Source: a virus. From it: DNA of 35,789 nt. Of the stretch, positions 1 through 35,789 are shown one piece after another. The stretch is taken from IMG/VR virus record IMGVR_UViG_3300031251_000070, positions 1 through 35,789 of that record; one strand, given 5' to 3'. The notes beneath the pieces were generated by a model, which saw only the letters and a list, made by a program, of their open reading frames with translations, was not told the DNA's origin and did not search any database. The position numbers were made by a program, and so were the translations under genes. Position 1 is the stretch's first letter, and every line of letters starts with the position of its first letter.

Positions 1-254
1 TCTGCAGGAAGTCTTGAACGTCATGGTCAATGAAACCAACCCGGCCATTCTGCGCAAGCGCATTAACAAAGACGACGAGGTTTATTTCGTTTATTGGACA
101 ACACTTGTACCAATTCTCCCAGACGTTTCACAAGCCCCGCAACCAATTGCAGCAACAACAGCTGCAAAATCAATCGAACTTGCACCACCAATGGAGGTAT
201 CCGTTATGCCAGAAGCAAAATCAAAAACTCACCTGATGCTGGAATACCTGGCCG
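1..254. repeat. Terminal direct repeat, left copy
   Basis: This 254-bp segment recurs at the right end of the window (35536-35789). The only difference I find is T at 127 against C at 35662, a silent GTT/GTC valine change. The reading frame of the gene cut by the left end continues exactly into the gene that begins at 35432. The window is therefore a circular molecule, or a circularly permuted assembly, opened inside a gene, with about 35,535 unique bases. A true packaged direct terminal repeat is possible. It is less likely because the large terminase is the lambda GpA type, which usually cuts at cos. Confidence 0.93.
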
Positions 255-637
255 AGCATCGCAGCGCCACATCTACAGAATTGACGCATGTCTCACAAGC
301 CTCTGCATCTGGACCGGCGCCGCATTTAAAGTCCTATATAGATGCAGGGATGATCTCTGTATCAAGTCCAGGTACTGGTCATCAACGAGTCTATTCTCTG
401 GCAGAAAACACCACATTAGATGATTTGGTTGGTTATGCCTATAAAAAACAGATGCATAAAGAGAAAAATACAGGCATAGCGAATGATTCCCCACCTGCAG
501 CATCATCACCTGCAAAACCTGCTGCGCTGACTCTTGTCCCTTCCGAGCCAAAGCCCAGCGCATCATCTGCAGAGCCAAAACCGGAAGCGAGCGACCAATA
601 CGGCGCGCACCAGGTATTCATCGACACTCACGGCTAG
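2..637 (+). CDS. Two-domain winged-helix-like protein (3' part of the gene that crosses the circular joint)
   Basis: This is the C-terminal part of a protein that starts at 35432; joined through the circle it is 246 aa. The first 75 or so residues of the whole protein resemble a small winged-helix domain ending in a YFVYW strand. A proline/glutamine-rich linker follows. A second helix-rich domain has the pattern KTHLMLEYLAEHRSATSTEL and then an LKSYIDAGMI recognition-like helix and a beta wing ending RVYSLA. The tail is low-complexity, rich in Pro, Ala and Ser. A DNA-binding role is inferred from this pattern and no named family was recognised. A TTG at position 14 could be mistaken for a start, but the frame is open upstream in the right-end copy and an ATG is available there. 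It is part of the rightward early operon under the operator-covered promoter near 34.73 kb. Confidence 0.75.
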   Translation: MQEVLNVMVNETNPAILRKRINKDDEVYFVYWTTLVPILPDVSQAPQPIAATTAAKSIELAPPMEVSVMPEAKSKTHLMLEYLAEHRSATSTELTHVSQASASGPAPHLKSYIDAGMISVSSPGTGHQRVYSLAENTTLDDLVGYAYKKQMHKEKNTGIANDSPPAASSPAKPAALTLVPSEPKPSASSAEPKPEASDQYGAHQVFIDTHG

Positions 638-751
638 ATGATCATCCAGCAGCCAGGATCCGTGCGCATGATTTTCCCGCCGGCAGACACCATCAAGATC
701 CAGAAGCTGTTTTTTGCGATCGATCTGGAATCGCTATCGGCGAGTACTTAA
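638..751 (+). CDS. Small 37-aa ORF coupled to the upstream gene
   Basis: The ATG immediately follows the TAG of the winged-helix gene with no gap (TAGATG), an arrangement that favours translational coupling. The predicted peptide begins MIIQQPGSVRMIFPPADTIK and ends with FFAIDLESLSAST. It has no recognised domain, no signal peptide and no membrane segment. If it is not a gene, the stretch 638-821 is a 184-base intergenic spacer with no other feature that I can see. The sequence alone cannot settle whether it is translated. Confidence 0.4.
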   Translation: MIIQQPGSVRMIFPPADTIKIQKLFFAIDLESLSAST

Positions 752-821
752 CTGCAATCCACCACAGATCCTGCGAGCGATGTGGCGGAATGCGGCAAAT
801 TCAATTAGTGAAAGGGTAATG

Positions 822-1031
822 ATGACTAAGGCGGGTATTGCGATCGATCCATGGAAGCTGTCAATTTTTGAACGCCATTTATCTCAAGCCGGTTACATCT
901 TTGACAAACCACATGAGATCAGTCCCGCAGGCGTTTTGCTGATGACTGTAAGAACAGAGAACCTTGAAGCATTAGCCGGTGTAATTGAAGCCGCCAATAT
1001 TGAAGCAGCAAAAACAGGAGCCCCACTATGA
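822..1031 (+). CDS. Hypothetical early phage protein, 69 aa
   Basis: This is a small protein of mixed charge, roughly WKLSIFERHLSQAGYIFDKP in the middle and a C-terminal helix LEALAGVIEAANIEAAK. The frame is open further upstream, but the ATGATG at 819-824 is preceded by an AAAGGG ribosome-binding site, and 822 gives the better spacing. Its stop overlaps the start of the MazG-like gene by four bases (ATGA). The fold looks like a short alpha/beta sandwich. No family was recognised. Confidence 0.65.
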   Translation: MTKAGIAIDPWKLSIFERHLSQAGYIFDKPHEISPAGVLLMTVRTENLEALAGVIEAANIEAAKTGAPL

Positions 1032-1579
1032 ACGAAATTATTAAGCAATGTGTAGATAGATTTCTAATGCGCAAATTGCCGGAGCATTTTCGCCCAGACG
1101 GCGGCGTTTCTTTTGCGCGGGATGTGAATGGAGCGCCGAGAGATTACCAGAGCGCTTGGTGGCCGGTTGGCACTAATCTATTTGACGCCGAACAGGCTAA
1201 GGAAATGTTCGAGCATTGCCTGGCTGGTTCAGGTCTCGCAAATGTAACCTTTTCTACCTTACGAGAAGCAAACATCACCCGCGATATCGAATGGGGTGCT
1301 GGTCAAAAATTCAGCCTTTCATATCGAGGCAATGAACTGGCCGGCGAAGTGGGCGAGGCATGCAATATATTAAAAAAACTGGATCGCGAACGCATGGGGT
1401 TGGTCGGCTCAAGAGCCGATCTGGAGAAACTTGCCGATGAGCTTGCGGATGTAGTCATTTGCGTAGATCTTGCAGCGATGGATGTAGGGATAGATCTCGC
1501 TGCAGCTGTAGCTCGCAAATTCAATATGACCAGCGATAAAAACGGACTTAAGACTAAGCTACCAGAGGCCGTCCAATGA
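1028..1579 (+). CDS. MazG-like nucleotide pyrophosphohydrolase domain protein
   Basis: This is a 183-aa protein in two parts. Residues 1-75 look like a phage-specific N-terminal domain (RFLMRKLPEHFRPD, then GTNLFDAEQAKEMFEHCL). Residues 94-175 match the all-alpha MazG/NTP-PPase pattern: NELAGEVGEACN supplies the E103-E107-E110 metal cluster and LADELADVVICVD supplies the second acidic helix around E138 and D141. Family members hydrolyse (d)NTPs to monophosphates. In phages they are thought to influence nucleotide pools or host alarmone signalling. The gene overlaps its neighbours by four bases on both sides, so it is expressed in the same coupled unit. Confidence 0.8.
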   Translation: MNEIIKQCVDRFLMRKLPEHFRPDGGVSFARDVNGAPRDYQSAWWPVGTNLFDAEQAKEMFEHCLAGSGLANVTFSTLREANITRDIEWGAGQKFSLSYRGNELAGEVGEACNILKKLDRERMGLVGSRADLEKLADELADVVICVDLAAMDVGIDLAAAVARKFNMTSDKNGLKTKLPEAVQ

Positions 1580-1716
1580 ATCCGATCTTGATCAATTATG
1601 CACTGTTAGTTGAATTCGCAGTGCTGTCGATTGGCTGGCTTATGGCTGGCGACAGGATGCAGGCGATTTATTGGTGTGGAGCGTTTATCTGCACAGCGGG
1701 AGTGACTTTCAAATGA
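1576..1716 (+). CDS. Small two-helix membrane protein, 46 aa
   Basis: This ORF has ATGA overlaps at both ends, with the stop of the MazG-like gene and with the start of the DUF5131 gene. That is strong evidence that it is translated despite its size. The peptide has two hydrophobic stretches: residues about 3-24 (ending LSIGWLMAG) and about 31-45 (IYWCGAFICTAGVTF), separated by a short polar turn GDRMQ. It is probably an inner-membrane hairpin. No function was recognised. Because it fills the gap exactly, the downstream gene cannot be assigned an earlier start without conflict. Confidence 0.65.
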   Translation: MNPILINYALLVEFAVLSIGWLMAGDRMQAIYWCGAFICTAGVTFK

Positions 1717-2693
1717 CCGAAAACACAAAAATCGAGTGGGCGCACCACACCTTTAACCCATGGATCGGCTGCACGGAAGTATCACCAGCATGTGATCACT
1801 GTTACGCCAGGGAACTAGCCAAACGCTACAGCATGGCAGAGTGGGGTACGGGCAAGCCTCGTCAGCGCACCTCTGCAGCGAACTGGAAATTGCCGTTGAA
1901 GTGGAACAGGCAGGCAGAGAAATTGGGTATTCGGTACCGCGTTTTCTGTGCCAGTTTGGCGGATGTATTCGACAATGAAGTGGATCCCCAATGGCGTGCT
2001 GATCTGTTTGCACTCATTGCAATCACGCCGAATCTGGATTGGTTGCTCCTGACCAAACGCATCGGCAACGCAGCAGAAATGATTGCTCAGGCAAGAATAT
2101 ATCAGGGCGAGGATGTGTTCTATCACAAGCCCATTAAAAACATCTGGATCGGCGCCACCATTTGCAACCAGAAAGAAGCCGATCGCGATATCCCTAAATT
2201 GATGAAAGTGCCTGCGGCCGTGCGGTTCTTGAGTATGGAGCCGCTGCTTGGCGACGTGGATATAAGATGGGCATTAAGTCGAAACAAACTAGAAATAGCC
2301 GCAGGGTTTTTGCAGAGGGGGATGTTTTCACCTGGCTTTGAAACGTTGCGACCCATTGATTGGGTAATCGTCGGCGGCGAGAGCGGAAACTGTGCACGAC
2401 CGATGCACCCTGGGTGGATATTCAGATTGCGCGACCAATGCAATGCGACCGGCACAGCGTTCTTTTTCAAGCAATGGGGTGAATTTATACCTGCAGAGGA
2501 TGATGAATGTGATCCAGGCAATCCGGACAAAAACTATTTTTGGAGCGATGGCAACAAATACCATGAAAGCGATGGCCAACGAGGCGGCGTAGCGCTGATG
2601 TGTCGAGTAGGTAAAAAACTGGCCGGACGTCTACTCGATGGCGCGACTCATAACGAATATCCGCAGTTCAAACCAAAAGATGCAAACCCTTGA
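1713..2693 (+). CDS. Phage Gp37/Gp68 family protein (DUF5131), three-cysteine motif
   Basis: This 326-aa protein begins with the family hallmark TKIEWAHHTFNPWIGCTEVS. It carries the three-cysteine cluster C20-x6-C27-x2-C30 (CTEVSPACDHCYA), then WLLLTKR and IWIGATICNQ. The motif WVIVGGESG and FFFKQWG complete the family pattern (Pfam Gp37_Gp68). The cysteine arrangement recalls iron-sulfur or radical-SAM-like proteins, but the biochemical activity is not established. The start at 1713 is chosen over an upstream alternative because it overlaps the preceding stop as ATGA. In many genomes this family sits beside a three-Cys-motif partner protein (TcmP). No such gene is present here. The 3' end overlaps the excisionase start by 14 bases. 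Confidence 0.88.
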   Translation: MTENTKIEWAHHTFNPWIGCTEVSPACDHCYARELAKRYSMAEWGTGKPRQRTSAANWKLPLKWNRQAEKLGIRYRVFCASLADVFDNEVDPQWRADLFALIAITPNLDWLLLTKRIGNAAEMIAQARIYQGEDVFYHKPIKNIWIGATICNQKEADRDIPKLMKVPAAVRFLSMEPLLGDVDIRWALSRNKLEIAAGFLQRGMFSPGFETLRPIDWVIVGGESGNCARPMHPGWIFRLRDQCNATGTAFFFKQWGEFIPAEDDECDPGNPDKNYFWSDGNKYHESDGQRGGVALMCRVGKKLAGRLLDGATHNEYPQFKPKDANP

Positions 2694-3030
2694 CCTTGCC
2701 GGCGCTGCAGCATTCCTCAAGTGCGGGGAAGATACTGTGCTGCAGATCATAGCGTCCGATCCTACATTCCCGGCAGCAAAGCCCGGCAAAAGATGGGTAT
2801 TTATCGATATTGACCTGGCTGACTGGTTGAGAACACAATACGGCACATGTCGGGCATCGAAAAAAGACTCAACACCTACTACTCGAACTTCACGTTCCGG
2901 GGGAAGCGATATCGACAGAGTCTTGGGACTTCCGATGAGGAGACAGCGCAAAGGCGCTGCGACGAGCTCCGCGCAGAACTCTGGCAGCGAGAAACCACAC
3001 CTGTCAGTAGTACGTTCGGAGATGCAGTAA
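2680..3030 (+). CDS. xis: Excisionase-like helix-turn-helix protein
   Basis: This is a 116-aa protein whose first 55 residues form a MerR/AlpA-like winged helix: LDLAGAAAFLKCGEDTVLQI, then PGKRWVFIDIDLADWLRTQY. That fold is used by excisionases and recombination directionality factors. The remaining 60 residues are basic and Ser/Thr-rich, and are encoded in a different frame across the first 184 bases of the integrase gene. The ATG is inside the end of the DUF5131 gene. The position immediately upstream of int, in the same transcript, supports an Xis role (inference). A shorter functional product ending before the overlap is possible. Confidence 0.75.
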   Translation: MQTLDLAGAAAFLKCGEDTVLQIIASDPTFPAAKPGKRWVFIDIDLADWLRTQYGTCRASKKDSTPTTRTSRSGGSDIDRVLGLPMRRQRKGAATSSAQNSGSEKPHLSVVRSEMQ

Positions 3031-3887
3031 ACCTCTGGCTGGCCAGCGGCGACAAAGACGCATCCGATCGCTACCGCATACGCGCATTCAACCTGTGGGA
3101 CAAACCGCTGGAAAACATCACCAGCGAGACACTCGAACCCATCCTCTCGAAATACACCGGCAGCACACGAAACCGCTGCATCAACCTTTTAACTGCCATC
3201 CTCAATTGCGCCGTGCGCCGTGGCTGGATCAAACGGGTACCGGACATGCAAAGGGTCAAGGTAAAGAGCTCACGCACGCGCTGGCTCACCTATAACGAAT
3301 GGGAACGCTTGGAAGCCGAGCTCGCCGGCAACCTGAAACAGATGGCACGCTTTGCGGTAACCACAGGCCTGCGCGAGAACAACGTCATCGAGCTCGAATG
3401 GTCGCAGGTCGACCTGCAGCGGAAAGTCGCGTGGATCCATCCGGACCAGGCCAAAGGAAAGAAAGCGATCGGAATCCCGCTGTCGGCGAAAGCCATCGAA
3501 GTACTGCGCGAGCAGCTGGGCAAGCATGAACGCTTCGTGTTCGTTTACCGCGCAGATGATGGCCGGCCGTGGCACAAAGTCACCAAAGCCAGCACCAGGT
3601 CATGGAAGATGGCACTTGTGCGTGCCGGCATCGATGTCGTGCCAACTGGCAAAAAGAGCGCAACCGGCCAGGAGAGATTCACCAGTACATTCCGCTGGCA
3701 CGACCTGCGTCACACCTGGGCGAGCTGGCACATCATGAATGGCACCCCACTGGAAGTACTGCAGAAGCTCGGCGGGTGGAAATCGCTGGCCATGGTGATG
3801 CGTTACGCGCACCTGGCGCCGGAATATCTGGCCAACTTTGCCGACAACATGGCCAACAAAAAAGAGGTGGTCCAGGCAAGCGGCTGA
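2847..3887 (+). CDS. int: Tyrosine-recombinase integrase
   Basis: This 346-aa site-specific recombinase integrates and excises the phage. Residues 8-48 look like an N-terminal arm-binding domain (NTYYSNFTFRGKRYRQSLGT), followed by a SAM-like core-binding domain to about 140. The catalytic domain carries R176 (TTGLREN), a lysine near 203-206 (AKGKK), H285-x-x-R288 (WHDLRH), W311 (GGWKS) in the second His/Trp position, and the nucleophile Y320 (MRYAHL). The set is complete. The attachment site lies directly downstream. The gene is at the end of the repressed rightward operon, overlapping xis by 184 bases. Confidence 0.95.
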   Translation: MSGIEKRLNTYYSNFTFRGKRYRQSLGTSDEETAQRRCDELRAELWQRETTPVSSTFGDAVNLWLASGDKDASDRYRIRAFNLWDKPLENITSETLEPILSKYTGSTRNRCINLLTAILNCAVRRGWIKRVPDMQRVKVKSSRTRWLTYNEWERLEAELAGNLKQMARFAVTTGLRENNVIELEWSQVDLQRKVAWIHPDQAKGKKAIGIPLSAKAIEVLREQLGKHERFVFVYRADDGRPWHKVTKASTRSWKMALVRAGIDVVPTGKKSATGQERFTSTFRWHDLRHTWASWHIMNGTPLEVLQKLGGWKSLAMVMRYAHLAPEYLANFADNMANKKEVVQASG

Positions 3888-4095
3888 CATGTGGCAACTA
3901 CATGTGGCAGACTGTGCAGGTTTACAGCAGTATTGTACCGGATTTAAACCGAATTTCCAGATTCGCGCCGCCGTAAGTCTTTGATTCTATGGTGGGCGGT
4001 ACTGGGATCGAACCAGTGACCCCTGCCGTGTGAAGGCACGCATCCTGCCCGTGGTTACTTGATTGCAGGGCGCATGTGGCAATTTAGTGTGGCAA
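3888..4095. repeat. Integrase arm-type binding sites flanking attP
   Basis: There are four copies of a CATGTGGCAA-like decamer in direct orientation: 3888-3897 (CATGTGGCAA), 3901-3910 (CATGTGGCAG), 4073-4082 (CATGTGGCAA) and 4086-4095 (AGTGTGGCAA). Within each pair the spacing is exactly 13 bp, and the pairs sit on either side of the tRNA-like core. This is the layout expected of P and P' arm sites bound by an integrase's N-terminal domain. The first copy starts right at the int stop codon. Function is inferred from geometry and location. Confidence 0.75.
3990..4037 (-). other. attP: attP core: 3' portion of a tRNA-Val(CAC)-like gene
   Basis: Read on the minus strand, the segment contains the anticodon loop TTCACAC (anticodon CAC, valine) and the 3' anticodon stem GGCAG. 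It continues with a perfect T arm (ACTGG-TTCGATC-CCAGT), the 3' acceptor strand ACCGCCC and ACCA. Homology to a tRNA stops at the 5' side of the anticodon stem, where position 27 would no longer pair, and no D arm or 5' acceptor follows. That is the usual structure of an attP that restores the 3' end of a host tRNA gene on integration. The host attB is therefore predicted to be a tRNA-Val(CAC) gene, with strand exchange near the anticodon region. Confidence 0.85.
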
Positions 4096-4103
4096 TCGCT
4101 GCC

Positions 4104-4112
4104 TTATCCACA
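4104..4112 (+). promoter_or_regulatory. DnaA-box-like nonamer
   Basis: The sequence TTATCCACA matches the consensus DnaA box TTATNCACA exactly. It lies just outside the second pair of integrase arm sites, between attP and the end of the leftward operon. A single box in a 35-kb genome may be chance. No cluster of further boxes or an AT-rich unwinding element was seen beside it. Confidence 0.2.
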
Positions 4113-4120
4113 GGCGGATT

Positions 4121-4702
4121 CTACCATCGATACCAGGCGCCCACACCGACAAAGGCGGCCGGATCTCCACCTGAAAGCGGCGCGTCTACCGAAGCGATCG
4201 CGCCGATGTGGATCTCTTTCACCTGCAGCAGGCCTTGCTTGGCCTCGATGCGCAGCGCCGGCTCAATGCCTTGCGCTGTAGCCTTCTCACCGATGTATGC
4301 ACCTACCTCGCCGTGGTAATCCAGCGCCAGCCAGGGCAACGGATCGGTGCGGTCGTAGGTGACAGACTCGCCCGTTTCCTTGTCAATCGTGGTGGTAATG
4401 GTATGCGGATGATCGTCTGCCTTTACTTTACTGCTGGCCAGGACCTCGACGTTGTCGTCAGCGATGACTGCAGGCGGCAACTTGAGGCCGTTTTTTAGCC
4501 CAGGTCCGCCGGCATACACCTTGACCGGATTCTTGATCACTACAGGCTTTTGTGGCGTATGCGCAACTTCTGGTGCCGGCGTTGCTATAACGGTTTTTCC
4601 GACTTCTGCCGGCGCCGGTTTCAGATGCCACCATATGCTGAATGCGACCACGGCGATCACTCCCAATCCGATTTCTATCTTCGAGCGTTTTGAAAGGCTC
4701 AT
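4121..4702 (-). CDS. Membrane-anchored protein of unknown function, 193 aa
   Basis: The start is the ATG giving MSLSKRSKIEIGLGVIAVVA, in which a short positive N-terminus precedes one transmembrane helix (about residues 10-25, ending FSIWWHLKP). A long Pro/Ala/Val-rich periplasmic linker (PAPAEVGKTVIATPAPEV) follows. The C-terminal domain has alternating hydrophobic residues and ends AAFVGVGAWYRW, a terminal aromatic pattern reminiscent of outer-membrane or beta-rich proteins. It is the last gene of the leftward operon, 34 bases after the C1 peptidase and next to attP. That position is often used for lysis accessory or lysogenic cargo genes. I do not recognise a family. A spanin-like role is conceivable but not shown. 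Confidence 0.7.
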   Translation of the reverse strand: MSLSKRSKIEIGLGVIAVVAFSIWWHLKPAPAEVGKTVIATPAPEVAHTPQKPVVIKNPVKVYAGGPGLKNGLKLPPAVIADDNVEVLASSKVKADDHPHTITTTIDKETGESVTYDRTDPLPWLALDYHGEVGAYIGEKATAQGIEPALRIEAKQGLLQVKEIHIGAIASVDAPLSGGDPAAFVGVGAWYRW

Positions 4703-4736
4703 ACTGAATTGTCCTTGGGTTGCGTGATAAACAGGT

Positions 4737-5477
4737 TTACTTGCGTATCGTCCAGAAGTCGCTGGCCAGCTTGCTGTTCGTGATGTAGTCGAAAGGCATG
4801 TAAAAATAACCCTTATCGCCCCAGCCGGCACCCCATGAGTTGCGTACCTTCATCAACCCTTTATTGATGTCATAGCCCACTGCGCAAACCGCGTGACCGC
4901 CGAGCTGTTGCTCTTTGGGTAATGGCATGGGTACGATGCCAGTCTTGGCCACCGCATCGCTCTCGAAACTGGCAAACACCTCGAAACCGAACACGAAGGG
5001 GAAACCTGCAGCCAGGCACGCTTGCATCTCCATTAGGGTGCTCAAGCGCTCATAACTGGTGATGCGGTGCGGCAATGCATCCTTGTAGGCCTTTGCGCTT
5101 GGCTTCACGGTGAATTTTCGGACGTCATAGGGGCATTCGGATTCCGGGCAGACGCCGAGCTTGGCCAGCGACTTGATGCCGTCACGGATCACCGCACCGG
5201 AGTCGGTTTTGACGGTGCCCTCCATCACGCGCTCGTTGTAGTACACGAACAGGCGCGACAGATCTATCGTATCGCTCTTGAAGTTGCGGTCCAGGTATTC
5301 CATGGCGCCGACGATCGAATTGCCGGTGCATGCACCGAGCTGCCCCTGGTTCTCCACCGGGGAGCACTTTGGGCTTAGGTCAACGACTGCAGGGATGGAT
5401 GCCGGCGCGGTGAGTGCGAAAAGATGGTCGCGTGGATCTACCGGGTCGCGTTTCCAGCCTGAATATATGCGTGTCAT
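4737..5477 (-). CDS. Papain-like C1 family cysteine peptidase
   Basis: This 246-aa protein carries a full papain catalytic set. The oxyanion-hole glutamine Q44 lies six residues before the nucleophile C50 (ENQGQLGACTGNS, same Q-to-C spacing as papain). The histidine is H195 (LGGHAVCAVGYD) and the asparagine is N213 (VRNSWGAGWGDKGYF). Conserved SRLFVYYNER and DSGAVIRDGIKSLAKLGVCP are typical of bacterial C1 peptidases. There is no propeptide or signal peptide, so a cytoplasmic or virion-delivered enzyme is more likely than a secreted one. Its ATG overlaps the stop of the transglycosylase by four bases, which places it in the lysis module. The substrate is unknown. Confidence 0.92.
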   Translation of the reverse strand: MTRIYSGWKRDPVDPRDHLFALTAPASIPAVVDLSPKCSPVENQGQLGACTGNSIVGAMEYLDRNFKSDTIDLSRLFVYYNERVMEGTVKTDSGAVIRDGIKSLAKLGVCPESECPYDVRKFTVKPSAKAYKDALPHRITSYERLSTLMEMQACLAAGFPFVFGFEVFASFESDAVAKTGIVPMPLPKEQQLGGHAVCAVGYDINKGLMKVRNSWGAGWGDKGYFYMPFDYITNSKLASDFWTIRK

Positions 5478-6094
5478 AGTTTTATTCCTTCACAGGTGTA
5501 TGAGCCCCAGCCAATGTAGTGAGGCTGGCGATTGAAAAGAATCCAGCGCGGATACTTCCGGCTGTATTCAAAATTTTGTGCGCTCTGGCGCGTTTTAACG
5601 TACTCGGTGGCACCGAACCATATCCAGGGTGACGATGACTTGCGCTGCCCCTGCTGCACGTAGCCTAGGCCAGCGTTATAAGCTTTCAGTGCAGCAGCTC
5701 GGCGCTGGCAATCGTCCGAACCCTTTACTCGATCGCCAAGCCACTTGTCATACCTGACCAGCGCACGGATCGCCCACAAGGGGTTATATGGATCTGACTT
5801 GCCGAGATCCGGATATAAATGGGTGATGGTGTCGCTTGTACCATCCATGAACTGTGCCAGGCCGCGACCGTTATCCCAGGCAGTGATGCCTGGCCGCCAT
5901 CCGGACTCCTGTTCAATCTGAGCGGCAAACATGGGAATAGGTGCATCAAGGCCGAGAACGAAATGCGCCTCGCGGGTAAGTATCGGGCGATATCTATTTG
6001 CGGCGCCAGGCGCTGCGTCGGCAAAGGAATACCAGAGCAGGAATAAAGCCAGCACAAGCAACAGGAACGACAGTCTGTTTATTCTACAGCCCAC
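5474..6094 (-). CDS. Lytic transglycosylase (SLT domain) endolysin with N-terminal signal/anchor
   Basis: The protein is 206 aa. Residues 8-27 form a hydrophobic signal or signal-anchor sequence (LSFLLLVLALFLLWYSFADA) before a soluble SLT-fold domain. The putative catalytic glutamate is E63 in IEQESGW. It is followed by the family patterns RGLAQFMDGT, YNPLWAIRALVRYDKWL and AAALKAYNAGLGYV. The enzyme would cleave the glycan strands of peptidoglycan during lysis. The N-terminus could allow Sec-dependent export, as in SAR endolysins, so release might not depend wholly on the holin (inference). It overlaps the holin gene by 11 bases and the peptidase gene by four. Confidence 0.9.
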   Translation of the reverse strand: MGCRINRLSFLLLVLALFLLWYSFADAAPGAANRYRPILTREAHFVLGLDAPIPMFAAQIEQESGWRPGITAWDNGRGLAQFMDGTSDTITHLYPDLGKSDPYNPLWAIRALVRYDKWLGDRVKGSDDCQRRAAALKAYNAGLGYVQQGQRKSSSPWIWFGATEYVKTRQSAQNFEYSRKYPRWILFNRQPHYIGWGSYTCEGIKL

Positions 6095-6344
6095 CTGCTA
6101 GCCCCCATATGCAAGCTGCCTGCAGGATAGCCCGGGCGATAATGCGGCCTTTCTCCGAGCCATCAGTTAACCGGCTGTAAAGATTCCTGTCTATCCAGTA
6201 GCCGATGAACGAGCCCAGGGTGACGTGCCCTACCTTGAAGCATAGGGTCTGCAATTGAGGGTGATGAAGTGACAGCGCAAGTGCGTAGAAAACGAACGCA
6301 CTGAGTAGCCACTGGATCATGCGGAGTTTGTCTGATTTAGTCAT
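6084..6344 (-). CDS. Putative holin, 86 aa
   Basis: This is a small basic protein with two or three hydrophobic segments: about 10-27 (MIQWLLSAFVFYALALSL), about 36-50 (CFKVGHVTLGSFIGYWID) and about 70-84 (ILQAACIWGLAGG). The pattern and its place directly before the endolysin match putative phage holins. These proteins form inner-membrane holes at the time of lysis. Its start overlaps the stop of the next upstream gene by four bases. The precise holin class was not determined. Confidence 0.72.
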   Translation of the reverse strand: MTKSDKLRMIQWLLSAFVFYALALSLHHPQLQTLCFKVGHVTLGSFIGYWIDRNLYSRLTDGSEKGRIIARAILQAACIWGLAGGL

Positions 6345-6601
6345 TGGGTATCCTTATCCTGTTTAGCGTCCAGCTTGTCGTAGATCTTGTCCAACTTCAT
6401 GAACAGCGCATTCACCTCTCTTTTGAATTCATCGCGGGTGATGTAGTTACCAGCCACCAGCACCTCGATGCTGCCCACCTTGGCATTGATGGCAGCATCT
6501 GCTTTCTGTAGATCCTTTACAGCATCCCAGATTGCGTGCAGAAGAAAGCCGATTAGCGTTCCGAAGCCCGCTATAATCCAGTTGACGATTTGCTGGTCCA
6601 T
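6341..6601 (-). CDS. Membrane-anchored coiled-coil lysis-cassette protein
   Basis: The start chosen is the ATG with an AAAGG ribosome-binding site nine to ten bases upstream, giving 86 aa. Residues 6-24 form one transmembrane helix (NWIIAGFGTLIGFLLHAIWD). The rest is a heptad-like charged helix (VKDLQKADAAINAK, then VNALFMKLDKIYDKLDAKQD). One membrane helix followed by a coiled coil, right before a holin, fits holin-associated proteins. No family was recognised. In-frame upstream starts would add ten residues but lack a comparable Shine-Dalgarno sequence. Confidence 0.68.
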   Translation of the reverse strand: MDQQIVNWIIAGFGTLIGFLLHAIWDAVKDLQKADAAINAKVGSIEVLVAGNYITRDEFKREVNALFMKLDKIYDKLDAKQDKDTQ

Positions 6602-6625
6602 ATTCGATAACCTTTTGTTCATAAG

Positions 6626-6664
6626 AACCATATGCTATGGTTTACCCGCTGCGATCGCGGCGGG
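6626..6664. other. Two tandem hairpins ahead of the lysis cassette
   Basis: Two inverted repeats lie 2 bp apart in the 142-base gap between a membrane-protein gene and the lysis cassette. One is AACCATA-TGC-TATGGTT (6626-6642, a perfect 7-bp stem). The other is CCCGC and GCGGG around a ten-base loop containing the palindrome GCGATCGC (6645-6664). Neither is followed by a U tract on the minus strand, so simple intrinsic termination is unlikely. RNA-level delay or processing before the lysis genes is a possibility. The rest of the gap shows no ORF. Confidence 0.4.
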
Positions 6665-6743
6665 GAGCCTCGGCTCGGTTCTTTCCTTGCGAACTGAGCG
6701 GCTTGGATGTGGTGACACACAACCAGGTCGCTCCCTTTTGTGT

Positions 6744-7139
6744 TTATTTCTTGCAATGCCCTGGTAGAAAATATTCGAGAAACGCACAGATAGCCGTTGC
6801 AAGCCATCTGTGCCAGAATTGCCACCAGCGTGTTTTTAGTTTGTATTGCTGCAGGCGCTGGCTGAAGGTAATCTCGCGCGGGGCATGGATCAGTTGCGGT
6901 GGCCACAGGAATTCCGCCGTGCCCCATATCCAGTTGTAACTCACGTCCACAATGCCGCCGATGAGCTTGAGAACATCAAGTTGCTTGCCATAGAGCATGA
7001 ATGGTAAAAGTCGCCAGCCCTTGTATTCGACGATGTAAAATAACACCAGCAGCAAAATGGTATGGACGATGAACCAGTCGCGTAAAAACCACGTCCAGTT
7101 GAGCTGCAGCCAATGCCAAACATTGAGCATTGTCATCAT
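6744..7139 (-). CDS. Phage membrane protein of unknown function, 131 aa
   Basis: This is a tryptophan-rich protein with a strong transmembrane helix around residues 24-37 (VHTILLLVLFYIVEY) and an amphipathic C-terminal part (RWWQFWHRWLATAICAFLEY). The sequence PREITFSQRLQQYK lies between them. Its ATG overlaps the preceding stop by four bases. Proteins of this kind lie between tail-fibre and lysis genes in lambda-like phages, but I know of no assigned function. It may be membrane-associated during infection or lysis. Confidence 0.65.
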   Translation of the reverse strand: MMTMLNVWHWLQLNWTWFLRDWFIVHTILLLVLFYIVEYKGWRLLPFMLYGKQLDVLKLIGGIVDVSYNWIWGTAEFLWPPQLIHAPREITFSQRLQQYKLKTRWWQFWHRWLATAICAFLEYFLPGHCKK

Positions 7140-7480
7140 GTGATCTGCTCCCTTAGCGCGACGATCTGCGTATTGATATCTTTGGCTTTTTTGTAGCCTA
7201 TATTGGTCGCGTAGAGCTGTTCCTCTGATACAGGCGGATTCATCGCGGCAGCCGTGATCACCACTTGCTGCAGCATGAATTCACGCACAACCCTGACCAC
7301 GCCAGTTTGTTGCTCTATCGCTTGTATCTGAGTTTTAGCCAACTCTGAGGCAGTTTTGGTTGGAGGAGGTCTAACCTCGCAGGCTGTTTTGGTGTTAGTC
7401 CATTCCGGCATCGGCTCACCATCGGGAACGTCCACTTCATAGTAGCCACCACCTTCATCTGTAAAAGCATAAGTAGTCAT
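7136..7480 (-). CDS. Tail-fibre-associated small protein (possible fibre assembly protein)
   Basis: This is a 114-aa soluble protein beginning with a beta-rich YAFTDEGGGYYEVDVPDGEP. A helical C-terminal half follows (KTASELAKTQIQAIEQQTGV and YKKAKDINTQIVALREQ). Its start directly follows the stop of the probable tail-fibre gene (TAAATG), an arrangement typical of a fibre chaperone or assembly protein. The role is inferred from position and size. No family-specific motif was identified. Confidence 0.6.
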   Translation of the reverse strand: MTTYAFTDEGGGYYEVDVPDGEPMPEWTNTKTACEVRPPPTKTASELAKTQIQAIEQQTGVVRVVREFMLQQVVITAAAMNPPVSEEQLYATNIGYKKAKDINTQIVALREQIT

Positions 7481-8533
7481 TTATCCGATCCTCGCAATAG
7501 TGAACATTGAAAGATTAGTGGCGCTTATTGCCTGTCCGTTATAGCTTCGCCCTCTAACTACCGCGCCTGATGACAATGGGATCGTTACGCCAACATTTGA
7601 TGAACTTGACGCGCCGGCAGTATCGAGAGCCAAGATGTCCGCAATAACTGGGGCACCAGTCGGTGCGGAATCATTTACGGTAATTGCGGCGGAATCAGCA
7701 GACACATAAGAATCACTAAACGATATTGAGTAAATCCCCGTCGTATTGATTGTGAAACTTCCGCCCAAAGTCGCGGAATCAGCATAGGTGATATCTGAGC
7801 CAGTATTGATAATGACGTTTGTAAATCGACGAATGCGGGTATTAGTGGATCCGTACCCGTTGGCCGTATTGACTTTCACGCAAGAGTTGAAATTGGAGAC
7901 TGCAATGCTTTGCATCACCATGTCAGTGCCGTCATAGAAGCTGTCGGACTGCCATCCGGAAGGCGCAACAGTTGAATTGATGAATTGCTTGACGCCGTTC
8001 CTATCGTAATATTTCCAGTTCACAGCCCCCAGGCCATTGACATTGATAGTCGGGCTTGCGCCTGGTGCCTGATTGAGCTTTAGAGATAAGCGTAAATTTG
8101 CGTAACTTCCCAAGGTCTGCGGAACTGTGGCAGTAAATGCAGTTGATGTGCCGGCTGTGGTAGTAGCTGCCTGAGTCTGAAATAAGCTCTTGAGGTTTGC
8201 CAATGTAACCTTCTTCAGACCGAACGAAGCCGCGCTGTCCGCGATATTAAATTCGTCAGCATCTACGGGCGTTGTCTTAGCCGTTGCACCATGAGTCTTT
8301 AAAGCAACCGAATCGCCCGTTGACATCGTCATTACGCTGATCCATGCCGTATTGGCGGCATTCCGTTGCCAGAGCGTATCTGAGGATGTGTCCGCCCAAA
8401 ACTGGTAGGCGAAAGTTGTTGATGGCGCAGTTGCGCCTGAATTCTCGCTGACGATCGCGGCCAGTGCATTATTCAGATCGCCGCGGAAAGATGCGCCTGG
8501 GTTATTGGCTACCGTATAGGAATGCTGCGTCAT
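7481..8533 (-). CDS. Probable tail fibre / receptor-binding protein
   Basis: This 350-aa protein is rich in Ser, Thr, Ala, Gly and Asn. Residues 1-120 resemble the conserved attachment part of fibre proteins (SFRGDLNNALAAIVSENSG, then YQFWADTSSDTLWQRNAANT). The rest is beta-strand-rich (NVNGLGAVNWKYYDRNGVKQ, TNTRIRRFTNVIINTGSDIT) and ends GQAISATNLSMFTIARIG, like jelly-roll or TNF/C1q-type trimeric tips. It lies after the tip protein J and a small accessory gene. It probably sets host range. Confidence 0.75.
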   Translation of the reverse strand: MTQHSYTVANNPGASFRGDLNNALAAIVSENSGATAPSTTFAYQFWADTSSDTLWQRNAANTAWISVMTMSTGDSVALKTHGATAKTTPVDADEFNIADSAASFGLKKVTLANLKSLFQTQAATTTAGTSTAFTATVPQTLGSYANLRLSLKLNQAPGASPTINVNGLGAVNWKYYDRNGVKQFINSTVAPSGWQSDSFYDGTDMVMQSIAVSNFNSCVKVNTANGYGSTNTRIRRFTNVIINTGSDITYADSATLGGSFTINTTGIYSISFSDSYVSADSAAITVNDSAPTGAPVIADILALDTAGASSSSNVGVTIPLSSGAVVRGRSYNGQAISATNLSMFTIARIG

Positions 8534-8940
8534 TTTTTACCTTTCATATCATCCACATTGCCGGCCATCTGATCTATCGGCGTGCGGTAGTTCTGCAGCC
8601 ATTCAATCGTTTCCGGAGGCAAGGGCAAACCGGCCGCATGCAATGCCGAAAATCCCTTGGCTATCGCATCTAGAGAATCTGCATCTTTGAATATTCTGGG
8701 TTCAAGATGCTTTTGCTCGGCAACCACGAAGGTGCCCTGCTCGCGGTCCCAGTAATATTTGTTCGGTGGCAGATCGCAGCCATCAGGTAAAAGAACATGC
8801 GCATCCGTGATGTCACTTTCAGCTACGTGTATCAGCCCGTGATAAACGCCGTTATCATCCAGTTGTGCCACCTGAACCATAGCCACTGGCGTAGCTTTTG
8901 GTTTCTTTGGTGTTTGAGTGTTGTCTGTTTTTTTCGCCAT
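8530..8940 (-). CDS. Hypothetical tail-region protein, 136 aa
   Basis: A lysine/threonine-rich N-terminal 17 residues precede a small beta domain (VAQLDDNGVYHGLIHVAESD, then LPPNKYYWDREQGTFV). The C-terminus is helical (LDAIAKGFSALHAAGLPLPP, then TIEWLQNYRTPIDQM). Its stop overlaps the fibre start by four bases, and it follows J after ten bases. The location suggests a tail tip or fibre adaptor function. No family was recognised. Confidence 0.62.
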   Translation of the reverse strand: MAKKTDNTQTPKKPKATPVAMVQVAQLDDNGVYHGLIHVAESDITDAHVLLPDGCDLPPNKYYWDREQGTFVVAEQKHLEPRIFKDADSLDAIAKGFSALHAAGLPLPPETIEWLQNYRTPIDQMAGNVDDMKGKK

Positions 8941-8950
8941 GGCGCTTTCC

Positions 8951-11900
8951 TTATGCTGGTATCTTTGCGTGCACGGTGAGCTGTGAGCAGTTGATGTTGT
9001 GGTTGATGTTGCCGCTCGCGGCGGTGAGCTGGAACTTGATGGCGCGGCAGGTGAAGTCGCCTACAAAAAATGGGGTCCAGGCAGTCCAAACTGGAGAGGC
9101 GGATGGATCTGTATTGGTGGTGGCCGCATAAAGCGTGACATCGCAATCATTGATGGTGTCGCCGTCAACGAGTCCCCAATCGTCGATATTGTCCATACGG
9201 GCATCGATCAGGTTGCCAGTATCAAAACTGACGGTAGTTACGTCAGCTTCCACTCGCCTGGTTGCGACTGTGCTTAGATCCATGTAGGTGTCAAAAACAT
9301 ATAAGCCGCTTGCTACCAGGCCGCCGAACGAATCTACATTGCCCCAGGTATCTATCAGATCCGTGATGGAATCAATTGCTACGCTTCCGTCCAGCTGGAT
9401 CCCTGAACCTATGCGCGCCATATTGGTCAAGGCGCCTCCGAAAGAAGGTGCCTGCGTAGAAGTACCGACAGTTGTGAAGCCCGTCACCATTCCTTCAGTG
9501 GCAACGAATGCGGTCATGTTCACCGAATAATGACCGGTCGAATCAAGCGCCTTCGCCATGTAGGTTCCGGTGATCAGCGGCACAATTCCCGAGATCGCAT
9601 CACCAGGGAACACTTCCACCACGTAACCATCGGTCCATGCGGCTCCAGATACCATCGGAGAGTGCCGTATCACGATATTGCCGCCGACCTGCACATCCAG
9701 ATCCACAGCTTCATCGAGTTGGATGATTCCTACGCCCCCTGACTTGTTGATTGCGAAGCCGGTGATATCCGATGGCGGCAGGGTCTTGCCGTAAATCTCC
9801 TGTGTCAGTTGCGTTGCCACAGATTTGCGCCCAATGGCATTGACCGCGATAACGCTGAAGGTATAAATACCTTCGGCGATTGGAGCGATATCAACCGTTG
9901 GGGAAAGAACCTCGATCTCATTGACATTGCCGTCTGCCAACCGGTATTGCACAAGAAAGCGTGATTCCTGAGAATCCCACGACAGCACTGCCTTGGTGCC
10001 AACTGTGCTTAAGCCGGAAAGATAAAGGGATTCGGTAACTGTGAGACTTATCGGAGCGCCCGGATTGGCCAGGATATCGGTGGTCACCAATGTCTCAAGT
10101 GCAAGGTTTTGTTCGATCGCATCATATTTGCTTGGGTTATGCGCCAGCGCCGTGATCTCTATCTGCGTCTTGTTCACTTCCACGGCAGAAACCACGCGCC
10201 ATATCTCGGCAACCAGGTCATTGGCAGCGAGCAGCCATATCGCATAGTCCTGTGGAATGGTGCTTAAACTTGTGCTCAATGCCAAAGCAGTGAAGGTGCC
10301 AGGCGCATTGCTAACGGAGTGCGTTTCGATGCTGCCATCCGGCATCACGCAATAGAGTGTATAGGTCTTGCCTGATTCGATGATCACAGGCGCGTCTATA
10401 TTGATGCTGGAGATACTGCTGCCTGGTAATATCCTGCCGCCGAAACGTTTACCTGCACGCACAGGATCCTGGGTATTGATGACTGCACCCGGGTAAGCGT
10501 ATATCCCGTCCAATCCTGTACGGAAAGTGACTGTCTCTGTCTCCAGGCGCTCGGAATACAATAACCATTGGCCGATGCGGTGAGCCTGCCCGCGTGATGT
10601 GCAACCGATCGCAGCAAGCTCCGCCTGCAGAACACCATATCTGGCTATTCCTGCCGGGTCGCCAACATACTCGATCTTCTGCAAATATGAATCCTGAGGA
10701 TCATTCCATGACACAAGTGCTACCGTGTGCCTGGTCTTTGCGGAACTACCGGAATAAGTGAATTGACTGTTGACCACATTTGCATTGGTGAATATCGCGA
10801 TCGGATCTGATGGCTTATCCTGTACAGCAGTCACCATCCCGCTATTCCAGAACGTCATGCCACGGAATATGCTGGCGATGTTGGCGATCAAGGTATAGGC
10901 TTCTGCCCGTGTCTGGATGTAAATATTGCAAGTGAAGCGCGGCTCCTGGCCGCCGAATCCATCCGGTACCAGCTCATCACAATATTGTGCGATCGAGTAA
11001 AGCTCCCACTTATCCACCTGGTCAACGCCGATGTATTCGCCCAAACCGTAACGTGCATTCGTCAGCAAGTCATAAAACACCCAGGCAGGATTGCATGTCC
11101 ATTTTGTGATGAACGTACCGTCCCATACTCCGGTATAGGTCAGCAACAGCGGATCGTAATTGCTGGGGATCTGGCATTTGATGCCCTTGATCAGATAGCC
11201 GCGCTTGGGTACTGCGTTGAACTGTGCAGCATCCACTTGTAATGCGGCCAGTGCACAATTCGGATAGCTCAGTTTTGAGTCTATGATCTCTGTATAGCTG
11301 TCCCAGAAGGTATTGTTCTGAATGTTTGCTGCGATAGTGTCGGAAGTGACGCGCCGCACACGAATATCCCAGGGACCTGTGCCGCTGAGATTGAACCGGT
11401 AACTACGTTGATAACGGCTGGTAGTCTTGCCAGAGATCACATCCGTGTAGGTTGGCACTCCGACAGCACCATAAACGATAGCGACTGAGCCGGTGCCCGC
11501 GATCAGCACCATACGGAATTCGTAGGCGTTGCTGGCCAGCGATACATTGAACGTGCGTGAAGCAGACGCCGGGTTATATACGACAGGCTGGAATGGGCTG
11601 GAGTAATATGTGCCAAGGGGACCACTGCCGGCAATTCCGGATTGCTGGTTTGCACTAGCCTGTGTAGGCGATCCAGAATAAGTGAACGAGGTATAAACTG
11701 ACCAGCCGCTACCACTACCTGCGATCCGATATTGCAGTTGTGCAGTACCGCTCTGGGATTGGTGGATATTGTCGCCAGTCCAGGTTGTCGTAATAGAAAA
11801 AATCGTAGAGGCCGCTATGCTATAGCCACCGGAAGGCGTGGTAGCGAATTTATTACTATCCATGGTGGTATTACCCATGGGCTGCGGTATATAACCGCCA

Positions 11901-12379
11901 CCGTTATTCTGTATATCCACTGCGATCTCGACCGATGTTCCGCCCAAATCTCCGGTACTTAGATCCTGCAAACTCAAGGCAGGAATGCTCAATGTGACCC
12001 TGACTGCATCCACATTAGCGTCAGAGATGGTGTGCGTAAGAGGCGCGCTGTGTTTAATCTGGGTACCAACAGCGACCTCGCTTTCGATCGTGTTGAATCC
12101 TGCTATGACATCTTGTGACTGTGTACCATTGACAGTGGCCAGGGTTACACCGGTGAAGTTGTATGAGCCGTCAGCATTCTGGATAGGCGTATCGTCAAGG
12201 TATATCGTTTTCAGCCCATCCACCGAACCTTCGATTTCACCTTCCGTGATCAGATCCAATACCTTGGCGTACTGCTTTGAACGCAGCGTATCAGGAGCTT
12301 CAGTCGGCGTGTGGCTGCTTCCGCCGCCACCTTTGCCGCCGCCACCTGAACCGCGAACAGAGATCATTTGCTTGTTCAT
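8951..12379 (-). CDS. J: Tail tip / host specificity protein J homologue
   Basis: At 1142 aa this is the largest gene and matches lambda gpJ. It has the glycine-rich N-terminus VRGSGGGGKGGGGSSHTPTE, followed by DTLRSKQYAKVLDLITEGEI and TIYLDDTPIQNADGSYNF. The middle contains GYLIKGIKCQIPSNYDP and RYGLGEYIGVDQVDKW. Fibronectin-type-III-like beta segments follow (KAVLSWDSQESRFLVQYRLA). The C-terminal 250 residues are divergent, as expected of a receptor-contact region. It forms the tail tip and determines adsorption. Its ATG overlaps the stop of the I gene by four bases. Confidence 0.93.
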   Translation of the reverse strand: MNKQMISVRGSGGGGKGGGGSSHTPTEAPDTLRSKQYAKVLDLITEGEIEGSVDGLKTIYLDDTPIQNADGSYNFTGVTLATVNGTQSQDVIAGFNTIESEVAVGTQIKHSAPLTHTISDANVDAVRVTLSIPALSLQDLSTGDLGGTSVEIAVDIQNNGGGYIPQPMGNTTMDSNKFATTPSGGYSIAASTIFSITTTWTGDNIHQSQSGTAQLQYRIAGSGSGWSVYTSFTYSGSPTQASANQQSGIAGSGPLGTYYSSPFQPVVYNPASASRTFNVSLASNAYEFRMVLIAGTGSVAIVYGAVGVPTYTDVISGKTTSRYQRSYRFNLSGTGPWDIRVRRVTSDTIAANIQNNTFWDSYTEIIDSKLSYPNCALAALQVDAAQFNAVPKRGYLIKGIKCQIPSNYDPLLLTYTGVWDGTFITKWTCNPAWVFYDLLTNARYGLGEYIGVDQVDKWELYSIAQYCDELVPDGFGGQEPRFTCNIYIQTRAEAYTLIANIASIFRGMTFWNSGMVTAVQDKPSDPIAIFTNANVVNSQFTYSGSSAKTRHTVALVSWNDPQDSYLQKIEYVGDPAGIARYGVLQAELAAIGCTSRGQAHRIGQWLLYSERLETETVTFRTGLDGIYAYPGAVINTQDPVRAGKRFGGRILPGSSISSINIDAPVIIESGKTYTLYCVMPDGSIETHSVSNAPGTFTALALSTSLSTIPQDYAIWLLAANDLVAEIWRVVSAVEVNKTQIEITALAHNPSKYDAIEQNLALETLVTTDILANPGAPISLTVTESLYLSGLSTVGTKAVLSWDSQESRFLVQYRLADGNVNEIEVLSPTVDIAPIAEGIYTFSVIAVNAIGRKSVATQLTQEIYGKTLPPSDITGFAINKSGGVGIIQLDEAVDLDVQVGGNIVIRHSPMVSGAAWTDGYVVEVFPGDAISGIVPLITGTYMAKALDSTGHYSVNMTAFVATEGMVTGFTTVGTSTQAPSFGGALTNMARIGSGIQLDGSVAIDSITDLIDTWGNVDSFGGLVASGLYVFDTYMDLSTVATRRVEADVTTVSFDTGNLIDARMDNIDDWGLVDGDTINDCDVTLYAATTNTDPSASPVWTAWTPFFVGDFTCRAIKFQLTAASGNINHNINCSQLTVHAKIPA

Positions 12380-12966
12380 ACGGGGATAGCCTCCGAGTCA
12401 AGGCCGCTGGAGATCACCTGTGAGCCGCAGAGGAATGTGCCATAACACAACGGGATAGCGTTGCCCTGCCCGGTCGTATTGACCGCGCCATTGAACAGAT
12501 AGCTAGGCTGGTTATTAGGAGCTTCAGCAGGAGTTGGCGCTTTCGGAGGCGCGAACAGCATCTGCGATATGCCGCCAAGCAACAATGAAGATCCGATGCT
12601 GCCGGCGATCGATGCGACGCTGGTTGAAAAGCTACCTATTGTGAAAGCGCCGAATTCAGGCTGCCAGACGCTAAATGCAATCAATGCGGCACCTATTATC
12701 ATTTTGCCAAGGCCGCCAGAGCCAGCGACCACGGGGACGATGCGCAATGACTTGTTAGGAGATATGGGCAAACATGTCTGCTGCAGATCAAGATCATCCC
12801 TGCCGCCCACCAGCAAGCGGTAACCATAACCATCACCCATCGCCTTGCGGAAGCCTGGCAATGTCACGCACATGGCTTTTATGGCCTCACGCGGGGTTTT
12901 CACGGAATAGCGATGAACCCGTCCGAACTGCTTGCCAAGCGCACCATAGAGCATGATGAGCATCAT
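12376..12966 (-). CDS. I: Tail assembly protein I homologue
   Basis: This is a 196-aa protein. The N-terminal beta-grasp-like part is MLIMLYGALGKQFGRVHRYS, then TPREAIKAMCVTLPGFRKAM and SPNKSLRIVPVVAGSGG. A hydrophobic Gly/Ser/Ala-rich middle (ASIAGSIGSSLLLGGISQML) follows. The C-terminus contains NGAVNTTGQGNAIPLCYG, typical of lambda gpI. The start is set by an ATGA overlap with the end of K; a longer frame upstream is not needed. In lambda this protein acts with K, L and J during tail tip assembly. Confidence 0.88.
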   Translation of the reverse strand: MMLIMLYGALGKQFGRVHRYSVKTPREAIKAMCVTLPGFRKAMGDGYGYRLLVGGRDDLDLQQTCLPISPNKSLRIVPVVAGSGGLGKMIIGAALIAFSVWQPEFGAFTIGSFSTSVASIAGSIGSSLLLGGISQMLFAPPKAPTPAEAPNNQPSYLFNGAVNTTGQGNAIPLCYGTFLCGSQVISSGLDSEAIPV

Positions 12967-13679
12967 GATATGAGGCTCCTGTGACGTAGCACCCCTGTCG
13001 TCACCTTGCGCCACCAGCCGCCATAACTTTCGCGGCATGACAGACGCCCTGTGACGTGGTGCAGGATATTGTCGTTACCGATATAGATGGCGCCGTGGTT
13101 ATCCACTGGAGCAGCCATGCACATCAGGATGACATCGTGCAGCCTGATATCGTCTGCAGGCAGCTCGATGAAACCACATTCGCCGCACAGCTCCCGGTAA
13201 TAGTTCTTTCCCTGCATCCACCAATTGTTTTCGCGGGGATAGTCAGGAATCTCGATACCAAGCTCCGCGTAATAATCGCGCACGAGTGCCAGACAATCCA
13301 GCACGCCATGATGGAACGCCCTGCCGACAAGCGGCGCTTTATATCCGTTCGGCTCGTTGACTGTGTATTGGCCGGTGGCCGGATTCACTATCAGCCAGGG
13401 AAGGCCGGATTTTTCGATATGAACCAGGTCAGCCGGAGACGGCTGCGGATTTGTGATCGGGTGCGAATGCACCACCATGACGATCTCACCCTTATCTTCC
13501 ACCGTCGCCCAATCTTCAGTGTCGATCACGAAATTAGTATCGGTCTCGGAGATATTGCGGCAGCGGTGATAGATCTGGCGACCGTGCATCACGTTCACCA
13601 GGCCACAGCACTCGCGTGGGGCATCCTCTCTTGCATGGAGCAACGCCGCATTCAGGATGTTGGGCGTGATGGTGATCAT
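12963..13679 (-). CDS. K: Tail assembly protein K homologue (JAMM plus NlpC/P60 domains)
   Basis: This 238-aa bifunctional protein has an N-terminal JAMM/Mpr1-Pad1 metalloprotease-like domain, with the glutamate in RECCGL and the metal motif HSHPITNPQPSPADL (H-x-H-x7-S-x2-D). A C-terminal NlpC/P60 domain has the cysteine in GVLDCLALVRDYY and histidine near NHGAIYIGNDNILHH. In lambda-like phages this protein works at the tail tip and the NlpC domain may attack peptidoglycan during entry. The start that overlaps the L stop (ATGA) is preferred over an in-frame upstream start. Confidence 0.93.
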   Translation of the reverse strand: MITITPNILNAALLHAREDAPRECCGLVNVMHGRQIYHRCRNISETDTNFVIDTEDWATVEDKGEIVMVVHSHPITNPQPSPADLVHIEKSGLPWLIVNPATGQYTVNEPNGYKAPLVGRAFHHGVLDCLALVRDYYAELGIEIPDYPRENNWWMQGKNYYRELCGECGFIELPADDIRLHDVILMCMAAPVDNHGAIYIGNDNILHHVTGRLSCRESYGGWWRKVTTGVLRHRSLIS

Positions 13680-14386
13680 CTCACTAGCCCCGCAGCAGGA
13701 AAGCCACCAAAAGGCATAGGCTGGGGTTGTGGAAAACGCAAAGAGCAAGACACGAGCCTACCCCCACATTTATCTTTGTTGATGTCGGTTGTGGCCACAT
13801 CATTCTCATCTGCCACTGCCGCGCCGGCATATCCGCAAAACGGACCACGATAGCCACCTATGGATAACCAACGGCAAGTGTTCTGGATGATCTGACCACG
13901 TGGTAGCATCAATCCAGGCAGATCGAATATCGATGCCAGCTCGAATTCCACGAAGATCTTGTCCTGGCTGGATTTCCGATCCACGAAGTAGATCTCGTCA
14001 GGGAAATGCATATTGGGATCTGCAGTCGGATTCACGCCGCCCGGGAAGTTCACCGCATCGAGATATTTTACGAATGTGCGGCGGCGCGTGAGTTTCGCGC
14101 CTATCAAGTCATCCATGCTATGCACAAGCGCGCCTATCAGGCCGCTGACATTGGCGACCTGTACCTTTGGACGTGGCAGACTTCCTTGCCCGTTACGCTC
14201 GAAACCACTCGCGATGATCGGGTAGCGCGTATACAGGTTGCCCTGCCAGGTCACGTCATTGCCCAGGGCATTCACTCCGGAATGGAAATAATCCACACTG
14301 CCACCGGTAAGCATGGAACTATCCAATTCGAACAGATCCACCATCGCGCCTGGGTTAAGGTTCTGGATGTCGGATGTGATGGTCAT
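13676..14386 (-). CDS. L: Minor tail protein L homologue
   Basis: This 236-aa protein has the gpL pattern: an N-terminal beta domain (NPGAMVDLFELDSSMLTGGS) and FASGF-like IIASGFERNGQGSLPRPKVQ. The C-terminal part carries four cysteines at 171, 184, 207 and 214 (TCRW, GPFCGYAG, DKCGGR, VSCSL). In lambda the four cysteines of L bind an iron-sulfur cluster, and all four are present here. It joins the tail tube end to the tip complex. It overlaps M and K by four bases on either side. Confidence 0.92.
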   Translation of the reverse strand: MTITSDIQNLNPGAMVDLFELDSSMLTGGSVDYFHSGVNALGNDVTWQGNLYTRYPIIASGFERNGQGSLPRPKVQVANVSGLIGALVHSMDDLIGAKLTRRRTFVKYLDAVNFPGGVNPTADPNMHFPDEIYFVDRKSSQDKIFVEFELASIFDLPGLMLPRGQIIQNTCRWLSIGGYRGPFCGYAGAAVADENDVATTDINKDKCGGRLVSCSLRFPQPQPMPFGGFPAAGLVR

Positions 14387-14718
14387 CGTCCGAACACCTG
14401 CTCAAAAGTCAGCGTGAAATTTTGCAACGCACCCGTCGGGAAAGAGCGCGGCCATGCACGACACAGGTAACGGCCTGTCTCTCCGTCAGGATCTGTCCAG
14501 TCGAATGCGGTAGTACCACCTAACGCCTTGAGAAAGGCACGGATATTCACAGCATCAGTGGGCTTGATGTTGTTGAACTGTAGCGACCACATCTTTTTGA
14601 GATTATTGATACCGTCTGCGACATCCTGGCTATAACCATCTCCGAACGTCGCAGAATTCACTGCCGGCTGTTCGGTGATGCTGGAGTTATAACTCGGTGG
14701 CCAGGTAAAGGTACTCAT
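14383..14718 (-). CDS. M: Minor tail protein M homologue
   Basis: This is a 111-aa beta-rich protein with the motif ATFGDGYSQDVADGINNLKK, then FLKALGGTTAFDWTDPDGE and YLCRAWPRSF, ending FTLTFEQVFGR. These match the lambda gpM / distal tail protein family, which forms a ring at the tail tip end of the tube. It is placed between the tape measure and L as in lambda, with four-base overlaps on both sides. Confidence 0.92.
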   Translation of the reverse strand: MSTFTWPPSYNSSITEQPAVNSATFGDGYSQDVADGINNLKKMWSLQFNNIKPTDAVNIRAFLKALGGTTAFDWTDPDGETGRYLCRAWPRSFPTGALQNFTLTFEQVFGR

Positions 14719-16859
14719 GCCGGAACACCTGCAAGCAGGCCTCCTGGTCGTTTCTCATCAACCAGTACCGAACGGACAGCCGCACCTATCTTGGCGGCCA
14801 GGTTACCACTTGCACCAGCATCACCCTGGACAGATGAGCTGCCAGCATCTACGCTGACATTGATGACGGGAGAGTTGCCGCCGGCGGAATACGTTCTATT
14901 CTCCGCAGCAGTCATGACACGCTCGCCCTGATGGATCTGCGCCACCATATCCTGCGGCACATAAGGTGTACCAACTGCGAATCCTGGTAAAAATCCAGCG
15001 GCATCACCGCCGATCGATACACCGTCCATAAAATTGGCGCCGCCTACTGCGCTACCACCACCAAACAGGTTGCCAATGTTAAAGTTACCGATCGCGCTGT
15101 CGAATTGCTTCATGAGCGGATCAAGCACAAATTTCTGTGTTGCAAGCCGGATCATGTCCTGCAGCAAGCCTTTAAATATATCCGATGCTTTCTGGCCTCC
15201 AGTGATCGCCTTCTCGAAAGATGACTCAAAGGTAGCGCCCAGGGATTTCATGAAGCCGTTGGAATCGGTGATGGTCGCATTAAGCTGCTTTAGCTTGAGC
15301 TGCGCAGCCTCATTGTTCTTGTCTATCAGCTCCTGCGCCTGCTCACCTTCCAGGCCAAGACTGTTGATGTTGTCTTCAGCACGCTGGCGCTCCAGCTCGA
15401 TCTGTGCCTTTCCACGCTGTTCATCACTACGCAGCAAGGACGCATTAAGATCCTCGTTGGTTTGCTGCATTTGCTCGGACATCTGCGCATAGATCTTGTC
15501 GCGATCATCGGCTGCAGTCTTTTCAGCATCAGCCAGCCGACTCTCGGCATCGATCTGATTGTCTATGCCCTGATTCTCGGCAGCTTCCAAAGCGACAAGC
15601 GCTTCTACTGCGCGGGTCTGATCAATGATGTTTTGCAGGTAATCTCGTCCCTGCGTATCAAGTTCGATATATTTGTCCAGCGTTTCCTGCATACCCTGAG
15701 ATCGCGATTTTTCAATGCCGGATACACCGTCAAGGGCATCCTGGAAAGTCCGATAAGCGTTGGCTTGCTTAGTGACTGCCTCGAATTCCTTGCCTTGTTG
15801 CGCCAGGATCCTCGACATCTCTTCGTTATAATCGGCCAGTTGCGCGCCGGCCAAGGTTTCATCAAATGCCACTTTTGGCTTGGAGATGCCATCAATGGCG
15901 TTCTGCAACTGTGATGTTGATTTTCCGCCGCCCTCTTTGTTTGCGGCTGCGGCCATTTCTTTCTGGCTATCACTGACAGCGGTGGTGAGCTGTGCTTTTA
16001 TCTTGTCGATATATTGCTTTTGCAGAGTAATATCTTCATCGGTAATGAACAGGCCGCCAAAGCCACCTGCCTTCTGATCCTTTTGCATCTCGTTGAGCTT
16101 GCCACTGGCATCAGCCAGCGTCTGGAAAAGCTCGGAGGCGAGTTCCGATGGTGGCTTGGTGCCATTCATTGTCTCCATGAACCTGGTCAGCGCCGGCAAC
16201 ATCTCTTCGGTCAGAATGTCCGCGCCGGCATGCATGCGCTGCTTGAAGATGTCCATCTGATCATTGAACTCATGGGCGTGTTCTGCCATTTCCGGAGTGA
16301 CCTGGTTGAGGTCTTTGCCGGCATCCAGCAGCTTGCGTAATCCAGCTTCGCCTTCGGATAACAAAGGTAAAAGTGCTGCAGCACCCTTGCCCAAGACTTC
16401 CATCGCGACGGCAGCACGTCTAGGATCATCCGCTGGCAATTTTTCAATAACACCTGATAGTTGCAGAATTACTTCTTCAGCGTTATTTGCCTGGATGCCC
16501 AAAGCTTTCAGGTTCTCGCTGTGGGTCACCATGTACTTACTTGCTTTAGCCAATGCGTTGGCCAGGTCGTCCAGTCCGACGCCGGATTGTTCAGATAAAA
16601 GTTTCCATGCGGCAAGCTGATCTACAGCCATACCAGTGCGCTTGCTCATCAGGTCAAGAGCATCCGCACCCTCTATGCTGCCCTTGATCATTTCAGTGAA
16701 TGAAGCAGCACCTATGAGAGGCGCGAGTACGGCCAATGATTCATTCAGAGTGGAAGCGCTCTCGGTAAGCGAGCCGAGACCTTCCTTTGCAGAGGCGATC
16801 GCTTCCTTGGTCTGATCGACCGCAGTGATGATTATGCTGGCTTTACTGTTATCGGCCAT
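14715..16859 (-). CDS. H: Tail length tape measure protein (H homologue)
   Basis: This 714-aa protein is predominantly alpha-helical. Its N-terminus (SIIITAVDQTKEAIASAKEG) and a following domain (LDLMSKRTGMAVDQLAAWKL, DDPRRAAVAMEVLGKGAAAL) are typical of tape measure proteins. Long coiled-coil stretches follow (SLLRSDEQRGKAQIELERQR). The C-terminus has the FESSFEKAI...GGQKASDIFKGLLQDMIR pattern, a Gly-rich segment and VINVSVDAGSSSVQGD, as in lambda gpH. At roughly 0.15 nm per residue the predicted tail is about 100-110 nm (estimate). It overlaps the T frame by 11 bases. Confidence 0.93.
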   Translation of the reverse strand: MADNSKASIIITAVDQTKEAIASAKEGLGSLTESASTLNESLAVLAPLIGAASFTEMIKGSIEGADALDLMSKRTGMAVDQLAAWKLLSEQSGVGLDDLANALAKASKYMVTHSENLKALGIQANNAEEVILQLSGVIEKLPADDPRRAAVAMEVLGKGAAALLPLLSEGEAGLRKLLDAGKDLNQVTPEMAEHAHEFNDQMDIFKQRMHAGADILTEEMLPALTRFMETMNGTKPPSELASELFQTLADASGKLNEMQKDQKAGGFGGLFITDEDITLQKQYIDKIKAQLTTAVSDSQKEMAAAANKEGGGKSTSQLQNAIDGISKPKVAFDETLAGAQLADYNEEMSRILAQQGKEFEAVTKQANAYRTFQDALDGVSGIEKSRSQGMQETLDKYIELDTQGRDYLQNIIDQTRAVEALVALEAAENQGIDNQIDAESRLADAEKTAADDRDKIYAQMSEQMQQTNEDLNASLLRSDEQRGKAQIELERQRAEDNINSLGLEGEQAQELIDKNNEAAQLKLKQLNATITDSNGFMKSLGATFESSFEKAITGGQKASDIFKGLLQDMIRLATQKFVLDPLMKQFDSAIGNFNIGNLFGGGSAVGGANFMDGVSIGGDAAGFLPGFAVGTPYVPQDMVAQIHQGERVMTAAENRTYSAGGNSPVINVSVDAGSSSVQGDAGASGNLAAKIGAAVRSVLVDEKRPGGLLAGVPA

Positions 16860-17178
16860 GGTTCATCTGGTCAAGCGCAGCACGCTCCATGACCTGAATA
16901 TCGAACAACATCTGAAGGGTGTTTTCTGTTTGCATCATTTGCATGACTGCATTCAGCCCGGGATAATCCAGGCTGATGCGTTGACCTGTGACCGGATGGA
17001 GACGCCATTGCATCATGCAGGCAAGAAATATTTCGATACATGGCATGTTCTCCTTATAGATATTCAGCTCTTCGTTATCTACATCTCCAGCCCGCAACCC
17101 TTGCTGTTTGAGAAGATTTTTAAATACAGTCATTTCATCCGGGCCGCCACGCACGATCCACATAGCGGCCTCGGCTAG
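16849..17178 (-). CDS. T: Tail assembly chaperone T extension (made as a G-T frameshift fusion)
   Basis: This frame is entered by a -1 slip at the end of G and adds 109 residues. A G-T fusion would be 219 aa. It contains GGPDEMTVFKNLLKQQGLRA, FLACMMQWRLHPVTGQRISL and YPGLNAVMQMMQ, similar to phage proteins of the DUF1799 type found at the T position. An ATG (giving MWIVRGG) could allow separate translation, but there is no clear ribosome-binding site. In lambda, G and G-T bind the tape measure during tail assembly and are absent from the virion. Confidence 0.82.
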   Translation of the reverse strand, partial: LAEAAMWIVRGGPDEMTVFKNLLKQQGLRAGDVDNEELNIYKENMPCIEIFLACMMQWRLHPVTGQRISLDYPGLNAVMQMMQTENTLQMLFDIQVMERAALDQMNHGR

Positions 17179-17184
17179 TTTTTT
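17175..17184 (-). promoter_or_regulatory. Programmed -1 frameshift site of the G/GT chaperone pair
   Basis: On the minus strand the last codons of G read ACA AAA AAC TAG, which contains the slippery heptamer A-AAA-AAC in the correct register, directly before the stop. A -1 slip gives AAA AAA CTA GCC GAG and continues open to the end of the T frame. This corresponds to the G/G-T frameshift of lambda-like tails. No strong downstream hairpin was evaluated. Confidence 0.88.
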
Positions 17185-17507
17185 GTTCGGGCACCTCGAC
17201 TGCCGTCATGCCAGGCCTGGAACAATTCCTTCTCTGCCTGGTAGAACTGACCGCAAAGCGCACGCAGCGCCTTTTCACTGTATGGAATAGGCTTTTCTTG
17301 TTCGTCCACGGGGCCTGACCAGGAAACAATCAAGCCGACCAGGACATCGATCGTCGGTTTATCGCCATTCTTCTTTTGGAAAGCGGGCAATTCATCCGGA
17401 GCGATATACTTGAACTCGACCTCGATAGAGCCTTTTTTGTTTTGTCCAGGGATGGACAGCTCCAGATCCTCGATAGTGAATGTAGGATTAGCAGTGACTT
17501 TGAACAT
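17175..17507 (-). CDS. G: Tail assembly chaperone G homologue
   Basis: This is a 110-aa acidic/basic mixed protein with TFTIEDLELSIPGQNKKGSI, EFKYIAPDELPAFQKKN and VGLIVSWSGPVDEQEKPI, typical of tail assembly chaperones that lie between the tail tube and tape measure genes. It ends at a TAG immediately after an A-AAA-AAC slippery heptamer. Most ribosomes would make G and a minority G-T. The start follows the tail tube stop by two bases. Confidence 0.88.
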   Translation of the reverse strand: MFKVTANPTFTIEDLELSIPGQNKKGSIEVEFKYIAPDELPAFQKKNGDKPTIDVLVGLIVSWSGPVDEQEKPIPYSEKALRALCGQFYQAEKELFQAWHDGSRGARTKN

Positions 17508-17509
17508 GA

Positions 17510-18727
17510 TCAGGTCACCGCAGTAACTGCAGCACCAGCGCGATCAATAATCAGCGTGTAACCGCTGACGGTATCCCGCAGCGCGCGATAACTCATGCTG
17601 ACCATCACGTCCTGGTTGATGCCTTGGCCGTTCACCTTGGCCTGGCTGTATTTCACATTCGGTAAAGTGAACACATAGCCATTCAGACTGCCGTCATTGA
17701 TGCGGAACGACAGGCTGGAAGAGGTATTGTTAATGAACTTGTTGTACATGGTGGCATCGGAGAAATAGACCTCGATGTCGCCGGTGATGTCGAGCGTGCC
17801 GCTTCCTATGCCGATATTTCCTAGCGTGCCAACAGCATCCTGACCACGCAGGTTATTATTGATGTCCATGGACAGGCTCTTGAGGAAAGTTCCACTCAGC
17901 GCAGCGCCGCCTTCCAGGAAGTTAGCCATGTTGCTGACCGAGTTCATCACCCCATTGGCGGTGCTGGCTGTCACGGTTGCGTTGAGCAATGTCCCTGCCT
18001 GTACGCTTGCCGCTTGCCCCATGAAATCCATGTCTCCGGTCAGGATGGATCCTGTCGCAAACTTGAAGCCCAACTTGTTGAGCGTCATGCCCTTGTAAGT
18101 GATGTTTTGCGCGATATCGGCGAAGTTCTTTTCCAGTGTGAAGCTGGATTGGGTGCTACCGTTGACCACACGTGAAGCTGAAACCGTGACGGCTGCGCCG
18201 CCAGCTCCGGTCGCAGCAGCAAATGGCGTGCCCTGGAATGTCAATACGGTAGCTGTAGGAGCTACGCTGGTGGATACCTGTGCCCATATATTCTGCCCCG
18301 GGATGGTAGATCCTGCGATCTTCACCCACTGACCCATCACCAGATTGGTAAAGATGCTCGCGCCGGAAGTCGCAGAGCCTGCGGTCAATGTACCGGCAGC
18401 AAAAGTGGCTGAAGTAGGAATCGCCACGCCGACGCCATTGACACCAAAGACAGTCCATGCCCCTTGCAATACTGCAGCCAGGAAAGGGTCGAATTCTGCG
18501 TAACTCATCTCGAAGGTAAGCCCGCCATTCGCTTCAGCATCCAGCAGCGGCAGATCGGCGATCTGACGATCGGAGCGTATCTCCTTGCTGGTATCGGTCT
18601 TGATGTCGTAGTTCAACGACTCGCCGGTGATGCGCAGCGCGTAACAGGAAGATGCGCTAACCGGAGTGCCGAATGTAGCTTCCGGTTTGATACGCAGGCC
18701 TAAGCGACTTGAAGATGCTAATGACAT
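17510..18727 (-). CDS. V: Major tail tube protein
   Basis: The protein is 405 aa. Its N-terminus LGLRIKPEATFGTPVSASSC and motifs LRITGESLNYDIKTDTSKEI and NGGLTFEMSYAEFDPFLAAV are those of the phage tail tube (Phage_tube_2-like) family. A Thr/Ala/Gly-rich insert (about 105-190) separates the N-terminal part from the second half (FTLEKNFADIAQNITYKGMT), which continues with GDMDFMGQAAS. A C-terminal strand region contains NDGSLNGYVFTLPNVKYSQA. It forms the tube of the non-contractile tail. The low-complexity surface insert would be a plausible acceptor for O-linked modification (speculation). Confidence 0.9.
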   Translation of the reverse strand: MSLASSSRLGLRIKPEATFGTPVSASSCYALRITGESLNYDIKTDTSKEIRSDRQIADLPLLDAEANGGLTFEMSYAEFDPFLAAVLQGAWTVFGVNGVGVAIPTSATFAAGTLTAGSATSGASIFTNLVMGQWVKIAGSTIPGQNIWAQVSTSVAPTATVLTFQGTPFAAATGAGGAAVTVSASRVVNGSTQSSFTLEKNFADIAQNITYKGMTLNKLGFKFATGSILTGDMDFMGQAASVQAGTLLNATVTASTANGVMNSVSNMANFLEGGAALSGTFLKSLSMDINNNLRGQDAVGTLGNIGIGSGTLDITGDIEVYFSDATMYNKFINNTSSSLSFRINDGSLNGYVFTLPNVKYSQAKVNGQGINQDVMVSMSYRALRDTVSGYTLIIDRAGAAVTAVT

Positions 18728-18736
18728 GATGGCTCC

Positions 18737-19186
18737 TTATAGCGCCGTATCCGGCGCGGTTTCACTGGTTCGGTATTCGGCTGTCCATAGCATGGTGGCT
18801 ATGCCGATGGGTTTTTCTGAATGGGCGTCCACTTCAATGCTTGTTTCAGCCAGTCTCAGATCCTTGATCAGGGGAGCGAATGCAACAATATGCCCTGCCA
18901 GGGACGATTCAACTTCCTTGCAGATGGTGTCTAGCGTGTCATCGATATTACTGACCTGCTTGGCAACTGCCTCGATCCTCACAATCAAAGTTCTGTCTAC
19001 CAGGCGCGGATAACCCATGCTTGCAGATTCGTTGGTTTCTTCCTTTGTCGAGACGCATACGCACGGCAGTTCTTGATCGGTTAAAAGATGCGAGCGCGTC
19101 TGGAAGACATTCGCACCTGTAGTAGTCAAGCCGGTGATCTGCAGTGCTACAGCCTCCCTGATCTGCTGGCGGACGTGATTGGCCAT
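18737..19186 (-). CDS. U: Tail terminator protein (U-like)
   Basis: This 149-aa protein begins VRQQIREAVALQITGLTTTG and contains FQTRSHLLTDQELPCVCVST, then VDRTLIVRIEAVAKQVSNID and TLDTICKEVESSLAG. This is the alpha/beta pattern of tail terminator proteins that cap the tail tube and join it to the head. Gene order (after the head-tail joining protein and before the tail tube) supports this. Its start overlaps the previous stop as TAATG. Confidence 0.82.
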   Translation of the reverse strand: MANHVRQQIREAVALQITGLTTTGANVFQTRSHLLTDQELPCVCVSTKEETNESASMGYPRLVDRTLIVRIEAVAKQVSNIDDTLDTICKEVESSLAGHIVAFAPLIKDLRLAETSIEVDAHSEKPIGIATMLWTAEYRTSETAPDTAL

Positions 19187-19452
19187 TATTGCAACTCCAG
19201 TTGCAGCAATGTCAGCCCGGTGCCATCCGGCTCTAGAGAAGATACGGTGTAATTCGTGCCATTCACTACGACGACGGTACCGTGAGCAGCCACAACCGTC
19301 GACTCCACCAGAAGTACCGGATTGCTGCTGCTGACCATGCCCAATGTCTCGATGTATGCCTTATCGAAGATACCAACGACTGCCACTCCGCCTACCGTTG
19401 CAGGCACACCGAAATCTGCAAAATAGGCGGCAAAATTCTCTGTGAGTGCCAT
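19186..19452 (-). CDS. Head-tail joining protein (FII-like)
   Basis: This is an 88-aa beta-rich protein: LTENFAAYFADFGVPATVGG, then VVGIFDKAYIETLGMV and LLVESTVVAAHGTVVVVNG, ending GTGLTLLQLELQ. It matches the FII / phage attachment type of head-tail joining proteins in pattern and position. The ATG shares its A with the stop of the methyltransferase-glycosyltransferase gene (TGATG). A GTG one codon earlier is also possible. It therefore depends on translation through that enzyme gene. Confidence 0.8.
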   Translation of the reverse strand: MALTENFAAYFADFGVPATVGGVAVVGIFDKAYIETLGMVSSSNPVLLVESTVVAAHGTVVVVNGTNYTVSSLEPDGTGLTLLQLELQ

Positions 19453-20987
19453 CACGCCACCGCCTGTTCTTTGGGCAAGATCTTGTCCAGCACGAAATCC
19501 GCGATGACATCAGGTGTGGCACTCGCCATGCAGGCAGAAGCGCCTGTGGCAGTATCCTTGCTGCAGAAGGCCAGCGTCGCACCATGCACGCGATGGCAAG
19601 GGTGACATGCCACGCTCGGGGCGCTGATGGCTGCAGTATTGATCCAGTGCTTGGTCAGGTTCTCACTGCTGCTATGCGACAGCATCACCACCTTCAGCAT
19701 GGCCTCGAAAGCGACCGCATTGGCGATCATGCTCTCCGTGGCCACCACGGCATCGGCCAGCATGCAGAAAGCCAGGGCGATGCGAGTTGGCCATTCGCGG
19801 CCGACAACCACTGCATGCGGCTCGATCTCGTCCAGATCGTAGCGGATATCTCCCAGCACCACGCACACGACTCCGGCATCAGCCATGCGCTGCATGAAGC
19901 GCTGTGCATGTGGCCAGGTCTTTGCCGGTCCGCTGCCGGCAGGATTGAGCACTACCAGCGGACCATCAGGCAGGAGCTCGCGCAACTTTTTCGCCGCATC
20001 CATCTCCGCTTCGGTCGGGTAGTACTTCTGCCTGAAATCATGCGGCAGATCCGCATAGTCGTGGATCATTTCCAGATAGTTCTTGTCTGCGAAACGATGA
20101 CGCAGTGCATGCGGCAAAAAGAACTCATTGCTGCTGGGATGGTAAAGCAGTCGCTGTTCCACGCTGCCGATCAGGTTCACCCACTTGTCATGCTTGGCCG
20201 CTTCATATGCCCAGAATGCCAGCAGGTCATCGTCATCGAGCACGCCGTTGGGTATCATCACCAGGCGGTCGATATTGGGATCGTGCGCCAGGACTTCGGC
20301 GCCGGTGATCGCCACATAGGCCGTGACGTGATAACCCTGTTCTTTCAGCACAGCGCACGGGCTGGATGCCCATATGGCATCCCCCAGCGCGCCCACGCGC
20401 ACCAGTCCGGCGGTCTTTTCCGGTTTCGTGACGGTGAGGTCTGTCTGGCCTGCGCCTGGCGCTTCCTTGCGCAATACCAGCAAAAAGCTGTATTCGTCGT
20501 CCTGATCCCGCACCTGGTTCTCCAGCAGAGTCCAGTCAGGGAATATAAGGCGGCAGACTTCGATGATGTCTTGCGGCCTGAAATCATGCTTGTGGTCGGG
20601 ATTGGATCCATACTCGCCGATGTTCGGGTACAGATCGGCATGGGGTAGATACAGGACAAGATGGCCGCCGACTTTGACGACGCGGAACCATTCGCGCAGG
20701 GCGATATGCCAGTCTTGTATATGCTCCAGCAGGTGCGACGAGAACACATTGTCGATGGCACTATCGGCGAACAATGACAGCCTTTCAGCAGTCCCTATCA
20801 TGATGTCCGGCTTCATCTGCACGCCGAACAGCTCGATATCCTTGCCGCTATCCAGCCCGATCAGATGCGGCCATACCTTTTTCGCGCCGCAGCCTATATC
20901 CAGGCCGCCGCGAGAAAGATACGGCAAAACCTCGAAGCGGATCTTGTCCGCTTCGAGGCCATTGCTAGTTTGTAACGACCAGACCAC
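19452..20987 (-). CDS. Methyltransferase - family 9 glycosyltransferase fusion in the head operon
   Basis: This 511-aa protein has two enzyme domains. Residues about 15-175 are a class I SAM methyltransferase: motif I LDIGCG (29-34), an acidic end of strand 2 in IGLDSGKD, then NVFSSHLLEHIQDW and VVKVGGHLVLYLPH. A linker to about 193 leads to a GT-B fold of the heptosyltransferase (GT9) type: LVRVGALGDAIWASS (195-209), then VVLNPAGSGPAKTWPHAQRF and VVLGD. ADAVVATESMIANAVAFEAM and a Cys-rich end (C461, C464, C475, C486) complete it. The GTG start abuts the capsid stop (TAAGTG). It lies where lambda-like phages have only head-tail joining genes, so it is an added gene. A role in modifying virion proteins, or host surface sugars, is inferred. 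Confidence 0.9.
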   Translation of the reverse strand: MVWSLQTSNGLEADKIRFEVLPYLSRGGLDIGCGAKKVWPHLIGLDSGKDIELFGVQMKPDIMIGTAERLSLFADSAIDNVFSSHLLEHIQDWHIALREWFRVVKVGGHLVLYLPHADLYPNIGEYGSNPDHKHDFRPQDIIEVCRLIFPDWTLLENQVRDQDDEYSFLLVLRKEAPGAGQTDLTVTKPEKTAGLVRVGALGDAIWASSPCAVLKEQGYHVTAYVAITGAEVLAHDPNIDRLVMIPNGVLDDDDLLAFWAYEAAKHDKWVNLIGSVEQRLLYHPSSNEFFLPHALRHRFADKNYLEMIHDYADLPHDFRQKYYPTEAEMDAAKKLRELLPDGPLVVLNPAGSGPAKTWPHAQRFMQRMADAGVVCVVLGDIRYDLDEIEPHAVVVGREWPTRIALAFCMLADAVVATESMIANAVAFEAMLKVVMLSHSSSENLTKHWINTAAISAPSVACHPCHRVHGATLAFCSKDTATGASACMASATPDVIADFVLDKILPKEQAVA

Positions 20988-22973
20988 TTATGCCAGCCAA
21001 TCGTCGATCTTGGCGATGCAGGCTGGTTGACGCAGCTGCATGTCAGCGAACTGGCTGAGAGTGATCTGCACCTGGCCCGTTGAAGCCAGAGAATACGGAT
21101 CAACAGTCACATCAGGTGCACCGAACAAGCCCAGCACTGCCATCGACCAGTCGGAACCGAACAGAGAAGCCGAGCATATGGTGGTGCTGGTGCCCTTGGT
21201 CAGGTTGTTGGGTACGTTGTTGCTGACCACTGCGCGATAACCGTTGAGCGGTGTATCGCCGTTCTGCCAGATCATCGGCAGGTTGGTGGCAAACTGGGTC
21301 TGCTTGAACTTGCCACGCACCTTGGTGTTGACCAGGTAGCCGGAGTAGCGGTCGGGTTCTGCATTGGCATTGGCGCATGCAGATTCCAGATCCACCACAT
21401 TGCCCCAGGTTGGCGCGATACCGTTGGTGCCACCGACCACAGTGCCGATGCCGGTGACGTTTCGCAAACCCTTGATTTCTGCGCCGGTACCAGCACCATT
21501 GATGCACTGGTTTTCCAGCAACACGGCGGCGCCGGTCACCAGGTCATCACGGATAAGCGCATCCAGCGGCATGGAAGCCTGTATCAGCGCCTGCTTGGAT
21601 ACCTGCGTATAGGCAGAGATCCGATGTGGTGACAGCGTTGCCTTGGCGGTCAAAGGACCGGTCTCGGAAGCGGAGCCGATTTCAGTGACCAGACCCAACG
21701 TGCCTGCAGTCGCCTTGCGCGGCAGATCCACGTTGCTGGTCAGACCTGCAAGCATGGTCACACCAAGTTTGCCCATGGACATGGCATTGCGCAGTACGTC
21801 AACGTACAGGTCGGTGCGCAGATTGGTCGCAACCAGGTTGCCCGCCTCAGTGCCGGTGCCTACGTTGAAGTCACGGTTCATGAACTCGAACGGCACAAAG
21901 AACCCTTCTGCAGATTTGCCCATAATGGATTCGACTGCGCGCGAGCATTCCAGCTCCAGGCCTGCCTTGCTCCAGTCCCCTGACATACTGGCCAGTAAAG
22001 CGCGACCGAAGCTGTAACGCTCAATCTCGCGGCCGTTCATGCCGATATGAAGCTGGCTGGTATCGCTATGTTTAGATACCATGCGGGACAGGATTAGATC
22101 CGTGAATTGATTGACGGTCGTCTTGCCGTCTCGCACGGCCTTTGGGCCGTCGTCAGGTTGTAGAAACTTGGCATATTGCTCTGCCAATGCTTGGATGCCG
22201 TCACGGCGCTCGATCTCGAGTTCGGCCGGCGTTTTTTGTACAGGATCTGGCATTTTCTTTTCCTCTTTCAGGATGATGATGGTAGGCGGGTCGTCTACAG
22301 TGACGGTTTCCGCAAGGGCTTGTGTTTCGGGTGCATCTGCTGCTTGAGGTTCAGGATCGACGCCAGCCGAACGCCCGACACCTACAGTGGTGTCTGCCGG
22401 GATAGGCACGATGGAAGCCTCGAAGGGCGTCCAGCGCGTCACGACATACACTGGCGGCTCATCACCATCACCGCGCGCAGCTGCCTGGCCGCTGCGGTTA
22501 TAGTCATCGCCGTATTTAGCGCGCATCTCCTGCGCGAATTCTTCGCCGGTCAGCTTGCGCTTCGGCGTATAGGAATACTGTGGCCCATCGGTATCAGGCG
22601 GTTCTATCTCCTGGATCTCGTCGATGAAATAGCCCACGGATACCAGGCTGCGGATACCATCCTGCACATCGGTCAGGATCTCCTGACCCAGCTGGCCACG
22701 TGAGAACTGCACCATGCCGCGCAACACGTGGTCATCATCTACTTGTGCCATCTTCACCACGCCGATCTGGTCATCGGTGTTGTGGTTGAGCAGCAAAGGA
22801 TGGCGGCCATCGCCCAGGCGCGACATATCCACGGCATCAGCCGCATGTGAAAGTATCTCTATGCCCCACCATCTCTCGTATGGTGTCTCACTGCTGATGG
22901 CGATCTCTATCTCGCCATCGTCATTGGCATCGCGTTTCTGTATTGTGGTAGTCCGTTTAAATTGGGTGGGCAT
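20988..22973 (-). CDS. Prohead protease - HK97-type major capsid protein fusion
   Basis: This 661-aa protein has residues 20-200 as an HK97-type prohead protease: GRHPLLLNHNTDDQIG contains the probable catalytic His (H64), and GIRSLVSVGYFID contains the serine (S112). The family motif is RWTPFEASIVPIPADTTVGV. A Pro/Ala/Thr-rich linker with KEEKK follows, then the scaffold-like helix (TPAELEIERRDGIQALAEQY) and an HK97-fold capsid (GFFVPFEFMNR, TTLGLV-like TAGTLGLVTEIGSASETGPL, and TQVSKQALIQAS). An internal ATG at codon 241 (22253) is preceded by AAAGAGG at good spacing and would yield a 421-aa capsid protein by itself. A GGAGAG site precedes the first ATG. Confidence 0.93.
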   Translation of the reverse strand: MPTQFKRTTTIQKRDANDDGEIEIAISSETPYERWWGIEILSHAADAVDMSRLGDGRHPLLLNHNTDDQIGVVKMAQVDDDHVLRGMVQFSRGQLGQEILTDVQDGIRSLVSVGYFIDEIQEIEPPDTDGPQYSYTPKRKLTGEEFAQEMRAKYGDDYNRSGQAAARGDGDEPPVYVVTRWTPFEASIVPIPADTTVGVGRSAGVDPEPQAADAPETQALAETVTVDDPPTIIILKEEKKMPDPVQKTPAELEIERRDGIQALAEQYAKFLQPDDGPKAVRDGKTTVNQFTDLILSRMVSKHSDTSQLHIGMNGREIERYSFGRALLASMSGDWSKAGLELECSRAVESIMGKSAEGFFVPFEFMNRDFNVGTGTEAGNLVATNLRTDLYVDVLRNAMSMGKLGVTMLAGLTSNVDLPRKATAGTLGLVTEIGSASETGPLTAKATLSPHRISAYTQVSKQALIQASMPLDALIRDDLVTGAAVLLENQCINGAGTGAEIKGLRNVTGIGTVVGGTNGIAPTWGNVVDLESACANANAEPDRYSGYLVNTKVRGKFKQTQFATNLPMIWQNGDTPLNGYRAVVSNNVPNNLTKGTSTTICSASLFGSDWSMAVLGLFGAPDVTVDPYSLASTGQVQITLSQFADMQLRQPACIAKIDDWLA

Positions 22974-23023
22974 GTCGCTCTCCGGTCAATTTATGGCGCA
23001 GGATGCGCTACTCTTTGCGCATA

Positions 23024-23043
23024 GTTAAGGCAAAAAATGTCCG
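23024..23043. repeat. 20-bp intergenic repeat, copy upstream of the capsid gene
   Basis: On the minus strand the sequence CGGACATTTTTTGCCTTAAC is identical to a copy at 25767-25786. It lies in the 83-base gap between the TylF-like gene and the protease-capsid gene, 13 bases after a stop codon. It is followed by a small inverted repeat, ATGCGC and GCGCAT (23003-23022). A binding site, promoter element or recombination joint is possible. Confidence 0.6.
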
Positions 23044-23056
23044 CTGGTGTGTATGG

Positions 23057-23605
23057 TCAAAAACGCACGATCCACTTGTCGAACTGCGTGCGGTTGATGC
23101 GCTCACCGAACGCTTCATTGACGGCTCTGTCGGCCGAGGTGAGAGTGCCGCAATCATCGAACCACATGATGCCTCCAGCCACCATCAGCGGAGAAAAACA
23201 ACGGATGGCCTCCTTGATGCTCTGGTATTGGTCGGCATCGATATGCACAAAAGCGATCGGCGGCATCACTGTCGGCATCGTTTCCGGAAAGATACCGACA
23301 TGGAATACTGCAGAAGGGATCAAGGCGCGCACCGCAGCTTCTTTGACGTCACCAAAGTCGCCCACCTGGTGGTAATCATGTTCGCCGCAAAAGGGAATGC
23401 CGGTGAAAGTGTCGAAAAGATGCAATTCACGCCCCTGCTCTGTGGCTATTTCAGCAAGATGGCTTGCGGATCCGCCTTTATAGACACCCAGCTCGACAAA
23501 AGCTCCGGGCGGCGTGTTGGCGGCAAGCGCACACATCTGCAGGATGGTAGGTTTGCCGATCAGGGAATGGGGTTTATCCGGCAGGGAAAGTGTAGACGTC
23601 TCCAC
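23057..23605 (-). CDS. TylF/MycF-like SAM-dependent O-methyltransferase
   Basis: This 182-aa class I methyltransferase has motif I FVELGVYKGGSA (E38 to A47), the strand-2 acidic residue in LHLFDTFTG (D65) and the metal-binding pattern FVHIDADQYQSIKEAI (D123 and D125). MWFDDCG (D150, D151) completes the set. These are the features of macrocin O-methyltransferase (TylF) relatives, Mg2+-dependent enzymes that methylate sugar hydroxyls. The GTG start is two bases after the portal stop, so translation is coupled. The gene separates portal from capsid, which normally adjoin, so it is an inserted cargo gene. A sugar on a phage protein or on the host surface is the likely substrate (inference). Confidence 0.88.
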   Translation of the reverse strand: METSTLSLPDKPHSLIGKPTILQMCALAANTPPGAFVELGVYKGGSASHLAEIATEQGRELHLFDTFTGIPFCGEHDYHQVGDFGDVKEAAVRALIPSAVFHVGIFPETMPTVMPPIAFVHIDADQYQSIKEAIRCFSPLMVAGGIMWFDDCGTLTSADRAVNEAFGERINRTQFDKWIVRF

Positions 23606-23607
23606 TT

Positions 23608-25173
23608 TTACTTCTTTTTTGGAGTTTCGTTTGGGTCATCGTTTGGATCCGGCATCGCAGCAAGACCACTGGCGGAAGTAAATTGTGACGGGTCCAGGCC
23701 GGCCTTTACCATTTCCGCATGTTCCTGTGCCAACTCATCCAGGATGTCGTCGAAATCTTCTCCCTGCTCTGCAGCCAGGCGGGTGCGGCTGGTGATGCCC
23801 AGCTCGACCGCTGATAAAGCGCCATTGATCTCTTTGACCGGATCTACCCAGCGCCAGCGTCTACCCTGGAATTTGCTGGCATTGAGGAACTTGGAGAGTT
23901 TTTCCGCCGGCAATGCACTGCCGCTCTCCTCGAAAGTGATATCGCCCCGCAGTAATGCTATGGCCAGCCATTCCTGATATATTTCGGAGCTGAATTTTTC
24001 AATGAACCAATCCTGCAGGATCATCCATTGCTCGCGCTCGCCCAACTCCGCGATTCGCGCACTGCTGTAATTGACATCGGTCATATCTCCGGAAAGGTTG
24101 TGCGTCGCTACATCCAGGCCGGATGAAATGCCGCGCATGCACGCCTTGACGAAGCTCTCATAATTGGCATGGGGATATTCCGGATTCCATGAATTGAGGG
24201 TATAGCCTGGCGGCAGCTCAAACAGCTCCCCGGCCTCGACGTTCATGTGCAAGTTACCTGCGGATGTCTGGCTGTCCGCCATTGTTGCCGTGGCCTCCGT
24301 GGACTCTTCCGAGCGTTCAAGTGCTGCGATCTTGCTTGCGCCGATGCGCGCTGCGATCACTGCGCTCTCATTGAAGCCGCCCAGCTGCTGGGCACGTATC
24401 AGTATGGCGTGGAACCATGTATATCCCCGTGCCTGCTCTGCCCGCTCCGGAAGATAAAGGTGGATGATGTCTGAAGCCGGAACGCGCTCCATTTCGGGAG
24501 AGCCAAGCGCGACCATGGTATCTCCAGGATGGCGCTGCCGGATCCAGTAGGCCACCGGCCTACCGCTGGTATCCATCTCCACTCCCTGGCGAATCACGCC
24601 ATTGGGTGTGATCATGTTCAGGTTCTCCACCAGGCGGTCTGCTTCCAGCAGCTGCAAGGCGAACCCGTAAGGAAGATCCCTACGGCGTACCTTGCGCACC
24701 AGCGCTTCACCGTCGCGCGCCACCGCTTTGACCGCAACCCTGCACATCATGGGAAAGCTCATTTTTCCGGTGATGTCCGAACTCTTTCCCCACCGCTGCC
24801 AGTGCGTCTCGATGGTGTCGTTCGCAGATTTGTCCAGTACCGGCCTTTCTTTTTTCTTTGCAGGTGCCGCCACATAAGCCCTGACCTGCAGCATTGGGCC
24901 GTTGCGGCCGATGATGTTTGTGGCGCACATGGAAAGGAAGCGTCTGCCGTATTCATTATTCTGTGCCAGTTGCCGTGCGCGGGCGCGCATGATGATCAGA
25001 CTGCCGTCGAGGTCGGTATTGACCGACCCTGACCAGCTGGCCATGCTGGCAGTCAGGCGACTTACCTGGCCGCCGGCGAAACCGATAGAGCTGCCATTTC
25101 CATACAATGCCGAAAGATCGCGCTTCGCAGGCTTTCTTGAAAAAATGCTGTTCCACCAATCCTTGAGCGCCAT
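23608..25173 (-). CDS. Portal protein (lambda B family)
   Basis: This 521-aa protein matches the lambda portal family: an N-terminal MALKDWWNSIFSRKP and SLIIMRARARQLAQNNEYGR, then DITGKMSFPMMCRVAVKAVA. DGEALVRKVRRRDLPYGFAL, DIIHLYLPERAEQARGYTWF and QLGGFNESAVIAARIGASKI follow. ATHNLSGDMTDVNYSSARIA is near the end. It forms the dodecameric ring through which DNA enters the head. The ATG with an AGGG site eight bases upstream is chosen; a TTG two codons earlier overlaps the previous stop. Confidence 0.94.
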   Translation of the reverse strand: MALKDWWNSIFSRKPAKRDLSALYGNGSSIGFAGGQVSRLTASMASWSGSVNTDLDGSLIIMRARARQLAQNNEYGRRFLSMCATNIIGRNGPMLQVRAYVAAPAKKKERPVLDKSANDTIETHWQRWGKSSDITGKMSFPMMCRVAVKAVARDGEALVRKVRRRDLPYGFALQLLEADRLVENLNMITPNGVIRQGVEMDTSGRPVAYWIRQRHPGDTMVALGSPEMERVPASDIIHLYLPERAEQARGYTWFHAILIRAQQLGGFNESAVIAARIGASKIAALERSEESTEATATMADSQTSAGNLHMNVEAGELFELPPGYTLNSWNPEYPHANYESFVKACMRGISSGLDVATHNLSGDMTDVNYSSARIAELGEREQWMILQDWFIEKFSSEIYQEWLAIALLRGDITFEESGSALPAEKLSKFLNASKFQGRRWRWVDPVKEINGALSAVELGITSRTRLAAEQGEDFDDILDELAQEHAEMVKAGLDPSQFTSASGLAAMPDPNDDPNETPKKK

Positions 25174-25175
25174 AT

Positions 25176-25733
25176 TCAAACCCTGAATTGTATTTTGCGG
25201 CCGATACCTTCACCGCGCGCCAGCTTGGCCGCGTTTTCCTCGTTCTGCACTTCCAGCTGGTAACGGTTCTGCAGTTTGAGGAGATCTGTGATGGGGATAT
25301 ATTGCATTCGCCGTCCGGCGATCTCGTATTGCGCGACGGCCGGATCGCGTGATTCCAGCCACGCTTTGATCGCGTCCAGCATCTTTTTCGCGTGACTGCG
25401 GCCATCAAACGCATCAGTTGATGTGCCGGCGCGGTAATCTGGAAGCAGTGTCACGCTTCCGGAATCTACGTCATATTTCTCGTTGCTGCCGCCTTCCACC
25501 CAGGCCATCCATGTATAGTCGCCGGCTGTATAAGCTACGGTTGTAGCTGCGGCAACTACAATAGAAAAATCGGCGCCAGAGGCTGCGGCATCGATCTCGA
25601 AACCGCCTGCGGCACTCTTGAAGCTGTATTTAAGCGTCCACGTTCCTGCAGGGTAATCGGTGAATGTGCGCGTCCATTTCCATGTGCTGCCAATGCGCAG
25701 CTGCGACGGCTCATTGTTGGGGATGGTTGTCAT
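25176..25733 (-). CDS. Head-tail connector region protein (gpW position), Ig-like N-terminus
   Basis: This is a 185-aa protein. Residues 1-100 are beta-rich with an Ig-like pattern (WKWTRTFTDYPAGTWTLKYS, YTWMAWVEGG, YDVDSGSVTLLPDY). Residues 115-185 are helical (HAKKMLDAIKAWLESRDPAV, then YIPITDLLKLQNRYQLEVQN). The second part and the position between terminase and portal correspond to the gpW-type head-tail joining proteins of lambda-like phages, but I cannot assign the family firmly. The stop overlaps the portal start region. Confidence 0.65.
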   Translation of the reverse strand: MTTIPNNEPSQLRIGSTWKWTRTFTDYPAGTWTLKYSFKSAAGGFEIDAAASGADFSIVVAAATTVAYTAGDYTWMAWVEGGSNEKYDVDSGSVTLLPDYRAGTSTDAFDGRSHAKKMLDAIKAWLESRDPAVAQYEIAGRRMQYIPITDLLKLQNRYQLEVQNEENAAKLARGEGIGRKIQFRV

Positions 25734-25766
25734 TGTCCGCGTATGCTGGACGTGAAATCATCCTGT

Positions 25767-25786
25767 GTTAAGGCAAAAAATGTCCG
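25767..25786. repeat. 20-bp intergenic repeat, copy upstream of the connector gene
   Basis: This is an exact copy of the sequence at 23024-23043, in the same orientation (minus strand CGGACATTTTTTGCCTTAAC). It starts two bases after the stop of the Mor-like activator gene, in a 55-base gap before the connector gene. Both copies lie in the two most obvious non-coding gaps of the head module. Confidence 0.6.
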
Positions 25787-25788
25787 TT

Positions 25789-26073
25789 TTATTTTCCGGT
25801 CTGTATGCGCCTGACCTGCCGGACCGTAATACCAAGCTCCTGTGCCAATGCTGCAGATGCCAGACCAGTGCCGATAGCGGCGATCTTCACCCTGGACACA
25901 AGTTTGGGCAATTTAGGCACATAGACGCGCTCGCCGCCGAACTGTTCGGAGAGTGCGGCTTCCAGCCGGTGTGCTGTTTCGATTGGCAAAGCGGAACCCA
26001 GCTCTTTTTCCATCAGCCTGACTAGTTCATAGATCATTTTATTCACCCCGTCTTTCTTTGCATTAGGTTTCAT
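25789..26073 (-). CDS. Mor-like transcription activator homologue
   Basis: This is a 94-aa protein. An N-terminal helical dimerisation-like part (MIYELVRLMEKELGSALPIE, then HRLEAALSEQFGGERVYVPK) is followed by a helix-turn-helix (SAALAQELGITVRQVRRIQ). The FGGERVYVPK segment and the terminal HTH match the Mor/C activator family of Mu-like phages, which activate middle or late promoters. The ATG overlaps the large terminase stop by four bases. Its position in the head operon of a lambda-type phage suggests a late-gene regulator or a borrowed module. Confidence 0.75.
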   Translation of the reverse strand: MKPNAKKDGVNKMIYELVRLMEKELGSALPIETAHRLEAALSEQFGGERVYVPKLPKLVSRVKIAAIGTGLASAALAQELGITVRQVRRIQTGK

Positions 26074-27926
26074 GGACGATTACCTATTGTTCCTAGCCGC
26101 CTGATGGCCAAGCCTCTTTGTGCTTGTTTTGGTGCATCAGATTCGTGCTCTGTTTTTGCCTGCTCTGCCCTTTTTGCCCTTGCAGCCATATCTATCTTTG
26201 CCAGGCGCAGCGCTGCCAGCGCCATCTTCCAGCAGTCGTACGCCTCATTGCGCAGCCGCGACTGTTTCCAGGCAATTATCTTTTTACCCCGCACCTTTTT
26301 CTCTTCCAGCTGGTTGCTGGTGAGTTGTGCGAAGTACTCGTCATCGAAACAAGCCTCTTTCGGAAAGTGCATATACCCGGCGCCAGGCTTTTCCAATGTG
26401 AGGCGTTGCATGAGTAGCGACATGGCCGCCTGGTCGCTGACCAAAAACGGGGAAAAGCCCTTTTTGCGCTTGTTGCGCAGGCGCCGCTTGCGCGCCTGGT
26501 CATCTTCGGTGAGTGTCTTGCCCTTGCCTTCGATGCCTTTCAGCGGGATCGCCCAGCGCCGTTTCTCGCAGAAGGCCTTGGCCTGGTCGGTGTTGTAACC
26601 TGTGTCTATGCCGGCGACATCGATTTCCTGCGCATGCAGCTCGCCGTCCAGTTCGTCCCATGGGTCGTCGCCGGCGGTATCACCCTCGATGATGATGTGG
26701 TCGACAGCCCAGCTCTCCTCGTTCAAACCCCAATCGAATATGGAGATCTCCAGCCTGTCCTTTTGCACGTCCACGCCTGCAGTACGCGCATATACAGCGC
26801 GATCGCCGAGTTCCACGCCGCAGCGCATCAACAACGCATTCGGATCCGCGCCTTTCAGCTCCTGATCCCACACCTCACCCAGGGCTGTATTGATGAAGGT
26901 CTGCAGTTTTGAGCTGTCTTCCTGCGCCTTGATCCATTCCTGAACCATGTCCAGCCATGAAGGGCCCAGGCCGATCGAGCAATACAGCGAGCTCCACTGG
27001 TAGCCGCGCGCTTTGATATGCGGACGCGCTGCGATCCACCGGCCGTTTCGGAGCATGGCAGGCTTGTGGTGTTCGTAGATCTCTGCAGCGCAGTACTTGC
27101 ACAGGTACCATGCCTGCGTGTGCGTGGAATTCCACTTGATGCCGTAACCCTTATCCGCCCCACCCCATTCAAGCACCTGGTATTCGCCGCAATGCGGGCA
27201 CGGCACATGGTATTTGCGCTGATCGCTGGCGAGGTAGCTGCGCTCGATCAGGCTCTTATCCTTGATGGTCGGCGTGCTGATCTTGCCACGGATCGCACGG
27301 GTGAATGCCTTGGTGCGGCCGTCAGCCAGCGATTCCACGTCGCCCTCATCTCCCACTTCGGTGGGAAAGCGGTCGTAATCGTCCAGGATGATGATGCGCA
27401 CCGACTTCTGCGCGTAACTGTTGGGTGAATTGCCGCCGGCAAGGAACAATACGCCGCCCGGGAAGTCGATCAGATCCTCACGGTTGGAAGCATCACGGCT
27501 GCGGTTGCCTCCCAGCAAGTCACGGATTACTGTCGTATCCTGCAACAACGGGTTGAGTTTTTGCACCTTCCAGCTATTACGCGCCTCCAGCGTCGGCAGC
27601 ATCACCATCATCGGACAGGGTGCATGTTCCATCACGTACCCGATGACGTTCACAGTAGCGGCCGACGCGCCATATTGCGACGGCTTCATCAGTGCCAGAT
27701 CGTTGACGCCGCTATTGGCCGAGAAGCAATCCATGATCTCACGCATCAATGGCGTGCGGCTGGTACGGTACCGCCCGCGCTCTCCGGAATCCTTGCCCGT
27801 TAGCTCGCGGTGCATGTCCGACCACTCCGAAACCGACAGCGACTTACGCGGCGCCGCAGCATGCCACGCCACCTGCAGGCAATGGCTTTGACGGCGGTGC
27901 AGCAGGGAGAGGATGTGGTTGTTCAT
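26070..27926 (-). CDS. terL: Terminase large subunit (GpA family)
   Basis: This 618-aa motor/nuclease has the lambda gpA pattern: SEWSDMHRELTGKDSGERGR, the adenine-binding/Walker-A-like LMKPSQYGAS, and the Walker B SVRIIILDDYDRFPTEVGDEG. A zinc-like cluster CPHCGEYQVLEWGG...LCKYC follows. The nuclease domain has TAGVDVQKDRLEISIFDWGL and VAGIDTGYNTDQ. It cuts concatemeric DNA and drives packaging. GpA-type enzymes generally act at cos sites. The start giving MNNHILSLLH overlaps the small subunit stop as ATGA and is chosen over an upstream in-frame ATG. Confidence 0.95.
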   Translation of the reverse strand: MNNHILSLLHRRQSHCLQVAWHAAAPRKSLSVSEWSDMHRELTGKDSGERGRYRTSRTPLMREIMDCFSANSGVNDLALMKPSQYGASAATVNVIGYVMEHAPCPMMVMLPTLEARNSWKVQKLNPLLQDTTVIRDLLGGNRSRDASNREDLIDFPGGVLFLAGGNSPNSYAQKSVRIIILDDYDRFPTEVGDEGDVESLADGRTKAFTRAIRGKISTPTIKDKSLIERSYLASDQRKYHVPCPHCGEYQVLEWGGADKGYGIKWNSTHTQAWYLCKYCAAEIYEHHKPAMLRNGRWIAARPHIKARGYQWSSLYCSIGLGPSWLDMVQEWIKAQEDSSKLQTFINTALGEVWDQELKGADPNALLMRCGVELGDRAVYARTAGVDVQKDRLEISIFDWGLNEESWAVDHIIIEGDTAGDDPWDELDGELHAQEIDVAGIDTGYNTDQAKAFCEKRRWAIPLKGIEGKGKTLTEDDQARKRRLRNKRKKGFSPFLVSDQAAMSLLMQRLTLEKPGAGYMHFPKEACFDDEYFAQLTSNQLEEKKVRGKKIIAWKQSRLRNEAYDCWKMALAALRLAKIDMAARAKRAEQAKTEHESDAPKQAQRGLAIRRLGTIGNRP

Positions 27927-28456
27927 GCGGTTTTCTTCTCTAGCGCTGCACACTGTTTTTGTATCGCATCGCCCAGCTGCACAAGCACGTTGCGGCAATG
28001 CTCGGTGATCTCGGCATGGCATTCTGTAAGGTCATTGGTGGCCACGACGATCGGTGCAACCTGGTCAGGAAACACATCCAGCAGGCTGCGCACCGTTGCG
28101 CCGATGAATTTCATGGCTGCATCCACATCGTCGCGCGGTATCAGGCTGCCGGCGAGTTTGTCGCGTTCCATTTCTTCCATATCCGCCTTTGCGATCGCGC
28201 TGCGCGTTTCAGCCTCTGACTTGCTACTTTGCGGCCTGGGTTCTGCCGGTTTGTTCTCACGATTTTCTGCATGGCGCTCCTTGACATCACGGCGCTTGCC
28301 GCCGGTTTCCTTGATGCGTTGCAGCGACTCGGCAACCAGCACGCGATCGCCTTTATCATTCAGCACCAGACGTCCCGCCTGTTTAAGTTTGGTGACATAT
28401 CCAGGTGACCAGTTTTGGGAATCAGCGAAGGTTTTGAAATTGACTGTCTCGGTCAT
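27923..28456 (-). CDS. terS: Terminase small subunit
   Basis: This is a 177-aa protein with an N-terminal helix-turn-helix (FKTFADSQNWSPGYVTKLKQ, then GRLVLNDKGDRVLVAESLQR). A charged central region (ENRENKPAEPRPQSSKSEAE) and a helical C-terminal half (MKFIGATVRSLLDVFPDQVA) follow. This is the layout of lambda Nu1-like small terminases, which recognise the packaging site and recruit the large subunit. Four-base overlaps link it to genes on both sides. Confidence 0.87.
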   Translation of the reverse strand: MTETVNFKTFADSQNWSPGYVTKLKQAGRLVLNDKGDRVLVAESLQRIKETGGKRRDVKERHAENRENKPAEPRPQSSKSEAETRSAIAKADMEEMERDKLAGSLIPRDDVDAAMKFIGATVRSLLDVFPDQVAPIVVATNDLTECHAEITEHCRNVLVQLGDAIQKQCAALEKKTA

Positions 28457-28704
28457 TTTTTGCCTTCCTTTTTCACTACCAGGAACAGATCCGCGCCGCT
28501 AACCTCACGCAGGCGGCTGGTATCCAGAGGTTTGCCTATGGTGTGGCCGTTCTCGCTGGCATAGAAGTGACCGCCCAGGCCTTGCATGCTGTTGCGGATG
28601 GTGGTGTCTACTTCATCCTTGCCGAATGCCTCGCGCATGCTGTCTACGAAAGCAGCCACGGTTGGCATCAGCTCGCGCATCGGCTTGGTGGTGGAGGCAG
28701 TCAT
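28453..28704 (-). CDS. Small protein upstream of terminase, 83 aa
   Basis: The protein has a helical N-terminal half (MRELMPTVAAFVDSMREAFG, then DTTIRNSMQGLGGHFYASEN) and a short strand-rich end (GADLFLVVKKEG). It overlaps terS by four bases and is preceded by the repeat-rich non-coding block. Similar small genes precede terS in some lambda-like prophages, but I know of no function. Involvement in packaging or late control is possible. Confidence 0.65.
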   Translation of the reverse strand: MTASTTKPMRELMPTVAAFVDSMREAFGKDEVDTTIRNSMQGLGGHFYASENGHTIGKPLDTSRLREVSGADLFLVVKKEGKK

Positions 28705-28997
28705 AAATTGCTCCAGGTGTGGGCTGTTACAGGCTTGCGCAGACTGTTACAGGAGTCTGTAACGATTTTTCCTTTATTATTCAACTCTGTTACATATGTA
28801 ACGGGTGTAACGGGGTATTGATGCGCGCACGCACACGTGCGCAGGCGCGCGCACGTGCATGTGTGTATGTGCGCGTGAAGTGTGTAACGCCTGTAACACC
28901 TGTAACAATGATGATTATTAAAGGTTTTTTCGTTACGGGCTGCTGTAACGCCTGTAACGGCGATGATTTTTAATGGTTTTATGCCTGTTCTTTCCAT
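28701..28997 (-). CDS. Doubtful 98-aa ORF running through the iteron block
   Basis: The frame is open through the whole repeat region and its stop overlaps the next start as ATGA, which is unlikely by chance alone. It also overlaps the end of the primase gene by 19 bases. The peptide is dominated by the repeats: VTGVT, CYRCYRRYTLHAHIHTCTC, then PVTPVTYVTELNN. No good ribosome-binding site is visible. It may be a by-product of iterons whose length is a multiple of three (nine bases), or a real Cys/Val-Thr-rich peptide. Confidence 0.25.
   Translation of the reverse strand: MERTGIKPLKIIAVTGVTAARNEKTFNNHHCYRCYRRYTLHAHIHTCTCARLRTCACAHQYPVTPVTYVTELNNKGKIVTDSCNSLRKPVTAHTWSNL
28726..28958. repeat. 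TGTAAC iteron block with Z-DNA-prone core: candidate replication origin (or cos)
   Basis: The hexamer TGTAAC occurs eight times forward (28758, 28797, 28806, 28883, 28892, 28901, 28944, 28953) and three times inverted (28726, 28746, 28789). Neighbours are spaced exactly 9 bp in four steps (TGTAACGCC, TGTAACACC, TGTAACAAT). Inverted pairs give GTTACATATGTAAC (28789-28802, a perfect palindrome) and GTTACAG-GAGT-CTGTAAC (28746-28763). Between the two sets are 23- and 33-base runs of strictly alternating purine-pyrimidine (28821-28843, 28845-28877). AT-rich segments lie on both sides. The block sits between primase-helicase and terminase genes. Confidence 0.7.
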
Positions 28998-31444
28998 TCA
29001 ATTCTGCTTTCTTCTGCGTTTTTGAAGTCACACATGCACTTATGCAGCCATTCCGCATCGGTAAAATTCGGTTGTTTCTGGTAGCCGGACTTCTGCAGGA
29101 TGCCCTCTTCCGGGATAGCCATTCGCTTGGGGTAAGTATTGCCGCTGCAGGTGCTATCTTTTACCTCATAGACCCGCTTGACTCCTATCGTCCAACCTTC
29201 CAAGTTGCCGACGAAGTTGAGGAACTGGTTGGAGGCTCGCGGTCGCGTCTCGCCGTTGACCTTGCACCATTTCATGTACGCGCCATACAGATCCATGGAC
29301 GGACACGGGCACACCGGATATCCCATCTCGCCCGATATCCACTCGTTGATGAATCTGGCCTCGGACGGCAGCGAAAGCTGGATCAGGTTCACCTTGGAAT
29401 CAGTCATCGGCGGCCGCTTTTTCGGGTGAAAATCGCCCAGATCCAGCTTGAGAAGGTAGTCGTAGAACGCCTCTATGCCGCCGTTTTCCTGTTCCAGGAA
29501 CAGCTTGTCGTAGAATTCCTCATCCATCGGCGGCGGTGTTCGCACCACCAGGTGCCGGCGATCGTCATTGTCGATCGGCAGCGGCTGGTTCTCGTTGGAT
29601 AGATAGACGATGTTGACCTGGTTGCGCTGTCGGTAGGCGGCCACATTCTTCGGGTTGACGCGGATCCACTCGCCCGTCACCAGCTCTTTCAGCTCGTTCT
29701 TGATGTGCCACATCTCGGCGCGCGTGACGACCTCCTCGGCCAGAATGAACAGCTTGGAGTCTGACCAGTCTGCGTTGAATTTATCTTCCAGCCCACGCTG
29801 GTTGAGCACTGTGGAATAGTCGCCGAATATCTTGGCGTAGGCCTGGAAGAAAGCCGACTTGCCCGTTCCCTGCGGACCGTGCAGGATGATGGCGCTGGAC
29901 ATCTTGGCGCCAGGGTTTTGCAGAGGGTATGCCAGCCAGCGCAGGATCCAGTTGAACACGTCGCGCTGGTTGTTTTCTGCGCTGCATAGGTATTCCAGGG
30001 TGCACAGCATCATGTCGCACTTGCCCAGCTTTGGTTGCATCGGCCAGCCCCGCCATGTGTTTAGCATGACCAGCTTGTCGTTGCCGCCCGGGTCGAACCC
30101 GACCTGATCGAGATAGTATGCACCGCGCGCGATCCAGTCCGGATGTCGCTTGATATCGTCACCGCGTACACCTGCCGGCAGCAAGGCCACCATCTGGTCG
30201 CGGTGGCACACTTTGTTCGTCCACGTGTCGAACAGGTACTTGCCCGTTCCGTCATCGAGCGGCACGAAACGCGCCACGGCTTCATCCAGCGACATGACAG
30301 AAACAGCGGCGCGCCTACCCTCCCCCCCCGGTAATGAAAGTTCCCGCTGCGCGGACGATGAATCGCGCCAGGTGAGGGCATCGAGCTTGGCGTTGACCTG
30401 GTTGGCCACCGTCAGGTGTACGCCCGTCAATATGAACAGGTCGTTGAAGTCGGTGAGTTTCTTGCCCTCTCGCAGATCCACGCCGTCAGCATCGAGAAAG
30501 TCAGGCTTCAACCAGGCCGAATGCTCGATCTCGGCAGTGGCATTGACGGCGGCCGTCACCCCTGGGTTTTCCTTGGTCTGGTAGTCGTCATCCGCGCAGA
30601 ACAGCAGATGCAGCTTGGGGTAGGCCTTGCGGATCAGCTTGCCGGCCTTGGTCAGGTTGTTGGCGGAAAAAGCATAGGCCACGGAATAGCCCGTGGCCTC
30701 ATGCAGTGTAGCTGCTGTGGCATATCCCTCGCCGATCAGCATCACGCCCGTGCGGCGGACGCCACCTATCAGCCCGAAAGTGCCACCCATGGCCATGCCA
30801 GATGGCCAGAATTCCTTGTCGCGCTGCAGTTTTCTGCGTCGTTCATGACCCTTTGGGTAGACGAACTGCAGGCCGCAGACGTTGCCATTGACGTCGTGCA
30901 TGGGCACGACCAGCGCACCATTGGCCACTCGCAGCCGGTAATGGTTGGAATCGTCCAGCCCCTGGATCACCAGGCTGTCCAGGTCGCCCAGTACGCGCAG
31001 GCCGTGAGGCTGGATGCGCTTGACCGTCAGATAATCGTGCGCCTCGCATGGCTGGCACTTGCTCCAGACCGTGGACGCCCATCGCGCCGCCGTCTTGGCC
31101 TCGGCCTTCCGCTCCTCCGCCAGCTTGCGCGCCGTTTCTTTTTGCGAGGCCTGTATCGCGGCCTTGTCTTCCTGCGTGAGCGCCGGGGTGTTGTCATCGC
31201 GCTTCGGCATCTCCAGCTTGGTGTAGCCGTCGTCATTGCCCTGCCAGATACCGAAGGCGCCGACGATGAAGGTGTTGCCGGCTTTGGATGTCCACTCCTT
31301 GAGCCTCGTCCACCCGCGCCGCTCATGCGGGTCATCGAGTACTTTCCAGCGCTGGATCCGCGCATCGAAGGTCAGCTCCTTGTCCAGGATCAGGCCTGCG
31401 GACTCCAGCTGGGCTTTGACGTCGTCGTAATTAATCAAGCTCAT
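28979..31444 (-). CDS. Toprim primase - D5/P4-type helicase
   Basis: This 821-aa replication protein has a possible CxxC pair at 130-133 and a toprim-like domain (VMLIGEGYATAATLHEATG with E239; LHLLFCADDD with D285 and D287). A linker to about 380 leads to an SF3/DUF5906-type helicase: Walker A HGPQGTGKS (to S530), Walker B KLFILAEEV (about 565-571) and the sensor asparagine in YLSNENQPLPIDNDDRRH with arginine fingers at 629-630. The design recalls the P4 alpha protein, which primes, unwinds and binds its own origin iterons. No DNA polymerase gene was found, so the host enzyme must be used. The start overlaps the previous stop by four bases. Confidence 0.92.
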   Translation of the reverse strand: MSLINYDDVKAQLESAGLILDKELTFDARIQRWKVLDDPHERRGWTRLKEWTSKAGNTFIVGAFGIWQGNDDGYTKLEMPKRDDNTPALTQEDKAAIQASQKETARKLAEERKAEAKTAARWASTVWSKCQPCEAHDYLTVKRIQPHGLRVLGDLDSLVIQGLDDSNHYRLRVANGALVVPMHDVNGNVCGLQFVYPKGHERRRKLQRDKEFWPSGMAMGGTFGLIGGVRRTGVMLIGEGYATAATLHEATGYSVAYAFSANNLTKAGKLIRKAYPKLHLLFCADDDYQTKENPGVTAAVNATAEIEHSAWLKPDFLDADGVDLREGKKLTDFNDLFILTGVHLTVANQVNAKLDALTWRDSSSAQRELSLPGGEGRRAAVSVMSLDEAVARFVPLDDGTGKYLFDTWTNKVCHRDQMVALLPAGVRGDDIKRHPDWIARGAYYLDQVGFDPGGNDKLVMLNTWRGWPMQPKLGKCDMMLCTLEYLCSAENNQRDVFNWILRWLAYPLQNPGAKMSSAIILHGPQGTGKSAFFQAYAKIFGDYSTVLNQRGLEDKFNADWSDSKLFILAEEVVTRAEMWHIKNELKELVTGEWIRVNPKNVAAYRQRNQVNIVYLSNENQPLPIDNDDRRHLVVRTPPPMDEEFYDKLFLEQENGGIEAFYDYLLKLDLGDFHPKKRPPMTDSKVNLIQLSLPSEARFINEWISGEMGYPVCPCPSMDLYGAYMKWCKVNGETRPRASNQFLNFVGNLEGWTIGVKRVYEVKDSTCSGNTYPKRMAIPEEGILQKSGYQKQPNFTDAEWLHKCMCDFKNAEESRIEWKEQA

Positions 31445-32181
31445 CGCGCCGTCCTTAATGCGTCATCCAGGTTGCGCACGAACAGCGGGTTGAATTCCTG
31501 GGCGACCACGCGATCGGCGATCGCTTTGAGATCGATGCGCTGTCGATAGTTCGGCCGCTTGATCACCATGAGTATGGGCTTCACAGTCGCGCCATCGCGC
31601 ATCCACACACCCCGCGCCAGGTGACCGCCACGCGACCAGAAAAGCTGGCCGGAGCGCTTGACGTTGCGCCGGCTGCGCGCAGAGTTTGACTTCCAGCTGT
31701 ATGGATCCAGCCCGATGCGGATCTGCGAGACGATCTGGTTGAGCTGACCACGGCTCATGTTGCCGTACTGGTCAAGCGTGGCGCCGGCACCAGGCGCGAC
31801 ATATTCATTCGCACTGATGAGACCTGCTTGTTCCAGCAGCCGCTCTATCCCCTTGCGGTTGCGCGGTCCGCCTGTGAATTCCTGACCGATAATGTAGTCC
31901 AGCGAGTTGGGATTCTTGCCGCCGATGATGGCATCCTTGAGATAGACCATCGCGGTCAGGTCCTGCTTGGTGGCGGGTTTGACGCGCAGCCCTTTCATCG
32001 TGAAGGGAGTCGGTCTGTCGAACTTCTTTCGCATCTCGGCGTAGATCGCCGGCTGCAACTTGTCCTTGGCCACTTGGGTAAGCGTTTTTGCGGCAGCGAA
32101 TGCCACCTGCTTCTGCTTGGCATCGAGTACTGCAGCCAGCCGATTCACGCCAGACATGTCCACGTGGACGCTGATCACCAT
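31441..32181 (-). CDS. gpZ-like / virion-morphogenesis-like protein in the early region
   Basis: This is a basic 246-aa protein with an N-terminal helix (GVNRLAAVLDAKQKQVAFAA, then KTLTQVAKDKLQPAIYAEMR). Next come RPTPFTMKGLRVKPATKQDL and TGGPRNRKGIERLLEQAGLI. A basic C-terminal part has SARSRRNVKRSG and RGGHLARGVWMRDG. The helix followed by a threonine/proline-flanked strand resembles minor tail protein Z of lambda, but the match is by eye. If it is a tail protein its position beside primase is displaced. An alternative is a nucleic-acid-binding early protein. It overlaps primase by four bases. Confidence 0.6.
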   Translation of the reverse strand: MVISVHVDMSGVNRLAAVLDAKQKQVAFAAAKTLTQVAKDKLQPAIYAEMRKKFDRPTPFTMKGLRVKPATKQDLTAMVYLKDAIIGGKNPNSLDYIIGQEFTGGPRNRKGIERLLEQAGLISANEYVAPGAGATLDQYGNMSRGQLNQIVSQIRIGLDPYSWKSNSARSRRNVKRSGQLFWSRGGHLARGVWMRDGATVKPILMVIKRPNYRQRIDLKAIADRVVAQEFNPLFVRNLDDALRTAR

Positions 32182-32220
32182 AGGCGAGCCCCAGTAGGTT
32201 CACCAAGCGTGGCCATTTCA

Positions 32221-32391
32221 CTATGCCCCAAAGCCATACCCTAGCGCTAAATCGGGGTTCGCATTACCCGTGGTTTGATTGGCCAGACAGTACCTTGAAC
32301 AGGGCTTACACTGGATTACGCATTTGACTTTGCATGTGCTGCCAAGTGAAAAGCCACAGCCTTTTATATCAAGTCGGGGGACGGGGATCAT
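32221..32391 (-). CDS. Small cysteine-rich protein, 56 aa
   Basis: The ATG shares its A with the stop of the TraR-like gene (TGATG), so translation is probably coupled. The peptide begins MIPVPRLDIKGCGFSLGS and has six cysteines at 12, 20, 24, 28, 31 and 35 within TCKVKCVIQCKPCSRYC, then a Gly/Asn-rich end. The spacing (x3, x3, x2, x3) suggests metal binding. The remaining 39 bases before the next gene hold nothing recognisable. No family is known to me. Confidence 0.55.
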   Translation of the reverse strand: MIPVPRLDIKGCGFSLGSTCKVKCVIQCKPCSRYCLANQTTGNANPDLALGYGFGA

Positions 32392-32582
32392 CATGGCAAG
32401 CGAAGCTCGTCTCGACAGCGGGCGCAGGCTTGGTTGATCAGTCGCGGACTATCAAAGCCACAGTACTCACAGACGCCGGGCTCGCCCTTGGGAAGGGCCT
32501 TACTGGCCGCAGCAATGTTGGCATCGAGCATTGCCTGCGCCACGTCGTTGGCGCGATCGATTACGTCTCCTCGATCACTCAC
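32391..32582 (-). CDS. TraR/DksA-type zinc finger protein
   Basis: This is a 63-aa protein consisting of an N-terminal helix (DVIDRANDVAQAMLDANIAA) and a C4 zinc finger (CEYCGFDSPRLINQACARC), the arrangement of TraR and phage-encoded short DksA relatives. Such proteins bind in the RNA polymerase secondary channel and can mimic DksA/ppGpp effects on transcription. The GTG start overlaps the cII stop as GTGA. It is in the early leftward operon, so it may shift host transcription soon after infection or induction. Confidence 0.85.
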   Translation of the reverse strand: MSDRGDVIDRANDVAQAMLDANIAAASKALPKGEPGVCEYCGFDSPRLINQACARCRDELRLP

Positions 32583-33025
32583 CGCGCCACTACCATGCTG
32601 CGCAACCGAGACATCAACGCCACGTGCTTGTTTATGAATTCGTATGACTTGGCCTCGACATTGTCCAGCTCCCGCTGCGTCAGGCTGCCATCAGCGATAC
32701 TTGTCTGGAATGATGCGGTGAATTCACCGAGTGCGGTGATGTCATCCATATATGCATCGAGCAACTCCATGTCGGAGATGCCATCAAAGTTGGGGAGCGG
32801 GATCGCCACATGGTTCAGCTCATCGGCCATCGCATGCAGGATGCGGTAGTCCTGAGTGATGTGCTGCATCTTCATTGCCTCATGGAGCGCCAGCTTGTGA
32901 GTGGTCTGAGTCAGGCTGACCTTGTTCTGTAATACGTTGGCGCTCATATCCAGTCGTGGTGCCAATGCTGGGCATCCGCCTGGATAATCGTGAGCCGTGT
33001 TATATGCTGCATCTGCAAGATTCAT
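32579..33025 (-). CDS. cII: CII-like phage regulator (CP76 family)
   Basis: This 148-aa protein begins MNLADAAYNTAHDYPGGCPA and LAPRLDMSANVLQNKVSLTQ, followed by THKLALHEAMKMQHITQDYR and ILHAMADELNHVAIPLPNF. These match the 186-type CII (Phage_CP76) family, which binds DNA and activates establishment of lysogeny. The acidic helical C-terminal part probably mediates oligomerisation. It lies on the cro transcript after the tRNA and UUCG hairpin, where lambda also has cII. A GGGGGTG site precedes the ATG. Confidence 0.9.
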   Translation of the reverse strand: MNLADAAYNTAHDYPGGCPALAPRLDMSANVLQNKVSLTQTTHKLALHEAMKMQHITQDYRILHAMADELNHVAIPLPNFDGISDMELLDAYMDDITALGEFTASFQTSIADGSLTQRELDNVEAKSYEFINKHVALMSRLRSMVVAR

Positions 33026-33079
33026 GGTGATTCACCCCCGTTATCGCCGTTTTAATCGGTCTGCCTCCTGGTTACACTG

Positions 33080-33107
33080 CCCTCCAACATCCGAAGATAT
33101 TGGAGGG
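33080..33107 (-). other. Stable UUCG-capped hairpin in the cro-cII interval
   Basis: On the leftward RNA an eight-base stem CCCUCCAA/UUGGAGGG is extended by AUC/GAU past one mismatch and closed by a C(UUCG)G tetraloop. No U tract follows on the minus strand, so it is unlikely to be a plain terminator. The interval holds nutR and tR1 in lambda. The hairpin may be an antitermination, processing or tRNA-release element. Confidence 0.65.
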
Positions 33108-33197
33108 ACTGTGCAACTACTACGTCAGGAGGAGATCCACAAATCACCAGTTCTCTGGAATAGCCGACTTATATCCGAGTGGGCGCGGTGCACTGCA

Positions 33198-33273
33198 CGG
33201 TTGCAGGGGCTGGACTTGAACCAGCGACCTCTTGGGTATGAACCAAGCGAGCTACCAACTGCTCTACCCTGCG
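33198..33273 (-). tRNA. Initiator-type tRNA-Met (anticodon CAT)
   Basis: This 76-nt gene folds into a full cloverleaf. The acceptor CGCAGGG pairs with CCCTGCA except for a C1/A72 mismatch. The D arm has A11-U24; the anticodon stem CTTGG/CCAAG has the loop TTCATAC; the variable loop is AGGTC; and the T arm is GCTGG-TTCAAGT-CCAGC. The C1/A72 mismatch and A11-U24 are the determinants of bacterial initiator tRNA. Of the three G-C pairs usual in its anticodon stem, only two are present (T29-A41 replaces the first). The encoded 3' end is ACCG, so CCA must be completed by host enzymes. It starts nine bases after the cro stop and must be cut from that transcript. Confidence 0.9.
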
Positions 33274-33282
33274 ATTCTGTTC

Positions 33283-33546
33283 TTATGCGGCCTTTCTCAT
33301 TTCTTCGGGCAGGCCGTCGTGTGGGTGCGGATATAATGTCGGGTCAAGCTCATTCGGCGTCACCCTCCATTCATCGACCTGGCACAACGGCAAAATCCAT
33401 TCTGCCGGCACGTATTGGAATCTATATATCCAGCTCCTCACGGTCCCTTGTCGCAAGGTTTTCCCAGGGCGCAGCTCCATCAGCTTCTTGGCTGTGGCTG
33501 TTTGCCCTCCCAGGCGATCTACGACTTGAGCGAGTAGTTGGAACAT
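33283..33546 (-). CDS. cro: Cro-like (YdaS-type) repressor
   Basis: This 87-aa DNA-binding protein has a helix-turn-helix in LGGQTATAKKLMELRPGKTL and RQGTVRSWIYRFQYVPAEWI, then CQVDEWRVTPNELDPTLYPH, the pattern of YdaS/Cro proteins in prophages. It is divergent from cI with operators between. The ATG at 33546 is only about five bases from the predicted transcription start. No Shine-Dalgarno sequence precedes it, so the message may be leaderless. A TTG seven codons upstream would lie inside the promoter and is rejected. Confidence 0.83.
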   Translation of the reverse strand: MFQLLAQVVDRLGGQTATAKKLMELRPGKTLRQGTVRSWIYRFQYVPAEWILPLCQVDEWRVTPNELDPTLYPHPHDGLPEEMRKAA

Positions 33547-33556
33547 GGGAGGAGAG

Positions 33557-33634
33557 AATAATACCAAAGTATTATTTCTGTCAACTTGTATTTAAATACC
33601 TTGGTATTAGATTTTTCCAAGCCATAGGTATTAA
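33557..33634. promoter_or_regulatory. cI-cro divergent promoters and operators
   Basis: Two palindromic operators are clear: 33559-33574 (TAATACCAAAGTATTA) and 33594-33609 (AAATACCTTGGTATTA). A half site GGTATTA at 33627-33633 may be a third, with centres 35 and 24 bp apart. The leftward promoter has a perfect -35 TTGACA (33579-33584, minus strand) and a -10-like TATTAT (33558-33563) at a short 15-bp spacing inside the first operator. For cI a -10 TATTAA (33629-33634) overlaps the half site and ends nine bases before the ATG. Confidence 0.8.
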
Positions 33635-33642
33635 ATAAAGCA

Positions 33643-33993
33643 ATGAAATTTTCAGAACGACTTATCAAGGCGCGCGAGCATGCCGGCATCACGCAGGAGG
33701 AGCTTGCACTAGCTTCCAAAGTCAGCCAGGGAACAATCTCCAAGATCGAACGTGGCGACTCGGACGAGTCACGTTATGTGGTACAGCTCGCGATCGTCTG
33801 CGGTGTAAGGCCTGAATGGTTGGCTTTGGAAGACGGAGACATGCTGCTGGAGCATGTTTACAAGCCAAACAGCACTGCAGGTAAGATCTACGAGATTGCC
33901 CAGGAGCTGTCAGAATACCAGCGTGGTGTCCTGCTAAAGGTCGGTTTTTCGCTTGCTGAACCAGATGGAGCAGGAAATTCGCACACCCAGTAA
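33643..33993 (+). CDS. cI: cI-like repressor, short form without protease domain
   Basis: This 116-aa protein has a classical HTH_XRE domain: SERLIKAREHAGITQEELAL, then ASKVSQGTISKIERGDSDES, followed by LAIVCGVRPEWLALEDGD. The C-terminal 45 residues (KIYEIAQELSEYQRGVLLKV) look like a short dimerisation helix. The S24/LexA-like autocleavage domain found in lambda CI is absent, so RecA-driven self-cleavage cannot induce this phage directly. No Shine-Dalgarno sequence precedes the ATG, and the predicted start of transcription is within a few bases of it, as in the leaderless cI mRNA of lambda. Confidence 0.87.
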   Translation: MKFSERLIKAREHAGITQEELALASKVSQGTISKIERGDSDESRYVVQLAIVCGVRPEWLALEDGDMLLEHVYKPNSTAGKIYEIAQELSEYQRGVLLKVGFSLAEPDGAGNSHTQ

Positions 33994-34048
33994 TGTAATA
34001 CAATTACAGATACAGACATCTTTCAGGTTCGATTGAAGGGAGACCGCT

Positions 34049-34414
34049 ATGCTGTGGTTCTTTTTGTGGATATTGTTATCGGTAGGTGTTGGATCGCTTG
34101 CCTCTAATTGGGGCAGATCCGCAGCCGGATGGTTTTTCATCTCTGCATTGCTTTCCCCTATCATCGGTGTGGTACTGCTGCTGCTGTTCGGCAAAAACAC
34201 TGCAGGCATGGAGCGCGATGCCATGGTCTATGGTGGCATGATCAAGTGTCCGGATTGCGCCGAACTCATCAAGAGTGAGGCCAATGTCTGCCGTTATTGC
34301 GGCAAAAACCTCAATGAACAAAACGTGGACCATGGCCGACAACCCTCGAATATGGCGCATATCTCTGCTGCTGGCCGCGCTGCTGCTAACCAGCACAGCA
34401 GAAGCGCGGATTAA
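34049..34414 (+). CDS. Membrane protein with zinc-ribbon domain
   Basis: This is a 121-aa protein with two N-terminal transmembrane helices (LWFFLWILLSVGVGSLAS and AGWFFISALLSPIIGVVLLL) followed by a cytoplasmic four-cysteine zinc ribbon (C67-x2-C70, C81-x2-C84: KCPDCAEL, VCRYCGKNL). A GGGAG site lies before the start. It is downstream of cI on the same transcript, so it should be made in lysogens. A superinfection-exclusion role is plausible but unproven. The last 28 codons overlap the HNH gene in another frame and look non-conserved. Confidence 0.75.
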   Translation: MLWFFLWILLSVGVGSLASNWGRSAAGWFFISALLSPIIGVVLLLLFGKNTAGMERDAMVYGGMIKCPDCAELIKSEANVCRYCGKNLNEQNVDHGRQPSNMAHISAAGRAAANQHSRSAD

Positions 34415-34604
34415 GCGTAGCGAGCACGCCAGAGTCGAATTCAAAATAACGCATCCATGCCCTTCAACGGGCATCGATCACGGCCCATGCCCAGGCTGGA
34501 TCATTGATCATATATGGCCACTCAAAAGAGGCGGCCCGGATAGCCCCGATAACATGCAATGGCAAACAGTGGAAGATGCCAAAGAAAAAGACAGATGGGA
34601 ATAG
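34332..34604 (+). CDS. Exported HNH-type nuclease-like protein
   Basis: This 90-aa protein has a signal peptide (IWRISLLLAALLLTSTAEA, about residues 7-25) followed by a compact HNH-like domain: ARIKRSEHARVEFKITHPCP, then GPCPGWIIDHIWPLKRGG with DH60, and DNMQWQTVEDAKEKDRWE with N74. Small proteins of this family are common on prophages and plasmids. The start is taken at the ATG before MADNPRIW because that sets a normal signal peptide; ATG codons 18 and 57 bases upstream are alternatives. It overlaps the zinc-ribbon gene by 83 bases. Expression in lysogens and export to the periplasm are inferred. Confidence 0.78.
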   Translation: MADNPRIWRISLLLAALLLTSTAEARIKRSEHARVEFKITHPCPSTGIDHGPCPGWIIDHIWPLKRGGPDSPDNMQWQTVEDAKEKDRWE

Positions 34605-34620
34605 CCACCGACTGAAACCG

Positions 34621-34642
34621 ACCCGCTGCGTGCGGGTTTTTT
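34621..34642 (+). terminator. Rho-independent terminator after the cI operon
   Basis: The six-base stem ACCCGC/GCGGGT with loop TGCGT is followed directly by TTTTT. It lies 17 bases after the stop of the HNH gene and closes the cI - zinc ribbon - HNH transcript before the next operator-promoter. Confidence 0.85.
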
Positions 34643-34713
34643 ATTACCTTGAGACTATCCGCCAGAATAAAGTGGCGAATAATTTTGTATCGCTCTGTAT
34701 AAATCACCCAATT

Positions 34714-34755
34714 TAATACCTAGGTATTGACAAGTAATAATACCTTGGTATTAAA
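34714..34755 (+). promoter_or_regulatory. Repressed rightward early promoter with two operators
   Basis: Operators TAATACCTAGGTATTG (34714-34729) and TAATACCTTGGTATTA (34738-34753) have centres 24 bp apart. They match those between cI and cro. A perfect -35 TTGACA (34727-34732) begins inside the first operator. A -10-like TATTAA (34749-34754, spacer 16) lies inside the second. Binding of the repressor would block the rightward early operon. The start codon of the first gene is 35 bases downstream. Confidence 0.85.
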
Positions 34756-34788
34756 TGCTCCCGTCGCAACTTCAAAACGGGGTCCAAC

Positions 34789-35154
34789 ATGTACTCACCG
34801 GATAACGGAGCAAGGCTGTCAGCCAGGCGCACGTGGCAGCGTGCAACATATACAGAACGCACCGAAATGCTTGCCGATGCAGGGTTTAAAGACAATCCCG
34901 CACTGCACAACTGGCAGAATTTTGACGAGTTGCCGACAGAGCTCATCGTCGACCTCAATAACGCCCACACCAAAAAACTATCCCAGCCGCACAACCAGCG
35001 TGTCATCGACGTGCTGAAACGTGCGCATGCCAAAGGCTGCAGGCTAGTGATCGACAACGACGGCGAAGTGATCGCCACACCGGAAGTCATGCCGGGGCAA
35101 CGTGTGATCGCCAACATACACAAGCAGCACGCTCTTTTTGAGGAGGTAGCATGA
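34789..35154 (+). CDS. Hypothetical first gene of the rightward early operon, 121 aa
   Basis: This protein, basic in its N-terminal half, has an N-terminal helix (ARLSARRTWQRATYTERTEM), a middle DNPALHNWQNFDELPTELIV and a C-terminal AHAKGCRLVIDNDGEVIATP ending in a short helix (NIHKQHALFEEV). No family was recognised. As the first gene behind the strong repressed promoter it would be among the earliest made after infection or induction, a position often used for anti-host or regulatory functions (inference). Its stop overlaps the next start as ATGA. Confidence 0.68.
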   Translation: MYSPDNGARLSARRTWQRATYTERTEMLADAGFKDNPALHNWQNFDELPTELIVDLNNAHTKKLSQPHNQRVIDVLKRAHAKGCRLVIDNDGEVIATPEVMPGQRVIANIHKQHALFEEVA

Positions 35155-35429
35155 AATACATCACCACATTCTTCTGCGGTGTCGCATTAACCGGCCTCAT
35201 CGTGGCTGCACAGGTAGTCACTACCGACAACCCACCCAAGGCAAAGATGACCAATGAGGTCTGCAGCATGGTGATGCCTGACGTTGGCGAGCGAGTGATC
35301 CTTTGGTTGAGACCGAACGGCGAAGGCGGCCTTTCACTCGACTGGGAAAGGCACCAGGTCGTCGGCTGGGGCATGGTTGAAGTCCCACCACAGACTGGCG
35401 CTGTCAACGTGCCATTGAGCAAAGACTGA
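35151..35429 (+). CDS. Small exported or membrane-anchored protein, 92 aa
   Basis: The start overlaps the preceding stop (ATGA), and an AGGAGG site lies five to ten bases upstream. Residues 4-20 are hydrophobic (ITTFFCGVALTGLIVAA), a signal peptide or anchor. The rest is a small beta-rich domain (GERVILWLRPNGEGGLSLDW, then HQVVGWGMVEVPPQTG). No family was recognised. Its place in the early operon could suit an envelope-acting early protein. Confidence 0.65.
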   Translation: MKYITTFFCGVALTGLIVAAQVVTTDNPPKAKMTNEVCSMVMPDVGERVILWLRPNGEGGLSLDWERHQVVGWGMVEVPPQTGAVNVPLSKD

Positions 35430-35431
35430 TC

Positions 35432-35789
35432 ATGAACGTCCGGGGAAAAATCATCCATCGCATTGTTGAGCACGGGCCCGAAAACCCTGTGCGTTTTGAA
35501 GCTCTGGAAGATGCAACGATGGTAGATCCAGAAACTCTGCAGGAAGTCTTGAACGTCATGGTCAATGAAACCAACCCGGCCATTCTGCGCAAGCGCATTA
35601 ACAAAGACGACGAGGTTTATTTCGTTTATTGGACAACACTTGTACCAATTCTCCCAGACGTCTCACAAGCCCCGCAACCAATTGCAGCAACAACAGCTGC
35701 AAAATCAATCGAACTTGCACCACCAATGGAGGTATCCGTTATGCCAGAAGCAAAATCAAAAACTCACCTGATGCTGGAATACCTGGCCG
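35432..35789 (+). CDS. Two-domain winged-helix-like protein (5' part, continues at position 1)
   Basis: This is the N-terminal part of the gene whose 3' part opens the window. It begins MNVRGKIIHRIVEHGPENPV and RFEALEDATMVDPETLQEVL, a small winged-helix-like domain, and continues in frame through the repeated 254 bases to the right edge. Joined through the circle it is 246 codons plus stop. The ATG is two bases after the preceding stop. The full description is given with the 3' part. Confidence 0.75.
   Translation, partial: MNVRGKIIHRIVEHGPENPVRFEALEDATMVDPETLQEVLNVMVNETNPAILRKRINKDDEVYFVYWTTLVPILPDVSQAPQPIAATTAAKSIELAPPMEVSVMPEAKSKTHLMLEYLA
35536..35789. repeat. Terminal direct repeat, right copy
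   Basis: This is identical to 1-254 apart from C at 35662 in place of T at 127. It marks the circular joint of the molecule. Confidence 0.93.

Follow-up and report, generated by a model that had tools for sequence, protein, structure and literature searches.

Organisation of the head operon

The stretch of DNA analysed here (the window, 35,789 nt) carries its first 254 nt again at its end (1-254 and 35536-35789) as a direct repeat with one mismatch, which marks it as a phage genome that is complete or nearly so, representing either a circularly closed assembly or a molecule with terminal redundancy. Its minus strand encodes, in order, TerL, a head-tail joining protein, the portal protein (23608..25179; PF05136, E 7e-91), a TylF-like methyltransferase, an HK97-type major capsid protein with an N-terminal protease-like region (20988..22973; PF05065, E 3e-26; phrog_617, E 4e-116), the methyltransferase-glycosyltransferase (GT9-like) fusion that is the subject of this study, a head-tail attachment protein (Phage_attach, 19186..19455; PF05354, E 2e-13), a tail terminator, a tail tube protein (17510..18727; PF18906, E 1e-40) and further tail genes. 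On the plus strand, the translation of ORF 2847-3887 appears by eye to be tyrosine-integrase-like, from which the phage is probably temperate, and that of ORF 1671-2693, likewise judged by eye, resembles phage Gp37/Gp68-type (DUF5131) proteins.

The fusion gene (19452..20987, minus strand) is one uninterrupted ORF of 511 aa with a GTG start. As the original prediction described, without naming the strand, this GTG stands directly at the capsid stop codon (TAA; a junction of 0 nt) and the gene is inserted between capsid and head-tail joining genes, its own stop codon lying in a 4-nt overlap with the Phage_attach gene, which likewise starts with GTG. The assigned start is supported by the relatives, which align from residue 1 and begin MTW or MVW. 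That the ORF is not a product of chance follows from the presence of relatives on 113 IMG/VR stretches, from dN/dS values of 0.04-0.26 (12 pairs) and from catalytic positions that are invariant among 90 non-redundant relatives; since the low dN/dS values apply to both halves, the protein has been kept by selection in each of them. An antisense ORF (19446-20648, plus strand, 400 aa) was rejected as a shadow of the real gene. Between 16800 and 26200 the minus strand yielded no promoter-like site; terminator-like sites in this region are few, fewer than expected by chance, with none on the minus strand between portal and fusion.

Fold and family of the two domains

An AlphaFold2 model of the fusion, built from an alignment of 45 relatives, contains two intact domains (mean pLDDT 94.2, pTM 0.90), in keeping with the earlier description of a class I methyltransferase continuous with a GT9-like domain, the quoted motifs of which all occur in the translation. 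The N-terminal domain, residues 1-177 (20457..20987, minus strand), is predicted to be a class I SAM methyltransferase: the fold spans residues 3-177, the best structural match is 3dli (Z 16.3, residues 3-174) and Pfam Methyltransf_11 (PF08241) matches residues 29-112 (E 1.2e-10). The C-terminal domain, residues 187-506 (19470..20429, minus strand), adopts a predicted GT-B fold whose nearest structures belong to GT9, namely 3tov (Z 23.3, 286 residues aligned, rmsd 3.9), WaaF (Z 22.7), TibC (Z 19.5) and WaaC (Z 19.0). The GT9 family model PF01075 is not matched by the window protein alone, but 17 of the 45 relatives do match it (E 0.01 or below, lowest 5e-6); the GT9-like assignment, weak from the single sequence, thus holds up for the family of relatives as a whole and by modelled structure.

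Five residues of the transferase domain (D203, K356, R402, E418 and N423) are invariant in the 90 non-redundant relatives. D203 aligns with the conserved GT9 Asp in all four E. coli enzymes compared and K356 with the Lys in three of the four, indicating that the catalytic residues, whose loss had been named as grounds for abandoning the prediction, are retained. E418 and N423, in turn, occupy the places of the D and H in the signature found in WaaC, WaaF, WaaQ and WaaU (written D-x-(G/A)-x-x-H, also D-[ST]-x-x-x-H).

These features bear on one alternative reading of the gene, namely lysogenic conversion or superinfection exclusion, in which a (methylated) heptose-type sugar would be placed on host LPS and would block the re-adsorption of related phages. 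Such a role is consistent with the presence of WaaF and WaaC among the closest solved structures, with the integrase-like ORF of a phage that is probably temperate and with hosts that are likely Gram-negative. Against this, the fusion scores 15 bits with the LPS heptosyltransferase II model of NCBIfam (TIGR02195), below the curated cut-off of 134.6, all relatives have E and N in place of the signature D and H, and the gene lacks its own promoter-like site on the minus strand. Taken with the fold and alignment results, the E418/N423 substitutions and the low score lead us to regard the fusion, as judged from sequence and model, as a GT9-fold subfamily of its own, joined to a methyltransferase and lying outside the WaaC/WaaF equivalogs.

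Towards its C-terminus the protein carries a Cys4 cluster, C461-x2-C464-x10-C475-x10-C486 (19530..19607, minus strand; 97-98% conserved, n = 90), which is a probable metal site and had been overlooked in the original prediction. The cluster is not present in E. coli WaaC, WaaF, WaaQ or WaaU, and clusters of the form CxPC...C...C occur in two GT9 proteins encoded in host genomes (L289 and L296). Its use as a marker of TibC-type as opposed to LPS-type GT9 enzymes was rejected on account of these host proteins, and the cluster is consequently no evidence for a protein acceptor.

Distribution of relatives

A search for the same domain pair in other phage head operons had been put forward as a check on the prediction. 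Besides the 113 IMG/VR stretches, 36 further loci were found in the genome collection, some matching one half only. When loci were required to match over more than 300 aa and to have upstream sequence of 1 kb or longer, a capsid gene stood upstream of the fusion in 89 of 92, and in every one of the 57 whose upstream sequence reached 5.5 kb; only L078 and two short contigs, L051 and L059, depart from this. In L078 the fusion (2754-4190) stands between TerL and portal, and a GT2-like gene occurs near 9.6 kb of the same contig.

The relatives occur in two unrelated head modules, those of window-like siphoviruses (type A) and those of Xuquatrovirus-like podoviruses (type B). The fusion starts 52-426 nt past the capsid match in type A, and the order in type B is an N4/Xuquatrovirus-like capsid gene (phrog_1357), small genes, the fusion, a cluster C2 gene or SU10-type adaptor, and head closure Hc3; profile comparison gave no link between the C2 gene adjoining the fusion and the SU10 adaptor. 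The cultured type-B relatives E. coli PTXU04 and HelliStehle and Vibrio 219E41.1 share this order, with small genes only in the slot. In a tree of 90 sequences the two types fall on opposite sides of a single branch (support 99), so that one transfer between head types suffices to explain their distribution. Midpoint rooting puts type A inside type B, although this does not prove that transfer ran from type B to type A.

How regularly the gene is carried was estimated from the capsid side, using samples of 80 loci obtained by alignment searches, the window capsid alone as query having retrieved three loci only. The fusion or its transferase half is present in 42 of the 51 type-B loci with enough sequence and in four more cut by the contig end (46/51), a fraction that may be an overestimate because loci were ranked by similarity to carriers. 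In type A the fusion is present in four of the 43 loci with at least 3 kb downstream, a patchiness which indicates that it is dispensable for assembly.

The gene could on this account be a moron-like passenger without a role in the virion, inserted behind capsid genes by chance, and both the type-A figures and the absence of the gene from L125, whose capsid is 50% identical, are of the kind that such a passenger would produce. Its near-universal occurrence at a constant slot in type B, the other glycan enzymes that accompany it and the retention of the capsid-proximal place through exchange between head types are not, and we consider a chance insertion very improbable. The fact that two unrelated groups of phages keep the gene in their head modules also weighs against conversion of host LPS, since conversion genes of the moron type would be likely to change location, and that explanation is accordingly rated as unlikely, if a little less so than chance insertion.

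Four type-B relatives (L200, L201, L205 and L225) match over the transferase part only, and in L200, L201 and L225 a transferase-alone ORF (355-356 aa) occupies the fusion's slot. From these variants it seems that the core activity is the transfer of sugar, and that the methyltransferase domain may be dispensable in some relatives. Amongst phage isolates (INPHARED) the transferase half has no match, and isolates and plasmids match the methyltransferase half only. Apparent prophages with the gene nevertheless occur in cultured bacteria, among them Paraburkholderia rhynchosiae WSM 3937, Aromatoleum anaerobium LuFRes1 and Pseudothauera rhizosphaerae CC-YHH848, and the hosts of carriers are likely Gram-negative. 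A contig from a MAG labelled Thaumarchaeota (L106, 7846-11311) encodes a type-B-like capsid (35-39% identity) and, some 1.1 kb downstream, a distant fusion relative (27%); either the virus is archaeal or the contig was mis-binned.

Companion glycan enzymes

Between portal and capsid the window encodes a second enzyme, missed in the original prediction, a TylF-like (sugar) O-methyltransferase of 182 aa (23057..23605, minus strand; PF05711, E 1.7e-14) whose relatives in the PDB include NovP and MycF. These two enzymes methylate sugars, their substrates being attached deoxysugars. In eight relatives (L066, L068, L092, L214, L215, L229, L249 and L273) the fusion likewise has a TylF-like neighbour, and the interval from capsid to fusion holds GT2 genes in five (L086, L044, L265, L269 and L276), FkbM methyltransferases in L046 and L067, and PF01973 MptE-like together with methyltransferase genes in L046 and L093. 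NCBIfam gave no name for the MptE-like proteins; PF01973 covers Maf flagellin-glycosylation proteins too.

Three type-A phages without the fusion have ORFs of about 180 aa in the slot between capsid and attachment genes (L143 9578-10138, L150 6787-7332 and L151 8814-9341), with weak matches to PF01973 (MptE-like) under the curated cut-off; these are possibly alternative glycan genes in the fusion's slot. In another type-A phage (L009, 3668-7204) the gap between portal and capsid encodes a DUF2341 protein of 663 aa and a protein resembling GDSL hydrolases, and this gap looks like a variable cargo site.

The companion genes bear in turn on whether some other late-infection target, be it phage DNA, a host protein or a small molecule, is glycosylated and methylated instead. 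GT-B enzymes are known to modify DNA in other phages (cited in PMC12619734), and the specificity of a methyltransferase cannot be read from its fold. Yet no DNA base-modification gene was recognised in a non-exhaustive reading of the window ORFs, the gene is placed with capsid genes and not with replication genes, and its companions resemble sugar O-methyltransferases, leaving such a target with little probability.

Proposed function

We propose that the fusion is a two-domain enzyme which is made together with the capsid and glycosylates a virion protein with an O-methylated sugar, a reading to which we assign a probability of roughly 0.7. GT9 enzymes of known function use ADP-heptose. In the mechanism envisaged, the GT9-like C-terminal domain would take a nucleotide sugar supplied by the host (ADP-heptose or another activated sugar related to it) and attach it during synthesis to one of the virion proteins, the likeliest acceptors being the major capsid protein and the tail tube; the N-terminal methyltransferase would O-methylate the transferred sugar, the TylF-like methyltransferase encoded upstream of the capsid might add a second methyl group, and the particle would emerge coated with methylated sugar, with particle shielding or altered adsorption as the putative benefit. 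We infer the donor, the acceptor, the order of the reactions and the benefit, and the changed donor-site residues make ADP-heptose less certain as the donor. The tail tube is put forward as an acceptor by analogy with mycobacteriophages.

Several lines of evidence point to this reading. The fusion abuts the capsid gene and overlaps the attachment gene, both folds are predicted to be intact with transferase catalytic positions invariant across the 90 relatives, TylF, GT2, FkbM and MptE-like enzymes as well as transferase-only variants appear in the same slot in relatives, and the companion TylF-like gene is, by sequence comparison, homologous to the O-methyltransferase of cluster O mycobacteriophages and placed like it. 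Counting against it, no phage isolate encodes the transferase, type-A phages carry the gene patchily, the TibC-type barrel is missing from the fusion, and GT9 precedents act mostly on LPS, and on protein only in TibC-type enzymes. The original prediction, whose idea of a sugar-plus-methyl modification made along with the virion is supported here, left the target between the virion and host LPS, and here its two branches part. A virion target is favoured, and LPS modification is much less likely, because the family stays in head modules even across exchange between unrelated ones and has a parallel in mycobacteriophages, and also because its score lies far below the cut-offs of LPS heptosyltransferase models and the D/H signature is missing.

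With rather less confidence, but still as the likelier case, we extend this reading to a GT9-based, O-methylating glycosylation of virion proteins encoded by a head-module gene that is near-universal in a large and mainly uncultured group of Xuquatrovirus-like podoviruses, exchanged, apparently once, with siphoviruses of unrelated capsid. Phage-encoded virion glycosylation as such is known; what would be new is a widespread GT9-like variant, in about 100 other, mostly uncultured phages. If correct, phage-encoded capsid glycosylation would extend from mycobacteriophages to phages of Gram-negative bacteria, the fusion would provide the first known case of a GT9 enzyme with a virion substrate, and sugar-coated particles would be widespread in environmental phages of Pseudomonadota by way of a different enzyme class that moves between unrelated head types. 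The cultured lysogens that carry the gene make the hypothesis directly testable.

Comparison with known systems

In the literature searched, mostly open-access papers, we found no report of a GT9 enzyme in phage heads. Amongst enzymes of this fold, WaaC, WaaF and WaaQ share with the fusion the overall architecture (Z 19.0-22.7 for WaaC and WaaF) and the catalytic Asp and Lys; the fusion differs in falling far under their curated cut-offs, in having E/N for D/H, in its fused methyltransferase and in its lack of host LPS gene context. TibC shows that a GT9-type fold is able to act on protein (PMC4358343). The TibC/AAH (BAHT) enzymes resemble the fusion in fold, catalytic Asp, the T/S-xxx-K spacing of the donor site and a C-terminal Cys4 cluster, placed like the iron finger of TibC, although the spacing of the latter is x2, x15, x11 in TibC as opposed to x2, x10, x10 here and similar clusters occur in host GT9 proteins too. 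TibC has an N-terminal beta-barrel where the fusion has a methyltransferase fold (residues 3-177), and the partner of TibC/AAH is an autotransporter, which that of the fusion is not. The companion enzyme, for its part, matches PF05711 as TylF, NovP and MycF do, but is shorter (182 aa) and lies in a phage head operon.

The closest parallel in layout is provided by mycobacteriophages. The window TylF-like protein matches 58 phage isolates, 56 of which are mycobacteriophages. In Schuy (cluster O) the homologue, gp34 (pairwise E 6e-16), lies directly after the portal gene and is followed by three glycosyltransferases, a protease and the capsid gene, and Yoshi (cluster F) encodes a fusion of GT2 and TylF domains. 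According to papers citing Freeman et al. 2023 (PMC11600133, PMC12363180, PMC12619734), the enzymes of the cluster O set modify capsid and tail tube; in the literature consulted, a few mycobacteriophages are described as glycosylating their virions, with glycans bound covalently to the capsid that shield particles from antibodies. The cluster O (Corndog, Schuy) and cluster F (Che8, Yoshi) sets thus share with the window a homologous TylF-like O-methyltransferase, placed in cluster O directly after the portal, together with, in cluster O, glycosyltransferases encoded close to the capsid gene and, in cluster F, a glycosyltransferase-methyltransferase fusion. Their glycans are reported as demonstrated, whereas a glycan on the window phage is predicted. 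The transferases of Schuy and Yoshi match GT2 or GT25 models or none, whilst that of the window is GT9-like, joined to a Methyltransf_11-type domain and encoded downstream of the capsid, so that the window system resembles that of mycobacteriophages in layout and in one enzyme, but not in its transferase.
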